Shown piece after piece: positions 1 through 62,563 of a DNA stretch of 62,563 bases. The stretch covers positions 1 to 62,563 of the forward strand of contig JAFQEM010000010.1 in NCBI GenBank assembly GCA_017399035.1, read 5' to 3'. Origin of the DNA: Clostridia bacterium (GTDB lineage Bacteria; Bacillota; Clostridia; Christensenellales; Borkfalkiaceae). The first letter of the stretch is position 1, and each line of letters opens with the position of its first letter. Made by a program: the position numbers and the translations under genes. Below the pieces are notes generated by a model that was not told the origin of the DNA, searched no databases, and saw only the letters and a list, made by a program, of their open reading frames with translations.

Positions 1-1380
1 GTAGATTACGTTAGAGCAGAAACCATGGTCGGTCACACTCAACTTCTTTTAAGCAACGTACGCCCCACCACTCAAGCGCTTGGCGACGGAAAATGGGGTG
101 TTCACATAGCAATTCAACACCATTATAAACTTAAAACACCGTTGCACCTTAACAAATATTTCTTATCTCTTATGCAACCGTGGATGATGGGCGCAGAAAC
201 CATTTACGAAGAAGATACGTTATTTTCATTGTTGGCAGAAGAACGTCAATGTTGGGATAGTGCGCTAACAAAAGGCAAACGTGATATGACCAGAAACTTT
301 TTTAAATTTGTAAATAAAGTGGGCAGATACGGTAAAAATATTAGAAATATTGCATTTTTGGAAGGGCGATACGCTGCTCCTTTCAACGGCTTTATATGCG
401 ACGGCGAACAAGACCCACATTATTCTGTTTGGGGACTATTCGGTAACAAAGATTCAAAGGCGTGGGGACATTGCCAACCTGAAAAATGCAGACAAGTATT
501 AGACGTGCTTAACCCAGGGGCAAGCACACACCCATTAAGACAAAAATACGATAAGAGAAGATATTATTTTTCGGGAACGCCTTATGGTGATTACGACTGT
601 GTTCCGATTGAATCAAGCGCCGACTATTTGAAAGATAACTACAAACTTATTGCAAATCTTGGTTGGAACACTTTAATAGAAGAAGATTATCAAAAATTGA
701 AAACGTTTGTAGAAAATGGTGGCATATTGCTTACTGGTATTCCACAGTTTTCCACTCATATAGAAAGAGAATTTTTACTAGATATGCAAGACCTTGCACT
801 ATATAATAACGGTGATTTATCAGACCTTACGGGAATAAAAGTTTTAGGTAAAGGCGTAGAGTATTCTAGACAGTGGAATAGCAAAAATCGTGAAAAGATA
901 TGCGAATCTGAACTTTCTGCCATTTGCAGTGATAACGAATTAGAAGATGGAACGCCATATCTTGCAGAAGTTGAACTAAAGGGCGCGCAAATAATTGCTT
1001 GGGATAAGGCTAGTGGCAAACCTATGTTGGTTAAATATAAACTTGGTAAAGGTTGGGTTTACACTCTAACCCTATGGGACTACCCTGGCCACGAGCAATT
1101 TCAAACTTTTTCTGCAACTTGGCTAGAAGTTCTTGCAAAAGATGCGCGTGGAAAAATTTATATAGAAGACCAAAGTAAACAAGTTTTTTGGACCACTTGG
1201 GTAAACGGAAATACAACTGAAATAATGATGCTGAACATCGATTATTTTACCCCTGGCAATCAAAAAACCGTAAACCTTGTTATAAACGAAAAATCCTACC
1301 CGATAGACGTTAAAGAATCGGTTGCATATTCTATAAAAATTACAGATGACAAATTTAAGATTGACGAATATACGATTTAA
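1..1380 (+). CDS. Glycoside-hydrolase-like protein, C-terminal part (5' end cut by window edge)
   Basis: The frame is open from the first base, so the gene begins upstream; the first in-window ATG at 25 is probably internal. About 459 residues are visible. There is no signal peptide in the visible part. A Trp/Tyr-rich segment with acidic residues (GAETIYEEDT) resembles the catalytic barrel of a glycoside hydrolase. A later segment with FVENGGILLTG looks like the GATase-like or trimerisation-type domain found in some galactosidases and galacto-N-biose phosphorylases. The end is beta-rich, as in an accessory beta-sandwich. Probable role: intracellular glycoside cleavage or phosphorolysis. The family and substrate cannot be named from what is visible. 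It converges on groEL across a shared terminator. Confidence 0.6.
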   Translation, partial: VDYVRAETMVGHTQLLLSNVRPTTQALGDGKWGVHIAIQHHYKLKTPLHLNKYFLSLMQPWMMGAETIYEEDTLFSLLAEERQCWDSALTKGKRDMTRNFFKFVNKVGRYGKNIRNIAFLEGRYAAPFNGFICDGEQDPHYSVWGLFGNKDSKAWGHCQPEKCRQVLDVLNPGASTHPLRQKYDKRRYYFSGTPYGDYDCVPIESSADYLKDNYKLIANLGWNTLIEEDYQKLKTFVENGGILLTGIPQFSTHIEREFLLDMQDLALYNNGDLSDLTGIKVLGKGVEYSRQWNSKNREKICESELSAICSDNELEDGTPYLAEVELKGAQIIAWDKASGKPMLVKYKLGKGWVYTLTLWDYPGHEQFQTFSATWLEVLAKDARGKIYIEDQSKQVFWTTWVNGNTTEIMMLNIDYFTPGNQKTVNLVINEKSYPIDVKESVAYSIKITDDKFKIDEYTI

Positions 1381-1386
1381 AACTAT

Positions 1387-1412
1387 AAAAGCCGTTCATT
1401 TGAACGGCTTTT
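1387..1412. terminator. Bidirectional Rho-independent terminator
   Basis: Perfect 12-bp stem AAAAGCCGTTCA / TGAACGGCTTTT with a 2-nt nominal loop. It lies between the converging glycoside-hydrolase-like gene (+) and groEL (-). A- and T-rich flanks on both sides allow it to serve both. Confidence 0.85.
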
Positions 1413-1454
1413 AACTTTATTTTTAATTTTGGTTTTGATACGGAAAGTGGTTTA

Positions 1455-3376
<1,922 letters not shown>

Positions 3377-3395
3377 AATAATTACCTCCGTGATT

Positions 3396-3422
3396 TTAGC
3401 ACTCTCAAGTTCCGAGTGCTAA
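3396..3422 (-). promoter_or_regulatory. CIRCE operator (HrcA binding site) of groESL
   Basis: Perfect TTAGCACTC-N9-GAGTGCTAA inverted repeat, the canonical CIRCE sequence bound by the heat-shock repressor HrcA. It lies between the -10 box and the groES start, so binding would block initiation. hrcA itself is not in this window. Confidence 0.97.
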
Positions 3423-3427
3423 ATCTT

Positions 3428-3455
3428 ATTATATACATTAAAAATTTTTTGTCAA
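3428..3455 (-). promoter_or_regulatory. Sigma-A-type promoter of groESL
   Basis: TTGACA (3450-3455) and TATAAT (3428-3433), read on the minus strand, are both perfect consensus with a 16-bp spacer. The CIRCE element starts just downstream. Confidence 0.9.
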
Positions 3456-3537
3456 TAGATTACGACAGTTTTTTAAAACTTTTTTGTAAAATTTTTTGGT
3501 TTTTAAAGGCGAAAAGTTTTAAGTGTGATTGATTTCA

Positions 3538-3568
3538 AAAAGACTTGCAGTTTTTTAGCAAGCCTTTT
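3538..3568 (-). terminator. Rho-independent terminator after the DUF1846 gene
   Basis: On the minus strand a GGCTTGC...GCAAGTC stem (one G-U pair) with a 9-nt loop is followed by TTTTT. It separates the DUF1846 gene from the groESL promoter. Confidence 0.7.
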
Positions 3569-3617
3569 CTTTTCGTTTAACGTTTTAACCGTCGTTTTCG
3601 TTTTTATTATAACCCTT

Positions 3618-5084
3618 TTAAGCCTGTCTTTTAGGTTCGCACGTAACGTTTATGCCAAGTTTTTTAAGCGTCATTTCGTCGACGGCTGACAATATAACCG
3701 ACGAGTGGAATTGAGAACCCTTAAGTTTTGACAACTGTTCCATTGCAATTTTTGCCTTTTCGTCAGTCGCTGCGCAAACTGCAAGCGATAACAAAATTTC
3801 GTCAGTATGAAGTCTTGGGTTTACAGAACCCATATGATTTACTTTCAATTTTTGAATAGGCTCTATAACGGTTGAAGATATCAAATAAACTTCGTCTTTA
3901 ATTCCGCCTAAAACTTTGAGCGCATTTAACAGTGCAGCGGCGCTTGCGCCAAGAAGTTTACCAGTTTTGCCAGTTACTATCGTTCCGTCAGGCAACTGAA
4001 GAGCGCAACTAGGCGTACCCGTTAGCAATTCTTTATCAAGCGCGTGCTTTACAACCACCCTATCGTTTATGCTTATGCGCATTCTCTGCATCAAAATTTC
4101 TATTTTAGAAATAGTTTCTTTGCCTATAACGCCCTTTCTAACGTCTAGAAGTGCCGAATAATAACGGCGAATAATCTCTTGCTTTGACGCTTCTTGAACT
4201 GCGTTTTCATCTACAATACAATACCCCGCCATATTTACGCCCATATCGGTTGGGGACTTATAAGGACATTCGCCCAAAACTTTTTGTAGCATTGCAGAAA
4301 GCACGGGAAAAATTTCTACGTCTCTATTATAGTTGACAGCCATCTTACCATACGCTTCCATATGAAAGGGGTCAATCATATTCATATCGTTAAGGTCTGC
4401 GGTAGCAGCCTCGTAAGCGGCGTTTACTGGGTGATTTAATGGTAAATTCCAAACGGGGAAAGTTTCATACTTGGCGTAACCCGCTTTAACACCACGCTTA
4501 CTTTCGTGATAAAGTTGAGATAAACAAGTTGCCATTTTTCCACTACCAGGGCCAGGGGCGGTTACAACCACCAACGGACGAGTAGTTACAACGTATTCGT
4601 TTGCGCCAAATCCGTTTTCGCTAACTATCTGCTCTACTTCCGACGGATAGCCCTTTATAGGATAGTGGCGATAAACTTTTACACCACGCATCTCTAATCT
4701 TTTTTGAAATGCCACCGCTGAAGGCTGTTCTGCAAAACGGGTAAGCACCACGCTACCAACGTAAAAGCCTTTATTCATAAAAATATCAATCAGCCTTAAA
4801 ACGTCTAAATCGTAAGTGATACCTAGGTCGCTACGCTGTTTATTTTTTTCTATATCGTTAGCGTTGATAACAACCAAAATTTCCGCTTTATCTTTAAGTT
4901 GAGAAAGCATTTTAATTTTGCTATCAGGTTCAAATCCTGGCAACACGCGTGAAGCGTGATAATCGTCGAAAAGTTTTCCGCCAAATTCTAGATAGAGTTT
5001 ATCACCGAAAGTTTTTATTCTCTCTAAAATTTTCGCCGACTGCATTTCAAGATATTTATTATTGTCGAAACCTTGTGTTATCAT
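3618..5084 (-). CDS. DUF1846 (UPF0371) family protein
   Basis: 488 residues, close to the usual ~490-500 for this family. It shows the family's N-terminal MITQGFDNNKYLEMQS opening and an internal GPGSGKMATCLSQLYHE segment that looks like a nucleotide-binding loop. The family is widespread in Bacillota and Actinobacteria. Structures exist, but no biochemical role is generally accepted as far as I know. It is predicted to be cytoplasmic, without membrane segments. It lies 58 nt downstream of the pqqD-like gene on the same strand and could be co-transcribed with it. The function remains unknown. Confidence 0.9.
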   Translation of the reverse strand: MITQGFDNNKYLEMQSAKILERIKTFGDKLYLEFGGKLFDDYHASRVLPGFEPDSKIKMLSQLKDKAEILVVINANDIEKNKQRSDLGITYDLDVLRLIDIFMNKGFYVGSVVLTRFAEQPSAVAFQKRLEMRGVKVYRHYPIKGYPSEVEQIVSENGFGANEYVVTTRPLVVVTAPGPGSGKMATCLSQLYHESKRGVKAGYAKYETFPVWNLPLNHPVNAAYEAATADLNDMNMIDPFHMEAYGKMAVNYNRDVEIFPVLSAMLQKVLGECPYKSPTDMGVNMAGYCIVDENAVQEASKQEIIRRYYSALLDVRKGVIGKETISKIEILMQRMRISINDRVVVKHALDKELLTGTPSCALQLPDGTIVTGKTGKLLGASAAALLNALKVLGGIKDEVYLISSTVIEPIQKLKVNHMGSVNPRLHTDEILLSLAVCAATDEKAKIAMEQLSKLKGSQFHSSVILSAVDEMTLKKLGINVTCEPKRQA

Positions 5085-5142
5085 TTTATTTTTCCCTAAA
5101 TAATCCGTAAAAAAATTTCTTCTGTCTTATTAAAATTTAGTG

Positions 5143-5406
5143 TTATTTAACCAAACCTGCATCAGTAAGTTTTTTAACAAACAAACCGATATCTCTAGTT
5201 GCAATTTCTTCAGTAACGTCATACTCTTCTAAAAGAGCGGTTTTAAGTTCTTCTTCAGTTGCGCCTTTTTCAAGTTTTTTCCAAAGAAAAGAACCAGTTT
5301 CGTTGAGAGTTATAACGCCGTTAAAATCTTTAACCGCATTGCCAACGGCAACAACTATATAGTTACCCGCTACTTCACGCAAAATAAATCCGTCTTTGAT
5401 TTTCAT
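5143..5406 (-). CDS. PqqD-family peptide-binding protein (RRE domain)
   Basis: 87 residues with the PqqD fold pattern: an N-terminal beta hairpin (FILREVAGNYIVVAVG), then LNETGSFLWKKLEKGATEEEL, and a C-terminal winged-helix stretch with D..LFVKKLTDAGLV. PqqD proteins bind the leader peptides of ribosomally made peptides and hand them to modifying enzymes. It overlaps the upstream kinase-like gene by 4 nt (ATGA), so the two are translationally coupled. No radical-SAM enzyme, precursor peptide or transporter was seen beside it, so its client is unknown. Confidence 0.88.
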   Translation of the reverse strand: MKIKDGFILREVAGNYIVVAVGNAVKDFNGVITLNETGSFLWKKLEKGATEEELKTALLEEYDVTEEIATRDIGLFVKKLTDAGLVK

Positions 5407-6116
5407 AAATTATCTCCCGACATTGTTTTATAAGAGAGTTCTGCCGCCTCTCTAGAAATGTTGCACCCTAGTTTATATAATTCCACTTCAGTCAACATCT
5501 TTTCTATCAATTTAAGCAACTTATCCATATCCTCTTGGTCTTGTGGGCGTATGGTTTGGTTGAGTATAGTTATTAGCATCTCTGCTGTAGTTGCCTTTCT
5601 AATGCTATTCTCTTTTGCTTGACTTATTGCGCAAATCGCCTTAATTTTTACTTTGCAATTCGTATCAAGCCTGTGCTTGCCGTTCCACGGCGTGCCGTAA
5701 ACGTAAAACGCACCGTCTTCATATCTAACCATAGGCTTGTCGTCGTTCACCATAAAAGCCCTATCGCCAAGCAGTTCACGCCACAGCCTAGAGTGAGTGG
5801 ACTTGCCCGTTCCGCTGGGGGCGGTAAATAAATAGGCGTTTCCGTCAACGGCTATTGCGCTACTGTGAAAAACGATACCGTTTGCGTTTTTTAAGCAATA
5901 ATTGCAAAGTTTTCTAAAAAGCGCAAGGCTTTCAAGATAAGCAGGCGGAAATTCTTCTGCTAAAACTTGTTCCGCCTTTATATCTTCTTGGGTAACTTCT
6001 GCAACGAATTTAACGGGTTCATCACCGTCATACTCGTATTTTTTACACAGTTTTTCAGTATAACCGTATATCAACTTTGCGTCAAACACTACGTCTGCTA
6101 TTTTATATCTTGGCAT
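5403..6116 (-). CDS. HPr kinase/PEP carboxykinase-like P-loop kinase, PqqD partner
   Basis: 237 residues. A Walker A loop APSGTGKST lies at about residues 99-107. A VNDDK motif follows at about 123-127, matching the acidic catalytic region of HPr kinases. It is shorter than true HprK (~310 residues) because the N-terminal regulatory domain is replaced by ~80 unrelated residues. Proteins of this type occur beside PqqD/RRE genes in ribosomal-peptide loci, and some phosphorylate peptide serines. The 4-nt overlap with the pqqD-like gene supports joint function. Whether it phosphorylates a peptide or another protein here is inference. It is transcribed divergently from apbE. Confidence 0.8.
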   Translation of the reverse strand: MPRYKIADVVFDAKLIYGYTEKLCKKYEYDGDEPVKFVAEVTQEDIKAEQVLAEEFPPAYLESLALFRKLCNYCLKNANGIVFHSSAIAVDGNAYLFTAPSGTGKSTHSRLWRELLGDRAFMVNDDKPMVRYEDGAFYVYGTPWNGKHRLDTNCKVKIKAICAISQAKENSIRKATTAEMLITILNQTIRPQDQEDMDKLLKLIEKMLTEVELYKLGCNISREAAELSYKTMSGDNL

Positions 6117-6174
6117 CTCCCTTACCTTTATCGTTCAAAACCATTTTTGACCGATTAAACAAAATACGATTATT

Positions 6175-6203
6175 ATTTTACCAAAGCCACCGAACTTTGT
6201 CAA
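6175..6203 (-). promoter_or_regulatory. Promoter of the kinase-pqqD unit
   Basis: TTGACA (6198-6203) and TAAAAT (6175-6180) on the minus strand with a 17-bp spacer. It is back to back with the apbE promoter. Confidence 0.65.
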
Positions 6204-6210
6204 TATAAAT

Positions 6211-6239
6211 TTGATTTTTAAACTAAATTTATATATAAT
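6211..6239 (+). promoter_or_regulatory. Promoter of apbE
   Basis: TTGATT (6211-6216), 17-bp spacer, TATAAT (6234-6239). It lies about 30 nt ahead of the start codon. Confidence 0.7.
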
Positions 6240-6270
6240 ATACTAAAAGAAAAATGATAAGAAGTGATTT

Positions 6271-7350
6271 ATGTTACTATTGAAAAAAATCTTTTCGGTA
6301 TTACTTGCCATCTCTATTCCCCTTATCGCCGTAGGCTGTGAAAAAAAAGGTAGCATTATAGAGTTTCAATGTTTCAATACCGAAGTTTACGTTCAATCAA
6401 CGCAAAATATTCCAACTAAAGTTGAAAGCGCAATTAAAAGTTGCTTACTAGACCTTGAAAACAAATTTACGACACAAAGTCAAACGTCTTTTATAAGCAA
6501 TTTTAACCGTTCAAATCAAGGTGAAATTTTTAACCTTGACCAAAGTTCTTTTCAAGTGCTTTCTTTAGCAAAAAAAATATACGATTTTTCCGACGGATAT
6601 TACGACGCGTCGGTATACCCACTTGCTAAACTTTACGGGTTTGCGCCGTATAAATATTCCGCCTCTTACACCCCGCCCAACCAAGAGCAGATAAACGCAG
6701 AACTAAAAAAAGTAAATTTCAACGACGTTATTTTAGATTACGACTTAAAAACCTTAACAAAAAACAGCAATGACGTAAAAATAGATTTAGGCGGAATAGT
6801 TAAAGGTTATGCCGTAGACCTTGTTGCTCAAATTTTAAAAGATAATAAAATTACAACAGGATACGTCAATATCGGGGGTAGCAGTCTTAACCTTTTAAGC
6901 GTTGACACTTTGGGTGTAAGACACCCACGAAAACCGCTAGGAAACGCAATTTTAACGGTAAACTGCAAAGGGCAAAAAAATCTTTCAGTTTCTACTAGCG
7001 GAGATTATGAAAAATATTATAAAGATAATAACGGCAACAAATATTGCCACCTTATAAACCCCAAAACGGGTTTAACGACAACCACGGGCGTTGCAAGCGC
7101 AACCATTTTAGGTGTTTCTGGGGCGGAAAGCGACGCGCTTACAACTGCAATTTGCTTACTTAATCACGACCTTGTAAACGCTGAAAATTCCAACCTAATA
7201 ACATTTTTGAAAAAGATAACTCAAACTTATTCTAATTGCTCTATTTACGTTGTTTTTGACGACGGACAAAACAAACTTTTAATTACAAATAAAATACAGG
7301 GTGAAAATTTCACCCTGCACGACACCGAATATTCGGTAGCAAATATCTAA
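6271..7350 (+). CDS. apbE: FAD:protein FMN transferase, ApbE family lipoprotein
   Basis: 359 residues. An N-terminal lipoprotein signal ends in AVGC, with the lipid-accepting Cys at residue 23. It carries the ApbE motifs DASVYPLAKLYGF, KIDLGGIVKGYAVD, YVNIGGSS and the Mg/FAD site region YCHLINPKTG. ApbE moves FMN from FAD onto Thr residues of exported flavoproteins such as Rnf and Nqr subunits and extracellular reductases. It acts on the outer face of the membrane. Its flavoprotein client is not in this window. The riboflavin importer gene with an FMN riboswitch at 48 kb is functionally related. It is likely a single-gene transcript with its own promoter and terminator. Confidence 0.93.
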   Translation: MLLLKKIFSVLLAISIPLIAVGCEKKGSIIEFQCFNTEVYVQSTQNIPTKVESAIKSCLLDLENKFTTQSQTSFISNFNRSNQGEIFNLDQSSFQVLSLAKKIYDFSDGYYDASVYPLAKLYGFAPYKYSASYTPPNQEQINAELKKVNFNDVILDYDLKTLTKNSNDVKIDLGGIVKGYAVDLVAQILKDNKITTGYVNIGGSSLNLLSVDTLGVRHPRKPLGNAILTVNCKGQKNLSVSTSGDYEKYYKDNNGNKYCHLINPKTGLTTTTGVASATILGVSGAESDALTTAICLLNHDLVNAENSNLITFLKKITQTYSNCSIYVVFDDGQNKLLITNKIQGENFTLHDTEYSVANI

Positions 7351-7360
7351 CGTGTTCTAT

Positions 7361-7397
7361 ATTGACAGCCATAAATTTTGTTTGGCTGTCAATTTTT
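7361..7397 (+). terminator. Terminator of apbE
   Basis: Perfect 11-bp stem ATTGACAGCCA / TGGCTGTCAAT followed by TTTTT. It overlaps the 3' end of the converging ABC permease gene. Confidence 0.8.
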
Positions 7398-8147
7398 CCA
7401 TTCCCCTGTTTTTTTTGCAATATAATCAAAAATACTTTCAATTATTACGCCAAATATTACGGCAACTAAAACTATTGCCATCATTTGAGCCATTTCAAAA
7501 TACACTTTTGCGGTGTTTAGTAAAAGCCCTATTGAATTTGCCGTTTGTGAAAGAACTTCCGCAGCCACCATAAGTTTAAAATTTAAGGATATTCCCCCGC
7601 CTATGGCGTTAAGAATTAGCGGTAAGGCTTGCGCAAATTCTACACGCATAAAAACTTGAAAAGTGTTTGCGCCATCAACCTCACCTGCCTCGGAAACTGT
7701 TTTATCAAGCGAACGGAACGCGCTTTCTATATGCGTAAAAGAGGTTGGCAAAACCACCAACGCCGTTACCACGATAGGCGCAATTTGAGAATTAGTCCAA
7801 AACAACAACAATAGAACAATCGCTATGGTAGGCAACGCGCGCATTATGCTTATTAAAGGCGCAATCAAAGATTTTACGCACTTATTTTTAACCGACAAAA
7901 CGGCAAGCGCAAACGCCAAAACAAAAGATGTTGCAAACGCTATTAAACTTCTTAAAAGAGTAAAGAAAAGCGCGCGATAAAATTCCGTACTTGAAAGTTG
8001 CAAAAAGAACTCGTTTAGCGTACTTTCAACCGACGGAAGTATATATTGATTGTCAATACTTCTAGACGATATTTGCCATATCAAAGCAATAACGAATATC
8101 GTCAATAAAGGTAATATTAAGTTTAATAATTTGTTAAATTTTTTCAT
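7389..8147 (-). CDS. ABC transporter permease, SsuC/TauC/ThiX type
   Basis: 252 residues with about six predicted membrane helices. The cytoplasmic coupling loop EAGEVDGANTFQVFMRVEFAQALP matches the EAA motif of binding-protein-dependent permeases. The family imports sulfonates, nitrate, riboflavin precursors or thiamine pyrimidine. It is preceded by a substrate-binding lipoprotein gene 3 nt away. No cognate ATPase gene lies next to it. The last codons overlap the apbE terminator hairpin. Confidence 0.88.
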   Translation of the reverse strand: MKKFNKLLNLILPLLTIFVIALIWQISSRSIDNQYILPSVESTLNEFFLQLSSTEFYRALFFTLLRSLIAFATSFVLAFALAVLSVKNKCVKSLIAPLISIMRALPTIAIVLLLLFWTNSQIAPIVVTALVVLPTSFTHIESAFRSLDKTVSEAGEVDGANTFQVFMRVEFAQALPLILNAIGGGISLNFKLMVAAEVLSQTANSIGLLLNTAKVYFEMAQMMAIVLVAVIFGVIIESIFDYIAKKTGEWKN

Positions 8148-8150
8148 TGA

Positions 8151-9152
8151 TTATGCAAAAAAATCGTCGCTGATGACCTTTGCCGAATTTGGCGCTATCT
8201 CTATAATTTTGTTGATATAATTTATTACCGATTGCTTTGCGCTAGACGCACTTTGATAATAAATTTTACAATTTTGAATAACGCTTGCAGTTATGTTATT
8301 TGCAACCAAACTTGGGGTTAAACCTTGCGACAATTTTGAATTAACCGCAGTTACCGCTAGCGTGGGGTTTTGTTCTATCCATAACACGTTTTGAGAAAAC
8401 AAATTTTCCATATCGTCTATTTTTTGTTTATATTTCTCGTAAACGCTTTTCTTAACCATCAAAACCGCTTGTGGATAAGATTGCGCTTGGCTGTCATAAA
8501 GTTGTTGAACGTCTAACCTTTGCCACGTTTTATCATTTGCCATGGCGGTTAATTTGGTCGCTGCTGGTTCAGGAAGTAAGCCCACCGATAAAACGTCCTG
8601 CTTTAACAAAGGCAACATACTTTGCGCATCTGCAAAATATCTTAAAACAATTTTTCCGTCAATAGCAGTATCCCCCACAACCACGTCGTCTAATAAACCG
8701 TTTGCAGACAAAATTGCTTTTAACGTTAAATCTGGAACTAACCCTTGACCTATAACGCCAACAACGTTACCTTTCAAACCTCCAAGAGTAGTTATTCCGT
8801 TACTGCTCATCAAATAAAGGTTGCCGTGAGTTATAACCGCAGTCATAACGTAAGATGTATTTTTATTCGCTTTATAAAGTTTGCTTGCGGCGTTTATCGG
8901 CATAACTATAAAATCGCCTTTGGCTTGGTTCATTACACCACCTATATCGCTTGAAGATACCACGTGATAATCTATTTTAGTGTCAATCCCAAAATCTTCT
9001 TGGTCGTTAATAAATTTTGCAATAGCAAGCGCAGGCGCACCGTCTGGCGCGTAAAACTTGAGCGAACCGTCTGTAGGCTTGTTACAACCGACGGATAATA
9101 ACGCAACCAAACTCATTGCAAGTGCCAAAATAATTGTTAAAATTCTTTTCAT
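8151..9152 (-). CDS. ABC transporter substrate-binding lipoprotein, NMT1/SsuA type
   Basis: 333 residues. A lipoprotein signal ends in SVGC with Cys23. The mature protein resembles NMT1/THI5-like and SsuA-type binding proteins: LKFYAPDGAPALAIAKF at the start, then an MNQAKGDFIVMP segment and a GLLPEPAATKL segment near the hinge. It captures a small organic substrate outside the cell for the downstream permease. The substrate cannot be fixed; pyrimidine/thiamine precursors and sulfonates are candidates. It has a clear AAGGAG ribosome site. A repeat block and a structured RNA lie upstream. Confidence 0.87.
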   Translation of the reverse strand: MKRILTIILALAMSLVALLSVGCNKPTDGSLKFYAPDGAPALAIAKFINDQEDFGIDTKIDYHVVSSSDIGGVMNQAKGDFIVMPINAASKLYKANKNTSYVMTAVITHGNLYLMSSNGITTLGGLKGNVVGVIGQGLVPDLTLKAILSANGLLDDVVVGDTAIDGKIVLRYFADAQSMLPLLKQDVLSVGLLPEPAATKLTAMANDKTWQRLDVQQLYDSQAQSYPQAVLMVKKSVYEKYKQKIDDMENLFSQNVLWIEQNPTLAVTAVNSKLSQGLTPSLVANNITASVIQNCKIYYQSASSAKQSVINYINKIIEIAPNSAKVISDDFFA

Positions 9153-9207
9153 AAAAATTCTCCTTTTGAGTTTAATATTTTTTAGTTTAATTTTTCATAT
9201 TTATCTT

Positions 9208-9310
9208 AAACGGTTTAGAAACGAGTTTTTTCAAAGACGCGTACTTTTGTATGTAACCGCAAAAAAACGCAAGTTTGACACCGTATTGCGTAGCAGATAT
9301 TATTTGTATT
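9208..9310. repeat. Intergenic repeat, AAACGG-bounded family (copy 1)
   Basis: Starts AAACGG and contains GTATGTAACCGCAAAAAAACG then CAAGTTTGACACCGTATTG. It is shared with the copy at 24031-24155 and, more distantly, with 43935-44056 and 50326-50446. No coding potential was seen. Confidence 0.7.
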
Positions 9311-9431
9311 AAACGGATTAGATGCAAGCAAGATAAGGCTCGCGACGTGTTTTGGATGAGATTAACCTTTTTGGTTATCGAAGTCAAAACACAGAGCAGA
9401 AACGCAGTATTGCGTAGCAGATAAGCCGTTT
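9311..9431. repeat. Intergenic repeat, AAACGG...CCGTTT unit (copy 2, 121 bp)
   Basis: A 121-bp unit bounded by AAACGG and CCGTTT. It contains the small inverted repeat TTAACC-TTTTT-GGTTAT followed by CGAAGTCAAAACACAGAGC. It is nearly identical to 24156-24276, which is also 121 bp. It fills the space between the structured RNA terminator and the ABC operon. Confidence 0.8.
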
Positions 9432-9562
9432 AAAAATATAAACGCCCTTGCCGAAATATGGGCAAGGGCGGAACGTGATTTAACAAGGCTCTATAATAGC
9501 CTTGAAAATTCCTTATTCACCCCTGCACTATTAGGCGCACCTTTTAGTTTAGGTATTTTTCA
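9432..9562 (-). ncRNA. Candidate structured leader or small RNA with intrinsic terminator
   Basis: A promoter at 9568-9596 would start a ~130-nt minus-strand RNA. It has a perfect hairpin CAAGGCT/AGCCTTG (9484-9504). Flanking GUGA/UCAC and GGAA/UUCC pairings could cross to form a pseudoknot. A 10-bp stem CGCCCTTGCC/GGCAAGGGCG (9443-9470) is then followed by a U-rich tail. It is either an independent small RNA or the terminated leader of the ABC operon 280 nt downstream. I do not recognise a known riboswitch class; the TPP, FMN and T-box signatures are absent. Confidence 0.55.
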
Positions 9563-9567
9563 ATTAT

Positions 9568-9596
9568 ATTTTACATTATAAACTTAACTTTGTCAA
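9568..9596 (-). promoter_or_regulatory. Promoter of the structured RNA
   Basis: TTGACA (9591-9596), 17-bp spacer, TAAAAT (9568-9573) on the minus strand. Confidence 0.65.
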
Positions 9597-9644
9597 TCTT
9601 TTAATATCTGTTTATTTACGTAAAACATATAGTTTAAAAAACAC

Positions 9645-9674
9645 TTGACTTAAACGCCAGTTAAATAATATACT
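9645..9674 (+). promoter_or_regulatory. Promoter of the zinc-ribbon membrane protein
   Basis: TTGACT (9645-9650), 18-bp spacer, TATACT (9669-9674). A TATAGTTTA half-site (9628-9636) lies just upstream. It resembles one arm of the palindrome ahead of the XRE regulator gene. Confidence 0.55.
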
Positions 9675-9702
9675 GTTAATATACGAACAAAGGAAAATAA
9701 TT

Positions 9703-10158
9703 ATGTATTGTGAAAATTGCGGTTCTTTCGTTCCCAACGGTGCAGACCATTGTTCTTGTTGCGGGCGCAAAATAGAAACCGAAGATAAATCAAACCCCGC
9801 TTATGGTGGAAAAAAAGAAGGCGCAAGCAAAAGTGAACCTATAAACCAAACTTCGCCCGAAACACAACAAACACCAACTGCTGAAGAATTTGTACAAGAT
9901 TACGAGAGTGTTTTTCATTATGACAGCAGAGAATCTGATGGCGAATCCCGTTCAACTTCAAAGTCAAATTCAAGTAAAGATGAAGAAGATATAAAACATA
10001 TTTCCATTGCAAGTATAATTTTAACTTTTATTTTCCCCTTGATAGGTCTTTGTTTGGGTATTGCAGGCTATAGAAAAGCAAAAGATATCGACAACGGATA
10101 TAAATGGTTATGCATTGCATCAATTATTCTTTCCGCCATTTTAATTTTTATCCCTTAA
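9703..10158 (+). CDS. Zinc-ribbon and DUF4190-like membrane protein
   Basis: 151 residues. The N-terminus is a short zinc ribbon (CENC at 3-6, then C17, C19, C20). A low-complexity Ser/Thr/Glu linker runs to about residue 100. Two hydrophobic helices follow (about 101-121 and 134-150), separated by GYRKAKDIDNGYK, the pattern of DUF4190-type small membrane proteins. It is probably an inner-membrane protein with a cytoplasmic zinc ribbon. No specific role is known. It has its own promoter and terminator, and the neighbouring XRE regulator may control it. Confidence 0.8.
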   Translation: MYCENCGSFVPNGADHCSCCGRKIETEDKSNPAYGGKKEGASKSEPINQTSPETQQTPTAEEFVQDYESVFHYDSRESDGESRSTSKSNSSKDEEDIKHISIASIILTFIFPLIGLCLGIAGYRKAKDIDNGYKWLCIASIILSAILIFIP

Positions 10159-10186
10159 AAAATTATTAGGTTTTACCTTTTAAAAT

Positions 10187-10225
10187 GCACCTCAAAAGTT
10201 ACATACTTTTAGGAGGTGCTTTTTT
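10187..10225 (+). terminator. Terminator after the zinc-ribbon gene
   Basis: Stem GCACCTC/GAGGTGC with inner AAAAGT/ACTTTT pairing, followed by TTTTTT. Confidence 0.8.
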
Positions 10226-10310
10226 ATAGCAAATAAAAACAAGCATCGCAAAATATTCGCCAAAGTTTAAATTAACTGCCTTAAAAATATTTAACTTTCT
10301 TTCATAATGC

Positions 10311-10343
10311 AACCTATAGTTTACATATTGTAAACTATAGGTT
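10311..10343. promoter_or_regulatory. Perfect 15-bp inverted repeat, probable regulator operator
   Basis: AACCTATAGTTTACA (10311-10325), TAT, then its exact reverse complement (10329-10343). It ends 2 nt before the -35 box of the XRE gene, where an autoregulator or activator would bind. It is not followed by a T-run, so it is not a terminator. Confidence 0.7.
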
Positions 10344-10345
10344 GG

Positions 10346-10374
10346 TTGATTTATTTATAATATAGTGATATAAT
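10346..10374 (+). promoter_or_regulatory. Promoter of the XRE regulator gene
   Basis: TTGATT (10346-10351), 17-bp spacer, TATAAT (10369-10374). Confidence 0.65.
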
Positions 10375-10396
10375 AAAACAAAAAAGGAGTTTACAA

Positions 10397-11497
10397 ATGA
10401 AACTTAGTGAAAAAATATTAAATCTTAGGAAAAAGTTTGGGCTTTCTCAAGAAGAACTAGCGAACGAACTAGACATTTCTAGACAAGCTGTTTATAAATG
10501 GGAAGCCGATATTTCATCTCCTGATTTAGATAAACTTAAACAACTTGCAAAACTATTCAATATTTCTTTTGATTACCTTATGAATGACGACATTGAAAAT
10601 ACTGCAGTGCCCGTAGAACCATATAAGTATACACCTAGAAGTGTTTTCAATACAGAATTAAATGTGGATTTCCATCATGCCGATATAGATAATGGTTTTT
10701 CCAAAACGAGAAAAGCATCAAACAAAAAAGTTTTGGAAACTCTTCAACTTAGAAAATCTAAAGCCGTTGCCCATTTAAAATCAGTCGGAGCAACGGAAAT
10801 TGTTTTTATTCAGCCTAATGCCACCATTGCCTTTTTCTACGATGAGAATAAAAAAGTTTGTGGTTTTTATCATACTGGAGAAATTCAATTCGTTTGCCCT
10901 ATTGAAAATGTTTTAGACTTTTCTTTTGGTGGTGGAAATAGTTCTGTAGTTAATACTACTGCTAAAACTCTAGTATCAGGATTTGGCTCGTTTAATACAT
11001 TGGGAGTCGGCACTATTCCCGTCGCGACAGCAATCCGTGGCACATCTGCTCACGCGGTTTTATATTATACAGATGACGGCACGAACGTTAAAAACTTCAA
11101 ATTGAATTTCAATATTAAAAATATATGTAACTTAAGTTATCTAGAAGTGCTGAAACATCCTATGAACAGTGGTAGTTTAGAGGCATATGAAGCCAACCTT
11201 ATGCAACAATTAACCAAAACACTTGTTGAATTAAAAGGTAAAATAGACGCATTTAAGCAAATAAGCGCTCGTATTACAACTGGAGAACTATCTATTGATT
11301 CTATAGATGTTTTCACTTATCAAAACAGCAATATAAAAGCAAAAAAGGAATATGAAGAATATTTGCTTTCTATTACTGAAGAAGCCAAAAAGGCGAATAC
11401 CATTGACAGCATTAAATCAGTTTTTATAGTTGGAGGATATATTCTTTTTATAGCATTAATTATAGGAATTTTTGTCTATTACTATTTTTTTAGTTAA
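10397..11497 (+). CDS. XRE-family transcriptional regulator with C-terminal membrane anchor
   Basis: 366 residues. Residues 1-65 form a classical Cro/CI helix-turn-helix (LSQEELANELDISRQAVYKWE). The middle (about 90-260) is beta-rich with no family I recognise; it contains glycine-rich FSFGGGNSSV and GFGSFNTLGVG segments. The last 25 residues are one hydrophobic helix, so it may be tethered to the membrane. It has an AAAGGAG ribosome site. The perfect palindrome just upstream is its likely operator. Ligand and targets are unknown. Confidence 0.85.
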   Translation: MKLSEKILNLRKKFGLSQEELANELDISRQAVYKWEADISSPDLDKLKQLAKLFNISFDYLMNDDIENTAVPVEPYKYTPRSVFNTELNVDFHHADIDNGFSKTRKASNKKVLETLQLRKSKAVAHLKSVGATEIVFIQPNATIAFFYDENKKVCGFYHTGEIQFVCPIENVLDFSFGGGNSSVVNTTAKTLVSGFGSFNTLGVGTIPVATAIRGTSAHAVLYYTDDGTNVKNFKLNFNIKNICNLSYLEVLKHPMNSGSLEAYEANLMQQLTKTLVELKGKIDAFKQISARITTGELSIDSIDVFTYQNSNIKAKKEYEEYLLSITEEAKKANTIDSIKSVFIVGGYILFIALIIGIFVYYYFFS

Positions 11498-11607
11498 CAT
11501 TATTGTTTTTTTAGATGCCAACTAAAATTGTCACTTAAACAAGTTGCAATGATTCATGGTTAACAAAACACTTTTATGAAAACTAACTCATATTTTTTTA
11601 TTATACG

Positions 11608-11636
11608 ATAAAAGAGCGCCAAAGGTGCTCTTTTAT
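11608..11636. terminator. Bidirectional terminator between XRE gene and tex
   Basis: AAAAGAGCGCC / GGTGCTCTTTT stem (one mismatch-type wobble) with AAA loop, T-run on the plus side and A-run on the other. Confidence 0.75.
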
Positions 11637-11663
11637 TTTCTTGCTAGGTGTATTATACCTTAT

Positions 11664-11719
11664 AATTCCCCTTAAAGAGTAAGGGGTAAGGCATTTTGAG
11701 AAGTTTATAAAACGTTTTA
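11664..11719. repeat. Intergenic repeat fragment next to tex stop
   Basis: CCCCTTAAAGAGTAAGGGG hairpin motif, then AGAAGTTTATAAAACGTTTTA. The AAACGTTTTA end overlaps the tex stop codon. The hairpin motif recurs at 23932, 43833, 43895 and 50173. Confidence 0.55.
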
Positions 11720-14002
11720 TCTACCGAATTTTTTCATCAGTAACGCCACCATATCTTCATTAGACATCTCTTTCTTTTCAGCACGTTTCTTTTCAGCGTC
11801 ACGACGACCTTGTTTTCTTTCTTTATCGGTTTTTTGGTTTTGAACGGCTATACCGTGCGGTAAGTCGGCAGTTTTCATTGTGAGCGATATTTTTTTCTTA
11901 ACGGTGTCAACGCCCAAAACTTTAACCTTTACTAAATCGCCAACCTTTAAAACGTCTGACGGGTGCTTGATATAGTTGTCAGATATTTGAGATATATGCA
12001 CCAAACCGTCTTGGTGAACGCCGATATCTACAAACACGCCAAAGTCGATAACGTTTCTTACCGTGCCGTTAATTTCCATACCCTCTTTTAAGTCTGCAAG
12101 GTCCATAAGGTCGCTTCTTAAAATAGGCTTTGGTAAACTGTCACGAATATCTCTACCTGGTTTTAAAAGTTCGGTTACGATATCTTGAACGGTGGGAACG
12201 CCCACGCCACACTCTTTTGCTGCGTTATCCCAACCTTTTTGTTCTATTTTCGCTCTAATGTCGCCTATTTTACCGTTTGCAACGTCTTCAAGCGTATAAC
12301 CAGTAAAAGCAAGAAGTTTTTCAACAGCGGGGTACGATTCAGGGTGAACGCCCGTGTTATCCAAAACGTTTCCACCAACGATTCTCAAGAACCCTGCGCA
12401 TTGCTCAAATGCTTTTGCCCCAAGTTTTTTAACGTTCAAAAGGTCTTCTCTTTTCTTAAACGGTTGTTTTGCTCTATAAGCAAGAATTTCTTTAGCAATG
12501 CCTTTATTTAGTCCCGCAACGTAAGAAAGCAAACTTGCAGATGCGGTGTTTAAGTCTACGCCAACGCTATTAACGCAGTCTTCAACGACGCCACCTAAAA
12601 CTTCTTCTAAACGTTTTTCGGGCATATCGTGTTGATATTGACCAACGCCGATAGACTTAACGTCTATTTTTATAAGTTCTGCAAGCGGGTCTTGCAATCT
12701 TCTTGCAATAGAAACTGCAGACCTTTGAGCAGGTTCGTAATCGGGAAATTCTTCCGCACCGAGTTTGCTTGCGCTATAAACTGACGCACCTGCCTCGTTT
12801 ACAACTGCGTAAGAGAGTTCTTTTTCACACTCTTTAATCATATTTGCAACAAAAATTTCCGATTCTTTACTAGCCGTTCCGTTACCGATTGATATAACAG
12901 AAACGTTGTGTTTTTCTATAAGTTTAAGTAGCGTTGCTTTTGCCTCTTCTATTCTATTTTGAGGGGGTGTTGGGAACACTACTGCAGTATCTAAAACATT
13001 GCCCTCGCTGTCAACAACGGCAATTTTACAACCCGTGCGGTAAGCAGGGTCTAAACCTAAAATAATTTTACCTTTTAGTGGTGGTTGTAAAAGTAACGGA
13101 CGAAGGTTTACTTCAAACATCTTTATTGCTTGTTCGCTTGCCATTTCGGTTAAATCACTTCTAATTTCCCTTTCGATTGAGGGGAATATTAAGCGAGAAT
13201 AAGCATCCGCCGCCGCGCTCTTAACAATTTCACCACTTTCCGTTTGGTTTTTAACGTAAACGTTGCAAATAGCATCAATAAACGCATCCGTTTCAACGAC
13301 AACCGAAACTTTCAAGCACTCTTCTTTTTCGCCACGGTTTACAGCAAGAATTCTGTGTGAGGGAATTTTGCTGATTTTTTCGCTATATTCAGCATACATA
13401 TCGTAAGTTTTTGCATTTTCATTTTCTAAAAGTTTGCAAGAAAGTTCGCCAACTTCGGCAACTTTTTTACGCAACGTTTTACGAAGTTCAGCGTCGTCTG
13501 AAATCTTTTCAGCAATGATATCCGACGCACCGGCTATTGCTTGTTCTACCGTTTCAACGCCTTTTTCAGCATCAATAAATTCTTGAGCCTTTGCTTTTAC
13601 GTCTGCATCAGTTTGTTCTAGAATAAAATCAGCAAGCGGAGAAAGACCCTTTTCAACAGCAACGCTTGCACGCGTTTTTCTCTTTTGTTTATACGGTCTA
13701 TAAATATCTTCTGCCTCTGTGAGCGTTTCCGCACCTGCAAGAGCGATAGTAATTTCATCAGTCATCTTGCCTTGCTCTGTGATAGCGTCTGCAATTTCTT
13801 GCTTTCTTTTATCAAGGTTGCGTAGATATTTAAGCCTATCTGCAAACTCTCTTAAAACTTGGTCATCACAAGAACCCGTCATCTCTTTACGGTATCTTGC
13901 AATAAAAGGTATAGTATTACCCTCGTCGATAAGATTGATAATGTTTGCCGAATGGTCGGCGCGGATAGTAAATTCTTTAGATAATTTTGTAGCGTAATCC
14001 AT
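11717..14002 (-). CDS. tex: Tex-like RNA-binding protein (S1 domain)
   Basis: 761 residues, normal for Tex/YhgF. It has the N-terminal HTH-like region with IPFIARYRKE, the YqgF/RuvC-like nuclease fold (GLDPAYRTGCKIAVVD, about 320-335), helix-hairpin-helix repeats (LLSYVAGLNKGIAKEI) and a C-terminal S1 domain (about 645-715, NGTVRNVIDFGVFVDIG). Tex binds nucleic acid and affects transcription and RNA turnover. It ends in a Lys/Glu-rich tail. Its stop codon lies inside the end of an intergenic repeat. Likely monocistronic or co-transcribed from rarA upstream. Confidence 0.96.
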   Translation of the reverse strand: MDYATKLSKEFTIRADHSANIINLIDEGNTIPFIARYRKEMTGSCDDQVLREFADRLKYLRNLDKRKQEIADAITEQGKMTDEITIALAGAETLTEAEDIYRPYKQKRKTRASVAVEKGLSPLADFILEQTDADVKAKAQEFIDAEKGVETVEQAIAGASDIIAEKISDDAELRKTLRKKVAEVGELSCKLLENENAKTYDMYAEYSEKISKIPSHRILAVNRGEKEECLKVSVVVETDAFIDAICNVYVKNQTESGEIVKSAAADAYSRLIFPSIEREIRSDLTEMASEQAIKMFEVNLRPLLLQPPLKGKIILGLDPAYRTGCKIAVVDSEGNVLDTAVVFPTPPQNRIEEAKATLLKLIEKHNVSVISIGNGTASKESEIFVANMIKECEKELSYAVVNEAGASVYSASKLGAEEFPDYEPAQRSAVSIARRLQDPLAELIKIDVKSIGVGQYQHDMPEKRLEEVLGGVVEDCVNSVGVDLNTASASLLSYVAGLNKGIAKEILAYRAKQPFKKREDLLNVKKLGAKAFEQCAGFLRIVGGNVLDNTGVHPESYPAVEKLLAFTGYTLEDVANGKIGDIRAKIEQKGWDNAAKECGVGVPTVQDIVTELLKPGRDIRDSLPKPILRSDLMDLADLKEGMEINGTVRNVIDFGVFVDIGVHQDGLVHISQISDNYIKHPSDVLKVGDLVKVKVLGVDTVKKKISLTMKTADLPHGIAVQNQKTDKERKQGRRDAEKKRAEKKEMSNEDMVALLMKKFGR

Positions 14003-14044
14003 AAGTGTTTCCTTTTATTTTTTTATAACGTTTAATAACCTTTA

Positions 14045-15352
14045 TTAAACGATTTTTCCTTTTCTTTTTCTAATTTCTTTAACGACTTTTTCATAGCCGT
14101 TATCTTTTGGTTTATAATAAACCTTGCCTTTTAACCCGTCTGGCAAATATTGTTGTTCAACAAAGCCACCATAGTCGTGAGGATATTTATAGTTTGCTTT
14201 ATTTAGTTTATCTTCTTTTGACGCAAACTCATAATTTTTTAGATGCGCAGGTATAACGTCGTCTTTAACGTTCACGGCATCTTCTTCAGCCGAATACATT
14301 GCAGTAACCACGCTGTTAGATTTTTCCGCCTCACAAACGTAAATGACCGCCTCGGATAACGGTATTAGCCCTTCGGGTAGCCCCAACCTTTCGTAAGCGA
14401 GCAAAGCGTTTGTTGCAACCACCAACGCGTTAGGGTCTGCCATACCCACGTCTTCCGCAGAATGAACAACCACTCGCCTAGCAAGAAGTAGTGGGTCACA
14501 ACCGCCTTTTATTAACCGTTGCATATAATATAGCGCGGCGTTTGCATCACTGCCACGCAAACTTTTACAAAATGCAGACAGAATATCGTAATAAAGATTT
14601 TCATCAAAAGAAAGTGCTTTTTGTTGTATACTTTCTTCCGCATCTTTAAGTGTAACCTTAATTTTACCGTTACCGTCAGGGGTGGTGGTCATTGCAGCAA
14701 GTTCTAAAGCGTTATAAGCCACCCTCAAATCGCCCGCCGCCGCGTTTGCTATATGTTTAATAGCCTCGTCGGTTACGGTTAAATCGTAATTACCAAGCCC
14801 CTTTTCTTTATCGACCACAGCCTTTCTTAAAGCCTTTTCAATATTTTCTTGCGAAAGTTTTTTAAGTTCAAAAACTCTACATCTAGAAACTATTGCAGGC
14901 GTCATTGACGCAAAAGGATTTTCGGTTGTAGAACCTATAAATATAATATCGCCACTTTCTATTGCGGGCAACAAACTGTCGCTTTGAGTTTTGTTAAAAC
15001 GGTGGCACTCGTCAAGAAGAAGGTATGTCTTTTTTCCGTAGAGTTTGGCAGAAGTTTGCGCCTCTTCAACAACTCTTTTTACGTCGGCAACGCCACTGTT
15101 TACTGCGTTTAGTTTTACAAAATTGCCGTCAGTACCCTTTGCGATAACGTTTGCAAGAGTGGTCTTTCCGCAACCTGGGGGACCCCAAAAAATGCAACTG
15201 CCAAGTTTGTCCGTTTTAATTGCGCGACGAAGTAACCCCGTTTCAGAAACTATATGGTCTTGACCCAAAAATTCCGAAAGAGTGTTTGCGCGCATACGCT
15301 CGGCAAGCGGAGCAGTTACGTTTTTCTTTTGTGCTAAATCAAATAAATCCAT
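14045..15352 (-). CDS. rarA: Replication-associated recombination ATPase RarA (MgsA)
   Basis: 435 residues. Walker A GPPGCGKTT is at about 58-66, Walker B LLLDECHRF at about 110, sensor-1 STTENP, followed by the helical tetramerisation domain and the C-terminal signature PHDYGGFVEQQYLPD. It acts at stalled replication forks and is related to clamp-loader ATPases. It lies 42 nt upstream of tex on the same strand and is divergent from the ylbJ-like gene. Confidence 0.96.
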   Translation of the reverse strand: MDLFDLAQKKNVTAPLAERMRANTLSEFLGQDHIVSETGLLRRAIKTDKLGSCIFWGPPGCGKTTLANVIAKGTDGNFVKLNAVNSGVADVKRVVEEAQTSAKLYGKKTYLLLDECHRFNKTQSDSLLPAIESGDIIFIGSTTENPFASMTPAIVSRCRVFELKKLSQENIEKALRKAVVDKEKGLGNYDLTVTDEAIKHIANAAAGDLRVAYNALELAAMTTTPDGNGKIKVTLKDAEESIQQKALSFDENLYYDILSAFCKSLRGSDANAALYYMQRLIKGGCDPLLLARRVVVHSAEDVGMADPNALVVATNALLAYERLGLPEGLIPLSEAVIYVCEAEKSNSVVTAMYSAEEDAVNVKDDVIPAHLKNYEFASKEDKLNKANYKYPHDYGGFVEQQYLPDGLKGKVYYKPKDNGYEKVVKEIRKRKGKIV

Positions 15353-15405
15353 ACAATTATTTTAACATATTCAATATTTTTTTTCAAGTCATAATACAAT
15401 ATATT

Positions 15406-16386
15406 ATGACGAAAAAAATAAACCTTTTTTACGAATTTGTTATTTTTGCTTTTTTAACGGTTTTTGCAGGAATAATTGCCCTTGGCGGTAACTTTACTTG
15501 CGCCACTCTAGACGGAATAAAATTGTGGGTAGCGTGCGTGTTGCCTGCGCTGTTTCCATACCTGTTTATCACAACTATTTTGTCTTCTCTATCAATCACA
15601 GCAAAGTTTGCAAAAAAACTTTCACCCCTAACTATTTTTCTTTTTCGAACGGGTGGGTTCACGGGCTATGCATTTTTTATAAGCCTAATTTCAGGTTATC
15701 CTTTGGGGGCGAAAACTGTTTCAGACCTAAAAAAACAAAACTTATTGACTGACGTTGAGGCGGTTAGAGCCAGTGCGTTTTGCTCTACATCTTCACCTAT
15801 GTTTTTAATAGGTAGCGTTGGAAACGTTATGTTCCGTTCTAACCTGTTTGGAATTTGCCTATTTTTAACCCACGTGTTGAGTGCGTTTGGCGTAGGTTTA
15901 ATTTTTTCTTTTTACAAGAAGAATTTAGCGCCAGAAAAAATAATCTATACTTCTAATCAAAATAACCGCACCGACAACCTTTTATACGAAAGCGTTTATT
16001 CCGCCGTTATATCCGTTTTAGTGGTTGGCGGTATTATAACTATTTTTTACCTTTTAACAGAAGTTTTAATTCAACTTAAAATTTTAAGTTTGCCTATAGA
16101 TATTTTAGGTAAAATTATAGGGGATAAATCGGTTGCGGAGTGTATAGTTTTGGGATTATTTGAATGTACTAGAGCATTAAAGTCTCTAGCGATAAGCAAA
16201 TTTAACGCCTTTACGTTGCCTATTGCGTCAGCAGTTTGTGGCTTTGGCGGGCTTTCGGTAATTATTCAGTCTATCGCTTATCTAAAAAATGCAAAAATAA
16301 AAACCGCTCCGTTTATCTTGGCAAAGATAATCTCGGCGGTGTTAAATTTTATTTTTGGTATTATAATTTCACTTATTATCTTTTAA
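15406..16386 (+). CDS. ylbJ: YlbJ-like sporulation integral membrane protein
   Basis: About 326 residues from ATG 15406. The longer open frame from 15220 would overlap the divergent rarA start and is rejected. There are eight or so hydrophobic helices with the family motif ISGYPLGAKTVSDL and FLIGSVG, typical of nucleoside-recognition/Gate-domain proteins such as YlbJ. In Bacillus subtilis YlbJ is sigma-E controlled and needed for heat-resistant spores. It is shorter than the ~400-residue B. subtilis protein. No strong Shine-Dalgarno precedes the start. It converges on coaD with an 18-nt overlap of coding ends. Confidence 0.8.
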   Translation: MTKKINLFYEFVIFAFLTVFAGIIALGGNFTCATLDGIKLWVACVLPALFPYLFITTILSSLSITAKFAKKLSPLTIFLFRTGGFTGYAFFISLISGYPLGAKTVSDLKKQNLLTDVEAVRASAFCSTSSPMFLIGSVGNVMFRSNLFGICLFLTHVLSAFGVGLIFSFYKKNLAPEKIIYTSNQNNRTDNLLYESVYSAVISVLVVGGIITIFYLLTEVLIQLKILSLPIDILGKIIGDKSVAECIVLGLFECTRALKSLAISKFNAFTLPIASAVCGFGGLSVIIQSIAYLKNAKIKTAPFILAKIISAVLNFIFGIIISLIIF

Positions 16387-16854
16387 TAAGTCTTTAACGT
16401 AACTTACAGCCTTTTGGGGAAGGTAAGCAGAAAAATCCCCGTGGTTTTCAATAATATTTCTTATTGCAGAAGAACTGACGTGTGTGAGCGTTGCCGGCGT
16501 TGGAATATATACGGTTATTATTTGTGGAAACATATCTTGGTTATATCTTGCCATAACGTTTTCATACTTAAAATCGTCTTGGTCGCGAAGTCCACGCACG
16601 GTAATTTTTATATCGTTTTCTTTCATAAAGTCGGTTAGCATACCGCTAAATGAAACCACACAAACCCTTTCATTATCCGCATAAACTTTATTTATAATTT
16701 CAAGGCGTTCACTATCTGTAAACATAGGCTTTTTGTCTACGTTTACGCCCACGGCTATAACTACCCTATCAAACATCTCTAAACATTTTTGAACAACGTA
16801 TTCGTGCCCGCTAGTAAACGGGTCAAACGAACCTGCAAAAACACAAGTTTTCAT
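16369..16854 (-). CDS. coaD: Phosphopantetheine adenylyltransferase
   Basis: 161 residues from ATG 16854. A longer frame to 16908 lies inside rsmD and lacks family similarity. It has the nucleotidyltransferase motif AGSFDPFTSGHEY, the RGLRDQDDFKYE segment and the HVSSSAIRN motif. It transfers AMP from ATP to 4'-phosphopantetheine in coenzyme A synthesis. It overlaps rsmD by 1 nt (TAATG), the standard rsmD-coaD pairing. A GGAGAACG ribosome site lies within rsmD. Confidence 0.97.
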   Translation of the reverse strand: MKTCVFAGSFDPFTSGHEYVVQKCLEMFDRVVIAVGVNVDKKPMFTDSERLEIINKVYADNERVCVVSFSGMLTDFMKENDIKITVRGLRDQDDFKYENVMARYNQDMFPQIITVYIPTPATLTHVSSSAIRNIIENHGDFSAYLPQKAVSYVKDLLKDNK

Positions 16855-17390
16855 TATCGTTCTCCTTTTTGAAAAAACGTGAGGTGAATTCTGCCGTATT
16901 TTCTGCAATCGGTTTTAATTAGCCCTTTAATCTCACCGTCAAACGCCTTTTCGTCTTCAAGTATAATAAGTCCGTGGGGTGCTAATGCGTTTATAGAATG
17001 TTCAACCACGCTCGCACCTAAATTCAACGCATATGGTGGGTCAATGTAAATAATATCGAATTTTTCACACGTAGTTTTAAGCAACCTAAAAGCGTCGTAA
17101 TTGAATACGGAATACTGCTCGTCTACTTTTAATTTTTGCAAATTAGATTTTAGCAACGCAATACTTTTTCTGTCAATATCGTTAAAAGTTACCTTGCTTG
17201 CCCCACGAGAAAGAGCCTCAATACCCATAGCGCCCGTTCCACAAAACAAGTCTAAAAAACTTGCGCCCGCAATTCTAAACTGCAAAATATTATATAGGCT
17301 TTCACGCGCTTTATCAGAAGTGGGGCGAATATCACTGCCCTTAAACTCTTCAAGCACTCTGCCTTTGTATTTTCCACCAACAATTCTCAT
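16854..17390 (-). CDS. rsmD: 16S rRNA (guanine-966-N2)-methyltransferase RsmD
   Basis: 178 residues. The start MRIVGGKYKGR, SAM-binding DLFCGTGAMGIEALSRGA and catalytic DIIYIDPPYA motif are those of RsmD. It modifies G966 of 16S rRNA during 30S assembly. It is coupled to the upstream membrane-protein gene by a 4-nt ATGA overlap and to coaD by a 1-nt overlap. Confidence 0.96.
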   Translation of the reverse strand: MRIVGGKYKGRVLEEFKGSDIRPTSDKARESLYNILQFRIAGASFLDLFCGTGAMGIEALSRGASKVTFNDIDRKSIALLKSNLQKLKVDEQYSVFNYDAFRLLKTTCEKFDIIYIDPPYALNLGASVVEHSINALAPHGLIILEDEKAFDGEIKGLIKTDCRKYGRIHLTFFQKGER

Positions 17391-17989
17391 CCCTTATAAT
17401 CGTCGCCGTAAATTTGGCGTTGCCTTGCCATAATTCTATCTTGTTGAAGTTGAATTTTTCTAGCGCCTAAAATATAAGGTATGCCCGTCATTAAGGTTAA
17501 GAAAGGTATTGCTATAAGATTAAAATAGTAATGCCATTGTTGAAGTTCAAAAGATATTTTAATAAACCCAGAAAACATCATATATATAAACGACGCTATT
17601 GCGCCTGCGCCGTTATATTGCGGACCAGCAGCATAGTAAAGTATAACGTGAATAATCATTAAAACAACTAGAGGTACGCAAGCAATTGCGCCAGACATAA
17701 AGCCTTTCCAAACCTTATATTCTTGTTTAAGTTTGAGCGGTCTATCTTCACCCGTTCTAATAATTTCTCTGCGTTCTATATCGTTTGCTATTCTAACTTT
17801 AAGCGCCTGTTGACCGTCTTTATACGCAAGCGCGCAAATAATTACAGCGTAAAGCCCAAGATTGAGCGTCAATAAAATATATTTTAGCCAGTCCACGTCC
17901 GTGTCAATACAAAGCACACCGAACGCCGTCATTGCCATAAAAATCAAATACACAAACGGCAAAAACGCTTGTTTAATGTAGTACCACAT
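17387..17989 (-). CDS. Unknown membrane protein upstream of rsmD
   Basis: 200 residues with about four or five hydrophobic helices (roughly 10-30, 38-56, 88-115, 122-150, 158-172). The charged loop between helices 2 and 3 has KVRIANDIERREIIRTGED. No known domain is recognised. It has a GGGAG ribosome site, starts 10 nt after alr ends, and overlaps rsmD by 4 nt. It therefore probably belongs to an alr-membrane protein-rsmD-coaD unit. Function unknown. Confidence 0.75.
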   Translation of the reverse strand: MWYYIKQAFLPFVYLIFMAMTAFGVLCIDTDVDWLKYILLTLNLGLYAVIICALAYKDGQQALKVRIANDIERREIIRTGEDRPLKLKQEYKVWKGFMSGAIACVPLVVLMIIHVILYYAAGPQYNGAGAIASFIYMMFSGFIKISFELQQWHYYFNLIAIPFLTLMTGIPYILGARKIQLQQDRIMARQRQIYGDDYKG

Positions 17990-17999
17990 ATAAATCTCC

Positions 18000-19019
18000 C
18001 TATCTTAAGTATATTTTTTGAGCGCGAAAAGCGCATTTAGTCAAAATTTCGTAACTTATTGTACCGTATTGTTTTGCAAGTTTATCAGCGTTTGTCATAA
18101 CTGGATAACCCCATTTTGTGTTATTTTTACCCAACACTGCGGTTATATCCATACAACGATTGTTAAATTGCCTTGTAACGGCTTTTCTAAAAAGACCGTC
18201 TGCATAACCATATCTAATAAGGTTAAACGTTAAATCTTCTTTAGCGGTTAAATTGCCGTAAAGCGCGCCTTCGCCCCTTTTTATTAGACGTTGTTTTAAC
18301 ACTGGCGCATAAACTTTCATCACTGGTTTTACGTCAACTAAATCACTTTTAAAAGGTTTATAACCATATAGCAAAATCCCAAATCTTACCATATCAGCCT
18401 GAACGCCTTTTAGAAAGCCACCACTTGCAGAAACGTGACAAGTTACTTTATTATTATATCCTTTAATTAAATTATTTGCAAGTAAAAAGGCGTTTACTTG
18501 TGAGTTTAAAACGTTTTTATTTTCGGGAGCAGACAAATGAGAATATAAACCGTTTACATTGACGTTTTTGCATTTAAGTGATAAATCTAAAATTTCTTTC
18601 AAAGTTTTTAAATCGTCTATGCCTTGACGGTTCATACCACAATTAAATTTCAAATGCGCGTTTGCTACCGTTTTTTGAATTTTTGCGCGCGTTTGCAAAA
18701 TCTTTAACTGTTTTATATCACTTACGGTTGCCGTAATTCTAAAACCTATTGCCCTGTCAATTTCTTTTTGAAAAAAGGGGGTTAAGCATAAAATTTCTTT
18801 ATCTATTCCCCCGTAACGCAGTTCAACCGCCTCTTCTAAAGTTGCAACTGCAAAACAATCTGCAACGTTATAAATGGCGTTTGCTACTTCAACAGCCCCG
18901 TGCCCGTAAGCATTTGCCTTAACAACGGCGCAAAATTTTACACCCGTATTCAATTTTTGCTTAACTTTTAGCGCATTTTCTTTCAATATACTTAAATCTA
19001 TAACTGCATTATTTAACAT
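18000..19019 (-). CDS. alr: Alanine racemase
   Basis: 339 residues, shorter than the usual ~370. The PLP-binding lysine lies in AVVKANAYGHG (Lys34). GYADGLFRK and CMDITAVLG near the C-terminus match the second-domain active-site loops. It interconverts L- and D-alanine for peptidoglycan and partners logically with ddl and murF further along this window. Loops in the C-terminal domain appear shortened, but the core motifs are present. The upstream region is the tandem repeat array. Confidence 0.93.
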   Translation of the reverse strand: MLNNAVIDLSILKENALKVKQKLNTGVKFCAVVKANAYGHGAVEVANAIYNVADCFAVATLEEAVELRYGGIDKEILCLTPFFQKEIDRAIGFRITATVSDIKQLKILQTRAKIQKTVANAHLKFNCGMNRQGIDDLKTLKEILDLSLKCKNVNVNGLYSHLSAPENKNVLNSQVNAFLLANNLIKGYNNKVTCHVSASGGFLKGVQADMVRFGILLYGYKPFKSDLVDVKPVMKVYAPVLKQRLIKRGEGALYGNLTAKEDLTFNLIRYGYADGLFRKAVTRQFNNRCMDITAVLGKNNTKWGYPVMTNADKLAKQYGTISYEILTKCAFRAQKIYLR

Positions 19020-19031
19020 ATTTTCTACTAC

Positions 19032-19480
19032 AAGAAGTTGACGCTTTGTTTACAATGAGCGGGAACTTCGTCTTATTTCAAACTAGAAGTGTAAATCGAT
19101 AGATTTACCGTAAATACGTTAGCCTTTGCGAAATCTTTTAATTGCAATTAAAAGATTTAACTTCCTATAGTTTATAATATAAGAAGTTGACGCTTTGTTT
19201 ACAAAGGGCGGAAACTTCGCCGTGTTTCAAACTAGAAGTATAAAAACTGCAAAGTTTTTAAAGCAAGGCGGAACGTCTTGCAAATGTTTTACGTTAGTAA
19301 AAACATTTAACTTCTTATAGGTTATAATACAAGAAGTTGGGCGTTTGCTTGCAAGGACGCAGAACTTCGCCGTGTTTCAAACTAGAAGTGTAAAAACTGT
19401 AAAGTTTTTACAGTAAAACGACAGTTTTACAAATGTTTTGCGTTAGTCAAAACATTTAACTTCTTCTAGTTTATTATATG
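19032..19480. repeat. Three tandem ~150-bp repeats with AAGAAGTT/AACTTCTT ends
   Basis: Copies begin at 19032, 19181 and 19331, a period of 149-150 bp. Each starts AAGAAGTT and closes with AACTTC(C/T)TATAG or AACTTCTTCTAG, so the ends are inverted. Each carries CAAACTAGAAGT and one or two inner palindromes, for example AAATCTTTTAATTGCAATTAAAAGATTT-like arms. Copies 2 and 3 share CTTCGCCGTGTTTCAAACTA exactly. No ORF was seen. They fill most of the 565-nt gap upstream of alr. Confidence 0.85.
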
Positions 19481-19584
19481 TATTTTCCACAACGATTAAC
19501 CAAAAAAATAAAAATTATAACGCCTTTATTTCCTATTATACAAAAAAACGCTCTCTTTACAGAGAGCATTTTTGTGCTTTTTAT

Positions 19585-19956
19585 TTAAAATTTTTTCTTA
19601 AACAACTTCCCGCAAATAAGACACAATGGAAAAACTGTTATTATTATCTTAATTAATAATTCTTTTTCAACATAAGAATCATTTATATTGTATTTAATAT
19701 TATTGTCAGTTTTATCACTTTCATTTTGTTTAACCTTAGTAAAACACACCGAACATTTTTCATATCCTTTACTTTCTGCTTCTTCTACTAAAATTGCAAT
19801 CGCAGAATTGTATAAATATCTACATTGTACCTCGTGATATTTACTACCATTCTCTGTAATAAAAACTATCTTGCTTAAATTATCAGCATTAACATTAAAG
19901 GTAAATATATTAACACTTAAAAGTAGTACAGTTAAAAATATAATTACTTTTCTCAT
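19585..19956 (-). CDS. Secreted or membrane-anchored protein with H-x4-C...CxxC motif
   Basis: 123 residues. A cleavable-type signal sequence runs over residues 1-24. The segment KYHEVQCRYLYNSA...GYEKCSVC resembles the small zinc-binding module of Ada and of secreted nuclease or competence-like proteins. A hydrophobic helix near the C-terminus (about 98-117) ends in KLFKKKF. It probably sits on the outside of the membrane with a metal site. Function unknown. Confidence 0.65.
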   Translation of the reverse strand: MRKVIIFLTVLLLSVNIFTFNVNADNLSKIVFITENGSKYHEVQCRYLYNSAIAILVEEAESKGYEKCSVCFTKVKQNESDKTDNNIKYNINDSYVEKELLIKIIITVFPLCLICGKLFKKKF

Positions 19957-20042
19957 ATCTTATCATATTTTATACTACTTTATCGCTTTTGTCAAGTAAA
20001 AGTAATATATTTGATACAATATAGTTAATGGAGGAAATTATT

Positions 20043-20186
20043 ATGAAACCCTTAAAAGAAAAAATTAGTATAACTATAGATTCTGACCTATTAAAAGAAC
20101 TAAAAGAAGAGGCGGAAAAAGACGAACGCTCTCTTTCTCAATATATAAATTTAATATTGATAAAACATATAAATGAAAATAAATAG
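20043..20186 (+). CDS. Small ribbon-helix-helix (Arc/CopG-like) protein
   Basis: 47 residues. KISITIDSDLLKELKEEAEKD gives the beta strand and first helix; RSLSQYINLILIKHI gives the second helix of a ribbon-helix-helix DNA-binding fold. GGAGG (20030-20034) lies 8 nt before the ATG. No toxin gene or other partner follows; a strong terminator comes 15 nt later. It may be an orphan antitoxin-like or autoregulated repressor. Confidence 0.75.
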   Translation: MKPLKEKISITIDSDLLKELKEEAEKDERSLSQYINLILIKHINENK

Positions 20187-20201
20187 CCCCCTGTAAAACA
20201 A

Positions 20202-20231
20202 AAAACACCTGACAAAAAGTCAGGTGTTTTT
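20202..20231. terminator. Bidirectional terminator between the RHH gene and ppdK
   Basis: Perfect 12-bp stem AAAACACCTGAC / GTCAGGTGTTTT with AAAAA loop. Confidence 0.9.
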
Positions 20232-20244
20232 ATTTATCCAAAAA

Positions 20245-22875
20245 TTAGTTTCTAGGATTTTTAAGTTGTGCTTGCGCAGCAGCAAGTCTTGCGATAGGTA
20301 CACGGAAAGGTGAGCAAGAAACGTAAGAAAGACCTATCTTATGACAGAATTCGATTGACGAGGGGTCGCCACCGTGTTCACCACAGATACCGCAATGCAT
20401 ATCTTGACGAACACCTCTACCGAGGGTTACTGCCATATTCATAAGTTTACCAACGCCGTTTTGGTCGATTTTTGCAAACGGGTCGTTTTCAAAAATCTTA
20501 ACGTCGTAATAAGAATCAAGGAACTTACCTGCGTCGTCACGGCTAAAGCCATAAGTCATTTGAGTTAAGTCGTTAGTACCAAAGCAGAAGAATTCTGCTT
20601 CTTTTGCAATTTCGTCAGCAGTGATGCACGCTCTAGGAATTTCAATCATAGTACCAACTTCATACTTGAGGTCTGATTTAGTAGCGGCAATTTCAGCGTC
20701 AGCAGTTGCAACAACCAAATCTTTAACGAACTTAAGTTCTTTTCCTTCGCCAACAAGCGGAATCATAATTTCGGGAACTACTTTCCAGTCAGCGTGTTTG
20801 TTTTGAACGTTGATAGCCGCACGAATAACAGCCTTGGTTTGCATTTTTGCAATTTCAGGATAGGTTACGGTAAGACGGCAACCACGGTGACCCATCATTG
20901 GGTTTGCTTCGTGTAAAGATGCAATGATTGCTTTGATTTGTTCAACGGTTTTACCTTGTGCCTTTGCAAGAATTGCGATATCTTCTTCAGTAGAAGGAAC
21001 GAATTCGTGAAGCGGTGGGTCAAGGAAACGAATGGTAACGGGGTTACCTTCAAGCGCTTCGTAAAGTTTTTCAAAGTCGCCTTGTTGCATAGGAAGAATT
21101 TTTTCAAGAGCAGTTTCTCTTTCTTCAACAGTATCAGCGCAAATCATTTCACGGAAAGCGTCAATTCTGTTGCCTTCAAAGAACATATGCTCAGTACGAC
21201 AAAGACCGATACCCTCTGCGCCAAGTTCACGCGCTTTTGCGGCGTCCTTGGGGGTATCTGCGTTAGTACGAACGCCTAATACTCTATATTTATCTGCCCA
21301 CGCCATAATTCTACCAAAGTCGCCGGAAATAGTTGCGTCAACGGTTGCTATTGCACCGTCGTAAATATTACCAGTAGAGCCGTCGATAGAAATAACGTCG
21401 CCTTCTTTATAAGTTTTTCCAGCAAGAATAAAGGTTTTATTTTCTTCATCAAAACTGGTTATTGCAGAACAACCTGAAACACAGCAAGTACCCATACCAC
21501 GAGCAACAACGGCTGCGTGAGAAGTCATACCACCACGAGCGGTCAAGATACCTTGTGATGCTTTCATACCTTCGATATCTTCAGGTGAAGTTTCCAAACG
21601 AACGAGAATAACTTTTTCGCCCTTTGCCTTCCAAATTTTAGCATCTTCTGCAGTGAACACAATTTTACCACAAGCAGCGCCAGGTGATGCGCCGAGAGCG
21701 CGTGCAGCGGGTTGTGCAGATTTTAATGCTTTTGCATCAAATTGTGGGTGCAAGAGTGTGTCTAGGTTTCTGGGGTCAATCATAAGAACTGCTTGCTTTT
21801 CGTCAATCATACCTTCGTCAACAAGGTCGCACGCAATCTTAAGAGCAGCGGCAGCAGTACGCTTACCGTTTCTAGTTTGCAACATATAAAGTTTGCCGTG
21901 TTCAACAGTAAATTCCATATCTTGCATATCTCTATAGTGGTCTTCCAAAATTTGGCAAACCTTTTCAAATTGTTCGTATGCTTCGGGGAATTTTTCAGCC
22001 ATTTGAGCGATAGGCATAGGTGTACGAACACCAGCAACAACGTCTTCACCTTGAGCGTTGGTCAAGAATTCACCCATAAGTTTCTTTTCGCCAGTAGCGG
22101 GGTCACGAGTAAATGCAACACCAGTACCGCAATCATCACCCATGTTACCGAAAGCCATTGCTTGAACGTTAACTGCAGTACCCCAACTATAAGGAATATC
22201 GTTATCACGACGATAAACGTTTGCACGGGGGTTGTCCCAAGAACGGAAAACTGCTTTTACTGCGCCGATAAGTTGTTCCTTGGGGTCGGTGGGGAAATCA
22301 GAACCGATTTTTGCCTTATATTCAGCCTTAAATTGTTCAGCAAGTTCTTTCAAATCTTCAGCAGAAAGTTCAACGTCAAGTTTAACGCCCTTTTCTTCTT
22401 TCATCTTGTCGATAAGTTGTTCAAAATATTTTTTACCAACTTCCATAACTACGTCAGAATACATTTGAATAAATCTTCTGTAGCAGTCGTAAGCCCATCT
22501 AGCGTTGCCAGATTTGTTAGCCATAACTTCAACAACTTGTTCGTTAAGACCAAGGTTCAAGATGGTATCCATCATACCAGGCATAGACGCTCTTGCGCCA
22601 GAACGAACGGAAACGAGCAAAGGATTTTCTAAATCACCGAATTTTTTACCAGTAATTTCTTCCATCTTAACGATATTTTCCATAATTTCAGCCATAATAT
22701 CGTCGCCGATTTGTTTTCCGTCTTCATAGTATCTCGTACAAGCTTCAGTACTGATAGTAAAGCCTTGGGGTACGGGAAGACCTATTTTGGTCATTTCTGC
22801 AAGGTTTGCACCTTTACCACCAAGAAGTTCTCTCATTTTTCCGTTGCCTTCACTAAATAAGTAAACGTACTTCAT
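20245..22875 (-). CDS. ppdK: Pyruvate, phosphate dikinase
   Basis: 876 residues, full length. The N-terminal ATP-grasp opens with GGKGANLAEM. The phosphohistidine domain contains GGMTSHAAVVARGMG with the catalytic His. The C-terminal TIM barrel has GLCRTEHMF and the active-site HCGICGEHGGDP with the catalytic Cys. It interconverts PEP, AMP and PPi with pyruvate, ATP and Pi, typical of PPi-based glycolysis in anaerobes. It lies downstream of recO but has its own promoter and a GGAGG ribosome site. Confidence 0.98.
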   Translation of the reverse strand: MKYVYLFSEGNGKMRELLGGKGANLAEMTKIGLPVPQGFTISTEACTRYYEDGKQIGDDIMAEIMENIVKMEEITGKKFGDLENPLLVSVRSGARASMPGMMDTILNLGLNEQVVEVMANKSGNARWAYDCYRRFIQMYSDVVMEVGKKYFEQLIDKMKEEKGVKLDVELSAEDLKELAEQFKAEYKAKIGSDFPTDPKEQLIGAVKAVFRSWDNPRANVYRRDNDIPYSWGTAVNVQAMAFGNMGDDCGTGVAFTRDPATGEKKLMGEFLTNAQGEDVVAGVRTPMPIAQMAEKFPEAYEQFEKVCQILEDHYRDMQDMEFTVEHGKLYMLQTRNGKRTAAAALKIACDLVDEGMIDEKQAVLMIDPRNLDTLLHPQFDAKALKSAQPAARALGASPGAACGKIVFTAEDAKIWKAKGEKVILVRLETSPEDIEGMKASQGILTARGGMTSHAAVVARGMGTCCVSGCSAITSFDEENKTFILAGKTYKEGDVISIDGSTGNIYDGAIATVDATISGDFGRIMAWADKYRVLGVRTNADTPKDAAKARELGAEGIGLCRTEHMFFEGNRIDAFREMICADTVEERETALEKILPMQQGDFEKLYEALEGNPVTIRFLDPPLHEFVPSTEEDIAILAKAQGKTVEQIKAIIASLHEANPMMGHRGCRLTVTYPEIAKMQTKAVIRAAINVQNKHADWKVVPEIMIPLVGEGKELKFVKDLVVATADAEIAATKSDLKYEVGTMIEIPRACITADEIAKEAEFFCFGTNDLTQMTYGFSRDDAGKFLDSYYDVKIFENDPFAKIDQNGVGKLMNMAVTLGRGVRQDMHCGICGEHGGDPSSIEFCHKIGLSYVSCSPFRVPIARLAAAQAQLKNPRN

Positions 22876-22915
22876 TATTGTTTTGTTCCTCCAAATAAGT
22901 TTTAGATAATTTCAC

Positions 22916-22965
22916 GTCGGTCAAACCGACTTATTTACTTTACCACAAATATAAAATTTTTTCAA
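22916..22965 (-). promoter_or_regulatory. ppdK promoter with inverted repeat at the transcript start
   Basis: TTGAAA (22960-22965), 17-bp spacer, TAAAGT (22937-22942). A perfect GTCGGT-CAA-ACCGAC inverted repeat (22916-22930) lies where the transcript would begin. It could be an operator or a 5' mRNA hairpin. Confidence 0.55.
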
Positions 22966-23020
22966 CTCTTATAACACAATTTTTTAAACATTATATAAAT
23001 TTTGTTATAAAAAGACCTTT

Positions 23021-23740
23021 TTAGTTGCTAATTTTTATCAATTCTTTTAAGGAATTAAGTTTTTCATCAATTCTGTTTTCTAAATAATATTCTAAAAGTT
23101 TAAGCGCCTTAACAGTCCCCTCGTTATCGTCGGTCAAATTTCCACTTTCCGCAAGTTTTAACGCGCGATAGGTCAGTGTGCTAATCTCTCTACCCGTGCC
23201 GTCAAAGCAATCCGTACAATAAAACGCACCCGAGCGATAATCAAAAAATACTCTTAAACCAACGTCTTTAGAACATTTTGCGCAACCGTTAAGATTTAAC
23301 GCATAGCCCGACTCTTTTAGCGCAGTAACCAAAAAAGACACCAACTCGCTTTTAGGATTTCCGTTGCCATAAGCAATATTTTCTAAAGTTTTAATTACGG
23401 CAAAAAAAGTTTCTGGGGAAACTATGTCTTCTTTAAACGCTCTTTTAATAAATTCAACAACCGTTCCTGCGCAAAAATATTTTACAATATCTTCACGCAC
23501 AGGGTAAAAACTGTCTATCAAAGAGGCATTTATAACCGTTCTAATTTCCCCCTTTTTAGAAAAAATAAATTCGGCAAAACAAAAAGGCTCGGATGCGAAT
23601 TTTAGTTTCGCCCCTGCCTTTTTTACACCTTTCATTTTAGCGGAAACCACCCCCTGTTCGAGAGTAAACACGTTAAGTATTTTGTCGTTTTCGCCGAAAG
23701 ATATTCCGCCGAGAACGATTCCGCTCATTTTTTCTTCCAT
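23021..23740 (-). CDS. recO: DNA repair protein RecO
   Basis: 239 residues. The N-terminal OB fold has GIVLGGISFGENDKILNVFT. A central helical domain follows, and a zinc site is formed by CAKCSKD...CTDC. RecO loads RecA on SSB-coated DNA with RecR. It lies directly downstream of a YqzL-like gene and era, as in Bacillus. An apparent ATG also occurs 4 codons in (MSGIVL). Confidence 0.93.
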   Translation of the reverse strand: MEEKMSGIVLGGISFGENDKILNVFTLEQGVVSAKMKGVKKAGAKLKFASEPFCFAEFIFSKKGEIRTVINASLIDSFYPVREDIVKYFCAGTVVEFIKRAFKEDIVSPETFFAVIKTLENIAYGNGNPKSELVSFLVTALKESGYALNLNGCAKCSKDVGLRVFFDYRSGAFYCTDCFDGTGREISTLTYRALKLAESGNLTDDNEGTVKALKLLEYYLENRIDEKLNSLKELIKISN

Positions 23741-23742
23741 TT

Positions 23743-23877
23743 TTAGTCCTTTTTATCTTTTAGTCTTTTGTATAACAGGTAGTGCGCAACACTACCCGTT
23801 TGATTAAACATTTGCCAAGCGGCAAGTTCTAAATCAAAATCGCTAACGCCTTTATTTTTCTTTTTATTTTTATCCAT
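23743..23877 (-). CDS. yqzL: YqzL-like small protein between era and recO
   Basis: 44 residues: MDKNKKKNKGVSDFDLELAA then a W-x-x-F-x-x-TG-x(4)-YLLYK core, the pattern of the small YqzL family. In Bacillus subtilis yqzL sits between era and recO, exactly as here. Its stop lies 2 nt before the recO start. Function is unknown. The basic N-terminal stretch is longer than I would expect for the family. Confidence 0.75.
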   Translation of the reverse strand: MDKNKKKNKGVSDFDLELAAWQMFNQTGSVAHYLLYKRLKDKKD

Positions 23878-23930
23878 AACAAAAGTTTGCGCAAAGAAAA
23901 ATAAATTATAACAAAATCTTTTCGAAATAC

Positions 23931-24030
23931 TTCCCCCTTAAAGATTAAGGGATAAAATTAACCTTTTTGGTTATCAAAGTCAAAACTTAAAGCAGTAACG
24001 ACCTGCAACTAAGTTTATAAAGCGTTTATT
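23931..24030. repeat. Intergenic repeat, TTAACC/GGTTA type (copy 3)
   Basis: Starts with the CCCTTAAAGATTAAGGG hairpin, then ATTAACCTTTTTGGTTAT and CAAAGTCAAAAC, and ends AAGTTTATAAAGCGTTTATT. It shares its core with 9340-9400 and 39750-39830. Confidence 0.65.
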
Positions 24031-24155
24031 AAACGGATAAGTTACAAGCAAGACAAGGAAAACGAGTATTTTCAAGGGCACGCACTTTTTGTGCGTAACC
24101 GCAGAAAAACGCAAGTTTGACACAGTATTGCGAAGTAAATAAATCCTTTATGATT
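24031..24155. repeat. Intergenic repeat, GGAAAACGAGTA type (copy 4)
   Basis: Begins AAACGGATAAGTTACAAGC and contains GACAAGGAAAACGAGTATTT, GTGCGTAACCGCAGAAAAAC and GCAAGTTTGACACAGTATTG. It is related to 9208-9310, 43935-44056 and 50326-50446. Confidence 0.7.
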
Positions 24156-24276
24156 AAACGGATTAGTTACAAGCAAGACAAGGCTCGCGAAGTGTTTTGG
24201 GTGAGATTAACCTTTTTGGTTATCGAAGTCAAAACACAGAGCAGAAACGCTGTATTGCGCAGTAAATAAGCCGTTT
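24156..24276. repeat. Intergenic repeat, AAACGG...CCGTTT unit (copy 5, 121 bp)
   Basis: 121 bp, nearly identical to 9311-9431. Its CCGTTT end overlaps the era stop codon (24275-24277). Confidence 0.85.
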
Positions 24277-25153
24277 AATTTTCGTAACCAAGTTCTTTAA
24301 GCAAAGACTGACTGTTTCGCCAGTCGTCTTTAACCTTAACGTAAGTTGTGAGAAAAACTTTTTTACCTAAAAACTTTTCCATATCAGCACGGGCAAAAGA
24401 CGAAACTTCTTTTATTGCCTTTCCGCCCTTACCTATTAAAATTGCTTTATGGTTTAATTTTTCACAAACTATATCAAGATTAACTTCATACATATTTCCG
24501 CCTTCCATAAGCGAAAACTTGTTTATAACTATTGCCACGCCGTGCGGAATTTCTTTTTCAAATTTCAAAAGAATTTTTTCACGCATTATTTCAGCAATCA
24601 TAAATTTTTCCGAACGGTCAGAAACTATATCTTGCTCAAAAATTTTATCACCGTTTGGCAATTTATCAACCAAAACTTTCAAAAGTTCTTTTAAGTTTTT
24701 ACCTTTTCTTGCCGATACAGGCACTATCTCTGCGCCCGTTTGCGACAATTCATTAAGTTCTGAAATTAAAAGATTTTCAGTCATTATATCTATTTTAGAA
24801 AGCGCAAGAACGGTGGGAATTTTAAGCGACAAATATTTATTTAAAAGCGTTCTATCCGTATCGCTTATGCCCTCGTGCGCATCTAAAACGAACAGAACCG
24901 CATCAACGTCTACACAAGAATCGTCTGTGGTTTTTTGCATAACCGAGTTAAGAAGGTTATCCGCCTTATAAATGCCTGGTGTGTCTATAAACGCAATTTG
25001 ATAATCTTCCGTGGTCAACACACCTAAAATTCTATCTCTAGTTGTTTGAGGTTTTGGTGAAACTATTGCAACCTTTTCGCCAACCAAAACGTTGACGAGA
25101 GTGCTTTTACCCGCGTTTGCCCTACCTACGACTGCAACAAAACCGCTTTTCAT
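24275..25153 (-). CDS. era: GTPase Era
   Basis: 292 residues. G1 is GRANAGKST, the G3 region IDTPG, G4 SKID, G5 SARKG, and a C-terminal KH domain contains GKGGKAIKEV. Era binds the 3' end of 16S rRNA and helps 30S maturation. It overlaps ybeY by 1 nt (TAATG). The stop codon falls inside an intergenic repeat, so the repeat set or touched the 3' boundary of the gene. Confidence 0.98.
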   Translation of the reverse strand: MKSGFVAVVGRANAGKSTLVNVLVGEKVAIVSPKPQTTRDRILGVLTTEDYQIAFIDTPGIYKADNLLNSVMQKTTDDSCVDVDAVLFVLDAHEGISDTDRTLLNKYLSLKIPTVLALSKIDIMTENLLISELNELSQTGAEIVPVSARKGKNLKELLKVLVDKLPNGDKIFEQDIVSDRSEKFMIAEIMREKILLKFEKEIPHGVAIVINKFSLMEGGNMYEVNLDIVCEKLNHKAILIGKGGKAIKEVSSFARADMEKFLGKKVFLTTYVKVKDDWRNSQSLLKELGYEN

Positions 25154-25623
25154 TATTCCTTAACCCCACGCAAAATAAAGCGTATTTCTTTCTCTACGTC
25201 ACGCATTTCTTTTTTATCTTCTTCGGTCATATGGTCGTAACCAAACAAATGCAAAAGCCCGTGAGTGATTAAATATTCTCTCTCTTCTTCTTCGCTATGG
25301 CCATATTCTAACGCCTGTTCACGAATTTTATCTTCACAAAGCACTATTGAACCCAAAAAGATATATTTACCCTCAAGTTCAGTAGGGCAATCTTGCGGAT
25401 GTAAAATTTTACCTTTTATACCCTCAAGGCTAGGATAAGACAAAACGTCTGTAATGCTGTCAACGTTTCTGGTGTTTTTATTTAGGGCGGTAATGCTTTC
25501 ACCGTCTTGGAACACGAGTTCAACTTTGAAATAAGCAACTTGTCCTAACGTTTTATAAACCGCTTTTTCAATCTTATTTAATTTAATTTTCTTGTCAAAA
25601 CATTCAATTTTAAGTTTGCCCAT
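25153..25623 (-). CDS. ybeY: Endoribonuclease YbeY (16S rRNA maturation)
   Basis: 156 residues. The zinc motif HGLLHLFGYDH near residues 125-135 and the RNVDSITDVLSYP segment identify the family. It takes part in 3' processing of 16S rRNA and ribosome quality control together with Era, whose gene follows with a 1-nt overlap. The phoH, dgkA and cdd genes that often accompany this cluster are absent here. Confidence 0.96.
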   Translation of the reverse strand: MGKLKIECFDKKIKLNKIEKAVYKTLGQVAYFKVELVFQDGESITALNKNTRNVDSITDVLSYPSLEGIKGKILHPQDCPTELEGKYIFLGSIVLCEDKIREQALEYGHSEEEEREYLITHGLLHLFGYDHMTEEDKKEMRDVEKEIRFILRGVKE

Positions 25624-25639
25624 AACTTTTTTCCTTGGT

Positions 25640-27097
25640 TTATTTAATATCTATACCGTCAAGATTAACTTTAGGATATTCAATTCTGCTGTGATAAATA
25701 CCCGTTAGATTATTCACTACCGTATGAATTATTATATTAAGTTCTTTTAACGTAATTTCACAATCTTCAAACTGCCCTAATTCCATTCTTTCGTTAACTA
25801 TTTTTCTAACGACCTTTTTAACGTTTTCACGAGAGCGGTCTTGCAACGCCCTTGCTGCCGCCTCACAACCGTCGGCAATCATAATAATAGCGGCTATTTT
25901 GGTTCTTGGTTTAGGACCAGCATAACAATATTGCGCAATATCAACTTCACCGTCGGTAAACTTTTGAGCCTTGCCGTAAAAATATAAAATAGGCAACGTG
26001 CCGTGGTGTTCAACGCAAACGTCTGCAATAACTTCAGGTAAACGGTGTTTCATTATAAGTTGATAACCGTCTTGCGTGTGCGATTTGATTATGTTTGCCG
26101 AAAGTTCGGGGGTTAAATCGTCGTGCGGATTTGCGCCGTCTGCTTGGTTCTCTTTGAAAAATTCTGGTCTACGAAGTTTACCTATATCGTGATAATAAGC
26201 GCAAGTTCTAGCAAGCAAAGCGTCTTCACCGATAGCAGATGCGCAAGACTCTGCTATGTTAGAAACCACGATAGAGTGGTTAAACGTGCCGGGGGCTTGT
26301 TGAATCATACGCCTAATAAGGTTAGATTTATGGTCGGTAAGTTCGCTAAACTTAAAGCACGAAACCTTTTTGAACATAGCCTCAAATATAGGTAACAAAA
26401 TCAAGAAAACCGAAACCGAAATAGGGCCCGAACAAGCACCGCAAATTAGCGACGCAACGATATTTGACGCACCGTGTTCAATAATAACCATAACCAAACA
26501 AATCATAGTTGGCACGGAAACTATTAAACTCATAATCAACAATTTTAGCCTTGAATAAACTTTATCTAAACAAACGGTGGCAATAATACCCGAAGTAAAG
26601 CCCATAATTAGCGCGGGATAATTATCTATTGTAAATTTAGTTCCGATAAACGCATCAAATAAAAATATAAGAATGCAAAATATAAAGTTCATAAAAATTG
26701 CCGTTCTTCTATTAGACAAAAACAACGTGGCGATAGCGGCAAGAGCAAGCGGACGAAGATAAATGTTTACGTATTCGCCGAGTGCAAAACAAATAACTAG
26801 CGACAATTCGATAATTAAAAACAGCATTTCCGAATTAGATGCTTTTTTCAAAAAGTCGCGTTCTTCAAAAGCAAAATAAAAGACCATAACCGCCATAACC
26901 AAAATGAGCAAAATAAAAAAGTGCAACGGAGTTATCAGGTCGGCAAAATATCCACCGATACCATTTGCCTCGGTAAGATGAACGGCTAGCAAAAACAAAG
27001 CGGCAATAACCAAAAGGTTAAAAAAATACACCAAGGCGTTCAAAACTACGTCTTTAGTTTCCCATTGTAAAACTTTTTTTGATTTGGTTTTTCCCAT
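25640..27097 (-). CDS. pgpH: PgpH-like 7TM-HD domain protein (predicted c-di-AMP phosphodiesterase)
   Basis: 485 residues from ATG 27097, which has a GAGG site 7 nt upstream; a longer frame to 27121 includes that site. Seven or so membrane helices span about 20-235. A cytoplasmic HD domain follows with HSIVVSNIAESCASAIG, YYHDIGKL and a later HGT motif. B. subtilis PgpH (YqfF, ~710 residues) also carries a large extracellular 7TMR-HDED domain before the helices; that domain is absent here. Role by family: hydrolysis of c-di-AMP. Loss of the sensor domain suggests different signal input. Confidence 0.88.
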   Translation of the reverse strand: MGKTKSKKVLQWETKDVVLNALVYFFNLLVIAALFLLAVHLTEANGIGGYFADLITPLHFFILLILVMAVMVFYFAFEERDFLKKASNSEMLFLIIELSLVICFALGEYVNIYLRPLALAAIATLFLSNRRTAIFMNFIFCILIFLFDAFIGTKFTIDNYPALIMGFTSGIIATVCLDKVYSRLKLLIMSLIVSVPTMICLVMVIIEHGASNIVASLICGACSGPISVSVFLILLPIFEAMFKKVSCFKFSELTDHKSNLIRRMIQQAPGTFNHSIVVSNIAESCASAIGEDALLARTCAYYHDIGKLRRPEFFKENQADGANPHDDLTPELSANIIKSHTQDGYQLIMKHRLPEVIADVCVEHHGTLPILYFYGKAQKFTDGEVDIAQYCYAGPKPRTKIAAIIMIADGCEAAARALQDRSRENVKKVVRKIVNERMELGQFEDCEITLKELNIIIHTVVNNLTGIYHSRIEYPKVNLDGIDIK

Positions 27098-27198
27098 AAA
27101 ATTTCCTCTATAACACGGCAAGCGCCGTACTTTTTAAGTATTTGTATTAAACGGCTTTATATTTTTAATTTAAAATTAAGCCTATGCGCATAACAAAT

Positions 27199-28131
27199 TT
27201 AGCCTGCACGCATAACAAAGCGGTGCTTAACGGTAACTAAATATATAAACTCGCCGTCAACTTCTTTTACGCTAACTAAACTGTCAATCACGTTAAAATC
27301 TTCCGCATCACGCTCGGCAAAAAGCAAAGCCTTTTCTTCTTGCCCAGCCGAATTAAACTTATATTCAAAACTAGTTTGAGCAATAACCGAAACGCTACAT
27401 AAAACGTTTATTTTAACCGTCTGTTCTTTTATAACGGCTATGCCGTCAACCAAAAGGTCGCCCTTTTGAACCTTGTCGTTTACGTTTACAAGCGCAGTTC
27501 CCCTATAAACCTTAATGCTTTCTATAACACCGTCAACTTGTGAATATAGTGAATAAACGTTTCCGTTTAACCTTTCCACGTCGTCAGTAGAAAGCACCAG
27601 TTTAATATTAAGACTGTTGCCCGATTTTTGACAAGACACAAACGAAAGATGGCGGTTATTAGATAAAATGCTATCTTCTAATCTGCTTAAATCAACGTTT
27701 GCAAAACGAGTAAACTTTTTAATACCACAGCCGTATAAATATTCTCTAACTTCTCGCTCGTAAATACTTCCATTACCTGAAAAAGAAAAAGAAAATATAA
27801 TGCCGTCAAAATAATAAGCGGTAAGCGATATAATAATTGCGCCGATAAAAATACCTAGTGAACGATAGATTGCAAGCAAAGGATAAGCCTTGCCACCATC
27901 ACGCACTTTTTTAATATTATAGCACAATTCTTTTGTGATTGCAAAAAATTTTCGCCTATCTAACAAGTTTACCGACACAACCAACCGTTTATTGCCGTAT
28001 TTTTTGACGTTATAAAGGGTAACACCACGATTTTTTAAGGTATTTATAAGTCGGTCAAGGTTTAACCCACTAATTTCATAAGTGCTTTTAATACCGCCTA
28101 TATACGCTCTATCGACCTTATTTTTCCGCAA
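27199..28131 (-). CDS. yqfD: Sporulation protein YqfD
   Basis: About 310 residues from TTG 28131, which has AGGAG 10 nt upstream; a longer frame reaches 28176 inside yqfC. The N-terminal half matches YqfD: YEISGLNLDRLINTLKNRGVTLYNVKKYGNKRLVVSV. One membrane helix follows at about 95-115, then an exposed part ending in LVTVKHRF. In B. subtilis the yqfC-yqfD pair is expressed in the mother cell under sigma-E, and YqfD is needed for sporulation. It overlaps yqfC by about 34 nt. Confidence 0.85.
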   Translation of the reverse strand: MRKNKVDRAYIGGIKSTYEISGLNLDRLINTLKNRGVTLYNVKKYGNKRLVVSVNLLDRRKFFAITKELCYNIKKVRDGGKAYPLLAIYRSLGIFIGAIIISLTAYYFDGIIFSFSFSGNGSIYEREVREYLYGCGIKKFTRFANVDLSRLEDSILSNNRHLSFVSCQKSGNSLNIKLVLSTDDVERLNGNVYSLYSQVDGVIESIKVYRGTALVNVNDKVQKGDLLVDGIAVIKEQTVKINVLCSVSVIAQTSFEYKFNSAGQEEKALLFAERDAEDFNVIDSLVSVKEVDGEFIYLVTVKHRFVMRAG

Positions 28132-28358
28132 ATTACAACGTCTCCTGCGCAATATTTTTTTATGTAAAGCCCACACCCGCTAATAACCAAACCGCCACGC
28201 TTTAAGCACAGCGAAACTTCTTCGGGCGTGTAATGAGCAATAGAGCAAACGTTTTCAAAATACGCTGCGCCGTCGCCAAAAAGCACCGCCCTAAAACACG
28301 GCTCTTTGGGTATTTCGTCGGGCGAAAAACAACCCTTTATGTCTTCAATAAACCCCAA
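28098..28358 (-). CDS. yqfC: Sporulation protein YqfC
   Basis: 86 residues. The YTPEEVSLCLKRGGLVISGCGLYIKKYCAGDVVICGKI segment has the alternating beta pattern of YqfC. It is immediately upstream of, and overlapping, yqfD, the conserved arrangement in spore formers. A small cytoplasmic protein of unknown mechanism. Confidence 0.85.
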   Translation of the reverse strand: MGFIEDIKGCFSPDEIPKEPCFRAVLFGDGAAYFENVCSIAHYTPEEVSLCLKRGGLVISGCGLYIKKYCAGDVVICGKIRSIERI

Positions 28359-28424
28359 CTTCTTATCCCCCTATATTTATTTTTTTCTTTATCTATTATA
28401 TGGTTTATATCATTTTAAAATTAT

Positions 28425-28455
28425 AAAAGCGGATGAAAAATTTTCATCCGCTTTT
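28425..28455 (-). terminator. Terminator of the large surface protein gene
   Basis: Perfect 15-bp arms AAAAGCGGATGAAAA / TTTTCATCCGCTTTT, with flanking T- and A-rich sequence. Confidence 0.85.
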
Positions 28456-28478
28456 AGTTTTTTAAGTTTTAACTTAAA

Positions 28479-31322
28479 TTAGTTGTTATTGTAATTGTCG
28501 AAAGTAGTTACAGGAACGGGGGTTGTCCAAGTATCATCGTCAACATTTGCTTTTGCGTAGATACCGCCACCTTGTTGAGTGCTTGCTGAAGTAAGAGTAT
28601 TACCATTTGCAACGTTAGTTCCTTCAAATACAAGGTTAATGTATGCATTTTGAGATGCTTGTTTTAAAGCCATACCAAGGAAAGCAGATGCACCACAGTT
28701 GTCAACACCGTTGCCACCTTCTGCCGTTATAACGCTATCTATAACTGAACAACTTATAAATTTAATACTAGCAGGGTTGCTACCAGCGTTTCTACCTACA
28801 AGCCCTGAAACGTTGCACTTGCCAGTTACTCTACTGTTTATAACTTTTACATTATTTAATACTAAATCGCCATATACTTCGCCCCAAACAACACCAATAT
28901 GGAAGCCGTTGGTTGAAGAACTATCAACAGTTACGTTATCAAATGTAATATTCTTAAACTCCGTAGCACTACCACCTGTATTGTTCGCATGACCATTGAA
29001 TAAACCTTTGCCTTCAATTGTCAAATTGCTGATAGTATGTCCTTGACCATCAAAAACAAATCCGTTAGTATCTGTCGAGTGTGTTGTATGTCCTTTACCT
29101 ACCCAAGTTACGCCAGTCGCATCAATATTAGTCATAATCTTGATGGTTTTACCTTGCAACATATCGAGTAAACGTGCATCATCTAAACTATCGTTAAAAC
29201 TTTGAAGACCTTTTGCGGTATAGATATAATAGTTGCCTTGTGCGTCAGTACCAAAACCGTTAGAAACTTGTTTGAGAACTTCTTGGGCAACACCGTCAAT
29301 GGTGTATGTGCAACCTTCAACTACGGTTATTGCAACGTTTGACTTTTTAAATGTTGTATTTGTTACAGTTGCGCTACTAGTTCCTTCTGCTCTAAACCAA
29401 ATAAATGGAGCCGAAGAACCAACGGTAGAACCCGTTACGTTTATTATTGCTTTACCATTAGTTCTAATAAAGTAAATTGCACTATCGCTAACGGATACGT
29501 TAGAGTTTACAATATCAATGGGACCTGCCATTTGATTATTTATAAAACCTTCAGCATCAACCGTTCCGTTACAATTTATTATGTCAATGTCAGCGCTATA
29601 ACCAGATAAACACGGACCGTTTTCAAACGTACAATCTTTCAACGTTAAACCGAATATATGTTTCTGTCCGCCAGAACCACTTTGAATGAAGTCAAAATCT
29701 CTAAATGTGCATTTTTCAAACAAAACGTAATCTGCAGCGTTCAACAAACTTATTCCGTAAGTATCAGTAGTTTTATTGAAAACTATATTTTTGAAAATTG
29801 TTTCCGTTTGACCTACTTCCGCACGATATCCACCACCATTACCATTTGCATAAACGGTAACTAGACCTTTCATAACGGTTTCACCATTTTCAGCGCCTAC
29901 TAAAGTAACAAACGTAGTATCAATGTTATTAGCTTTAACAGTATTCCATCCAAATGTACTACTATCGCCCATGGTCCAACTTGGAATTTGTTTCAAAGTA
30001 TAGTCGCCAGTATATTCGCCTGCTGCCATATTTACGGTTACAGGGGTATTCCAATATAATTTGCTTGTATTGATTGCATTGATTGCATTTGCAAGTTCTG
30101 CATCGTTAGTTACGTTGAAATCACGGTTTACAATGATAGTTCCGTTATTTGTTACGGTTCCGTTAACAACGTTCTTATATGTATATTCATTTCCGTTATA
30201 TTCAGTACCTGAAACTATGCCGTTGTAATTAAGCGTAACGGTTGCACCGCTTGCTATGGTTACGTTTTCAACAGTAACAGCGTTGTTATCGTGTCCAACA
30301 AGTACGCCTGCACCATTATAAGTTTCGGTATAATGAGATTCTGCGAAAGGTACGAAATCTACAGTGTTGTTACCTGCAATAGTAACGTCTTTAATTAAAA
30401 TGCCACCTTCAGCTTGACCAGCAATTAAACCAACTTGTGCACCAGCCGACGCTACGTTTTCAAAAATAACGTTTTCAATAGTTGAGTTACCACCAAAATA
30501 AGAGATAAATCCGCTCTTGCCTACTTCATTTTTGCCACAGTTAAGATTTTTAATGGTGTTTCCTTGTCCATCAATATTTACCCATTGAGCACGAATAGGC
30601 GCCCAAGCGTATCCACTCATATCAAAAACGTCTTTAGCAAGAATAAACTCTAAATTTTGTCCTTCTCCGTGGGGAACGCTTGCAATAATGCTATTCATTA
30701 AGGTCATACCGATTTCGTCGTTAATTTGATATTTTCTTTCGCCAAGTTTAGTGAAAGGATTAACAACGGGGGCGTTGCCTTGAACTGCCTCAACGGTCAA
30801 TAAAAGATTTGCTTTTTTACCTTGATAAAGGTTGTCTATGTCTGAACCTTTTTTAGGGAAACTGATTTTTACCGTCAAATCTTCTACGTCTGCGGTGTTT
30901 GCTGCAAGTTCTGCCCAGTTAGTGTAACCTGTGTTAGAGATAACGTTTCCGTCTGCATCTTTAATTTCTACTTTAAGAGCAGGCGCAAGTTCTCCGTCAA
31001 ATTTAGTTACTATTCTGTATTTAACGTTTACATCGCTAGTGCTGTTTACGTCAATATTGAAAGTAACGTAGTCGTTGGGCGTCATACCAGTCAAAGCAAA
31101 TCCGCCTTGTCCGTCTTCAACAACTGCAAAACTATCGTTTGCTGAGTCTTCCAAACTACCCTGTTCAACTTTGGTTGCAGTTGCGGTTACGCTTACAGTA
31201 CCAGAAGTAACTGCAATGTTTACTTTTGATTCACTTGTAAATAATGCGAACGTTGCCCCACAAATGAGCGAAAAACACATTACTATCGAGAGAATCGAAG
31301 TGAGTAAAAGTCTTTTCTTCAT
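28479..31322 (-). CDS. Secreted TasA/camelysin-like plus parallel beta-helix surface protein
   Basis: 947 residues. A signal sequence of the SipW-dependent type (MKKRLLLTSILSIVMCFSLI then GATFALFTSES) leads into a TasA/camelysin-like beta domain (about 30-185, VTSGTVSVTATATK ... TPNDYVTFNI). The remainder is a long right-handed beta-helix with GLUG-like turns (FDGQGHTISNLTIEGKGLF, SGLVGRNAG). There is no LPXTG motif or C-terminal membrane anchor. Likely an extracellular fibre or adhesin; the ligand is unknown. A SipW-type peptidase gene is not in this window. Expression should depend on the poly-G promoter upstream. Confidence 0.85.
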   Translation of the reverse strand: MKKRLLLTSILSIVMCFSLICGATFALFTSESKVNIAVTSGTVSVTATATKVEQGSLEDSANDSFAVVEDGQGGFALTGMTPNDYVTFNIDVNSTSDVNVKYRIVTKFDGELAPALKVEIKDADGNVISNTGYTNWAELAANTADVEDLTVKISFPKKGSDIDNLYQGKKANLLLTVEAVQGNAPVVNPFTKLGERKYQINDEIGMTLMNSIIASVPHGEGQNLEFILAKDVFDMSGYAWAPIRAQWVNIDGQGNTIKNLNCGKNEVGKSGFISYFGGNSTIENVIFENVASAGAQVGLIAGQAEGGILIKDVTIAGNNTVDFVPFAESHYTETYNGAGVLVGHDNNAVTVENVTIASGATVTLNYNGIVSGTEYNGNEYTYKNVVNGTVTNNGTIIVNRDFNVTNDAELANAINAINTSKLYWNTPVTVNMAAGEYTGDYTLKQIPSWTMGDSSTFGWNTVKANNIDTTFVTLVGAENGETVMKGLVTVYANGNGGGYRAEVGQTETIFKNIVFNKTTDTYGISLLNAADYVLFEKCTFRDFDFIQSGSGGQKHIFGLTLKDCTFENGPCLSGYSADIDIINCNGTVDAEGFINNQMAGPIDIVNSNVSVSDSAIYFIRTNGKAIINVTGSTVGSSAPFIWFRAEGTSSATVTNTTFKKSNVAITVVEGCTYTIDGVAQEVLKQVSNGFGTDAQGNYYIYTAKGLQSFNDSLDDARLLDMLQGKTIKIMTNIDATGVTWVGKGHTTHSTDTNGFVFDGQGHTISNLTIEGKGLFNGHANNTGGSATEFKNITFDNVTVDSSSTNGFHIGVVWGEVYGDLVLNNVKVINSRVTGKCNVSGLVGRNAGSNPASIKFISCSVIDSVITAEGGNGVDNCGASAFLGMALKQASQNAYINLVFEGTNVANGNTLTSASTQQGGGIYAKANVDDDTWTTPVPVTTFDNYNNN

Positions 31323-31355
31323 TTTTCTTTCTCCTTTTTCTAGTTTTTTAGTTTA

Positions 31356-31405
31356 GCGCGCTAGCATATACCTATTATATACGTACATACGCACGCGCAC
31401 GCATT
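31356..31405. other. Alternating purine-pyrimidine tract in the 5' leader
   Basis: About 50 bp dominated by GC, AC/GT and AT/TA steps, including GCGCGC, TATATACGTACATACG and CACGCGCACGC. This is the sequence type that adopts left-handed Z-DNA under negative supercoiling. It lies between the predicted transcript start and the start codon of the 947-residue protein. Confidence 0.55.
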
Positions 31406-31421
31406 GAAAAATGGTACAAAC

Positions 31422-31451
31422 AGTATACCCCCCCCCCTGCCAATTTGTCAA
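31422..31451 (-). promoter_or_regulatory. Promoter with G10 homopolymer spacer (predicted phase-variable)
   Basis: Minus strand: TTGACA (31446-31451), 18-bp spacer, TATACT (31422-31427). Ten of the spacer bases are one uninterrupted G run (31428-31437) that abuts the -10 box. Loss of one G would give the optimal 17-bp spacing. Slippage in the run would change promoter strength stepwise. Confidence 0.85.
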
Positions 31452-31509
31452 GTATTTTTTATAGTTTTTTTAATTTGCGTCTTTATAAAGCCGTATTCAA
31501 TTAAATAAA

Positions 31510-31546
31510 AAAACGGTTTTGTGCCACAAAAACACGCAACCGTTTT
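31510..31546 (-). terminator. Terminator at the end of the aro operon
   Basis: Outer stem AAAACGGTT/AACCGTTTT and inner TTTGTG/CACAAA pairing, with a 7-T run on the minus strand. It lies about 45 nt after aroQ. Confidence 0.75.
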
Positions 31547-31591
31547 GCTTTTTTGTTTATTTTTTGGTCAAATTTCAATATTTTTTAAATT

Positions 31592-32023
31592 TTAACCTTT
31601 TAACGACTTTAATTCGTCAATAGCCAAATTATAACCCTCAAAGCCTTTGCCTGTTATAGTTTTAACCGCAAACTCTTTAACAAAAGATATTTTTCTAAAA
31701 TCTTCACGCTCGTTGACTTCTGTTATATGAACTTCTACGGTAGGAATATTTACAGACTTAAGCGCATCTAAAATAGCAACGCTAGTATGAGTGTAAGCGC
31801 CTGGATTTATAACTATTCCGTCAAACTTATTATAAGCCTTTTGAATTTTAGTTACTATTGCGCCCTCGTAATTAGACTGATAACACTTTACGCTTACCCC
31901 CACGTTTTTTGCGTGAGTTTTTATTAACGAAAGCAAATCTTTATAACTTTGTTTTCCGTAAAGATTTTTTTCTCTTATGCCCAACATATTTAAGTTAGGT
32001 CCGTTAATAACTAAAATTTTCAT
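31592..32023 (-). CDS. aroQ: Type II 3-dehydroquinate dehydratase
   Basis: 143 residues. It has the dodecameric type II signature [12 protein letters not shown] at the start, then [17 protein letters not shown] and [11 protein letters not shown]. It dehydrates 3-dehydroquinate to 3-dehydroshikimate, step 3 of the shikimate pathway. It is the last gene of the operon, coupled to aroE-aroK by a 4-nt ATGA overlap. Confidence 0.97.
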
Positions 32024-33246
32024 AAATTTTCTAACACCCCTTTGACTGCCAACTCTAATTCGCTATTGTTGTCAATCTTTTTATCTGCAAAATATTCGTA
32101 ATTTTCTTTGCGCTCTAAATAAAGTTTTTCAACCGTTTGCCTATCCTTTGAAAGCGGTCTGCCCTCGGCAACAAGTTTTTCAACGCTACGCTGTATCCAA
32201 AATATTTTGCCGTTACTCTTTAACGGAAAATAATTTTCTCTATTTTTTATAACGCCACCACCCGTTGCAATAACTTTGCCCGTGGTTAAGCCAACTTCTC
32301 TTAAAACTTCGCTCTCTAACTTTCTAAACTCTTCTTCGCCTTTCGTTGCAAAAATTTCGGCAATTTCCATGCCCGCTTTTTTTATTATTTCTTGGTCAGT
32401 ATCTATAAATTCTCGGTTAAGGGTGCTTGCAACTGCTTTGCCTATCGTACTTTTGCCACAACCGGGCATACCTATAAGCACAACGTTTTGCATATCGCTA
32501 GACAGTTTTTTAACTATCGGCTCAATAACCTCTTGACTTACGCAAACGTCTAAAAACTTTTCCATTGCGTATTTGGCTTGAGCAACAAGCATAGGCAATC
32601 CGTTTGAATACGCAACGCCTCTTTGCTTTGCTTGATACAATAGTTTTGTCAATGCAGGGTTATAAACGGCGTCGGCAACACCCGTTAGCATAGAAAAAGC
32701 AGATAAATCTATTTTACACTCGTAGTTGTTAGGATACATACCCACGGGTGTGGTATTTATTACAACTTCGCTTTCTTTTGCAGTATCTTTATAGTTATCA
32801 TAATTGATTTCGCCCGTGCGTGATAATATCTTTACACTCTTTGCGCCAAGGCTTGTTGCAACTGCGCGCGCGGTTGCGCTTGTTCCGCCACTGCCTAAAA
32901 TTAAAACGTTTTTATCTTTAACCACTATACCCGCTCTGTCGAGCATATATTTCATACCGTCAAAATCGGTGTTGAACCCTAAAATTTTACCATTTCTATA
33001 CATAACGGTATTTACTGCGCCTATTGCCTTTGCGCGCTCGTCAACGTAGTCAAGATATGGTATAACGTCTTTTTTATAAGGAATTGTAACGTTAAAACCA
33101 TCAAGTTTACCGCTCAAAACAAACTCTTTTATATCTTCGGGCTTAATTTCATAAAGTTCGTATGAATAATCACCCAAAAGCGAGTGGATAGGTTTAGAAA
33201 AACTGTGTTTTAACGTTTTTCCGATAAGTCCAAATTTTTTAGTCAT
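32020..33246 (-). CDS. aroEK: Fused shikimate dehydrogenase-shikimate kinase
   Basis: 408 residues. The first ~245 are Aro[30 protein letters not shown] with the catalytic Lys, NTDFDGM, and the NADP-binding [14 protein letters not shown]. From about residue 250 the chain is AroK: Walker [19 protein letters not shown], and [10 protein letters not shown]. It therefore performs steps 4 and 5 (dehydroshikimate to shikimate to shikimate-3-phosphate). Usually these are separate proteins. No frameshift or in-frame stop at the junction. It lies 3 nt downstream of pheA. Confidence 0.95.
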
Positions 33247-33249
33247 AAC

Positions 33250-34395
33250 TTAAAGCACTTCTCCATATGCGCCGAGGAAAGTAAATTGCTCGGTAGAATT
33301 ATCTAGTTCACAAAGAAGATTTTGAACGCCCTTTTGCTTAATATCACAGTTAAAGTCAAAATAGAACATAAATTCAAAACTTGAACCGACTATAGGGCGA
33401 GATTCCAACTTGGTTAAGTTTATGCCTAAATTAGAGAATTTTGCAAGCAATTTATTAAGACTACCAGGTGCGTTTTGTGGCAACGTGGTCATAATGCTTA
33501 TCTTGTTTGCGCCCTCGTAAAATTCCATTTCTTTAGCGATAAGTATAAAACGAGTATAGTTATGGTCGCTGTCTTGAACGTTGGTTTCTAAAAGTTTTAA
33601 GCCGTAAAGGTCTGCGCACTCTCTTGAAGACAAAGCCGCAACGTCACTTCTTCCGCTATCTGCAACCATCTTTGACGCAACCGCCGTGTTAGAGCAAGCA
33701 ATTATTTCTGCATTTTTAAATTGTTCAAGATATTTTTTGCATTGAGAAAGGGCCTGTTCGTGCGAATAAATAATTTTAATATCTTCTTTCTTTGCATCTT
33801 TATTTGCAATCAAATTATGAGAGATAGAAAGTCTAACGCTTCTAACGATATAAAATTTATGCTCTTTCATAAGGTCGTAAACTTGATTTACAGAACCTGC
33901 AGAACTATTTTCGATAGGCAACACACCGTATTTGCAAAAACCCTTTTCAACAGCAGAAAACACACCTTCAAAATTCTTAAAATACGTTATGTCTGCAAGT
34001 TCAAACAACTTATCCGCAGCAATGCCCGAATACGCACCCGTTACGCCTTGGCAAGCAACCTTTGCTTTAACTGGAAATTTTAACTCGCCTTTACTTAGCG
34101 CATTTTGAATTTTATCGCCTATTTCCGAACGATATTCGGCGTTCATTGTTTGATAAGCCTTGCTAGTTTCAAAAATAGTTTCAAACACTCTTTTAAGATA
34201 AACTTGCTTTTCTTCGCCAACCTTTTCAGAAACTCGTAGCAAAATTTTTCTTTCTCTATCGGGGTCGTTCACCGCTTTGCCCGTTTGCTTTTTAGCCTCG
34301 CTAACCTGCGCCACAAGTTGCATACGTTGTTCGTAAAGCGTTGCAATTTGGTCGTCAATTATGTCAATATTTTTTCTGATGTCGCTTAATTCCAT
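33250..34395 (-). CDS. pheA: Bifunctional chorismate mutase/prephenate dehydratase (P-protein)
   Basis: 381 residues. The N-terminal AroQ-type chorismate mutase spans about 1-85 (LSDIRKNIDIIDDQIATLYEQR). Prephenate dehydratase follows with GVTGAYSGIAADKLF, VLPIENSSAGSVNQVYDLM and NYTRFILIAKE. A C-terminal ACT domain contains ESRPIVGSSFEFMFYFD, the site of phenylalanine feedback in this family. It makes phenylpyruvate. A usual TRF motif is present. Confidence 0.96.
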   Translation of the reverse strand: MELSDIRKNIDIIDDQIATLYEQRMQLVAQVSEAKKQTGKAVNDPDRERKILLRVSEKVGEEKQVYLKRVFETIFETSKAYQTMNAEYRSEIGDKIQNALSKGELKFPVKAKVACQGVTGAYSGIAADKLFELADITYFKNFEGVFSAVEKGFCKYGVLPIENSSAGSVNQVYDLMKEHKFYIVRSVRLSISHNLIANKDAKKEDIKIIYSHEQALSQCKKYLEQFKNAEIIACSNTAVASKMVADSGRSDVAALSSRECADLYGLKLLETNVQDSDHNYTRFILIAKEMEFYEGANKISIMTTLPQNAPGSLNKLLAKFSNLGINLTKLESRPIVGSSFEFMFYFDFNCDIKQKGVQNLLCELDNSTEQFTFLGAYGEVL

Positions 34396-34407
34396 TTTTA
34401 TTTCTCC

Positions 34408-35484
34408 TTATAAAACGTCGTATATTGCTATTGATGCAATAGCCTCTATTACGGGAACAGCCCTTGGCGTAATGCACGCGTCGTGCCTGCCCTCAATTTT
34501 AAGTTTTACGTTTTTCTTTTCTACCATATCAATAGTGTCTTGTTCTTTGCCGATACTAGGCGTAGGCTTAATAGCAACCCTAAACGTTATGGGCATTCCG
34601 TTAGCAATTCCACCGTTTATTCCACCGTTATGGTTAGTTTTAGTTTTTACATTTTCGCCGTCGTAATAAAACTCGTCGTTTGCTTGACTTCCACGCATTG
34701 AACTTATTTCAAAACCCGTTCCAAATTCAATACCCTTTACGGCAGGAACAGCAAACGCTAATTGCGATATTACGCTCTCTATACTGTCAAACATATATTC
34801 GCCAACGCCCACGGGTACGCCAGTTATTACGCAGTCTATAATCCCACCAACCGAATCACAATCCATACGCGCTTTTTCAATTTCTTCAAACATTGCGTCT
34901 AAATCATTTTGGTCAATCACGGGAAAATTTTTATCCCCTACAGGAATAACTTCGCCAAAAACGTCTTTATAACTTTTGCCTTTGACCTTTCCTATCTGTG
35001 ATATGAACGCCGTTACTTTGATGCCTTTTTTCTCAAGTAACTGTTTGCAAATTCCACCCGCAATACACATAGGCGCGGTTAGTCTACCTGAAAATTTACC
35101 ACCGCCACGATGGTCAAATCCGTCGCCATACTTACTCCAAGCAACAAAATCTGCGTGAGATGGACGAGGCGTTTTGACAACGTTGTTATAATCTTGACTT
35201 CTTTGAGAAGTATTTTTTATAACCGCTTTAAATTCACCGCAAAACTTTTGCCCGTCAAAACCATTTTCTATAATAACCTTATCGGGTTCTATGCGTTTAG
35301 TTGAATAAGCGGTGTTTTTTGCGCTACGGCGAGCCATAAATTCTTGCAAAACTTCAAAATCTGCACACTCACCGTCAAGACCGCTCACCTTTACGCCTAT
35401 TTCTTGCCCGTGCGACGCACCAAAGACTTCCACTTTTAATTTATTTCCGTTATAAACGGAAAATTGTTTATCGTTAAATTGCAT
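34408..35484 (-). CDS. aroC: Chorismate synthase
   Basis: 358 residues from ATG 35484. The longer frame upstream runs antiparallel-free through aroA in another frame and is not part of the protein. It has the FMN/active-site motifs GASHGQEIGV, RPSHAD, GGGKFSGRLTAP and MRGSQANDEF. It converts EPSP to chorismate using reduced FMN. It overlaps aroA by 11 nt; translation is likely coupled. Confidence 0.96.
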   Translation of the reverse strand: MQFNDKQFSVYNGNKLKVEVFGASHGQEIGVKVSGLDGECADFEVLQEFMARRSAKNTAYSTKRIEPDKVIIENGFDGQKFCGEFKAVIKNTSQRSQDYNNVVKTPRPSHADFVAWSKYGDGFDHRGGGKFSGRLTAPMCIAGGICKQLLEKKGIKVTAFISQIGKVKGKSYKDVFGEVIPVGDKNFPVIDQNDLDAMFEEIEKARMDCDSVGGIIDCVITGVPVGVGEYMFDSIESVISQLAFAVPAVKGIEFGTGFEISSMRGSQANDEFYYDGENVKTKTNHNGGINGGIANGMPITFRVAIKPTPSIGKEQDTIDMVEKKNVKLKIEGRHDACITPRAVPVIEAIASIAIYDVL

Positions 35485-36667
35485 TTGCCTTACCCCCGAG
35501 TGAGTTGTAATCTTCAAAAAAGGTAGGATACGACTTATTTGCAGATTGCGCGTCAATAATTTCTGAAACGCCTTGCGCCCCCAAAGCAAGAATTGCTGAT
35601 GACATTGCAAGCCTGTGGTCGTTAAACGTATCTGCGCAACCACATATAGGCTTTCCACCGTAAACCGTAAAGTTTTCGCCGTCGCAGTCCCCTTTAATTC
35701 CAAAACTTTTTAACATAGCAAGCGTACTCTCAATTCTGTCGCTCTCTTTTATTTTTAATCTGCTTACGTTTTTGATTACGCTTACACCGTCGGCATACGC
35801 CCCAAGCACGGCGGTTATAGGCACTAAATCAGGGCAATCTTCTGCGTCGTAAGTAAAGGCTTTAAGTTTGCTCTTTTTTACGGTAATTCCGCAATCGCTA
35901 ATTTCAACGTTTGCCCCTGCAAGTTTTAGCACGTCTATTATTTGTTTATCACCTTGTTTGCTTGAAAGGTTTAAGCCTTTTACCGTGATATTGCCGTTTA
36001 TTGCGCCAGCGCAAAGGAAAAACGCCGAATTAGACCAGTCGCCCTCAGGGCTACCGTTGCCCTTATAAACTTGATTACCTTTTATCTTAAATCCGTTTTC
36101 TTGCTTAATAATTTCAATGTCAAACTTATCTAATACTTCAAGGGTAATTTCAACGTAGGGCGCAGACACCAACGGCGTGGTTAAAACTATTTCACTGTCG
36201 CCGTCAAGGGTGGGCAACGCCATAAGTAACCCCGATACGTATTGAGAACTTATATCCCCACGAATACGATATATTCCACTCGTCAACTTACCCTTTAATT
36301 TAATGCAATCGTCTTGTTTTATCTCAACACCGTGTTCACGCATAACCGCAAATAATTCTGCGTTGGGTCTTTGCATAAGTTTTCCGTGGCCGATAAACGT
36401 ATATTCTCCGCCAAGCACAGCGCAAAGCGGTAGCATAAACCTTAACGTAGAACCCGACTCTCCACAGTCAATCACGTTCACTTTTTTTAATAGACCACGT
36501 AAACAGTTTTCCGTTATGGTAATATCGTTTGAAGTAAAACCGCCACAGCACGCGTCGGGGTTGTTACCTGCAAAAAAATTACAAATTGCTATTCTGTGTG
36601 CGTAAGATTTTGAAGGAATTGCATTTATAACGCCAGATAGAAAGGCGTTTTGTATTTTTACGTTCAA
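35474..36667 (-). CDS. aroA: EPSP synthase (3-phosphoshikimate 1-carboxyvinyltransferase)
   Basis: 397 residues from TTG 36667, chosen because GGGGG lies 8 nt upstream and the protein then starts LNVKIQNAFLSGVINAIPSKSYAHR, the family opening. An alternative TTG at 36682 lacks a ribosome site. The motifs GESGSTLRFMLPLC (PEP site) and SDRIESTLAMLKSFG are present, with FNDHRLAMS near the end. It joins PEP to shikimate-3-phosphate. The TTG overlaps the aroB stop (ATTGA). Confidence 0.94.
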   Translation of the reverse strand: MNVKIQNAFLSGVINAIPSKSYAHRIAICNFFAGNNPDACCGGFTSNDITITENCLRGLLKKVNVIDCGESGSTLRFMLPLCAVLGGEYTFIGHGKLMQRPNAELFAVMREHGVEIKQDDCIKLKGKLTSGIYRIRGDISSQYVSGLLMALPTLDGDSEIVLTTPLVSAPYVEITLEVLDKFDIEIIKQENGFKIKGNQVYKGNGSPEGDWSNSAFFLCAGAINGNITVKGLNLSSKQGDKQIIDVLKLAGANVEISDCGITVKKSKLKAFTYDAEDCPDLVPITAVLGAYADGVSVIKNVSRLKIKESDRIESTLAMLKSFGIKGDCDGENFTVYGGKPICGCADTFNDHRLAMSSAILALGAQGVSEIIDAQSANKSYPTFFEDYNSLGGKANAI

Positions 36668-37710
36668 TCTAAATACCCCCAAAGATTAGAGATTTCAATT
36701 TTGACGGGTCTGCAATCGCCTACGCCGTGAACCATAATAAGCGTTATATAATCACCGCTACGTTTTTTATCAGTAAGAGATGCATTGCAAATTTGCTCAA
36801 TAGTATAGGGGCAAGCCGTTTGCCTAACGTTATCTTCAACAATTTTAATTGCATTTTGATATAAGTCGCTATCTATAAACCCGTGGTTTAGAGAACTTTT
36901 AAGTATAATTTTCAGCCCCATTGCGACTGCGTTTCCGTGCGGAATAGTATAATTAGAAAGTCTTTCTATTCCGTGCGCAGGGGTATGACCTAAATTAAGA
37001 AGTTTACGCAATCCGCCCTCAAACTCGTCTTTTTCTACCACCATACGCTTATAATCCACGCAAAGATAAACTAGGTCTACGATATCGTAGTCAGTTAAAA
37101 GTAAATCAAAAACACGCTTGTCGAGCAATGAATATTTTACTGCCTCGCCCATACCGTCTTGAAAAATTGACTTGGGCAAAGTTTTAAGCATATCCGTATC
37201 GCAAATTACAAGTTCGGGTTGATAGAAGGCACCTACCAAATTTTTACCTTGAGGTAAATCAATAGCAGTTTTTCCACCAACCGAAGAATCTATTTGCGCA
37301 AGTAAAGTGGTAGGAATTTGAATATATTTAATACCTCTTAAGTAAGTTGCAGATGCAAAACCTGCCATATCACCAACAACGCCACCGCCAAGAGCGATTA
37401 TTGCGTCCGTTCTTGTGAATTGATTTTCAGCCAAAAACTGCAAAATTTTAGAATACGTATCAATATTTTTGCTACACTCTCCGTGTAAAAATGCAAACTT
37501 TACAACTTCAAAACCGCTATCTTTTAACAAGTTGATAACTTTTTGAGAATACAAGCCGTCAACCGTATCGTCGGTAACTAACGCAAGTTTTTTTGTCGTT
37601 ACAACTTGGCTAACAAGTTTACCAACGTTTTCAATTATTCCGCTACCTATAATAACGTCGTAAGGCTTTGATACTTTTACATTTATAATTTTTTGTGCAT
37701 TACTTGTCAT
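36664..37710 (-). CDS. aroB: 3-Dehydroquinate synthase
   Basis: 348 residues. The NAD-binding ALGGGVVGDMAGFASATYLRG, DSSVGGKTAIDLPQGKN and zinc-ligand LNLGHTPAHGIE and HGNAVAMG motifs are all present. It cyclises DAHP to 3-dehydroquinate. It overlaps tyrA by 11 nt. Confidence 0.97.
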   Translation of the reverse strand: MTSNAQKIINVKVSKPYDVIIGSGIIENVGKLVSQVVTTKKLALVTDDTVDGLYSQKVINLLKDSGFEVVKFAFLHGECSKNIDTYSKILQFLAENQFTRTDAIIALGGGVVGDMAGFASATYLRGIKYIQIPTTLLAQIDSSVGGKTAIDLPQGKNLVGAFYQPELVICDTDMLKTLPKSIFQDGMGEAVKYSLLDKRVFDLLLTDYDIVDLVYLCVDYKRMVVEKDEFEGGLRKLLNLGHTPAHGIERLSNYTIPHGNAVAMGLKIILKSSLNHGFIDSDLYQNAIKIVEDNVRQTACPYTIEQICNASLTDKKRSGDYITLIMVHGVGDCRPVKIEISNLWGYLD

Positions 37711-38563
37711 CTACAACCTTGCTCCTTCTCATCTTTTCGGACAAGAGTTTTTTCTCATTACCGTCAGCGAGTAATTGTTTCATCTTGTCAATATCACGAT
37801 TTTTAAGCGCGCTTTTATATTCATTTAAGCTATTAACTATAGAATCTATTTCGTTTACCAAAAAATCTGCGTTATCTATGGTCAGTTGCGACCACATCTC
37901 GGGTGAAAGCCTTGCAACCCTTGTCATATCTCTAAAACTGCCTGCGGAAAAGCCCATAAACTGCAAAGCCGTTTCACTCTTTATATACGCGCTTGACACC
38001 AAATGCGCAAGTTGTGAAGTAAACGCTATAATTTCGTCGTGCTTTTCTGCCGTGGTTATAACAACCGTGCCAAAACCGATTGACAACGAATATGCTTTTA
38101 GCCACGCAATTTTTTTCAAATCTGCCTTTACGGGAACAAGAATCATTGACGCTCTGTCAAAAAGCGTTGCGGTTGAGTGATTTACGCCTGAAAATTCACG
38201 CCCCGCCATAGGGTGTGCGCTTATAAAATCTAATTTAGGAAACTTGTTTGCAAGTGTTTTCATTTGCTCAACAACCCTGCGTTTGTTTCCGCAACAGTCC
38301 ATAACCAAACACCCGTCTTTAAGAAGTGGACAATATTGTTCTAACGCACCTTCTAGTGCGTTGGGATATAGCGAGAGCACCAAAACGTCTAATTCTTTAA
38401 CGTTTTGCTCGTTCAACTCGTGATGATATGCGCACAACAACTTGCCGTCAAGCATTGCTTTTTTGCTTACGTCAAACGCATAAACAATATCTTTAGTGCG
38501 GTTTACTATCGTTCTGCCAAGCGAACCGCCTATCAATCCCAAACCTATAATACCTATCTTCAT
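37700..38563 (-). CDS. tyrA: Prephenate dehydrogenase
   Basis: 287 residues from ATG 38563 (a TTG lies 2 codons upstream). The Rossmann motif GIIGLGLIGGSLGRTI opens the protein. SAHPMAGREFSG and the TAEKHDEIIAFTSQLAHLVSSA segment match TyrA. It oxidises prephenate to 4-hydroxyphenylpyruvate for tyrosine. No chorismate mutase or ACT domain is fused. The mutase comes from PheA, later in the operon. The Shine-Dalgarno is weak. Confidence 0.94.
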   Translation of the reverse strand: MKIGIIGLGLIGGSLGRTIVNRTKDIVYAFDVSKKAMLDGKLLCAYHHELNEQNVKELDVLVLSLYPNALEGALEQYCPLLKDGCLVMDCCGNKRRVVEQMKTLANKFPKLDFISAHPMAGREFSGVNHSTATLFDRASMILVPVKADLKKIAWLKAYSLSIGFGTVVITTAEKHDEIIAFTSQLAHLVSSAYIKSETALQFMGFSAGSFRDMTRVARLSPEMWSQLTIDNADFLVNEIDSIVNSLNEYKSALKNRDIDKMKQLLADGNEKKLLSEKMRRSKVVDDK

Positions 38564-38580
38564 AATCAACCGTTCTTAAG

Positions 38581-39597
38581 TTAAAAATTTACTTTTTTTC
38601 CTACTAATTTTGCCATTGCCCCAACTTTACCCATAAGTGAAGAGAATTGTTCGGGGTTAAGTGATTGCGCACCGTCGCAAAGGGCGCGTTTGGGGTCGTT
38701 GTGAACTTCTATAATCAAACCGTCTGCACCTGCGCCCACGCTTGCTAGCGACATAGGTTCAACGAATTTGGCTATACCAGTAGAGTGGCTTGGGTCAATA
38801 ATTATAGGCAAGTGAGTTTTTTCTTTAAGAGCGGGAACAGCCGACAAATCAAGGGTGTTTCTTGTCATTGTTTCAAAAGTTCTTATGCCCCTTTCACATA
38901 AAATAACCTGACAATCGCCCTCTGCCATAATGTATTCTGCGCTCATAAGCAGTTCTTGCAATGTGTTCGCAAGTCCACGTTTTAATAATATAGGCTTACC
39001 GGTCTTTCCAACTTCTTTCAAAAGTTCAAAGTTTTGCATATTTCTTGCGCCTATTTGAATTATGTCAACGTCTTTAAACAAATCAAGGTGGCTAACCGAC
39101 AAAAGTTCAGTTACTATCGGAAGACCTGTTTCTTCTTTCGCTTTAAGAAGTAAGCCTATACCCGTATCTTTAAGACCTTGGAAAGCGTAAGGCGAAGTTC
39201 TTGGCTTAAATGCGCCACCGCGAAGAAGCGTTGCCCCCGCTTTTTTTACAGCCTTTGCAACTTCAATAATTTGACTTTCAGATTCAACTGAACACGGCCC
39301 TGCAATAACCGTAAAATTATCGCCACCGATTTTAGTTCCACCAACTTCAACAACCGTGTCAACAGGGTGAAACTTTCTATTTGCATTTTTATAAGGCTCT
39401 TGAACACGCTGAACTTGTTCAACGATATCTAATGAAGAAATTAAGTCTTGGTCAACCTTGCTAGTATCGCCAACAAGACCTAAAACGGTTGACTGTTCGC
39501 CACGACTAACGTGAACGTCAAGCCCAAGTTCTTTTATCCATTCAACAAGATTGTTAAATTGCTGTTGTTCACAAGAATTTTTTACTACGATAATCAT
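38581..39597 (-). CDS. aroF: DAHP synthase (3-deoxy-7-phosphoheptulonate synthase, type I-beta)
   Basis: 338 residues. An N-terminal ferredoxin-like domain (about 1-70) precedes the barrel with AGPCSVES, LLRGGAFKPRTSPYAFQG, GARNMQNFELLKEVG and DPSHSTGIAKFVEPM. This is the AroF subtype common in Bacillota. It condenses PEP and erythrose-4-phosphate, the first and controlled step. It is the first gene of the aromatic operon, 234 nt after the leader terminator. Confidence 0.97.
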   Translation of the reverse strand: MIIVVKNSCEQQQFNNLVEWIKELGLDVHVSRGEQSTVLGLVGDTSKVDQDLISSLDIVEQVQRVQEPYKNANRKFHPVDTVVEVGGTKIGGDNFTVIAGPCSVESESQIIEVAKAVKKAGATLLRGGAFKPRTSPYAFQGLKDTGIGLLLKAKEETGLPIVTELLSVSHLDLFKDVDIIQIGARNMQNFELLKEVGKTGKPILLKRGLANTLQELLMSAEYIMAEGDCQVILCERGIRTFETMTRNTLDLSAVPALKEKTHLPIIIDPSHSTGIAKFVEPMSLASVGAGADGLIIEVHNDPKRALCDGAQSLNPEQFSSLMGKVGAMAKLVGKKVNF

Positions 39598-39673
39598 AAA
39601 ATTTACTCCTAAATTTGTAAATTAAAACTGCAAATAATATTTTTAAATTGTTTTAAAGGTTTTATATTTAATT

Positions 39674-39828
39674 AAACGGATTAGATGCAAGACAATTTAT
39701 TTTAATGGTTTAGAAACAAGTTGCAGTAGGCTCGACCAAGCAAAAGGATGAAATTGACCTTTTTGGTCATTGAAGTCCAAATGCTTTTCAGTAACGACGC
39801 ATAACGAAGTTTATAAAACGCTTAATAA
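39674..39828. repeat. Intergenic repeat within the aro leader (copy 6)
   Basis: Starts AAACGGATTAGATGCAAGAC and contains the inverted pair TTGACC-TTTTT-GGTCAT followed by TGAAGTCCAAATGC, then AAGTTTATAAAACGCTTAAT. It is a divergent member of the family seen at 9311 and 24156. It lies between the attenuator hairpin and aroF. Confidence 0.6.
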
Positions 39829-39830
39829 GA

Positions 39831-39859
39831 AAGGGCTTTGTAATCACTACAAAGCCCTT
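39831..39859 (-). terminator. Attenuator terminator hairpin of the aro operon
   Basis: Perfect 10-bp stem AAGGGCTTTG / CAAAGCCCTT with a 9-nt loop, followed on the minus strand by TCTTATT. The tail is weak in T. An upstream GCUUGA (39872-39877) can pair with UCAAG (39857-39861) and would compete with the hairpin. Confidence 0.7.
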
Positions 39860-39912
39860 GAGTTTGTTTTTTCAAGCAAAAACAATCCGTATAGTAATTA
39901 CTATCGAAATAT

Positions 39913-39963
39913 TCAAGACCTGCTATTAAAGTAAAAGTAAAAATACGAATTGTTAAATTTCAT
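39913..39963 (-). CDS. Phe/Tyr leader peptide of the aromatic operon
   Basis: 16 codons: MKFNNSYFYFYFNSRS, with YFYFYF at positions 7-12, giving four Phe and three Tyr. GAGGG lies 6-8 nt before the ATG. It begins about 18 nt after the predicted transcript start and is followed by alternative RNA pairings and a terminator hairpin. This is the layout of ribosome-stalling attenuation, as in E. coli pheL. The operon makes both Phe and Tyr. Confidence 0.85.
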   Translation of the reverse strand: MKFNNSYFYFYFNSRS

Positions 39964-39987
39964 AATATTGCCCTCTAAATTGCCTTT

Positions 39988-40016
39988 ATTATACTACTAC
40001 AAAAAAGAACTGTCAA
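39988..40016 (-). promoter_or_regulatory. Promoter of the aromatic amino acid operon
   Basis: TTGACA (40011-40016), 17-bp spacer, TATAAT (39988-39993), perfect consensus on the minus strand. Confidence 0.9.
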
Positions 40017-40055
40017 GTAATTTGTAAACAAACTTTTAGCATTTTTCAATATTTT

Positions 40056-41084
40056 TTATAACTCTGATTGTTCTCTAGCATCATAATAGGTTGCGTTGTC
40101 AATGCTAGTGGGAATTTGACGCCACGTATTAGCATAAACGTATAGATTCGAATTTGTTACAGTTGTGCTTTTAGTAAACCTTAATGCGCCGGTATCGTCA
40201 AAAATACAACCCCTTACAACAAGCGAAACTTGACAATCTTGTAAAGTTTCGTTTTTAGCCGTAAACATTATGCACCTATTTCTAACGATATCTTTAAAAT
40301 AGCAATTTTCAATTATCGTTTCGCCTTCAACACTATAATGTCCTAAACGAATTGCGCTATAAGCAATATGTTCAAAATGACAATTTTTAATAACGGTTGT
40401 TCCCCAAGTTTCGCCTATAAAAATAGCAGACAAGTTAGAATCTTCATAATTAACGTTATTAGTTACGTCTTTAAACGTGCAACCGTCTACAATAAGATTT
40501 TCTACAACACCTTTTTTCCACGCGCTGTTTATAGTGCCAAGCCCAGAAAAATTACAATTTTTTATAGTTATATTAGACCAGTAAGAAAAACCGCCCGCAG
40601 TTTCAAATTTTATGCAAGGGGAATAATCGGTTTCAGGGTCGTTATAATAAATATCTATATTCTCAATGGTAACGCCGTCTGCCCCACCGTTTACTTGAAC
40701 AACTTCAACTCTAGTTCCCTCTTCTGCAACCAAACGCACCTTTTTTTCAAAATCGCCAACGTAAATTTGACCGTAAGTACCTTTCTTTAAGCAAATGGTA
40801 ATATCGCCGTTTGCCGTTTGTTGTGCTTTTGTAACCTCGTTTCCGTCAGCCGTTCTATTGCCAGTATACTTTATGACAGCGTCCGCATTAAAAGTATCTA
40901 TAACTTCATCAGTTGCCTCACCGCACATCTTGCATTTTTTTGAAATGGTAACTACGCCACCGCTTTCAGCGTAAAACTGTTCATTGCCAGCAATATGCTC
41001 ACACTTTTCTTTGCACGCAGAAAAAGTAAATATGCACGCCGTTAAAATAAACGCCGTTATAATTAAAGAAACTATTCTTTTCAT
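40056..41084 (-). CDS. Lipoprotein with parallel beta-helix
   Basis: 342 residues. The signal ends FSAC (Cys24). A Cys-rich piece follows (CEHIAGNEQ... CKMCGE). From about residue 100 it is a right-handed beta-helix with repeated turns such as VTIENIDIYYND, ITIKNCNFSG, LIVDGCTFKDV, TVIKNCHFEHI and ETIIENCYFKD. It is probably surface-anchored. Such folds bind or cleave polysaccharides, but no lyase catalytic residues could be identified. It stands alone between the aro promoter and icd. Confidence 0.8.
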   Translation of the reverse strand: MKRIVSLIITAFILTACIFTFSACKEKCEHIAGNEQFYAESGGVVTISKKCKMCGEATDEVIDTFNADAVIKYTGNRTADGNEVTKAQQTANGDITICLKKGTYGQIYVGDFEKKVRLVAEEGTRVEVVQVNGGADGVTIENIDIYYNDPETDYSPCIKFETAGGFSYWSNITIKNCNFSGLGTINSAWKKGVVENLIVDGCTFKDVTNNVNYEDSNLSAIFIGETWGTTVIKNCHFEHIAYSAIRLGHYSVEGETIIENCYFKDIVRNRCIMFTAKNETLQDCQVSLVVRGCIFDDTGALRFTKSTTVTNSNLYVYANTWRQIPTSIDNATYYDAREQSEL

Positions 41085-41130
41085 TTAATATCCCCAAACA
41101 ATAATTTTACTATTAAAAACAAAAATTTAA

Positions 41131-41215
41131 GGTTTTGCTTGCAAACAACAAAAACTTTGCCGTGTTTTACATAACGCAGTTCGCCTTGCAAAAAATTAAC
41201 TACCTTTAATATTTT
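41131..41215. repeat. Degenerate copy of the 150-bp tandem repeat
   Basis: GTTTTGCTTGCAAACAACAA and ACTTTGCCGTGTTTTACA resemble part of the copy at 19331 (GCTTGCAAGGACGC, ACTTCGCCGTGTTTCA). No ORF was seen. Similarity is partial. Confidence 0.35.
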
Positions 41216-41282
41216 ACCATACACTTAAAAACCATACAATATAAAAAAAGATTATTTTATGCTTAAATTCAATATATATAAC

Positions 41283-41312
41283 AAAAAACATCAACCGCAG
41301 TTGATGTTTTTT
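41283..41312 (-). terminator. Terminator of icd
   Basis: CATCAAC-CGCA-GTTGATG stem flanked by A6 and T6. It can work on both strands. Confidence 0.85.
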
Positions 41313-41337
41313 ACAAAGACTTACGTTGGTTTTTTTA

Positions 41338-42537
41338 TTATATTCTTTTTGCTATTGCTTTAAGGAAATCTTTAGAGTTAAGTTTTATAGGCGTTACACC
41401 CTCTTTTTTGAAAAGAGAAACAAGGTCGCCCGTCATCTCGCCACCCTTAATGGTGTCAAGCGTTGCGTTTTCAAGGCGAATTGCAAAATCAACAAGCGCA
41501 TTATTGCCGTCAAGTTCGCCACGTTTTTTAAGCGCACCCGTCCAAGCAAAAATTGTTGCAACGGGGTTTGTAGAAGTTTCTTCGCCCTTAACGTATTTAT
41601 AATAGTGGCGAGTAACCGTGCCGTGAGCAGCCTCGTATTCATAAACGCCGTCGGGTGAAACTAAAACGCTGGTCATCATTGCAAGACTGCCGTAAGCGGT
41701 TGCTACCATATCACTCATAACGTCGCCGTCGTAATTTTTGCACGCCCAAACCATACCGCCTTCACTTCTAACCACACGAGCAACTACGTCGTCAATGAGC
41801 GTATACATATATTCAATACCCGCTTTTTCAAATTTTTCTTTATATTCGTTTTGATATATGCGGTTAAAAATTTCTTTAAAATTGCCGTCGTAAACCTTAC
41901 TTATTGTGTCTTTAGTGGAAAACCATAGTGGCATTTTCATATCAAGCGCATAATTAAAACAAGCACGAGCAAAACTTTCAATAGACTTATCGGTGTTATG
42001 CATTGCCATAATAACGCCACCGCCACTAAAGTCGTGAACGGTCTGTCTAACTTGATTTCCATCTTTATCCGTATAAACTAGTTCCGCCTTGCCTTGCGCG
42101 GTTTTTCCGTCAACTGCCTTATAGATATCGCCGTATGCGTGGCGGGCTATAACGATAGGTTTTTTCCAAGTTGGAATGTAAGGGGTTATGCCGTCAACTA
42201 AAATAGGCGCGCGGAACACCGTGCCGTCAAGCATTGCCCTAATAGTTCCGTTGGGGCTTTTATACATAGCCTTTAGCGAATATTCTTCAACTCTTTGCGC
42301 ATTGGGCGTTATCGTTGCGCACTTTACGGCAACACCGTATTTTTTAGTTGCAAGCGCGCTTTCCGCAGTAACGCCGTCGTTAGTAAGGTCGCGGTTTTTA
42401 AGACCTAAATCATAATATTCCGTTTTAAGTTCAACAAACGGTTCAATTAAAATTTCTTTAATCCATTGCCATAAAACTCTGGTCATTTCGTCGCCGTCCA
42501 TCTCGACGAGTGGCGTAGACATCTTTATTTTTTCCAT
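41338..42537 (-). CDS. icd: NADP-dependent isocitrate dehydrogenase, eukaryote-like type II
   Basis: 399 residues. It has the homodimeric type II IDH signature rather than the E. coli type: [46 protein letters not shown] and [17 protein letters not shown]. It converts isocitrate to 2-oxoglutarate with NADP, supplying glutamate in anaerobes. No citrate synthase or aconitase gene is beside it. Monocistronic by its surroundings. Confidence 0.96.
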
Positions 42538-42660
42538 AGAATTACTCCAAATCTTTTGTTAAAAAATATTTTACCATAACTTATAGTTTTTTTCAAGTGT
42601 TTACTCTTTTAAGGGCTATTTGAATTTACATATATAAATTATCAATCTTTTTTATGTAAA

Positions 42661-43761
42661 TTATCTTTTCACTTTTGCGCCTTTACCTACACAGCCCGTC
42701 AAAACACCCGATTTAAATTCAGTTTGAACGGAAAGCGAACGAGCGTAATCACCTAGCGCGCGGTTTATAACTTCGCTCAAAATTGTCGTTAGCGTTTTTA
42801 AGGTGTTACCAAATAAATAATAGGCAAGCGAACCGGGAACGGTGTTTATTTCATTTAAAATTATATCTTTATCTACTAAAAAATAATCTATTCTTATAAC
42901 CCCAGTAAACCCTGCCTCGCAATAAACTTTTTGCGTTATTTTTTTTATTTTATCTGAATATTTTTTGTCGATATCTGCAGGGAAAATTCTCTTTCCGCTT
43001 TTATATTTATCGCCAAAAGTTAAAACTTCGTTTCTTCCCACGGGGCGTTCACACTCGGAAACGACAACGTTACCGCCCGAATCTTGATAGCACGCGCAAT
43101 TTATTTCTATAAAATTTTCCAAACACGGCTCTATTATTGCGCTTTCGCCAAACCTTAACGCATATAGTAACGCCGTTTTTAGCGTTTGGTCGTCAACGGC
43201 TTTATTTACGCCTATGCTTGAACCAGACTTGTTTGGCTTAACTATAACGGGATAATTTAAGTTCTTTTTTACCTTTTCAAGTTGCTCTAAACTGCTTACC
43301 GTTATACTATTTAAAGTTTTTACACCCAAACCTTTCATAACCGTTTTAGTAAACGTTTTATCCATACACACTGCGCTTGGCGTTATAGGTGGCGAGGCAA
43401 GCGGAATTTTGCACATAGATAATAAACCGTAAAGACAACCGTCTTCACCACGCTCGCCGTGTAAACAGTTAAGCGCAACCGATAGGGCGCAAAACTTTTT
43501 TAACTTGTTCTTTTTTAAAACGTATAAACAATTATCTCCGCAAACTAAAGTTACTTTTAAAAGTTTTTTATAATCAAGGCATTTATAATTATCTAAGTCT
43601 TTAAGAACCTCGCCCGTATACCACTCACCGTTTTTATCTATGTATATAGGAATACCGCAAAAAGCGTTATCGTCTAAAGAATTTAACGACATAACACCAG
43701 TTATGACCGATATATCGTGTTCAACCGATTGACCCCCGAAAAACACCGCCACATTTTTCAT
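42661..43761 (-). CDS. ddl: D-alanine--D-alanine ligase
   Basis: 366 residues from ATG 43761, with GGAGGTGT upstream; a longer frame to 43842 includes that site. It has the N-terminal FFGGQSVEHDIS, the ATP-grasp core with VKPNKSGSSIGV and LNEINTVPGSLAYYLF for Mg binding. It makes the D-Ala-D-Ala dipeptide used by MurF, whose gene follows upstream in the window. The serine of the dipeptide-binding SVEHDIS loop is conserved. Confidence 0.95.
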   Translation of the reverse strand: MKNVAVFFGGQSVEHDISVITGVMSLNSLDDNAFCGIPIYIDKNGEWYTGEVLKDLDNYKCLDYKKLLKVTLVCGDNCLYVLKKNKLKKFCALSVALNCLHGERGEDGCLYGLLSMCKIPLASPPITPSAVCMDKTFTKTVMKGLGVKTLNSITVSSLEQLEKVKKNLNYPVIVKPNKSGSSIGVNKAVDDQTLKTALLYALRFGESAIIEPCLENFIEINCACYQDSGGNVVVSECERPVGRNEVLTFGDKYKSGKRIFPADIDKKYSDKIKKITQKVYCEAGFTGVIRIDYFLVDKDIILNEINTVPGSLAYYLFGNTLKTLTTILSEVINRALGDYARSLSVQTEFKSGVLTGCVGKGAKVKR

Positions 43762-43831
43762 AAAAAAAACACCTCCGCTCAAATTTTTCCGCTTTGGTGT
43801 TTTAATTATATCTTTACTAAAAGTAATTTTT

Positions 43832-44056
43832 ATTCCCCTCAAAGATTAAAGGGATATTTACAAAATCCTAAAACGTTTCAACTGTAGAAACTATTTTCCC
43901 TTAAAGAATAAGGGGATATTTACAAAATCCTAAAACGTTTCAAATGCAAGTCAGACACGGAAAACGAGTAATTTATGCAGGGCGCATACGCCTCTGTATG
44001 TAACCAAATAAATACGCAAGTTTTACGCGTATCACGCAGTATTTCAAACGTTTTAG
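43832..44056. repeat. Intergenic repeat block between ddl and murF (copy 7)
   Basis: Two hairpin motifs, CCCCTCAAAGATTAAAGGG and CCCTTAAAGAATAAGGGG, each followed by ATATTTACAAAATCCTAAAA and CGTTTCAA. The unit GACACGGAAAACGAGTAATT, GCAGGGCGCATACG, GTATGTAACCAAATAAATAC follows and closes with CAAACGTTTTA. It is nearly identical to 50326-50446. It ends about 11 nt from the murF stop. Confidence 0.8.
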
Positions 44057-44066
44057 CAAAACCTAA

Positions 44067-45767
44067 TTAGTTATAATTATCAGGCAAATCGTTTTCAAAC
44101 AACACCACGTCGCCCTCTAAAACAATTTCGTTAAGCAACGCGTTGCCTTTGTTTAAACTCTTTGCAAACTTGATATTTTCTCTAGGCATACCGCCTTCAA
44201 TTAGACCGTTAATGAGCATAACTGCGTTATGGTTGCCTATTATTATAACTATATCGGCGTGTTGAGCAAGCGTTTTACCAAATTCCATATTTACCACGTT
44301 TTCAACTTTGCCAAGTTCCACAAGCCCCGGTGTTAAAACAATTTTTCTACCCTTAAACGAGTCAAGAACTTCCATTGCCGCGTCAATTCCGTCTACGTTT
44401 GAATTATAACTGTCGTCAATAAGAACGATTTTTTTATTGTTGGGCATAAGTTCAAGCCTATGTTCTATTGACTGTATTCTATTTATACCCATAGCAATTT
44501 CTTTTGGGGTAAGCCCTATTTTATAAGCCACTGCAGATGCAAGACAAATGTTTCTTACGCTATGTCTACCAAGTAGCACGGTTGAACATTTGACCGACTT
44601 TTCCCCACCGAAAACAAGAGTAAAACTCATACCCTTTGCGTCCATTTTAACGTCGGTTGCCGTTACGAAGTTATCTTCATTTTTCAATCCTGTTGCATAC
44701 TTTTCGCCGTTGAATCGTCCCATCAATTCTAAAGCGTTTGCATTATCCGTCGCAAAAAATCCTACGCCACCTTGTGGTAAATTTTCAAAAAGTTCATACT
44801 TGGTATCTTTCGTTACGTCTATTGACCCAAAACTTTCTAAATGCTGATTGTTTACACCCGTCAACACACCGTATTGAGGCTTAACCATTTGCGTAATTTC
44901 TTTGATATCCCCACGACTTCTTGCCCCCATTTCGGCAATAAAAACGTCGTGCGTGCTGTCTAACTGTTTAGCCGTGATTGCAATTCCAAGCGGTGTGTTA
45001 TAAGACTCGGGCGTTGCCAAAACCCTATATTTTTGAGAGAGTATTGTCTTCAAAATTTCTTTAACGCTAGTTTTTGCAAAACTACCAGTTATACCTATTT
45101 TTATAACGTTTGAAGTGTTAAGTTTGTTTACCGCGCGACGAATATAATATCTTCTAATAATCGTTTCTAACGGCTCGTTAAACCCGTACGCTAAAAACAA
45201 AATATACGGCGTTAAAATAGGCGTTACGCACATAAGTGAAAAACGCAAAAGCGCAACGACTTCGTCGCCGATAACAAAAGCAAGATAATTAAGCAAAACT
45301 ATTATGCCGAACGATATTGACGCAAGAAAAATAAAATAGGTTACGCAAAGCCTTACTAGACGTTTTGTCTTTTTTAAGGGAACTTTTGCATTTACGCTAC
45401 TTTCAGTGCTAATATAGAGCAATGCAAAAATAATATACGAAACGAAACCTAAATATGAAATTGCGCTTTGCCCAACGTCTATGCCCATTATTTTGTTTGC
45501 TAAAGGCGCAAAGCAAATATTAAGCACGCAAAAGAACAAAAACGCTAATAGGCACAAAAGCATAAGCCTTGACATATAAGGCGTATCTTTATTAGACAAC
45601 CACTTAAAATAACGTTTGCCACGATAACCGCATTGTTGCAACACTAAAATAAACTTCATTGATGCGAAGAAAAGCAAAATAGCGTTCATAATGCTTAAAA
45701 CAATATAAACGGTAAGTTGGTCGCCTGTAAACAAATCTTTAAACTGCGTTACTGTTGTAGGTAACAT
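44067..45767 (-). CDS. murF: MurF with N-terminal membrane domain
   Basis: 566 residues. About 200 N-terminal residues carry five or six hydrophobic helices. The Mur ligase part follows: P-loop-like GITGSFAKTSVKEIL, EMGARSRGDI, LIDDSYNSNVDGIDAAM and TPGLVELG. MurF adds D-Ala-D-Ala to UDP-MurNAc-tripeptide. Soluble MurF is ~450 residues. The P-loop has Ala where GKT is usual (GSFAKTS), which deserves notice. It is the last gene of the putative ribU-led unit, 11 nt after a hydrolase gene, with an AAAAGGAGA site. Confidence 0.9.
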   Translation of the reverse strand: MLPTTVTQFKDLFTGDQLTVYIVLSIMNAILLFFASMKFILVLQQCGYRGKRYFKWLSNKDTPYMSRLMLLCLLAFLFFCVLNICFAPLANKIMGIDVGQSAISYLGFVSYIIFALLYISTESSVNAKVPLKKTKRLVRLCVTYFIFLASISFGIIVLLNYLAFVIGDEVVALLRFSLMCVTPILTPYILFLAYGFNEPLETIIRRYYIRRAVNKLNTSNVIKIGITGSFAKTSVKEILKTILSQKYRVLATPESYNTPLGIAITAKQLDSTHDVFIAEMGARSRGDIKEITQMVKPQYGVLTGVNNQHLESFGSIDVTKDTKYELFENLPQGGVGFFATDNANALELMGRFNGEKYATGLKNEDNFVTATDVKMDAKGMSFTLVFGGEKSVKCSTVLLGRHSVRNICLASAVAYKIGLTPKEIAMGINRIQSIEHRLELMPNNKKIVLIDDSYNSNVDGIDAAMEVLDSFKGRKIVLTPGLVELGKVENVVNMEFGKTLAQHADIVIIIGNHNAVMLINGLIEGGMPRENIKFAKSLNKGNALLNEIVLEGDVVLFENDLPDNYN

Positions 45768-45778
45768 CTTTTCTCCTT

Positions 45779-46489
45779 TTACGAGAGTAAAAACTCTCTA
45801 ACTTCAACGTTAAATTTATTTGGTTTATCTATAAAGCAAAAATGCCCTGCGTCTTTAATTAAAATTAGTTGTGAATTTTTTATACCTTGATTAAGTTTTT
45901 TTGCCGTATAAACGGGCGTTTCAAAATCTTTTTCGCCGTTGATTATTAAAGTTTTGCAATCAATATATGGCAAATACTCGTCTAAAACTTCGCTTGTTAT
46001 CAACTTAAAACTTTCTTTCATCACGTCGTTTACTGCAAGATAATCTTTAGAATAAAATATAGATAATTTTTCCCTAGGTATAAATTTTTTAAGCAAATTA
46101 AAAAGGGATTTTTTAAATTTCTTTTTTAGGGTGGGTTTAGTTTTAAGCCCCGCCGACCCCGTAAGCACGAGTCTATTACAAAAATCTTTATTTTTAGCGC
46201 ACGCTTTAATTGCAATACGCCCGCCGAAAGAGTGGGCTATTATATGTGGTTTATAAAGCGAATTTTTATATTTATATTCTTCAACTTCTTCAATATAATT
46301 ATCAAGAGTATACGGTTTTTCCATTAAACTATTTGTGCCAAACCCTTTAAGGTCGGGCGCAAAAACTGAAAAATCTCGCCCAAAATAGTCTAGTTGGCGA
46401 AAAAAAGAACTTCCACTTGATAAATAACCGTGCAAAAATAAAATATCACTTTCTTTAGTAAAAGAATTAGCATTTACTTTTTCGGTCAT
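45779..46489 (-). CDS. Alpha/beta hydrolase
   Basis: 236 residues. The oxyanion region LHGYLSSGSSFF, nucleophile elbow HSFGGRIAIKA, late Asp in NGEKDFETP and catalytic His in DAGHFCFIDKP form a full Ser-Asp-His set. A lipase or esterase-like cytoplasmic enzyme; the substrate is not deducible. It overlaps rimI by 4 nt and lies 11 nt upstream of murF. Confidence 0.88.
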   Translation of the reverse strand: MTEKVNANSFTKESDILFLHGYLSSGSSFFRQLDYFGRDFSVFAPDLKGFGTNSLMEKPYTLDNYIEEVEEYKYKNSLYKPHIIAHSFGGRIAIKACAKNKDFCNRLVLTGSAGLKTKPTLKKKFKKSLFNLLKKFIPREKLSIFYSKDYLAVNDVMKESFKLITSEVLDEYLPYIDCKTLIINGEKDFETPVYTAKKLNQGIKNSQLILIKDAGHFCFIDKPNKFNVEVREFLLS

Positions 46490-46917
46490 ATCTCCTTAAC
46501 AAAAACCAAAGCGTTTTCTCCGTCTTGATAATATTTTTTTCTAACGGAAATTTTTTCAAACCCTTGCGATTGATAAAAGGCTATTGCGCTATCGTTTGAC
46601 TCTCTCACTTCTAAAAACAACTTTTTTACACCGTCGTTTTTAAGCGTTTTTGTAACAAAATCCAAAAGTGTCGTTGCAATTTTTCGTCTGCGATAATCTT
46701 TATCCGTAACAACGCCTTCTATATCAGCGTCGTCAACGGCTTTAGAACAGGTTATAACGCCAACCAACTTATCGCCGTCAAACACGCCTGCACAAATAAA
46801 TCTTCCACCGTCAAAAGCGTCTTGCAACATTTTTGCGTTCCAACCGTCTGCAAAATCTTTATTGTACAGCGCAATTATTTGACTTACGTCTTCTTTAAAT
46901 AAAAGTTTAACAGTCAT
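46486..46917 (-). CDS. rimI: Ribosomal protein alanine acetyltransferase-like GNAT, RimI
   Basis: 143 residues with GNAT motifs: GVVTDKDYRRRKIATTLLDF (acetyl-CoA loop R-x-x-K/R-I-A) and LEVRESNDSAIAFYQSQGFEKI. In this operon position, after tsaB, RimI is the usual assignment. It acetylates protein N-termini (S18 in E. coli). It overlaps both neighbours by 4 nt. Confidence 0.9.
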   Translation of the reverse strand: MTVKLLFKEDVSQIIALYNKDFADGWNAKMLQDAFDGGRFICAGVFDGDKLVGVITCSKAVDDADIEGVVTDKDYRRRKIATTLLDFVTKTLKNDGVKKLFLEVRESNDSAIAFYQSQGFEKISVRKKYYQDGENALVFVKEI

Positions 46918-47522
46918 CTGCCTTCTTCCGCCTGACTTTTTCTAACGTAAAGCGGGTTTAGGTTTTGCGCATCAAAAGATATTTCATTAAGTTTATTTTC
47001 TATTGCGTTTATAAGTCCGTCTGCAACCGAAACAACCTCAACGTCAAACCCCTCTACTGGCGCAAAAGATAACACCTTATAATCTTTTACAATTTGCTCT
47101 AACTTATCACGCATTAAGTATGCAGGGGGATAAACAACTTCACCGCCGTTATAACCACACACGTAAAAACCGTTATGTTTAGCGTCAATAATTGCCAAAA
47201 CTTTATCCCCGATTTTATTATACGCAATGGTATCGAAAGAAGTTATAGAAAGGCTTGGTTTTTTATAAGCAAAGCACATTGCCTTAACTGTTGCAACGCC
47301 TATTCTAATACCTGTAAACGACCCTGCACCCACCACACACGCAAAAAAATCTGCATCTTTTAAATCAAACTTTGCCTTTAATGCAAGTTCTTCTACCTTG
47401 GGCATAAGTTCAACCGAGTGATTAACCCCGCACTCTAAATCGTGCGTTTTATAAATTTGGTCGCCCTTTTTTATGATTACGGTAAGATTTTTACCACTTG
47501 TATCTATAGCAAGATAATTCAT
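46914..47522 (-). CDS. tsaB: tRNA t6A modification protein TsaB
   Basis: 202 residues. The start NYLAIDTSGKNLTV and GAGSFTGIRIGVATVKAMC match TsaB of the ASKHA fold. It supports TsaD in threonylcarbamoyl transfer to A37 of tRNAs reading ANN codons. It overlaps tsaE and rimI by 4 nt each. tsaD and tsaC are not in the window. Confidence 0.95.
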   Translation of the reverse strand: MNYLAIDTSGKNLTVIIKKGDQIYKTHDLECGVNHSVELMPKVEELALKAKFDLKDADFFACVVGAGSFTGIRIGVATVKAMCFAYKKPSLSITSFDTIAYNKIGDKVLAIIDAKHNGFYVCGYNGGEVVYPPAYLMRDKLEQIVKDYKVLSFAPVEGFDVEVVSVADGLINAIENKLNEISFDAQNLNPLYVRKSQAEEGR

Positions 47523-47914
47523 AAAATAATCTTTCTCCCGTTGTCGCCCGTCTTTTCAATCTTTACAACTTTACAATTTTCAGGCAAAACGTCTTCTATG
47601 TTTTCCGCCCACTCTATAAAACAAACGTTGTCGCCGTTAAAATAATCGGTAAGCCCTAACCTTTCAGCATCTTCCCCACACGATAAACGATAACAATCGT
47701 AATGGTATATAAAGTCGCCGTACACGTTAAGATAAGCGTAAGTGGGACTTGTAACTCCGTCTAACCCAAAAAAACGCGCAACACCTTTTACGAAGTGAGT
47801 TTTGCCTGCCCCCAAATCCCCAGAGAGCAAAATCACGTCGCCTTTTTTTAAGGTTTTTGCATATTCAAAAGCAATTTCTTCAGTTTGTTTTTGGCTGTTA
47901 GACAAATATTCCAT
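47519..47914 (-). CDS. tsaE: tRNA t6A ATPase TsaE
   Basis: 131 residues. Walker A is SGDLGAGKTHFVKG; the VTSPTYAYLNVY and YHYDCYRL segments and IEWAENIEDVLP complete the family pattern. It is the ATPase of the TsaB-TsaD-TsaE complex. It starts 10 nt after ribU, so it is probably co-transcribed behind the FMN riboswitch. Confidence 0.95.
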   Translation of the reverse strand: MEYLSNSQKQTEEIAFEYAKTLKKGDVILLSGDLGAGKTHFVKGVARFFGLDGVTSPTYAYLNVYGDFIYHYDCYRLSCGEDAERLGLTDYFNGDNVCFIEWAENIEDVLPENCKVVKIEKTGDNGRKIIL

Positions 47915-47924
47915 ATTATTTCTT

Positions 47925-48533
47925 CTATTTTATTTTAATTTTTTCAAACACAAAACCTATGCGCTTATATAAGAGTACGGTTAAAATACTTACCGACACA
48001 GATTTTATAACGTTAAACGCTACAAGCAACCACATTACGCCGTCGAACGCTTGCGCCATACCGTAAAGTGGAAAAGTTATAAATTTATTTACCAAAAGCG
48101 CAACCACAGTTTGCACGATACAAGATACGACAAGACTGATAATAACGACTTTTATTCCACGCTTAAACATATAAACTATTGACGGGGGTAAAACGTAAAC
48201 TAAAATTACCGCCATATTCGCTATCTGCCCAACCCCGAAAGTTGACGAGCCTATTAAACATAAAAGTTCTTTAATTACGCCCACGAAAAGCGCAGCGATA
48301 GGCCCGTACATAAACCCTGCAAGCATTATAAAAACGTTAGAAAAATCTAGTTTTAAAAACGCCACTGCAGATGCAGGAAACAGCGCAAACTCTAAAAAAG
48401 AAACGCCGTAAGAGAGCGCAGTAAAAATGGCTATGCCCGCAATCATTCTGGTAGAAAATAGCGGTCTAACGTTAGAACGTTTATTGACCTTTATGGTTTG
48501 TTCGGTTTGTTGTGCTTGATAATTTTTATCCAT
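47925..48533 (-). CDS. ribU: Riboflavin ECF transporter S component, RibU-like
   Basis: 202 residues from ATG 48533. The frame continues upstream through the riboswitch, but that part is RNA structure rather than protein. Six hydrophobic helices begin near residue 28, with the S-component feature LDFSNVFIMLAGFMYGPIAAL. It binds riboflavin and needs the shared EcfAAT module, not present here. An FMN riboswitch lies immediately upstream. The predicted start is directly after a hairpin T-run, so translation and termination are controlled together. Confidence 0.92.
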   Translation of the reverse strand: MDKNYQAQQTEQTIKVNKRSNVRPLFSTRMIAGIAIFTALSYGVSFLEFALFPASAVAFLKLDFSNVFIMLAGFMYGPIAALFVGVIKELLCLIGSSTFGVGQIANMAVILVYVLPPSIVYMFKRGIKVVIISLVVSCIVQTVVALLVNKFITFPLYGMAQAFDGVMWLLVAFNVIKSVSVSILTVLLYKRIGFVFEKIKIK

Positions 48534-48564
48534 AAAAATACGCCCCTTTTCTTTTCGGGGCGTA
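48534..48564 (-). terminator. Riboswitch expression-platform hairpin at the ribU start
   Basis: TACGCCCC (48557-48564) pairs with GGGGCGTA (48539-48546), reading on the minus strand, followed by TTTTT then the ATG. A GGGCG stretch (about 48602-48607) can pair with the CGCCC arm and would act as antiterminator. The only purine-rich ribosome site (AAGGGG) lies in the hairpin. Confidence 0.75.
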
Positions 48565-48618
48565 AAAATGCACGGAACGACTTTCGAGAGAACGGAACAT
48601 CCGCCCTCTTTAAAAGAC

Positions 48619-48730
48619 AATTCTTTTCCCATCCGGACTATACCGTCGGTTTCGGAATTTAACCGAATCAACCAAAGTTGGCTCGCAGACTTTACTGCCG
48701 ATGGGGAATTTCACCCCGCCCCAAAGAATT
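48619..48730 (-). ncRNA. FMN riboswitch (RFN element)
   Basis: On the minus strand, P1 is AATTCTTT/AAAGAATT. Inside lie the conserved blocks GGGGCGGGGTGAAATTCCCC, CGGCAGTAAAG, GCGAGCC, GATTCGGT, CCGACGGTATAGTCCGGATG. All are diagnostic RFN pieces. It controls the riboflavin transporter gene. Confidence 0.97.
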
Positions 48731-48779
48731 ACGATATTATTTTTTCGCCTTGAAACCTAAAGTTTTTCGGCACTATTAT

Positions 48780-48808
48780 ATTGTATAACGATTTTTACCG
48801 TTTGTAAA
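48780..48808 (-). promoter_or_regulatory. Promoter of the ribU unit
   Basis: TTTACA (48803-48808), 17-bp spacer, TACAAT (48780-48785) on the minus strand, about 50 nt ahead of the aptamer. Confidence 0.65.
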
Positions 48809-48813
48809 GTAAA

Positions 48814-49743
48814 TCAAACGGCTTTAATCCCTTTAATTTTAAATTTTTCTAAAAGTTCTTTTCCTATATTGTCTGCATAAGGCGTTAAAATCTTGTCAGC
48901 GCCACATTTAAATAGTTCAGACACGTCTTTTGCGTTTTCAACGTTTGCAAGAACACCTATTTTCTTTAAGCCCCTGTACTTGTTTATAACAACCATTTTG
49001 TTTTTAACTTCCTCAACGGTTGCCTCGCCAAAAACGAATATTATGTGCGAAAGTTTGGTTTTGCTTATGGCTTTTATTGCGCGGTCTATAGCCCCTTCGT
49101 CAAGGTCTAACGCATTGAGCGCAATGCTAGAAATTCCATAACGACCTATTGTTACGCATTGTTTTTTGAATTGCTTTATATTTACCTCGTCTAAAAGCAT
49201 TGCAGGCATCATAACGGTGTTTTCTTCTACGCCGTAACTCTTGCCGTCTTTTATGCTTGCAAGTTTTGCCTTAAACGCACTTTCGCCAAAGGGAAAATCA
49301 ATTATCGAACAAAACCTTGCGGGGTAGTCGTTTTTACTTTTAACACGCTTACATACGGCAAAATATGCGGGCGAAACGGTTATTCCGTCAATATTTAGAA
49401 GTGAAGAATTTATAAAAAGTTTTTCTAATTCTTCTTCCGTAGCGTTATATCTAACAACCACCTTGCCAACTTTAGACATAAATTTATGTATTTGGTAAAT
49501 AAAAAATTCTTCTTTTATGTTTTCTACGGGTGAGCCTAACAAAACGGCAAGTTGTCTAAACAAATCTTTTTCCGTTTCTTTTTCTGATTGCTCTGAAGTC
49601 GTTGGGGTTTCTTTAGCCACGTCAGTAACGGGTTGAACGGTTTCCCCTGCAGGTTTTTGTTGAGCAGAAGTTTCTTGAACTTGCTGTTCTGCCGTTACGT
49701 TGTTTTGCTCTTCACTATTAGGTTTAGTATTAGTTCTTGGCAT
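48814..49743 (-). CDS. DeoC-like TIM-barrel protein with disordered N-terminus, probably degenerate
   Basis: 309 residues from ATG 49743, which has GGAG 7 nt upstream (a second ATG overlaps that site). Residues 1-60 are Gln/Glu/Thr-rich and likely disordered. The rest resembles deoxyribose-phosphate aldolase in outline: GITVSPAYFAVCKR, FCSIIDFPFGES and a following AKLASIKDGKSYGVEE. The family's catalytic lysine motif (K-T-S/T-G) is not visible. A non-catalytic or altered barrel is therefore likely. It runs into the ribU promoter region and has no obvious partner. Confidence 0.55.
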   Translation of the reverse strand: MPRTNTKPNSEEQNNVTAEQQVQETSAQQKPAGETVQPVTDVAKETPTTSEQSEKETEKDLFRQLAVLLGSPVENIKEEFFIYQIHKFMSKVGKVVVRYNATEEELEKLFINSSLLNIDGITVSPAYFAVCKRVKSKNDYPARFCSIIDFPFGESAFKAKLASIKDGKSYGVEENTVMMPAMLLDEVNIKQFKKQCVTIGRYGISSIALNALDLDEGAIDRAIKAISKTKLSHIIFVFGEATVEEVKNKMVVINKYRGLKKIGVLANVENAKDVSELFKCGADKILTPYADNIGKELLEKFKIKGIKAV

Positions 49744-49874
49744 AAAATTCTCCATTAAAAATATTTTACGCTTTTTTGCGTTTATAAACGTTTACTTCAA
49801 AAAAATTCATTTATCAACAAATAGTTTCAGTAAACTGTATAAAATTTTTGTTAAAGTGTTGAAAGAGGTGTTTT

Positions 49875-50147
49875 ATGAACGATTTTTCCCTTTCTTTTAC
49901 GCTAGGTTTTATGTGCACGATTGCGCTATTTGCTTTCAGTTTTTTAACCGTTGTAGGATTTAAAACTGTGGTTTCTGCATTAAAACGGTGGTTTCCGCAA
50001 AGTTCCACAACCCTAACTAGACAAGAAAAACCCAAAAAACAACGTAAAAAAAGCAAACCCGAACAGCAAAAAACACCTTCGCCCGTGCGCAGTATTGAAA
50101 TAGACCCACAACAAATAGACCGAATTTACGTCAAAAAAACTGGTTGA
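49875..50147 (+). CDS. Small single-pass membrane protein
   Basis: 90 residues. One hydrophobic helix spans about 8-32, then a highly basic linker (RQEKPKKQRKKSKPEQQK), and a conserved-looking C-terminus IEIDPQQIDRIYVKK. AGAGGTG ribosome site. It is divergent from the DeoC-like gene. Function unknown; the C-terminal motif might be a docking peptide. Confidence 0.7.
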   Translation: MNDFSLSFTLGFMCTIALFAFSFLTVVGFKTVVSALKRWFPQSSTTLTRQEKPKKQRKKSKPEQQKTPSPVRSIEIDPQQIDRIYVKKTG

Positions 50148-50172
50148 ATTTTCTTATTTTTAACCATCTTAT

Positions 50173-50446
50173 TATCCACTTAAAGATTAAGGGGGTAAGG
50201 GTTTTGAGGAGTTTGTTAAAGGGGTTAAGAAAAAACGACTTCGGAAAAGAGTTGTATCCTTATTCTTAAAACTTTTTATCATAGGTTTTTACAAAACCTA
50301 TCACGCAATATTTCAAATATTGTAAAAACGTTTCAAATGCAAGTTAGACACGGAAAACGAGTAATTTATGCAGGGCGCATACGTCCGTATGTAACCAAAT
50401 AAATACGCAAGTTTTACGCGTATCACGTAGCATTTCAAACGTTTTT
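50173..50446. repeat. Intergenic repeat block next to rsfS (copy 8)
   Basis: Starts with ACTTAAAGATTAAGGGGGTA. The unit from 50326 (AAACGTTTCAAATGCAAG ... GGCGCATACG ... GTATGTAACCAAATAAATAC ... CAAACGTTTT) is nearly identical to 43932-44056. Its end touches the rsfS stop codon at 50446. Palindrome AGGTTTT-TACAAAACCT lies at 50283-50300. Confidence 0.8.
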
Positions 50447-50787
50447 TAGTATTTGGTGGTATTCTTATCATCCCCCCACAACGCTTCAAGATGATAAAAC
50501 AACCTTGTTTCGTCGTTGAAAAGATGAACCAAAACGTCGCCGTAATCAAGCACACACCAACGCCCTTCACGAACGCCTTCACGACGAACGGGGGCAATGC
50601 CCAACTTATCCATTTCTTCTTCAACGTGTTCAACTAGTGAACGGGTATGCGTCATTGAGCGACCACCTGCAATAACGTAAAAATCAGCGACTTCGGTTTT
50701 ACCCCTAACGTCAATGCTTACGATATCTTCTGCCTTATGGTCTTGTAAAATTGTGCAAATTTTTTCTACAAATGCTTTTGAATCCAT
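50446..50787 (-). CDS. rsfS: Ribosomal silencing factor RsfS
   Basis: 113 residues. It shows DFYVIAGGRSMTHTRSLVEHVEEEM, GRWCVLDYGDVLVHLFNDETRLFYHLEALW, the RsfS/Iojap signature. It binds uL14 on the 50S subunit and blocks subunit joining in poor conditions. It follows nadD-yqeK by 14 nt, as in Bacillus. The last residues and stop adjoin an intergenic repeat. Confidence 0.96.
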   Translation of the reverse strand: MDSKAFVEKICTILQDHKAEDIVSIDVRGKTEVADFYVIAGGRSMTHTRSLVEHVEEEMDKLGIAPVRREGVREGRWCVLDYGDVLVHLFNDETRLFYHLEALWGDDKNTTKY

Positions 50788-50801
50788 ATCAATTTCCTTT
50801 T

Positions 50802-51926
50802 TTAATCTTTTACGTAATATTCAAACGCATTTATCGTTTCAAAGTAAATGCGTTGTTTTTTATTTAATAAGTGCAAAAACTCTTCTTTTAAGCACTCAAC
50901 AAAACACTTTTCAAAATCTTCTTGCTCGTAAAGTTCTCGTAAATATTCAACACCCTCGTAATCTCTGCCCTCTTCAACCATATCCGCAACGAATATAAGT
51001 TTACCAAGTAAGGTCATATTTGCTTTGCCCGAAGTGTGAAACCTAATTGCGTCTAAAATTTCTTGGTCGTCAACACCCAGATATTTTTCTGCAATAAACG
51101 CCCCTAAAAAAGAGTGAACCACGGGGGCTGGAACGTCTTTTGGCAAAACGAAACCTTTAACTTTAGTATGGTCAATATATTTTGCGCAATCGTGCAAGGT
51201 TGCAGATATTCTTACCTTTTCAGTGTCAAGATTTAACTCCTTAGCCTTGTTTAACGCGCAATTTATTACGTTAGCGGTGTGCCTTAAACGTTTTTCTGGC
51301 AAATATTTTTTAACAAATTGAGTGTAAACGTCGCCACAATACAGCCCTTTTTGTTTTATATACTCTTCAATTCCGTTAGGCGCAATGCCCAAAAGTGGCA
51401 ACCCCAAAGACGAATAAATGCGGATTTTTGTAGACGAGGCGTTGTTGCCCTTATAAGAAAGCCTAATAAAATCTTTATTAAACTGCTCTTTAAAATATTT
51501 TTTTTCCTTTTCGTAATCGGTAAAAACTTCTTCTCTGCCAAAAACGGCAAGGTCGCAAGCGTTCAAAATGCGTTCAGGATATTTCCACGTTTTAAAGTTT
51601 GTGAGCATATCGCCACCACAAATAAAAAACAACTTTGCGTCAAACGTGTTCTTAAAATATTCTACGGTAAGATAGGTATAACTTTTTCCCTGTTTTTGAA
51701 TTTCATAATCACTTACGATTATTTTTTCTTCGCCACTAAAAGCAATTTTAAGCATATTTATTCTGTCTTCCGCAGGGGCTGGGGCAGAATTTTTGTGAGG
51801 CGATATAAAAGTTGGCATAACAAAAAGTTTATCAAGTTTTAATTCTTCTAAAGCATTTTTTGCAAGCGCAACGTGTTCAACGTGTACGGGGTTAAACGTA
51901 CCGCCCAAAATACCTATTCTTTCCAT
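50802..51926 (-). CDS. nadD-yqeK: NadD-YqeK fusion: nicotinate-nucleotide adenylyltransferase plus HD hydrolase
   Basis: 374 residues. Residues 1-190 are NadD: GILGGTFNPVHVEHV, the SPHK motif and ASSTKIR. Residues about 200-370 are YqeK, an HD-domain hydrolase with HTANVINCALNKA, TLHDCAKYID, VHSFLGAFIA and a DAIRFHTSGKANM segment. NadD makes deamido-NAD; YqeK of Gram-positives cleaves diadenosine tetraphosphate. In Bacillus they are adjacent separate genes. The junction is clean, without stop or frameshift. Confidence 0.93.
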   Translation of the reverse strand: MERIGILGGTFNPVHVEHVALAKNALEELKLDKLFVMPTFISPHKNSAPAPAEDRINMLKIAFSGEEKIIVSDYEIQKQGKSYTYLTVEYFKNTFDAKLFFICGGDMLTNFKTWKYPERILNACDLAVFGREEVFTDYEKEKKYFKEQFNKDFIRLSYKGNNASSTKIRIYSSLGLPLLGIAPNGIEEYIKQKGLYCGDVYTQFVKKYLPEKRLRHTANVINCALNKAKELNLDTEKVRISATLHDCAKYIDHTKVKGFVLPKDVPAPVVHSFLGAFIAEKYLGVDDQEILDAIRFHTSGKANMTLLGKLIFVADMVEEGRDYEGVEYLRELYEQEDFEKCFVECLKEEFLHLLNKKQRIYFETINAFEYYVKD

Positions 51927-52085
51927 AGTTTTATTATCGCATATTTTGAAAATAAAATCAATAATTTTTTAAACAATAAAGAACTAAACTTTCAAAAACG
52001 TTTTTGACTGTTGTTTTTATTATTAAAATAGTATATTTTAACTTTATTTGGCAATAACTTAAGAAAAACATTTAGGGGGTAAACT

Positions 52086-52868
52086 ATGAAAACTCGCCTT
52101 GCTGTTTTAACGGACACTGCATTTATATCGTTTGTAACTTTTTTACTTTCTTTAGCCCTGTTGAATAATTTTTTAGAGCGTGAATTTGCATTGACGTTTG
52201 CAAGTTGCATATGCGCTTTAACGGCGGTCTTTTCTTTTAAGAAGTTATCAAGCAAAAGCAAAAAATTAAGGCTTGATAGAGCGCAAAAACAAGAGCGTGA
52301 TTTGGCAATTTCGCAACTAAATTTATACACTTTGCAAGAACAAACTAAACTTTTTGAAAAACTTTTAGAAAAACTAGGCTATAAGGTTGAAAACAAACGT
52401 GGCGTTTTAAAATTACCCGATAAAAACGTTGCAATATTTTGTAAATTCGGTTTTGATTATCTTACAAAAACGGATATTGTTAAAATATTTAACAGCATAA
52501 ACGCTAAAGAGCGCGCGTATATTCTTTGCGAAAAAGTTTTGCCCGATATTAAAGAGTTTGCAAATAGATTTGACGACAGAATTAAAACGGTTGACGTAGA
52601 CGAAATTTATAAAGCGCTTTCAGACAACGAACTTTTGCCCAAAACAAAATTTTCATTTTCACAAAAAAAACCAAAGTTTTTAGTTGTTATGAAAAGCCTA
52701 TTTGAAAAGAAAAAAGCCAAAACGCATTTTTATTTAGGTTTGACCTTTTTATTGACGAGTTATATCGTGCCTATTAAAATTTATTACGTAATTTTTGGGT
52801 GTATTTTTTTAACAATTTCTTTAATATGCTTTCTCTACGGCAGAGAAAATGCAAAAACGGTTGCGTAA
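52086..52868 (+). CDS. Unknown membrane protein with soluble central domain
   Basis: 260 residues. Two hydrophobic helices at the start (about 10-30 and 36-52), a charged central part (about 60-205) with IFCKFGFDYLTKTDIVKIF and GYKVENKRG, and two more helices (about 214-232 and 236-252). No known domain is certain; the centre has a faint look of restriction-endonuclease-like folds (GYKVE ... K) without the full motif. It has its own AGGGGG site and a strong terminator that includes its stop codon. It is inserted between yhbY and nadD on the opposite strand. Confidence 0.7.
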   Translation: MKTRLAVLTDTAFISFVTFLLSLALLNNFLEREFALTFASCICALTAVFSFKKLSSKSKKLRLDRAQKQERDLAISQLNLYTLQEQTKLFEKLLEKLGYKVENKRGVLKLPDKNVAIFCKFGFDYLTKTDIVKIFNSINAKERAYILCEKVLPDIKEFANRFDDRIKTVDVDEIYKALSDNELLPKTKFSFSQKKPKFLVVMKSLFEKKKAKTHFYLGLTFLLTSYIVPIKIYYVIFGCIFLTISLICFLYGRENAKTVA

Positions 52869-52886
52869 AAACGCAACCGTTTTATT
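52854..52886. terminator. Bidirectional terminator
   Basis: Perfect 13-bp stem AAAACGGTTGCGT / ACGCAACCGTTTT with AAAA loop, then TATTTTTT. It overlaps the end of the membrane protein gene and serves yhbY on the other strand. Confidence 0.85.
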
Positions 52887-52899
52887 TTTTGTTTACAAA

Positions 52900-53193
52900 T
52901 TAAAAAATGATATGCTCTACTTTGGGGTTATGGCTTCTACGATAAAAAACAAGTTTTCTGCCCGTTGCACAAACAAATTCTGCGCAAAGTTTTTCTGCAA
53001 TTTCAAAGCCCGTCTCTTTTACGTATAGCCCCGAGTTTTCAAGCACGGTAACCTTTATAAGTTCTCTTTTCTCTATGCAACTATCAAGACTTTCTATCAA
53101 ACTTTCGTTCACACCCATTTTGCCCACTTGAGTTACGGGTTCTATCTTTGCCGCAATAGAGCGAAGATTACTTCTTTCTTTTGAAGTCAACAT
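52900..53193 (-). CDS. yhbY: YhbY-family RNA-binding (CRM domain) protein
   Basis: 97 residues. LTSKERSNLRSIAAKIEPVTQVGKMGVNESLIESL and the GRKLVFYRRS end are the CRM-domain signature (IF3-C-like fold) with the GxxG-type loop. It associates with pre-50S particles. It follows obg by 15 nt and precedes nadD, as in the Bacillus yqeH-yqeI region. Confidence 0.95.
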   Translation of the reverse strand: MLTSKERSNLRSIAAKIEPVTQVGKMGVNESLIESLDSCIEKRELIKVTVLENSGLYVKETGFEIAEKLCAEFVCATGRKLVFYRRSHNPKVEHIIF

Positions 53194-53208
53194 ATTTTTC
53201 TCCTTTAA

Positions 53209-54471
53209 CTAATCAACAAATTCAAATTCTTCACCGCCGATTATAACGGTAGATTTATCGGTTGCGCCCATTTTGCGCAATTCTGCAATTATTCCACGGT
53301 CTCTTAAAACTTTATGGAAATATGCAAGTGAGTTCATATCGTCAAGCACAACGTTTCTTTTAAGCACTTCAACTAGTGTTCCAACAACGACGAACGTTTC
53401 ACCCTCTTTGAAAATCTCATAAGACAATCTTTCAGGCTTAACGTAATTAAACTCTTCAAATTCAAGCGGTTTAACTGGCGGTAATTTAACCAAAACGTCG
53501 TAAATTGCTTGTTTTAAAGTATCAAGCCCCTTGCCCGTTACTGCAGAAATTTCAATAATTTTATGTTTTCTGCCTATCTTTTTCTTAAACTCTTTAAAGT
53601 TTTCTTCCGCACCGTAAATATCAAGTTTGTTTGCCGCTATAATTTGTTTACGCTTTGCAAGTTCAGGACTGTAATTTTTGAGTTCTGCGTTTATTTTTAA
53701 ATAATCGTCGTAAGGGTCTCTTCCTTCAACGCCAGAAACGTCGATAACGTGCACGAGCATTCGCGTTCTTTCAATATGTCTTAAAAATTCCGTGCCTAAC
53801 CCTGCGCCTTCGCTAGCCCCTTCAATAAGCCCTGGGATATCGGCAACCAAAAATTGATTATCATAATAATCTGCAACGCCAAGGTTGGGTGATAACGTGG
53901 TAAAATGATAATTTGCAATCTTTGGGCGCGCACGCGTAATTTTTGAAAGCACGGTAGATTTACCTACGTTAGGGAAACCAACCAAGCCCACGTCTGCAAT
54001 AGTCTTTAATTCAAGCGTAACTTTTTTAGCCTCTGTCTTTTCGCCCGTCTGTGAAAAATGCGGGGCGTGTCTACGAGAGTTTGCAAATTTTGCGTTACCC
54101 TTTCCGCCGTCGCCACCGACAAGCACCACTTTTTTCTGCCCGTCAGTAAACATATCCGCAATAATTCCGCCCGTTTCTTTATCTTTAATAACCGTACCGA
54201 GTGGAACTCTCAACACGATATCTTCGCCAGATTTACCAAAACAGTCTTTAGGGCCACCGTTTTCACCGTTGCCTGCAACGTATTTAGTTTTATAATAATA
54301 ATCTGCAAGACTAGTTAGCGTTTTGTCAGCAACAAAAATAACGTCGCCACCCTTTCCGCCGTCGCCACCGTCAGGGCCACCGCTCACTTTGCCTTTATAA
54401 TGGATAAACGAAGTGATGCCGTTTCCGCCGTCACCCGCTTTAATTGTAATCAACGCTCTGTCTATAAACAT
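53209..54471 (-). CDS. obg: Obg GTPase (CgtA)
   Basis: 420 residues. The glycine-rich N-terminal Obg fold (IKAGDGGNGITSF, GGPDGGDGGKGGDV) leads into the G domain (GFPNVGKST, DIPGLIEGASEGAGLG, NKLD). A C-terminal OCT domain follows (about 345-420). It takes part in 50S assembly and stress control. The usual upstream rplU-rpmA genes are not here; nth is upstream instead, 3 nt away. Confidence 0.98.
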   Translation of the reverse strand: MFIDRALITIKAGDGGNGITSFIHYKGKVSGGPDGGDGGKGGDVIFVADKTLTSLADYYYKTKYVAGNGENGGPKDCFGKSGEDIVLRVPLGTVIKDKETGGIIADMFTDGQKKVVLVGGDGGKGNAKFANSRRHAPHFSQTGEKTEAKKVTLELKTIADVGLVGFPNVGKSTVLSKITRARPKIANYHFTTLSPNLGVADYYDNQFLVADIPGLIEGASEGAGLGTEFLRHIERTRMLVHVIDVSGVEGRDPYDDYLKINAELKNYSPELAKRKQIIAANKLDIYGAEENFKEFKKKIGRKHKIIEISAVTGKGLDTLKQAIYDVLVKLPPVKPLEFEEFNYVKPERLSYEIFKEGETFVVVGTLVEVLKRNVVLDDMNSLAYFHKVLRDRGIIAELRKMGATDKSTVIIGGEEFEFVD

Positions 54472-54474
54472 AAT

Positions 54475-55101
54475 TCACCTTTTAATCTTTTTTGCGCACA
54501 ACTCACTTATCGGACACCCTGCGCAATCGGGTTTAATAGATTTACAAAAACTTCTGCCAAGATATATCAAATAATGGTGCGCCCTTGACCAGTCTTTTTC
54601 ATCAAGAATTTTCATCAATGCTTTTTCAGTATCTAACACGTTTTTTGCATTTGCTAGCCCGATACGGTTGCTAACCCTAAAAACGTGCGTGTCAACGGCT
54701 ATAGCGTTTCCGCCAAACGCCACGCTATAAACAACGTTTGCAGTTTTTCTGCCTACACCTGCAAGCGTTTGTAAGTCTTTCAAATTGTTTGGAACTTGTC
54801 CGTTAAATTTTTCTAAAATATCTTTGCTTGCGCTTAAAATATGCTTTGCTTTATCACGATAAAATCCACAAGAATAAATATATCCTTCTAGCGCATCATT
54901 AGATAACTCTAGCATTTTTTGAGGCGTGTTATAATCTTTAAAAAGAACCGCGGTAACTTTGTTCACACGCTCGTCAGTGCATTGTGCAGATAAAATAACT
55001 GCAACCAACAACTCGTAAGGCGTGGTAAATTTTAACGCAGGCTTGTCCGTAAAAATCCCCGATAGTTTTTCAACTATCGTTTTTGCGGTTTGTTTGTTCA
55101 T
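54475..55101 (-). CDS. nth: Endonuclease III
   Basis: 208 residues from ATG 55101 with AGGTG upstream (a GTG lies 3 codons earlier). The helix-hairpin-helix LQTLAGVGRKTANVV holds the catalytic Lys, AVDTHVFRVSNR holds the catalytic Asp, and the C-terminus carries C-x6-C-x2-C-x5-C for a [4Fe-4S] cluster. It removes oxidised pyrimidines and cuts abasic sites. It is coupled to obg by a 3-nt gap. Confidence 0.97.
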   Translation of the reverse strand: MNKQTAKTIVEKLSGIFTDKPALKFTTPYELLVAVILSAQCTDERVNKVTAVLFKDYNTPQKMLELSNDALEGYIYSCGFYRDKAKHILSASKDILEKFNGQVPNNLKDLQTLAGVGRKTANVVYSVAFGGNAIAVDTHVFRVSNRIGLANAKNVLDTEKALMKILDEKDWSRAHHYLIYLGRSFCKSIKPDCAGCPISELCAKKIKR

Positions 55102-55178
55102 AATTATCACCTATTTCAGTTTAACATAAACCACAGGGATTTTACAAGCGTTTTTTAAGCGTTTTTGTCGTGTTTTAT

Positions 55179-55436
55179 TCAAATACTTCTCACTAATCGT
55201 TTACTTCCGTAAACACTAATAAGAAAAAAACCTGCAAACGAACTTGCATTAAACGACATAACGGCGTGTTTTGCGCTAGAAAAAGCATTTTTTGAAACTT
55301 TTACGGATAGCCCACAACCTACGCCCGCCTCTTTAGGAGTGTTTACTATTTCGTTGTATAATCCACGTCTACGCAAAAATTCAGAAAACGCTACCGTATG
55401 CGCACGCGAACGGAAAGCAATTATAACGTATTCCAT
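55179..55436 (-). CDS. DUF3343 small protein (putative S/Se carrier)
   Basis: 85 residues. MEYVIIAFRSRAHTVAFSEFLRRRG and TPKEAGVGCGLSVKV match DUF3343, with the conserved Cys in GVGCGLS. The family is proposed to carry sulfur or selenium and is often coded beside a cysteine-desulfurase-like enzyme or YedF/SelD. Here the divergent neighbour is exactly such an enzyme. GGAGG ribosome site. Confidence 0.85.
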   Translation of the reverse strand: MEYVIIAFRSRAHTVAFSEFLRRRGLYNEIVNTPKEAGVGCGLSVKVSKNAFSSAKHAVMSFNASSFAGFFLISVYGSKRLVRSI

Positions 55437-55529
55437 AAAACTCTCCTCCTTTGCATAAAAGAAAAATTTTTCTTATACAATATAGTATTAAACTACTTAA
55501 ATTTTTTGTTACCTATAAGGGGAGTTTTT

Positions 55530-56672
55530 ATGATTTATTTTGACAATGCCGCTACGGGCGGTTTTAAACCACGCGCAGTAACTGACGCCGTTGAAACGGT
55601 TGTTAGATATCTTTCTGCTAACCCAACTCGTAGCGGACACCGACTTGCAATAACCGGCGCGCAAACGATTTCTAAATGCAGAGAAAGTTTGGCTAATATG
55701 TTCGGCGGAATTTCCGAACGGGTAATTTTTACCAAAAACTGCACCGAAGCGCTAAATCTTGCAATATTAGGTTTTTGCACGCAAGGGGCGCACGTTATAA
55801 CCACGGTATACGAGCATAATTCAGTTTTGCGCCCACTGTTTGCCCTTAAAGAAAAAAACGTTATAACCCTTGACGTTGTTTCGCCAAAGCAAGACCAACC
55901 TTTTGCAATTACTATAAAAGAAAAAATTAAACCTGAAACAAAACTTATAGTTGCAACTTCGGTTTCTAACGTAACAGGCTACGAATTGCCTATAAACGAG
56001 ATTGCGTTTATTGCAAAAGAAAATGGCGTAAAACTTTTAGTAGACGGCGCGCAAGGTGGTGGACACGTTCAGTTAAACTTAAAAAAAGACGGAATAAATA
56101 TGCTCGCTCGTGCAGGGCATAAAGGTCTTTACGGAATTATGGGCATAGGCGCGCTTTTATTTGACGAGAGTGTGGAATTAAACCCTATTATTTTTGGTGG
56201 AACAGGCAACGAATCTTTTAATTTAAATCAACCCTCTTGCTACCCTGAAAGGTTAGAATCAGGCACTCTCAACCTACCTGCAATAGCATCTTTAAGCGAA
56301 GGCGTAAACTATATTTGCACCAACTTAAAAAATTTTAGCGCGCACCTTTATAACGCCACCGAACACTTGATAAGCGGATTAAATACAATAAAAGGCGTGC
56401 AAGTTTATTCACACCCAAACAGAGCAGGCATTGTGTCTTTTTCTATTAAAAATATCCCTAGCGTTGAAGTTGCGGATATATTAAATTCTAATTACGACGT
56501 TGCCGTTCGCGGTGGTTTGCACTGCGCCCCGCTTTTACATAAATTCTTAAAAACCGACGACGACGGTTTAGTTAGGGTTAGCCTTGCAGTACAAAACAGC
56601 ACTCGCGAAATAAATTATTTTCTTTCCGCAGTAGAAAAAATTGCAAAAAGTTGCAACAATTATAAAAGTTAA
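55530..56672 (+). CDS. Cysteine desulfurase-like class V aminotransferase
   Basis: 380 residues from ATG 55530 with AAGGGGAG upstream; the longer frame from 55398 runs into the divergent DUF3343 gene. It starts IYFDNAATGGFKP. The PLP lysine is in ARAGHKGLYG. The Cys-bearing loop near the end is RGGLHCAP, typical of group II (SufS/CsdA-like) enzymes. It would release sulfur or selenium from cysteine or selenocysteine. Its DUF3343 neighbour is the probable acceptor. No sufU/iscU scaffold lies beside it. Confidence 0.93.
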   Translation: MIYFDNAATGGFKPRAVTDAVETVVRYLSANPTRSGHRLAITGAQTISKCRESLANMFGGISERVIFTKNCTEALNLAILGFCTQGAHVITTVYEHNSVLRPLFALKEKNVITLDVVSPKQDQPFAITIKEKIKPETKLIVATSVSNVTGYELPINEIAFIAKENGVKLLVDGAQGGGHVQLNLKKDGINMLARAGHKGLYGIMGIGALLFDESVELNPIIFGGTGNESFNLNQPSCYPERLESGTLNLPAIASLSEGVNYICTNLKNFSAHLYNATEHLISGLNTIKGVQVYSHPNRAGIVSFSIKNIPSVEVADILNSNYDVAVRGGLHCAPLLHKFLKTDDDGLVRVSLAVQNSTREINYFLSAVEKIAKSCNNYKS

Positions 56673-56956
56673 ATTTTCTTGAGTTCAGCAACTACTTTAT
56701 AAAGCATTTTTTTCTTTTTCGCATCTAACATAGGGGCAAGCATTGTTGCAAAATTATCTATATCGGCATTTGAAAGAGTTCCGTTCCTTTTTCCTTTCTT
56801 TGCCTCGTTATAAATTGCCATAAGCAGTTCGTTTTGATTTTTTCCGTCAAAACGAGATGCCAAAGAAGAAACCATATTAACTATGTTTTCGTCCATACCC
56901 TCGGGTATATCTTGCTTTTTACCACCGTTTTTTACGTATTCGTTAAAATCTTGCAT
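56669..56956 (-). CDS. Small conserved-looking protein, unknown
   Basis: 95 residues, helical and charged: MDENIVNMVSSLASRFDGKNQNELLMAIYNEAKKGKRNGTLSNADIDNFATMLAPML. It has no signal and no metal motif. The pattern of a short helix bundle resembles small uncharacterised clostridial proteins. It converges on the desulfurase gene with a 4-nt overlap and is divergent from another small protein gene. Function unknown. Confidence 0.7.
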   Translation of the reverse strand: MQDFNEYVKNGGKKQDIPEGMDENIVNMVSSLASRFDGKNQNELLMAIYNEAKKGKRNGTLSNADIDNFATMLAPMLDAKKKKMLYKVVAELKKI

Positions 56957-57016
56957 AATTCACCCCTTTAAAAATTTTTTCAATTCTATCTTATGTAATT
57001 CATATACTGTATTGTT

Positions 57017-57304
57017 ATGGAATTATTACAAATTTTATTATCTTTTCTAAACGGAAGTTACGACGGTAAACTTAAACCTATAGTCGACCTTGTACAAAAA
57101 AACAACTTTGACCTAAAGAAAATTTTGCAAAACGTTGACGCAAATACCCTTGCGCCTTTGGTTAAACTTTTTATGGAACAAAGCGCAAAAAAACACCCCG
57201 AAAATACTTCGGGGCAAAGCGAATACGGCTTATCCCCCATTGCAGGGTTTGCCGATAAAGATATAGTTTTTACGTTGAATAAATATTTTCACGAACCTAC
57301 TTAA
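57017..57304 (+). CDS. Small helical protein, unknown
   Basis: 95 residues: MELLQILLSFLNGSYDGKLKPIVDLVQKNNFDLKKILQNVDANTLAPLVKLF then a Ser/Pro linker and GLSPIAGFADKDIVFTLNKYF. It has an amphipathic start but no clear membrane helix. It is divergent from another 95-residue unknown and converges with the S41 protease gene with a 7-nt gap. No strong Shine-Dalgarno was seen. Function unknown. Confidence 0.55.
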   Translation: MELLQILLSFLNGSYDGKLKPIVDLVQKNNFDLKKILQNVDANTLAPLVKLFMEQSAKKHPENTSGQSEYGLSPIAGFADKDIVFTLNKYFHEPT

Positions 57305-57311
57305 AAAAAGA

Positions 57312-58673
57312 TTAACTACATAGAACTTGTATTGCCTTGTTTATTCCACCACCCTTTTCAGCCTCGGTTGCACCCATTTTAGGGGTTACGCCCACGTCGT
57401 GAATACAAGTTTTAGCATCTGGCCAAAGAATTTTAGCCGTGGTCAATTTGAACGCCCCACCCGACACAAGCATATAAGTGGTTTGCATTATTCCTTTGCC
57501 ATAAGTTTTAGCAACGCCTCGACTATTTTTTTCAACGATAACGTTGTTTATTCCGTCAACTATATCGCCGTAATGCACTATTGCGCCTATTAAACATTCA
57601 GATGCCGACGCTGTATCTTGGTCGCCTAAAATGCAGGCTTTTTGAATAAAACTGCAAAACTTGTTGTTTTTGGTGTAAAAAATTTGATTACCCGTTTTGC
57701 CTGAAGAAATTGCAACGGCAGATTTTTTAGCACCGCCGTTATCGATAAAATACGACGCAATATCACAAAGAACGTCCATATATCCACCGCCGTTTGCTCT
57801 TAAATCAAGAATAAGTTTTGTTTTTCCACGAGTTTTCATAAATTCTAACGCACTGCCTAACTGACTTGACGCACCGCCTTCAAAACCGGTTATTCTGATA
57901 TAGCCAACGGTAGAATCGGTTATTTGTGAATTTAAAACAGAATTCTCTTTACCTGTTGGCGTGCCACTATCCGACGTAAATTTAAATTCTTTTTGGTCGT
58001 CAAGATAATATACGTACGAGGCAACGTACGCGCTCTTTTTGAGAACTGCCGTATAAAAATCACCGTCTCTTTGATATTTGAGCGAAAATTCTTTTCCATT
58101 TTCTATTTGACTAAAATACACAAGCGAGTGATTGACAGAAGTGAAAGTTGTTTCTTGTCCGTCTACCGTGGCAGAAACTAACAAGTCCCCAACCTTTCCG
58201 CCTGCTCTATCAAACGGTGAATTCAAAATCACTTGGTCAACTTCAAGGTCTTCCGTGCTGTAAAAAGAAACCCCAACGCCGTCGTAATTGCCATGCGACG
58301 TGCTTTGAACTTTTTTATATTCTTCAGCCGTGTAATATTTAGAATATTTATCTAAAATAGCGTTTACTAATGCGTCTGCAACGTCTTTTTCGGTAATGCT
58401 ACGCGGTTCACCCGTCGTAGGGTCGTAAATATACCCCACCTTTTCCATCATTGTAACGATATCGCTTGCGACGTTTGCGTTTCTTCCACGCACTAGATAA
58501 CTTGTAAAAAATCCGCCCGCAAAAGTAATAATAAACAAAATTACGCTTAAAATTATGCTAACTGATTTTTTTATTTTATTCGGCTTATCGCCTTTTTGTT
58601 TTATTTGGCTATCGTTTTTAACACCGTCATCTAACGACTTATTTAAAACTTGACTTTCTTTATTATCGCTCAT
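57312..58673 (-). CDS. S41-family (CtpA-like) serine peptidase, membrane-anchored
   Basis: 453 residues. One membrane helix at about 36-60 anchors the protein, with the rest outside. A PDZ domain (about 130-220) precedes the catalytic core: VGYIRITGF, the Ser nucleophile in TASASECLIGAI, and the Lys in TYGKGIMQT. It processes or degrades exported proteins; some homologues act in sporulation signalling. It stands alone, with a terminator just upstream that separates it from the regulator gene. Confidence 0.93.
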   Translation of the reverse strand: MSDNKESQVLNKSLDDGVKNDSQIKQKGDKPNKIKKSVSIILSVILFIITFAGGFFTSYLVRGRNANVASDIVTMMEKVGYIYDPTTGEPRSITEKDVADALVNAILDKYSKYYTAEEYKKVQSTSHGNYDGVGVSFYSTEDLEVDQVILNSPFDRAGGKVGDLLVSATVDGQETTFTSVNHSLVYFSQIENGKEFSLKYQRDGDFYTAVLKKSAYVASYVYYLDDQKEFKFTSDSGTPTGKENSVLNSQITDSTVGYIRITGFEGGASSQLGSALEFMKTRGKTKLILDLRANGGGYMDVLCDIASYFIDNGGAKKSAVAISSGKTGNQIFYTKNNKFCSFIQKACILGDQDTASASECLIGAIVHYGDIVDGINNVIVEKNSRGVAKTYGKGIMQTTYMLVSGGAFKLTTAKILWPDAKTCIHDVGVTPKMGATEAEKGGGINKAIQVLCS

Positions 58674-58694
58674 AATAATCCTTTTTTAGTAAAC

Positions 58695-58718
58695 AAAAAC
58701 CCGCAAAACGGGTTTTTT
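58695..58718 (-). terminator. Terminator of the PucR-type regulator gene
   Basis: AAAACCCG / CGGGTTTT with CAAAA loop; the minus-strand product ends in TTTTT. It lies just ahead of the S41 peptidase gene. Confidence 0.8.
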
Positions 58719-58746
58719 AACATAAAATATAAATACGTATCCAAAA

Positions 58747-59787
58747 TTATCTTACCAACTTTGAGAGTATAGTAATTAACCTAAAGGTTACTGCGTCGGA
58801 AAATTTTCTAATATTCAGCCCCGTTGCCTTTTCAATTTTATCAAGCCTATAAGTTAGCGTATTGCGGTGCAAATATAGTTTTCTAGACGTTTCACTAACG
58901 TTTAAACTATTTTCTAAAAATTCTTCTGCTGTGTTAATCATTTCGTCATCAAGAAAAATTTCTCTTGCGCCCGAATCTAACAACGTTTCAAGATATTCGT
59001 TAAGTTTATATTTTGGCAAATCTTCAATCATTTTTATAAGCATATATTCTTTAAACGAGTGAACTTCGCCTTTAGAATTTATGGCGTTGCACATTCTAAC
59101 AGCCGTCATTGCTTGCGAATAAGACGTGCTTAAATCGGCTATGGTCTTAACCGTTCCGCCGATAGATATCCTTACGGAAACGCCCGTTTCTTCATACACC
59201 GATTGTCTTAAAAACTCTGCGTATTCGGTTGACGACTGATATTCGTTGCTATCTTCATCAATAAATTTAACAAACGCAAGTTGGCTATCGTCAATTTTAA
59301 CAACGAAATCAAGCCCTTCGTTGCCGTAGGTTTTTAAAACTTGCATAACGTCTTCAATAGACACAGGGCTTACGCTCATAACCATTACGAAAGACGGCAT
59401 ATCTTTCATTGAGTATTTACGCATATATCTTGAAATTTGCGAGTGATTTGTTTCACCAAGCAATATCGCCTTGCAAAAATCCGTTCTAGATAAACCAGAC
59501 TCTTTAAAATATGAGTTTTCGGCAAGTTCGCCTATCAAAAAAGCATAATTATATTCCGTTTCCGTGCAACCGTCAATGCTACCGATAAAACATTTGCTTT
59601 TATATTTTATGTAGAATAAGGTTTTATTGAGAGTTGGATAACGCTTTATGCCTTCAAAATCGGTGGGAACGGTATCGCCTATATTTCCGTTACCTGCAAT
59701 ATAATCTCCGCCCGCATCATAAACTGAAAAATTTATGCCCGTTTTTTCTCTTATTCCGCTGATAAAAATTCTTATATCTGCATCCAT
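58747..59787 (-). CDS. CdaR/PucR-type transcriptional regulator
   Basis: 346 residues. The N-terminal part (about 1-90) resembles a sugar-diacid recognition-like or GAF-type sensor (SGIREKTGINFSVYDAGGDYIAG). The middle (120-260) is a GGDEF-like CdaR segment. The C-terminal PucR-type helix-turn-helix is ENSLNVSETSRKLYLHRNTLTYRLDKIEKATG. Such regulators respond to carbohydrates or nucleotides. Its target may be the MsmX-type ATPase gene upstream, but that is inference. Confidence 0.88.
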   Translation of the reverse strand: MDADIRIFISGIREKTGINFSVYDAGGDYIAGNGNIGDTVPTDFEGIKRYPTLNKTLFYIKYKSKCFIGSIDGCTETEYNYAFLIGELAENSYFKESGLSRTDFCKAILLGETNHSQISRYMRKYSMKDMPSFVMVMSVSPVSIEDVMQVLKTYGNEGLDFVVKIDDSQLAFVKFIDEDSNEYQSSTEYAEFLRQSVYEETGVSVRISIGGTVKTIADLSTSYSQAMTAVRMCNAINSKGEVHSFKEYMLIKMIEDLPKYKLNEYLETLLDSGAREIFLDDEMINTAEEFLENSLNVSETSRKLYLHRNTLTYRLDKIEKATGLNIRKFSDAVTFRLITILSKLVR

Positions 59788-59946
59788 AGCATATCCCCTT
59801 AACTGGTTGTAAAAAAATTATAACCTTTTTTTAGTTAAATTACAATCAAAATGAAAAGAATTTTTAATTTATTCGTCATTTTGCACAAAAATCTTTTTTT
59901 ATAGCACTTAAAAATAGGGGTTTATAATAAATTTTGTTTAAAAAAC

Positions 59947-59974
59947 AAACCGCCGAGAAATTTCTCGGCGGTTT
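59947..59974 (-). terminator. Terminator of the MsmX-type gene
   Basis: Perfect 28-bp palindrome AAACCGCCGAGAAA / TTTCTCGGCGGTTT; the minus-strand flank is T-rich. Confidence 0.85.
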
Positions 59975-59990
59975 ATGTTGAAAACTAAAA

Positions 59991-61412
59991 TTAGTTATTT
60001 TCTTCTTTATTAGCAGTTTCTTCTGCAGGTGCTTCAGCGGGTGTTTCAACAGGTGCTTCTTCAACTGCGGGTGCTTTTTTTGCCAACTTCTTTTCCATTT
60101 TAAGACGTTGTTTTTCAGCTTCAGCAGCAGCCTTTGCTTCTTCTTCAGCAAGTTTAGCAGCGGCAGCAGCAGCCTTTTCAGCTTCTTCTGCTTCACGTTT
60201 TGCTTGCAATGCTTCGATTTCTGCCTTATTTTCTTCGCTACGAGCAAGGATAGTAACTTCCGTTTCTTTATCAAAGATGTGGCTGTGTTCGATATCAAGA
60301 GCAATCTTAACAGTATCGCCACCCTTGGTGGTAGAACGAGAGTCAACCTTTGCAGTAAGGTTACTTACGTCGTCAACGATAGAACGGAGGTCTTCTTCGC
60401 CTTCGGGGGGAAGTTCAGACCTAGTTTTGCAGTAAAGCAAGGTTTCAGAACCAAGCGCTTCAACAACGTCAACCTTAACTTCGATAGTTTGGTTTTTAGC
60501 GTCGTTAACCCAAGTTTCTTCGTCGTGGATATCTTCAGGTCTAATACCGAAAACGATTTCTCTATCGGTGTTAAGATATTTTTCAAGGTTGCAAATGAGA
60601 GCAACTTTGCTCTTGGGAAGAAGAATCTTTTCAAGACCAAATTCAAGATAAACTTTAGTCTTCGTTCCAGTAAGTTTACCAGTGAAGAAGTTCATTTGAG
60701 GTGTTCCGATAAAGCCTGCAACGAATTGATTGATGGGGTGGTCGTAAAGGTTGATAGGAGTATCAACTTGTTGCATAAATCCATCTTTCATAACAACGAT
60801 TCTAGTACCCATGGTCATAGCTTCAACTTGGTCGTGGGTAACGTAGATAAAGGTTGTTGCAAGTCTGTTATGAAGTTTGGTAATTTCGGTTCTCATTTGA
60901 GAACGAAGTTTTGCGTCCAAGTTAGAAAGCGGTTCGTCAAGAAGGAATACTTTAGGTTCACGAACGATTGCACGACCAAGCGCAACACGTTGACGTTGAC
61001 CACCAGAAAGTGCCTTTGGCTTTCTAGAAAGATACATTTCAATACCAAGAATTCTTGCAGCCTCTTTAACTCTTTGGTCAATTTGGGGCTTGGGCATTTT
61101 TCTAAGTTTAAGACCGAATGCCATGTTATCATAAACGGTCATGTGGGGATAAAGAGCATAGTTTTGGAAAACCATTGCGATATCTCTATCTTTAGGTGCG
61201 CGGTTGTTTACGAGAACGCCGTCGATATAAAGTTCACCAGAAGAAATTTCTTCCAAACCTGCTATCATACGAAGAGTGGTAGATTTACCACAGCCTGAAG
61301 GTCCAACGAAAACGATAAATTCTTTGTCCTCAATGTCAAGGTTAAAGTCGGTAACTGCAGTTACGCCTGACGGATAAACCTTGTAGATGTTTTTAAGATT
61401 TAAACTTGCCAT
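59991..61412 (-). CDS. msmX: MsmX/UgpC-type sugar ABC transporter ATPase with Ala/Glu-rich tail
   Basis: 473 residues. Walker [12 protein letters not shown]-loop, signature [14 protein letters not shown], Walker [17 protein letters not shown] and the H-loop [11 protein letters not shown] form a standard ATPase (about 1-240), followed by the OB/TOBE regulatory domain (about 240-390). A ~75-residue tail rich in Ala, Glu and Lys is added, likely coiled-coil then disordered. MsmX-type ATPases energise many carbohydrate importers. It is an orphan here, with no permease nearby. Confidence 0.93.
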
Positions 61413-61425
61413 AATTTTCCTCCGT

Positions 61426-61442
61426 GGTTGGCTTGTCCAACC
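61426..61442 (-). promoter_or_regulatory. 5' leader hairpin of the MsmX-type gene
   Basis: GGTTGG-CTTGT-CCAACC inverted repeat directly upstream of the GGAGG ribosome site. It may be an operator or stabilising mRNA stem, like the one at ppdK. Confidence 0.45.
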
Positions 61443-61463
61443 CGTTTAATTTTTTACTATTAT

Positions 61464-61492
61464 ATTATACTTCATTTTTGTAAATTTTACAA
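61464..61492 (-). promoter_or_regulatory. Promoter of the MsmX-type gene
   Basis: TTGTAA (61487-61492), 17-bp spacer, TATAAT (61464-61469) on the minus strand. Confidence 0.6.
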
Positions 61493-61544
61493 TAGGCAAT
61501 TTTTATAAATATATTTGTTTATTATGTATAAATTGCACAAAAGC

Positions 61545-62120
61545 CTAGTCCAGTTCGTCTAACGTTAAATCATAGGCAGGCGCAAACTCTTTCAAATAGT
61601 AGTCAACCTCTACTCTTTTAAGGTTTTTGAGTTCTGCGCCTATAGTGGTTTTTGCCTTTTTAAATTCTGAATTTCCCGCCCTTATTTCTTCAACGCACTT
61701 TAGGTAAGCGGCAAGCCTGTCTGCACATTTGACAAGTTTATATTCTTCCGTTGTTTCGTCGGGCATAACGTAGTCAATATATTCCGAACGCAAATTTTCT
61801 GGTAGCATTTGTATAAGTTTTTCACACGCGCCTTTTTCTAAATCTTTATACGCCGATTTTATTTCGGGGTTAAAATATTTTATAGGCGTTGGCAAATCAC
61901 CCGTAATTACTTCACCCACTTCGTGATATTGCGCAAGCAACACAACCTTTTCTACGCTTATGTTATTTGAATATATTTTATTTGATATAAGAGCAAGTGC
62001 GTGCGCTATTACTGCAACTTGTTGACTATGTTCCATAATGTTTTCTTCTCTAACAGAACGCATAAGCGACCAACGCTTGATATATTTCATACGGTTGATA
62101 AAAGCAAAAAATTTATACAT
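61545..62120 (-). CDS. YfbR-like 5'-deoxynucleotidase (HD domain)
   Basis: 191 residues. The start FFAFINRMKYIKRWSLMRSVREENIMEHSQQVA and the HD motif YHEVGEVITGDLPTP match YfbR, which removes the 5'-phosphate from deoxynucleoside monophosphates. Later KCADRLAAYLKC supplies the second Asp. An alternative start at the second Met is possible. No nearby gene suggests a different role. Confidence 0.88.
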   Translation of the reverse strand: MYKFFAFINRMKYIKRWSLMRSVREENIMEHSQQVAVIAHALALISNKIYSNNISVEKVVLLAQYHEVGEVITGDLPTPIKYFNPEIKSAYKDLEKGACEKLIQMLPENLRSEYIDYVMPDETTEEYKLVKCADRLAAYLKCVEEIRAGNSEFKKAKTTIGAELKNLKRVEVDYYLKEFAPAYDLTLDELD

Positions 62121-62207
62121 TATATATACATCCCCTTTCGTTAATAAATTTTACATTTTTAGAGTGAAAAATTTTGTTTGGATTTTTATTTTACCATATT
62201 ATTTTGC

Positions 62208-62236
62208 TTGACGCAATAAAATAAAAGTGATATTAT
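62208..62236 (+). promoter_or_regulatory. Promoter of the TPP riboswitch transcript
   Basis: TTGACG (62208-62213), 17-bp spacer, TATTAT (62231-62236). Confidence 0.65.
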
Positions 62237-62262
62237 GTGCTTAATAAAATATTTTTACATAT

Positions 62263-62345
62263 TCGCTATGGGTGCCGAAAGGCTGAGATTATACCATTTG
62301 AATCCGCAAGATAATGCTTGAAGGAAATGCAAAATGATAACGCTA
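62263..62345 (+). ncRNA. TPP riboswitch (THI element)
   Basis: It contains GGGTGCCGAAAGGCTGAGAT, then ACCATTTGAATCCGC, then AAGATAATGCTTGAAGGAAA. The CUGAGA thiamine-pyrimidine loop, the TGAA-CCG block and the TAATGC...AAGGAAA arm match the THI consensus. The downstream gene lies past the window edge and should be a thiamine synthesis or transport gene. Confidence 0.9.
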
Positions 62346-62348
62346 TTT

Positions 62349-62378
62349 AAGCGCACCCTTTATCGGGTGTGCTTTTTT
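62349..62378 (+). terminator. TPP riboswitch terminator
   Basis: AGCGCACCC-TTTATC-GGGTGTGCT stem followed by T7. It is 4 nt after the aptamer, so ligand binding would favour termination. Confidence 0.85.
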
Positions 62379-62439
62379 TGTGGGTAAATTTGACTGCGCA
62401 ATCGGAAGATAAATCGACCTATTTATAGTGAAATCTTTT

Positions 62440-62563
62440 GACTATTCAGTAAACGACCCCACGCAACGCATTACTTCTTTTTTAAGGGGTTAGACGCGAG
62501 CGTGGGTAGGCTCGAATTGGCAAAAGGCAGAGATTGACCGTCTGGTCATCGAAGTCTTTTGAC
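62440..62563. repeat. Intergenic repeat, right window edge (copy 9)
   Basis: AGACGCGAGCGTGGGTAGGCTCG, then GATTGACCGTCTGGTCATCG and AAGTCTTTTGAC: a divergent member of the GATTAACC...GGTTATCGAAGTC family. It continues past the edge. Confidence 0.45.

Follow-up and report, generated by a model that had tools for sequence, protein, structure and literature searches.

The window analysed here, the whole stretch of 62,563 nucleotides, carries on its minus strand an operon of eight genes (aroF-tyrA-aroB-aroA-aroC-pheA-aroEK-aroQ) downstream of a short leader. In the order of transcription the genes are:

38581..39597, minus strand, aroF, 3-deoxy-7-phosphoheptulonate synthase, first gene under control (NF006421, 494 bits, cut-off 335)
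37700..38569, minus strand, tyrA, prephenate dehydrogenase family (best match under the curated cut-off)
36664..37710, minus strand, aroB (family match)
35474..36682, minus strand, aroA (family match)
34408..35490, minus strand, aroC (family match; start approximate)
33250..34395, minus strand, pheA, chorismate mutase-prephenate dehydratase (family match)
32020..33246, minus strand, aroE-aroK fusion, shikimate dehydrogenase and kinase domains (matches under the curated cut-offs)
31592..32023, minus strand, aroQ, type II 3-dehydroquinate dehydratase (family match)

Despite their sub-cut-off scores, the best matches of tyrA and of the two fusion domains agree with the assignments. None of the eight is a Trp gene, as anticipated by the original prediction, according to which these genes make Phe and Tyr and nothing specific to Trp. 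The leader itself comprises the following elements:

39988..40016, minus strand, sigma-70 type promoter, TTGACA (40016-40011), 17 nt and TATAAT (39993-39988), 12 of 12 consensus matches
39971..39976, minus strand, leader ORF ribosome binding site (RBS) AGAGGG, 7 nt ahead of the ATG at 39963, assigned by sequence
39963..39913, minus strand, leader peptide ORF MKFNNSYFYFYFNSRS, 16 codons, stop TGA at 39915-39913, its run kept in relatives
39928..39945, minus strand, control codons 7-12, TAT TTT TAC TTT TAC TTT (Tyr Phe Tyr Phe Tyr Phe), 90 of 90 Phe or Tyr in 15 window-type leaders
39859-39831, minus strand, intrinsic terminator, 12-bp stem AAGGGCUUUGUA/UACAAAGCCCUU, then UCUUAUU, found in 29 of 29 genus leaders

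A perfect promoter, a 16-codon ORF with a ribosome site and six alternating Tyr and Phe codons had been claimed from the sequence alone, and all three are present at these places. The ORF translates as M K F N N S Y F Y F Y F N S R S followed by the stop, and the purine-rich site where the RBS sits is also seen, by eye, in relatives. The terminator stem had been put at 10 bp within 39831-39859, two base pairs short of its actual length; the reservation made about the short T-run after it was justified, the tract (TTTCTTATT) being poor. Two terminator-like sites (single hairpin, both strands) were counted, vs a mean of 0.1 in shuffles, and the minimum free energy of the whole leader was low (z = −3.15; none of 200 shuffles was equally low). 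The number of promoter-like sites was non-significant (2 vs 2.5 expected), one of the two being the 12/12 site. At the Rfam gathering score the leader had no match to any family, the Phe leader of Proteobacteria included; the sole match in the window was an FMN riboswitch elsewhere (RF00050, 48617-48732, minus strand, 116.8 bits).

A dispersed repeat of ~125 bases lies at 39701..39827 (minus strand), between the terminator and aroF and within the leader transcript. Besides its own site and a self-match of the terminator, 24 further matches, whole or partial and 69–100% identical, were found in the genome. By eye, similar sequence occupies the same place in L010 and L011 and is absent from some relatives. 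This pattern resembles the insertion of a small mobile element, and the repeat is probably not part of the switch.

An ORF with a start codon, an RBS and a promoter, a selected codon run and a terminator before the first gene are attributes of a trp/phe-type attenuator, and the leader shows them. We consider it highly probable that the leader is a trp-type ribosome-mediated transcription attenuator which senses Phe and Tyr and controls the aroF operon. Most of the comparative tests made support attenuation by a ribosome, as originally proposed, and the promoter, the ORF, the conserved codon run, the terminator and the competing pairings described below are established at the level of sequence and comparison.

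Conservation was analysed first within the genus, where 38 of 44 genomes have aroF and 30 loci, the window's own included, were examined. A Tyr/Phe leader ORF and a terminator lie upstream of aroF in 29 of these 30; in the remaining one (L113) no such leader was present in the 900 nt upstream. A terminator was present in all 29 leaders (28 identified by script; that of L110 located by hand, by sequence), as was a promoter with at least 10 of 12 consensus matches. Relatives with the same operon and no run or hairpin had been named in advance as evidence against the proposal: within the genus 29 of 30 loci keep both, whereas in the wider Clostridia relatives without the run do exist, some of them with a T-box. 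The genus loci were split by eye into set A (15 leaders of the window type), which read ..SYFYFYFN.. or near it with the linker UUAGUAAUUACUAUACGGAUUGUUUUUGCGUG or near it, and set B (14 leaders of a sister clade), which mostly read like ..FYFYFGYYFRKPC/Y with the linker UAAUAUCGGUUAUUUUUUGC or one close to it. In the set A run, 90 of 90 codons specify Phe or Tyr; Phe is always TTT, while TAT and TAC are used about equally for Tyr and interchange freely, and the sole replacement is Phe to Tyr in L102. A motif model (R1) found the aroF leader as its sole match in G000. It hits 18 of the 44 genus genomes at E = 0.01. In 16 of them the hit is strong (E = 2.2e-13 or better) and falls immediately upstream of aroF; of five weak hits (E = 0.002 to 0.007), three are on the opposite strand of aroF-leader loci, and the other two are at unrelated places in G025 and G026. 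The model does not reach the sister clade, which is too distant.

These comparisons bear on two alternatives that keep the hairpins and assign the sensing differently. The better of them, which we regard as improbable, is a nascent-chain arrest peptide of the TnaC kind, in which the ribosome would be stalled by unbound Phe or Tyr, or by the peptide as such, and not by a shortage of charged tRNA. The end of the peptide is indeed conserved in most of the sister clade (RPY, KPY or KPC before the stop), for which a codon sensor has no need. However, outside the run the peptide is not the same in the two clades, nor among distant loci, Phe and Tyr interchange within the run, and the codons flanking the run sit in RNA segments able to pair. 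Somewhat less probable still is control of the hairpins by a protein that binds RNA or, as in a riboswitch, by a small ligand, with an incidental ORF and with the palindrome UAGUAAUUACUA as the binding site. The palindrome or a near copy does occur twice in the window-type leaders L093-L107, in the linker and in the terminator (39903-39892 and 39850-39840 in the window; L102 differs at both places), but the sister clade lacks it and nevertheless has the same kind of Tyr/Phe run. The conservation of the run at the amino-acid level and the lack of an Rfam match at gathering score at the leader also argue against such control.

The distribution of leaders outside the genus was analysed in the best 80 of 595 aroF candidate stretches, drawn from one genome per species for 84,980 species. 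ORFs of 10–45 codons within 450 nt upstream of aroF were searched, with a threshold of at least 6 Phe/Tyr in 10 residues; L011 scores low under this limit, its leader lying more than 450 nt from aroF. A dense Phe/Tyr ORF was found in 61 of these best 80 of 595 loci (a count that still includes L073, wrong-looking by eye), vs 1.34 of 80 in dinucleotide shuffles and 2 of 80 on the opposite strand. A second, even sample of 147 Clostridia genomes, all except the window's own chosen for a completeness of at least 90%, contained 109 genomes with aroF. The 109 upstream regions analysed come from 102 of these genomes (29 loci plus 80 fetched stretches, seven being second copies; for G139 the second-best copy replaces the best, which lies at the edge of a contig). 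Left out were the window and six genomes whose matches were partial or unlisted. Dense Phe/Tyr ORFs occur in 49 of the 109 regions, four of them wrong-looking by eye (among L073, L207, L210, L219 and L221), vs 3 of 109 on the opposite strand.

The genome is AT-rich and Phe and Tyr codons are rich in T and A, so that the run could be imagined as a by-product of T-rich DNA, lying between a constitutive promoter and an unregulated terminator. This reading we judge very improbable given the dinucleotide-preserving shuffles (1.3 against 61 of the best 80 of 595) and the opposite-strand counts in both samples. Attenuation remains the preferred reading, and a T-box or other tRNA-binding leader that senses uncharged tRNA directly can be set aside almost entirely: although T-boxes have matches in every kin genome and precede aroF in some leader-lacking regions, neither the window (model RF00230) nor the 20 leader-bearing regions scanned has a match, which refutes it at the Rfam gathering threshold.

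T-box matches (E = 0.001 or better) were found in 21 of 21 genomes of the window's kinship, its own included, and lie above the cut-off in 20. Upstream of aroF, in the sense direction, Rfam T-boxes were detected in 8 of 40 scanned regions (from 49 scoring at most 4) and in none of 20 scanned leader-bearing regions (from 49); among the best 80 of 595, 13 loci, most of them low-scoring, had none either. Since T-boxes occur in leader-lacking regions and in none of the leader-bearing ones scanned, the two look like alternatives at aroF. Many Clostridia aroF genes have neither a visible leader nor a visible T-box. Apparently, then, the Phe/Tyr leader is common in Clostridia and a T-box is found at some aroF genes that lack it. 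The window's genome has three T-box matches (L232, L233 and L234). The one above the cut-off precedes an apparent thrS; the two below it precede long ORFs that resemble, by eye, an XRE/cupin protein and an AMP-binding acyl-CoA synthetase. Two genomes of the same order have a second aroF (L229 and L230), each preceded by a similar short ORF that is rich in Phe and contains one Trp (MMATVSTRFFNMFCFNGFYRWSFFAC in L230); this may be a leader that senses something else.

Which amino acids the leader reads was examined in 134 leaders, counted without L073, L207, L210, L219 and L221; the set contains some duplicates from the overlap of the 80-locus and genus sets (for example L009/L097 and L010/L099), and not all its members are independent. 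Phe accounts for 497 residues of their runs, Tyr for 465 and Trp for 8. This scarcity of Trp follows in part from the choice of leaders by Phe/Tyr density; an earlier scoring in which Phe, Tyr and Trp counted alike chose mostly the same ORFs, as judged by eye. At least two Phe and at least two Tyr codons are present in 123 of the 134, two leaders have no Tyr and one has no Phe. Codon use therefore favours the claim that a single leader senses both amino acids: Phe and Tyr are probably both read, and Trp hardly at all. One leader reading several amino acids is familiar from the ilv and thr leaders.

For the pairings that would compete with the terminator, the relevant segments of the window copy are:

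39944..39954, minus strand, segment 1 AACAAUUCGUA, partner 39891-39881 (UACGGAUUGUU), anti-antiterminator candidate by pairing; varies between species
39913..39921, minus strand, AGGUCUUGA across the stop codon, partner 39861-39853, second antiterminator helix, favoured in the window copy under a stalled ribosome (cognate test, P = 0.0008)
39890..39900, minus strand, segment 2 UAAUUACUAUA, partner 39851-39841, antiterminator in window-type relatives (cognate above non-cognate, P = 0.0038)
39881..39891, minus strand, part of segment 2, UACGGAUUGUU, pairing with segment 1
39853..39861, minus strand, UCAAGGGCU, beginning of the terminator 5' arm, partner 39921-39913 (folding and cognate test)
39841..39851, minus strand, terminator arm and loop UGUAGUGAUUA, partner 39900-39890 (pairing)

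Every one of the 29 genus leaders has, near the stop codon, a stretch of linker able to pair with the 5' arm and loop of the terminator, at −11 to −24 kcal/mol (energies taken without shuffles). Compared with shuffled linkers, the antiterminator energy gave a mean z of −2.3, with 40 of 62 loci at P = 0.05; these loci are from the best 80 of 595, being those with a terminator among the 67 with an F/Y score of at least 5 (minus L053, L073 and L088). Cognate partners paired better than non-cognate ones for linker and terminator in set A (P = 0.0038) and set B (P = 0.0004), for codons 13-18 and the pre-terminator in set A (P = 0.0008), and for segment 1 and linker (P = 0.012 in set A, 0.006 in set B); when the test used just the initial ten bases of the terminator arm in set A, no advantage was seen (P = 0.80). 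The pairing of segments 1 and 2 is clear in the window copy (39954-39944 with 39891-39881). Against shuffled linkers segment 1 did less well, being significant at P = 0.05 in 25 of 55 loci from the best 80 of 595 and in 6 of 29 genus leaders, where it was misplaced for the window copy; its position there was set by the densest 10-residue window, and the cognate test was given more weight. For this 55-locus set, and for the 84-leader folding set below, seven further loci with weak hairpins were dropped.

In the set B alignment, at the best-pairing register, 90.6% of antiterminator cells are paired, vs 27–43% when the register is slid. Double changes occur in 2 of 10 antiterminator pairs, a number equalled in 80 of 500 shuffles, and the covariation score was reached in 14 of 500; the terminator co-varies strongly (97.1%, 0 of 500 shuffles). 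Judged from the pairing energies and the cognate test, a conserved antiterminator exclusive of the terminator is present; its formal double changes are few and its co-variation is modest.

The second of two pairings put forward in the original prediction, involving UCUUGA at 39918-39913, was favoured by folding: UCUUGA pairs with UCAAGG, as part of the full helix AGGUCUUGA:UCAAGGGCU, in the lowest-energy structure with a ribosome on codons 7-11, and the counterpart of this stop-codon helix in relatives is the one whose cognate partners pair better at P = 0.0008. For the first, GCUUGA (39877-39872) with UCAAG (39861-39857), both segments lie at the positions given. It was rejected as main antiterminator, since it does no more than lengthen the linker helix at its outer end; once a ribosome occupies codons 7-11, GCUUGA lies in a hairpin loop elsewhere. 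Two elements are additional to that proposal: the linker antiterminator, 39900-39890 with the terminator arm and loop, which would be the main one in relatives, and the candidate anti-antiterminator 39954-39944:39891-39881. In many of L093-L122, GCAAAAA near the leader RBS complements UUUUUGC in the linker, with matched differences in L109. The cognate advantage for RBS and linker was P = 0.013 in the sister clade and 0.10 in the window clade, and the window keeps only GGGCAA:UUGCUU. Outside the window copy, this pairing might limit repeated translation of the leader.

The effect of a ribosome was modelled by masking an assumed 30-nt footprint in an equilibrium calculation. In 26 of 29 genus leaders the linker helix was likelier with the ribosome stalled than with it at the stop codon; the exceptions (L093, the window copy; L099; L104) are the three with an early ORF stop. 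In the window, the TGA lies four codons ahead of an in-frame TAG (39903-39901), the stop aligned in most set A relatives; in L099 and L104 the early stop results from a different change. TGA is taken as a stop and not as a sense codon, since 2 of 13 checked window ORFs (aroE-aroK and aroB) end in TGA. For the window copy the linker helix alone has probabilities of 0.01–0.18 with a stalled ribosome vs 0.55 with one at the stop, which is the wrong sense; as sole antiterminator there it was rejected, the stop-codon helix taking its place. When any upstream capture of the terminator 5' arm is counted, the window gives 0.63 stalled (mean over the first four run codons) vs 0.22 at the stop. Folding of the window copy thus favours the stop-codon helix as antiterminator over the linker helix of its relatives. 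The same measure in 84 leaders was higher for the stalled ribosome by over 0.1 in 58 and reversed in 7. With shuffled linkers the expected sense was obtained in 167 of 420 and the reverse in 65 of 420, so that part of the effect is due to position alone. Folding with and without a ribosome had been suggested as a check. Without one, 0.74 of the window terminator arm is captured upstream in the partial transcript, while in the full transcript the terminator stands at 0.93. The genus mean of capture is 0.63 without a ribosome vs 0.61 stalled, and the linker helix is likelier stalled than without a ribosome in 17 of 29. On average the ribosome-free state in the genus is therefore as permissive as the stalled one, and termination of untranslated leaders does not follow from the modelling.

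From these elements we infer that the ORF is translated, that ribosomes stall in its run and that the switch responds to Phe and Tyr, in the following manner. The transcript would begin shortly upstream of the 16-codon ORF. With ample Phe-tRNA and Tyr-tRNA, the ribosome would clear the six Tyr/Phe codons and arrive at the stop codon, where it would cover the RNA that could otherwise act as antiterminator; the terminator at 39859-39831 would form and transcription would end. If either tRNA were scarce, the ribosome would stall in the run and cover segment 1, leaving the downstream RNA free to take the terminator 5' arm, mainly through 39921-39913 with 39861-39853 in the window and mainly through the linker helix in relatives. 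With its 5' arm captured the terminator would fail, and the operon would be transcribed.

Leader-like ORFs were also observed outside Clostridia. In a tree of 81 aroF proteins, four Lentisphaerota sequences (L041, L044, L051 and L059) and two from Treponemataceae (L060 and L071) with such ORFs fall among Clostridia, as does aroF with a leader-like ORF on a Thermoguttaceae (Planctomycetota) contig (L049); the three other Spirochaetota rows of the tree have no leader-like ORF. The terminators after the ORF are good in L041, L044, L051 and L071 and weak in L059 and L060, and none was found after the ORF of L049. The aroF gene and its leader may have moved together, binning errors being the alternative explanation. 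Promoter spacing was analysed in 105 leaders, 67 of which have a promoter with at least 10 of 12 matches. In six of these 67 (L012, L017, L018, L019, L022 and L028) the -10 box ends 6–7 nt before the leader ATG, vs at least 11 nt, and nearly always at least 20, in the other 61. Such a spacing predicts a leaderless mRNA. L034, under the leader threshold, has a spacing of 6, while L021, of the same Christensenella-related clade, has ordinary spacing. To judge by these distances, the leader mRNA is probably leaderless in this clade (L012, L017-L019, L022, L028 and L034). Leaderless attenuator leaders are known in other phyla, as with Sinorhizobium trpL.

Put together, these observations suggest a broader picture to which we give an even chance of being right: a Phe and Tyr attenuator may be a leading control of aroF in Clostridia, in nearly half of those sampled, alternating with T-boxes; it would have moved with aroF to Lentisphaerota, Treponemataceae and perhaps Planctomycetota, and be leaderless in one Christensenella-related clade, with the first base at about the A of the start codon. 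Printed hints of it are scattered. If this is true, the entry enzyme of aromatic biosynthesis in many gut Clostridia is set by translation of a tiny peptide, with both products read, and not by a T-box or a repressor. Since a leader, a T-box or neither may precede aroF genes of this kind, the gene lends itself to the study of how RNA switches replace one another.

The E. coli pheA and trp attenuators have a run of product codons, a stop codon before the antiterminator and the logic of 1:2, 2:3 and 3:4 pairing, which the leader described here shares, the 1:2 pairing as a candidate; they differ in sensing one amino acid, in their unrelated sequence, and in gene order and phylum. The enterobacterial ilv and thr leaders likewise contain codons for several products and serve the branched-chain or Thr/Ile pathways. 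Bacillota are better known for T-boxes. Codons for more than one product also occur in the uORF of Corynebacterium ilvB, in a pathway other than that of Tyr and Phe (PMC11109978). Attenuation by leader peptides in Bacillota has been reported for hisS/hisZ of bacilli, which have a His leader (PMC2965389), and for Staphylococcus aureus, with an attenuator peptide rich in leucine (PMC5794164), again for other pathways.

Closer to the present case, a figure legend in PMC6429828, a study of five genomes including Clostridium novyi, lists a pair of candidate uORFs that contain Phe and Tyr codons; these too are short ORFs with both codons ahead of shikimate-pathway genes, and the legend itself gives no mechanism, spread, host genome or pairings. 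The motif uORFC-13-1 (PMC8632094) lies upstream of aroF in Acholeplasma and environmental sequences, with 24 representatives. By its description it resembles the present leader in its target, promoter, RBS, uORF with Phe codons, adjacent intrinsic terminator and proposed attenuation; it differs in that only Acholeplasma and unknown organisms are listed, at least one Phe codon is required, and the section on it contains no claim for Tyr and no antiterminator. Compared by description only, the window leader (a uORF with Phe codons, promoter, RBS and terminator ahead of aroF) fits uORFC-13-1. Earlier proposals of leader control for aroF in other bacteria are absent from the original prediction. 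The parts of the open PMC literature covered contained no account of aroF attenuation by a Tyr/Phe leader in Clostridia. This kind of attenuator is known, its mechanism is not new and aroF had already been proposed as a target; what is added, and is worth a short description, is how widely it is spread in Clostridia, counts for the use of both codons, and the pairings.
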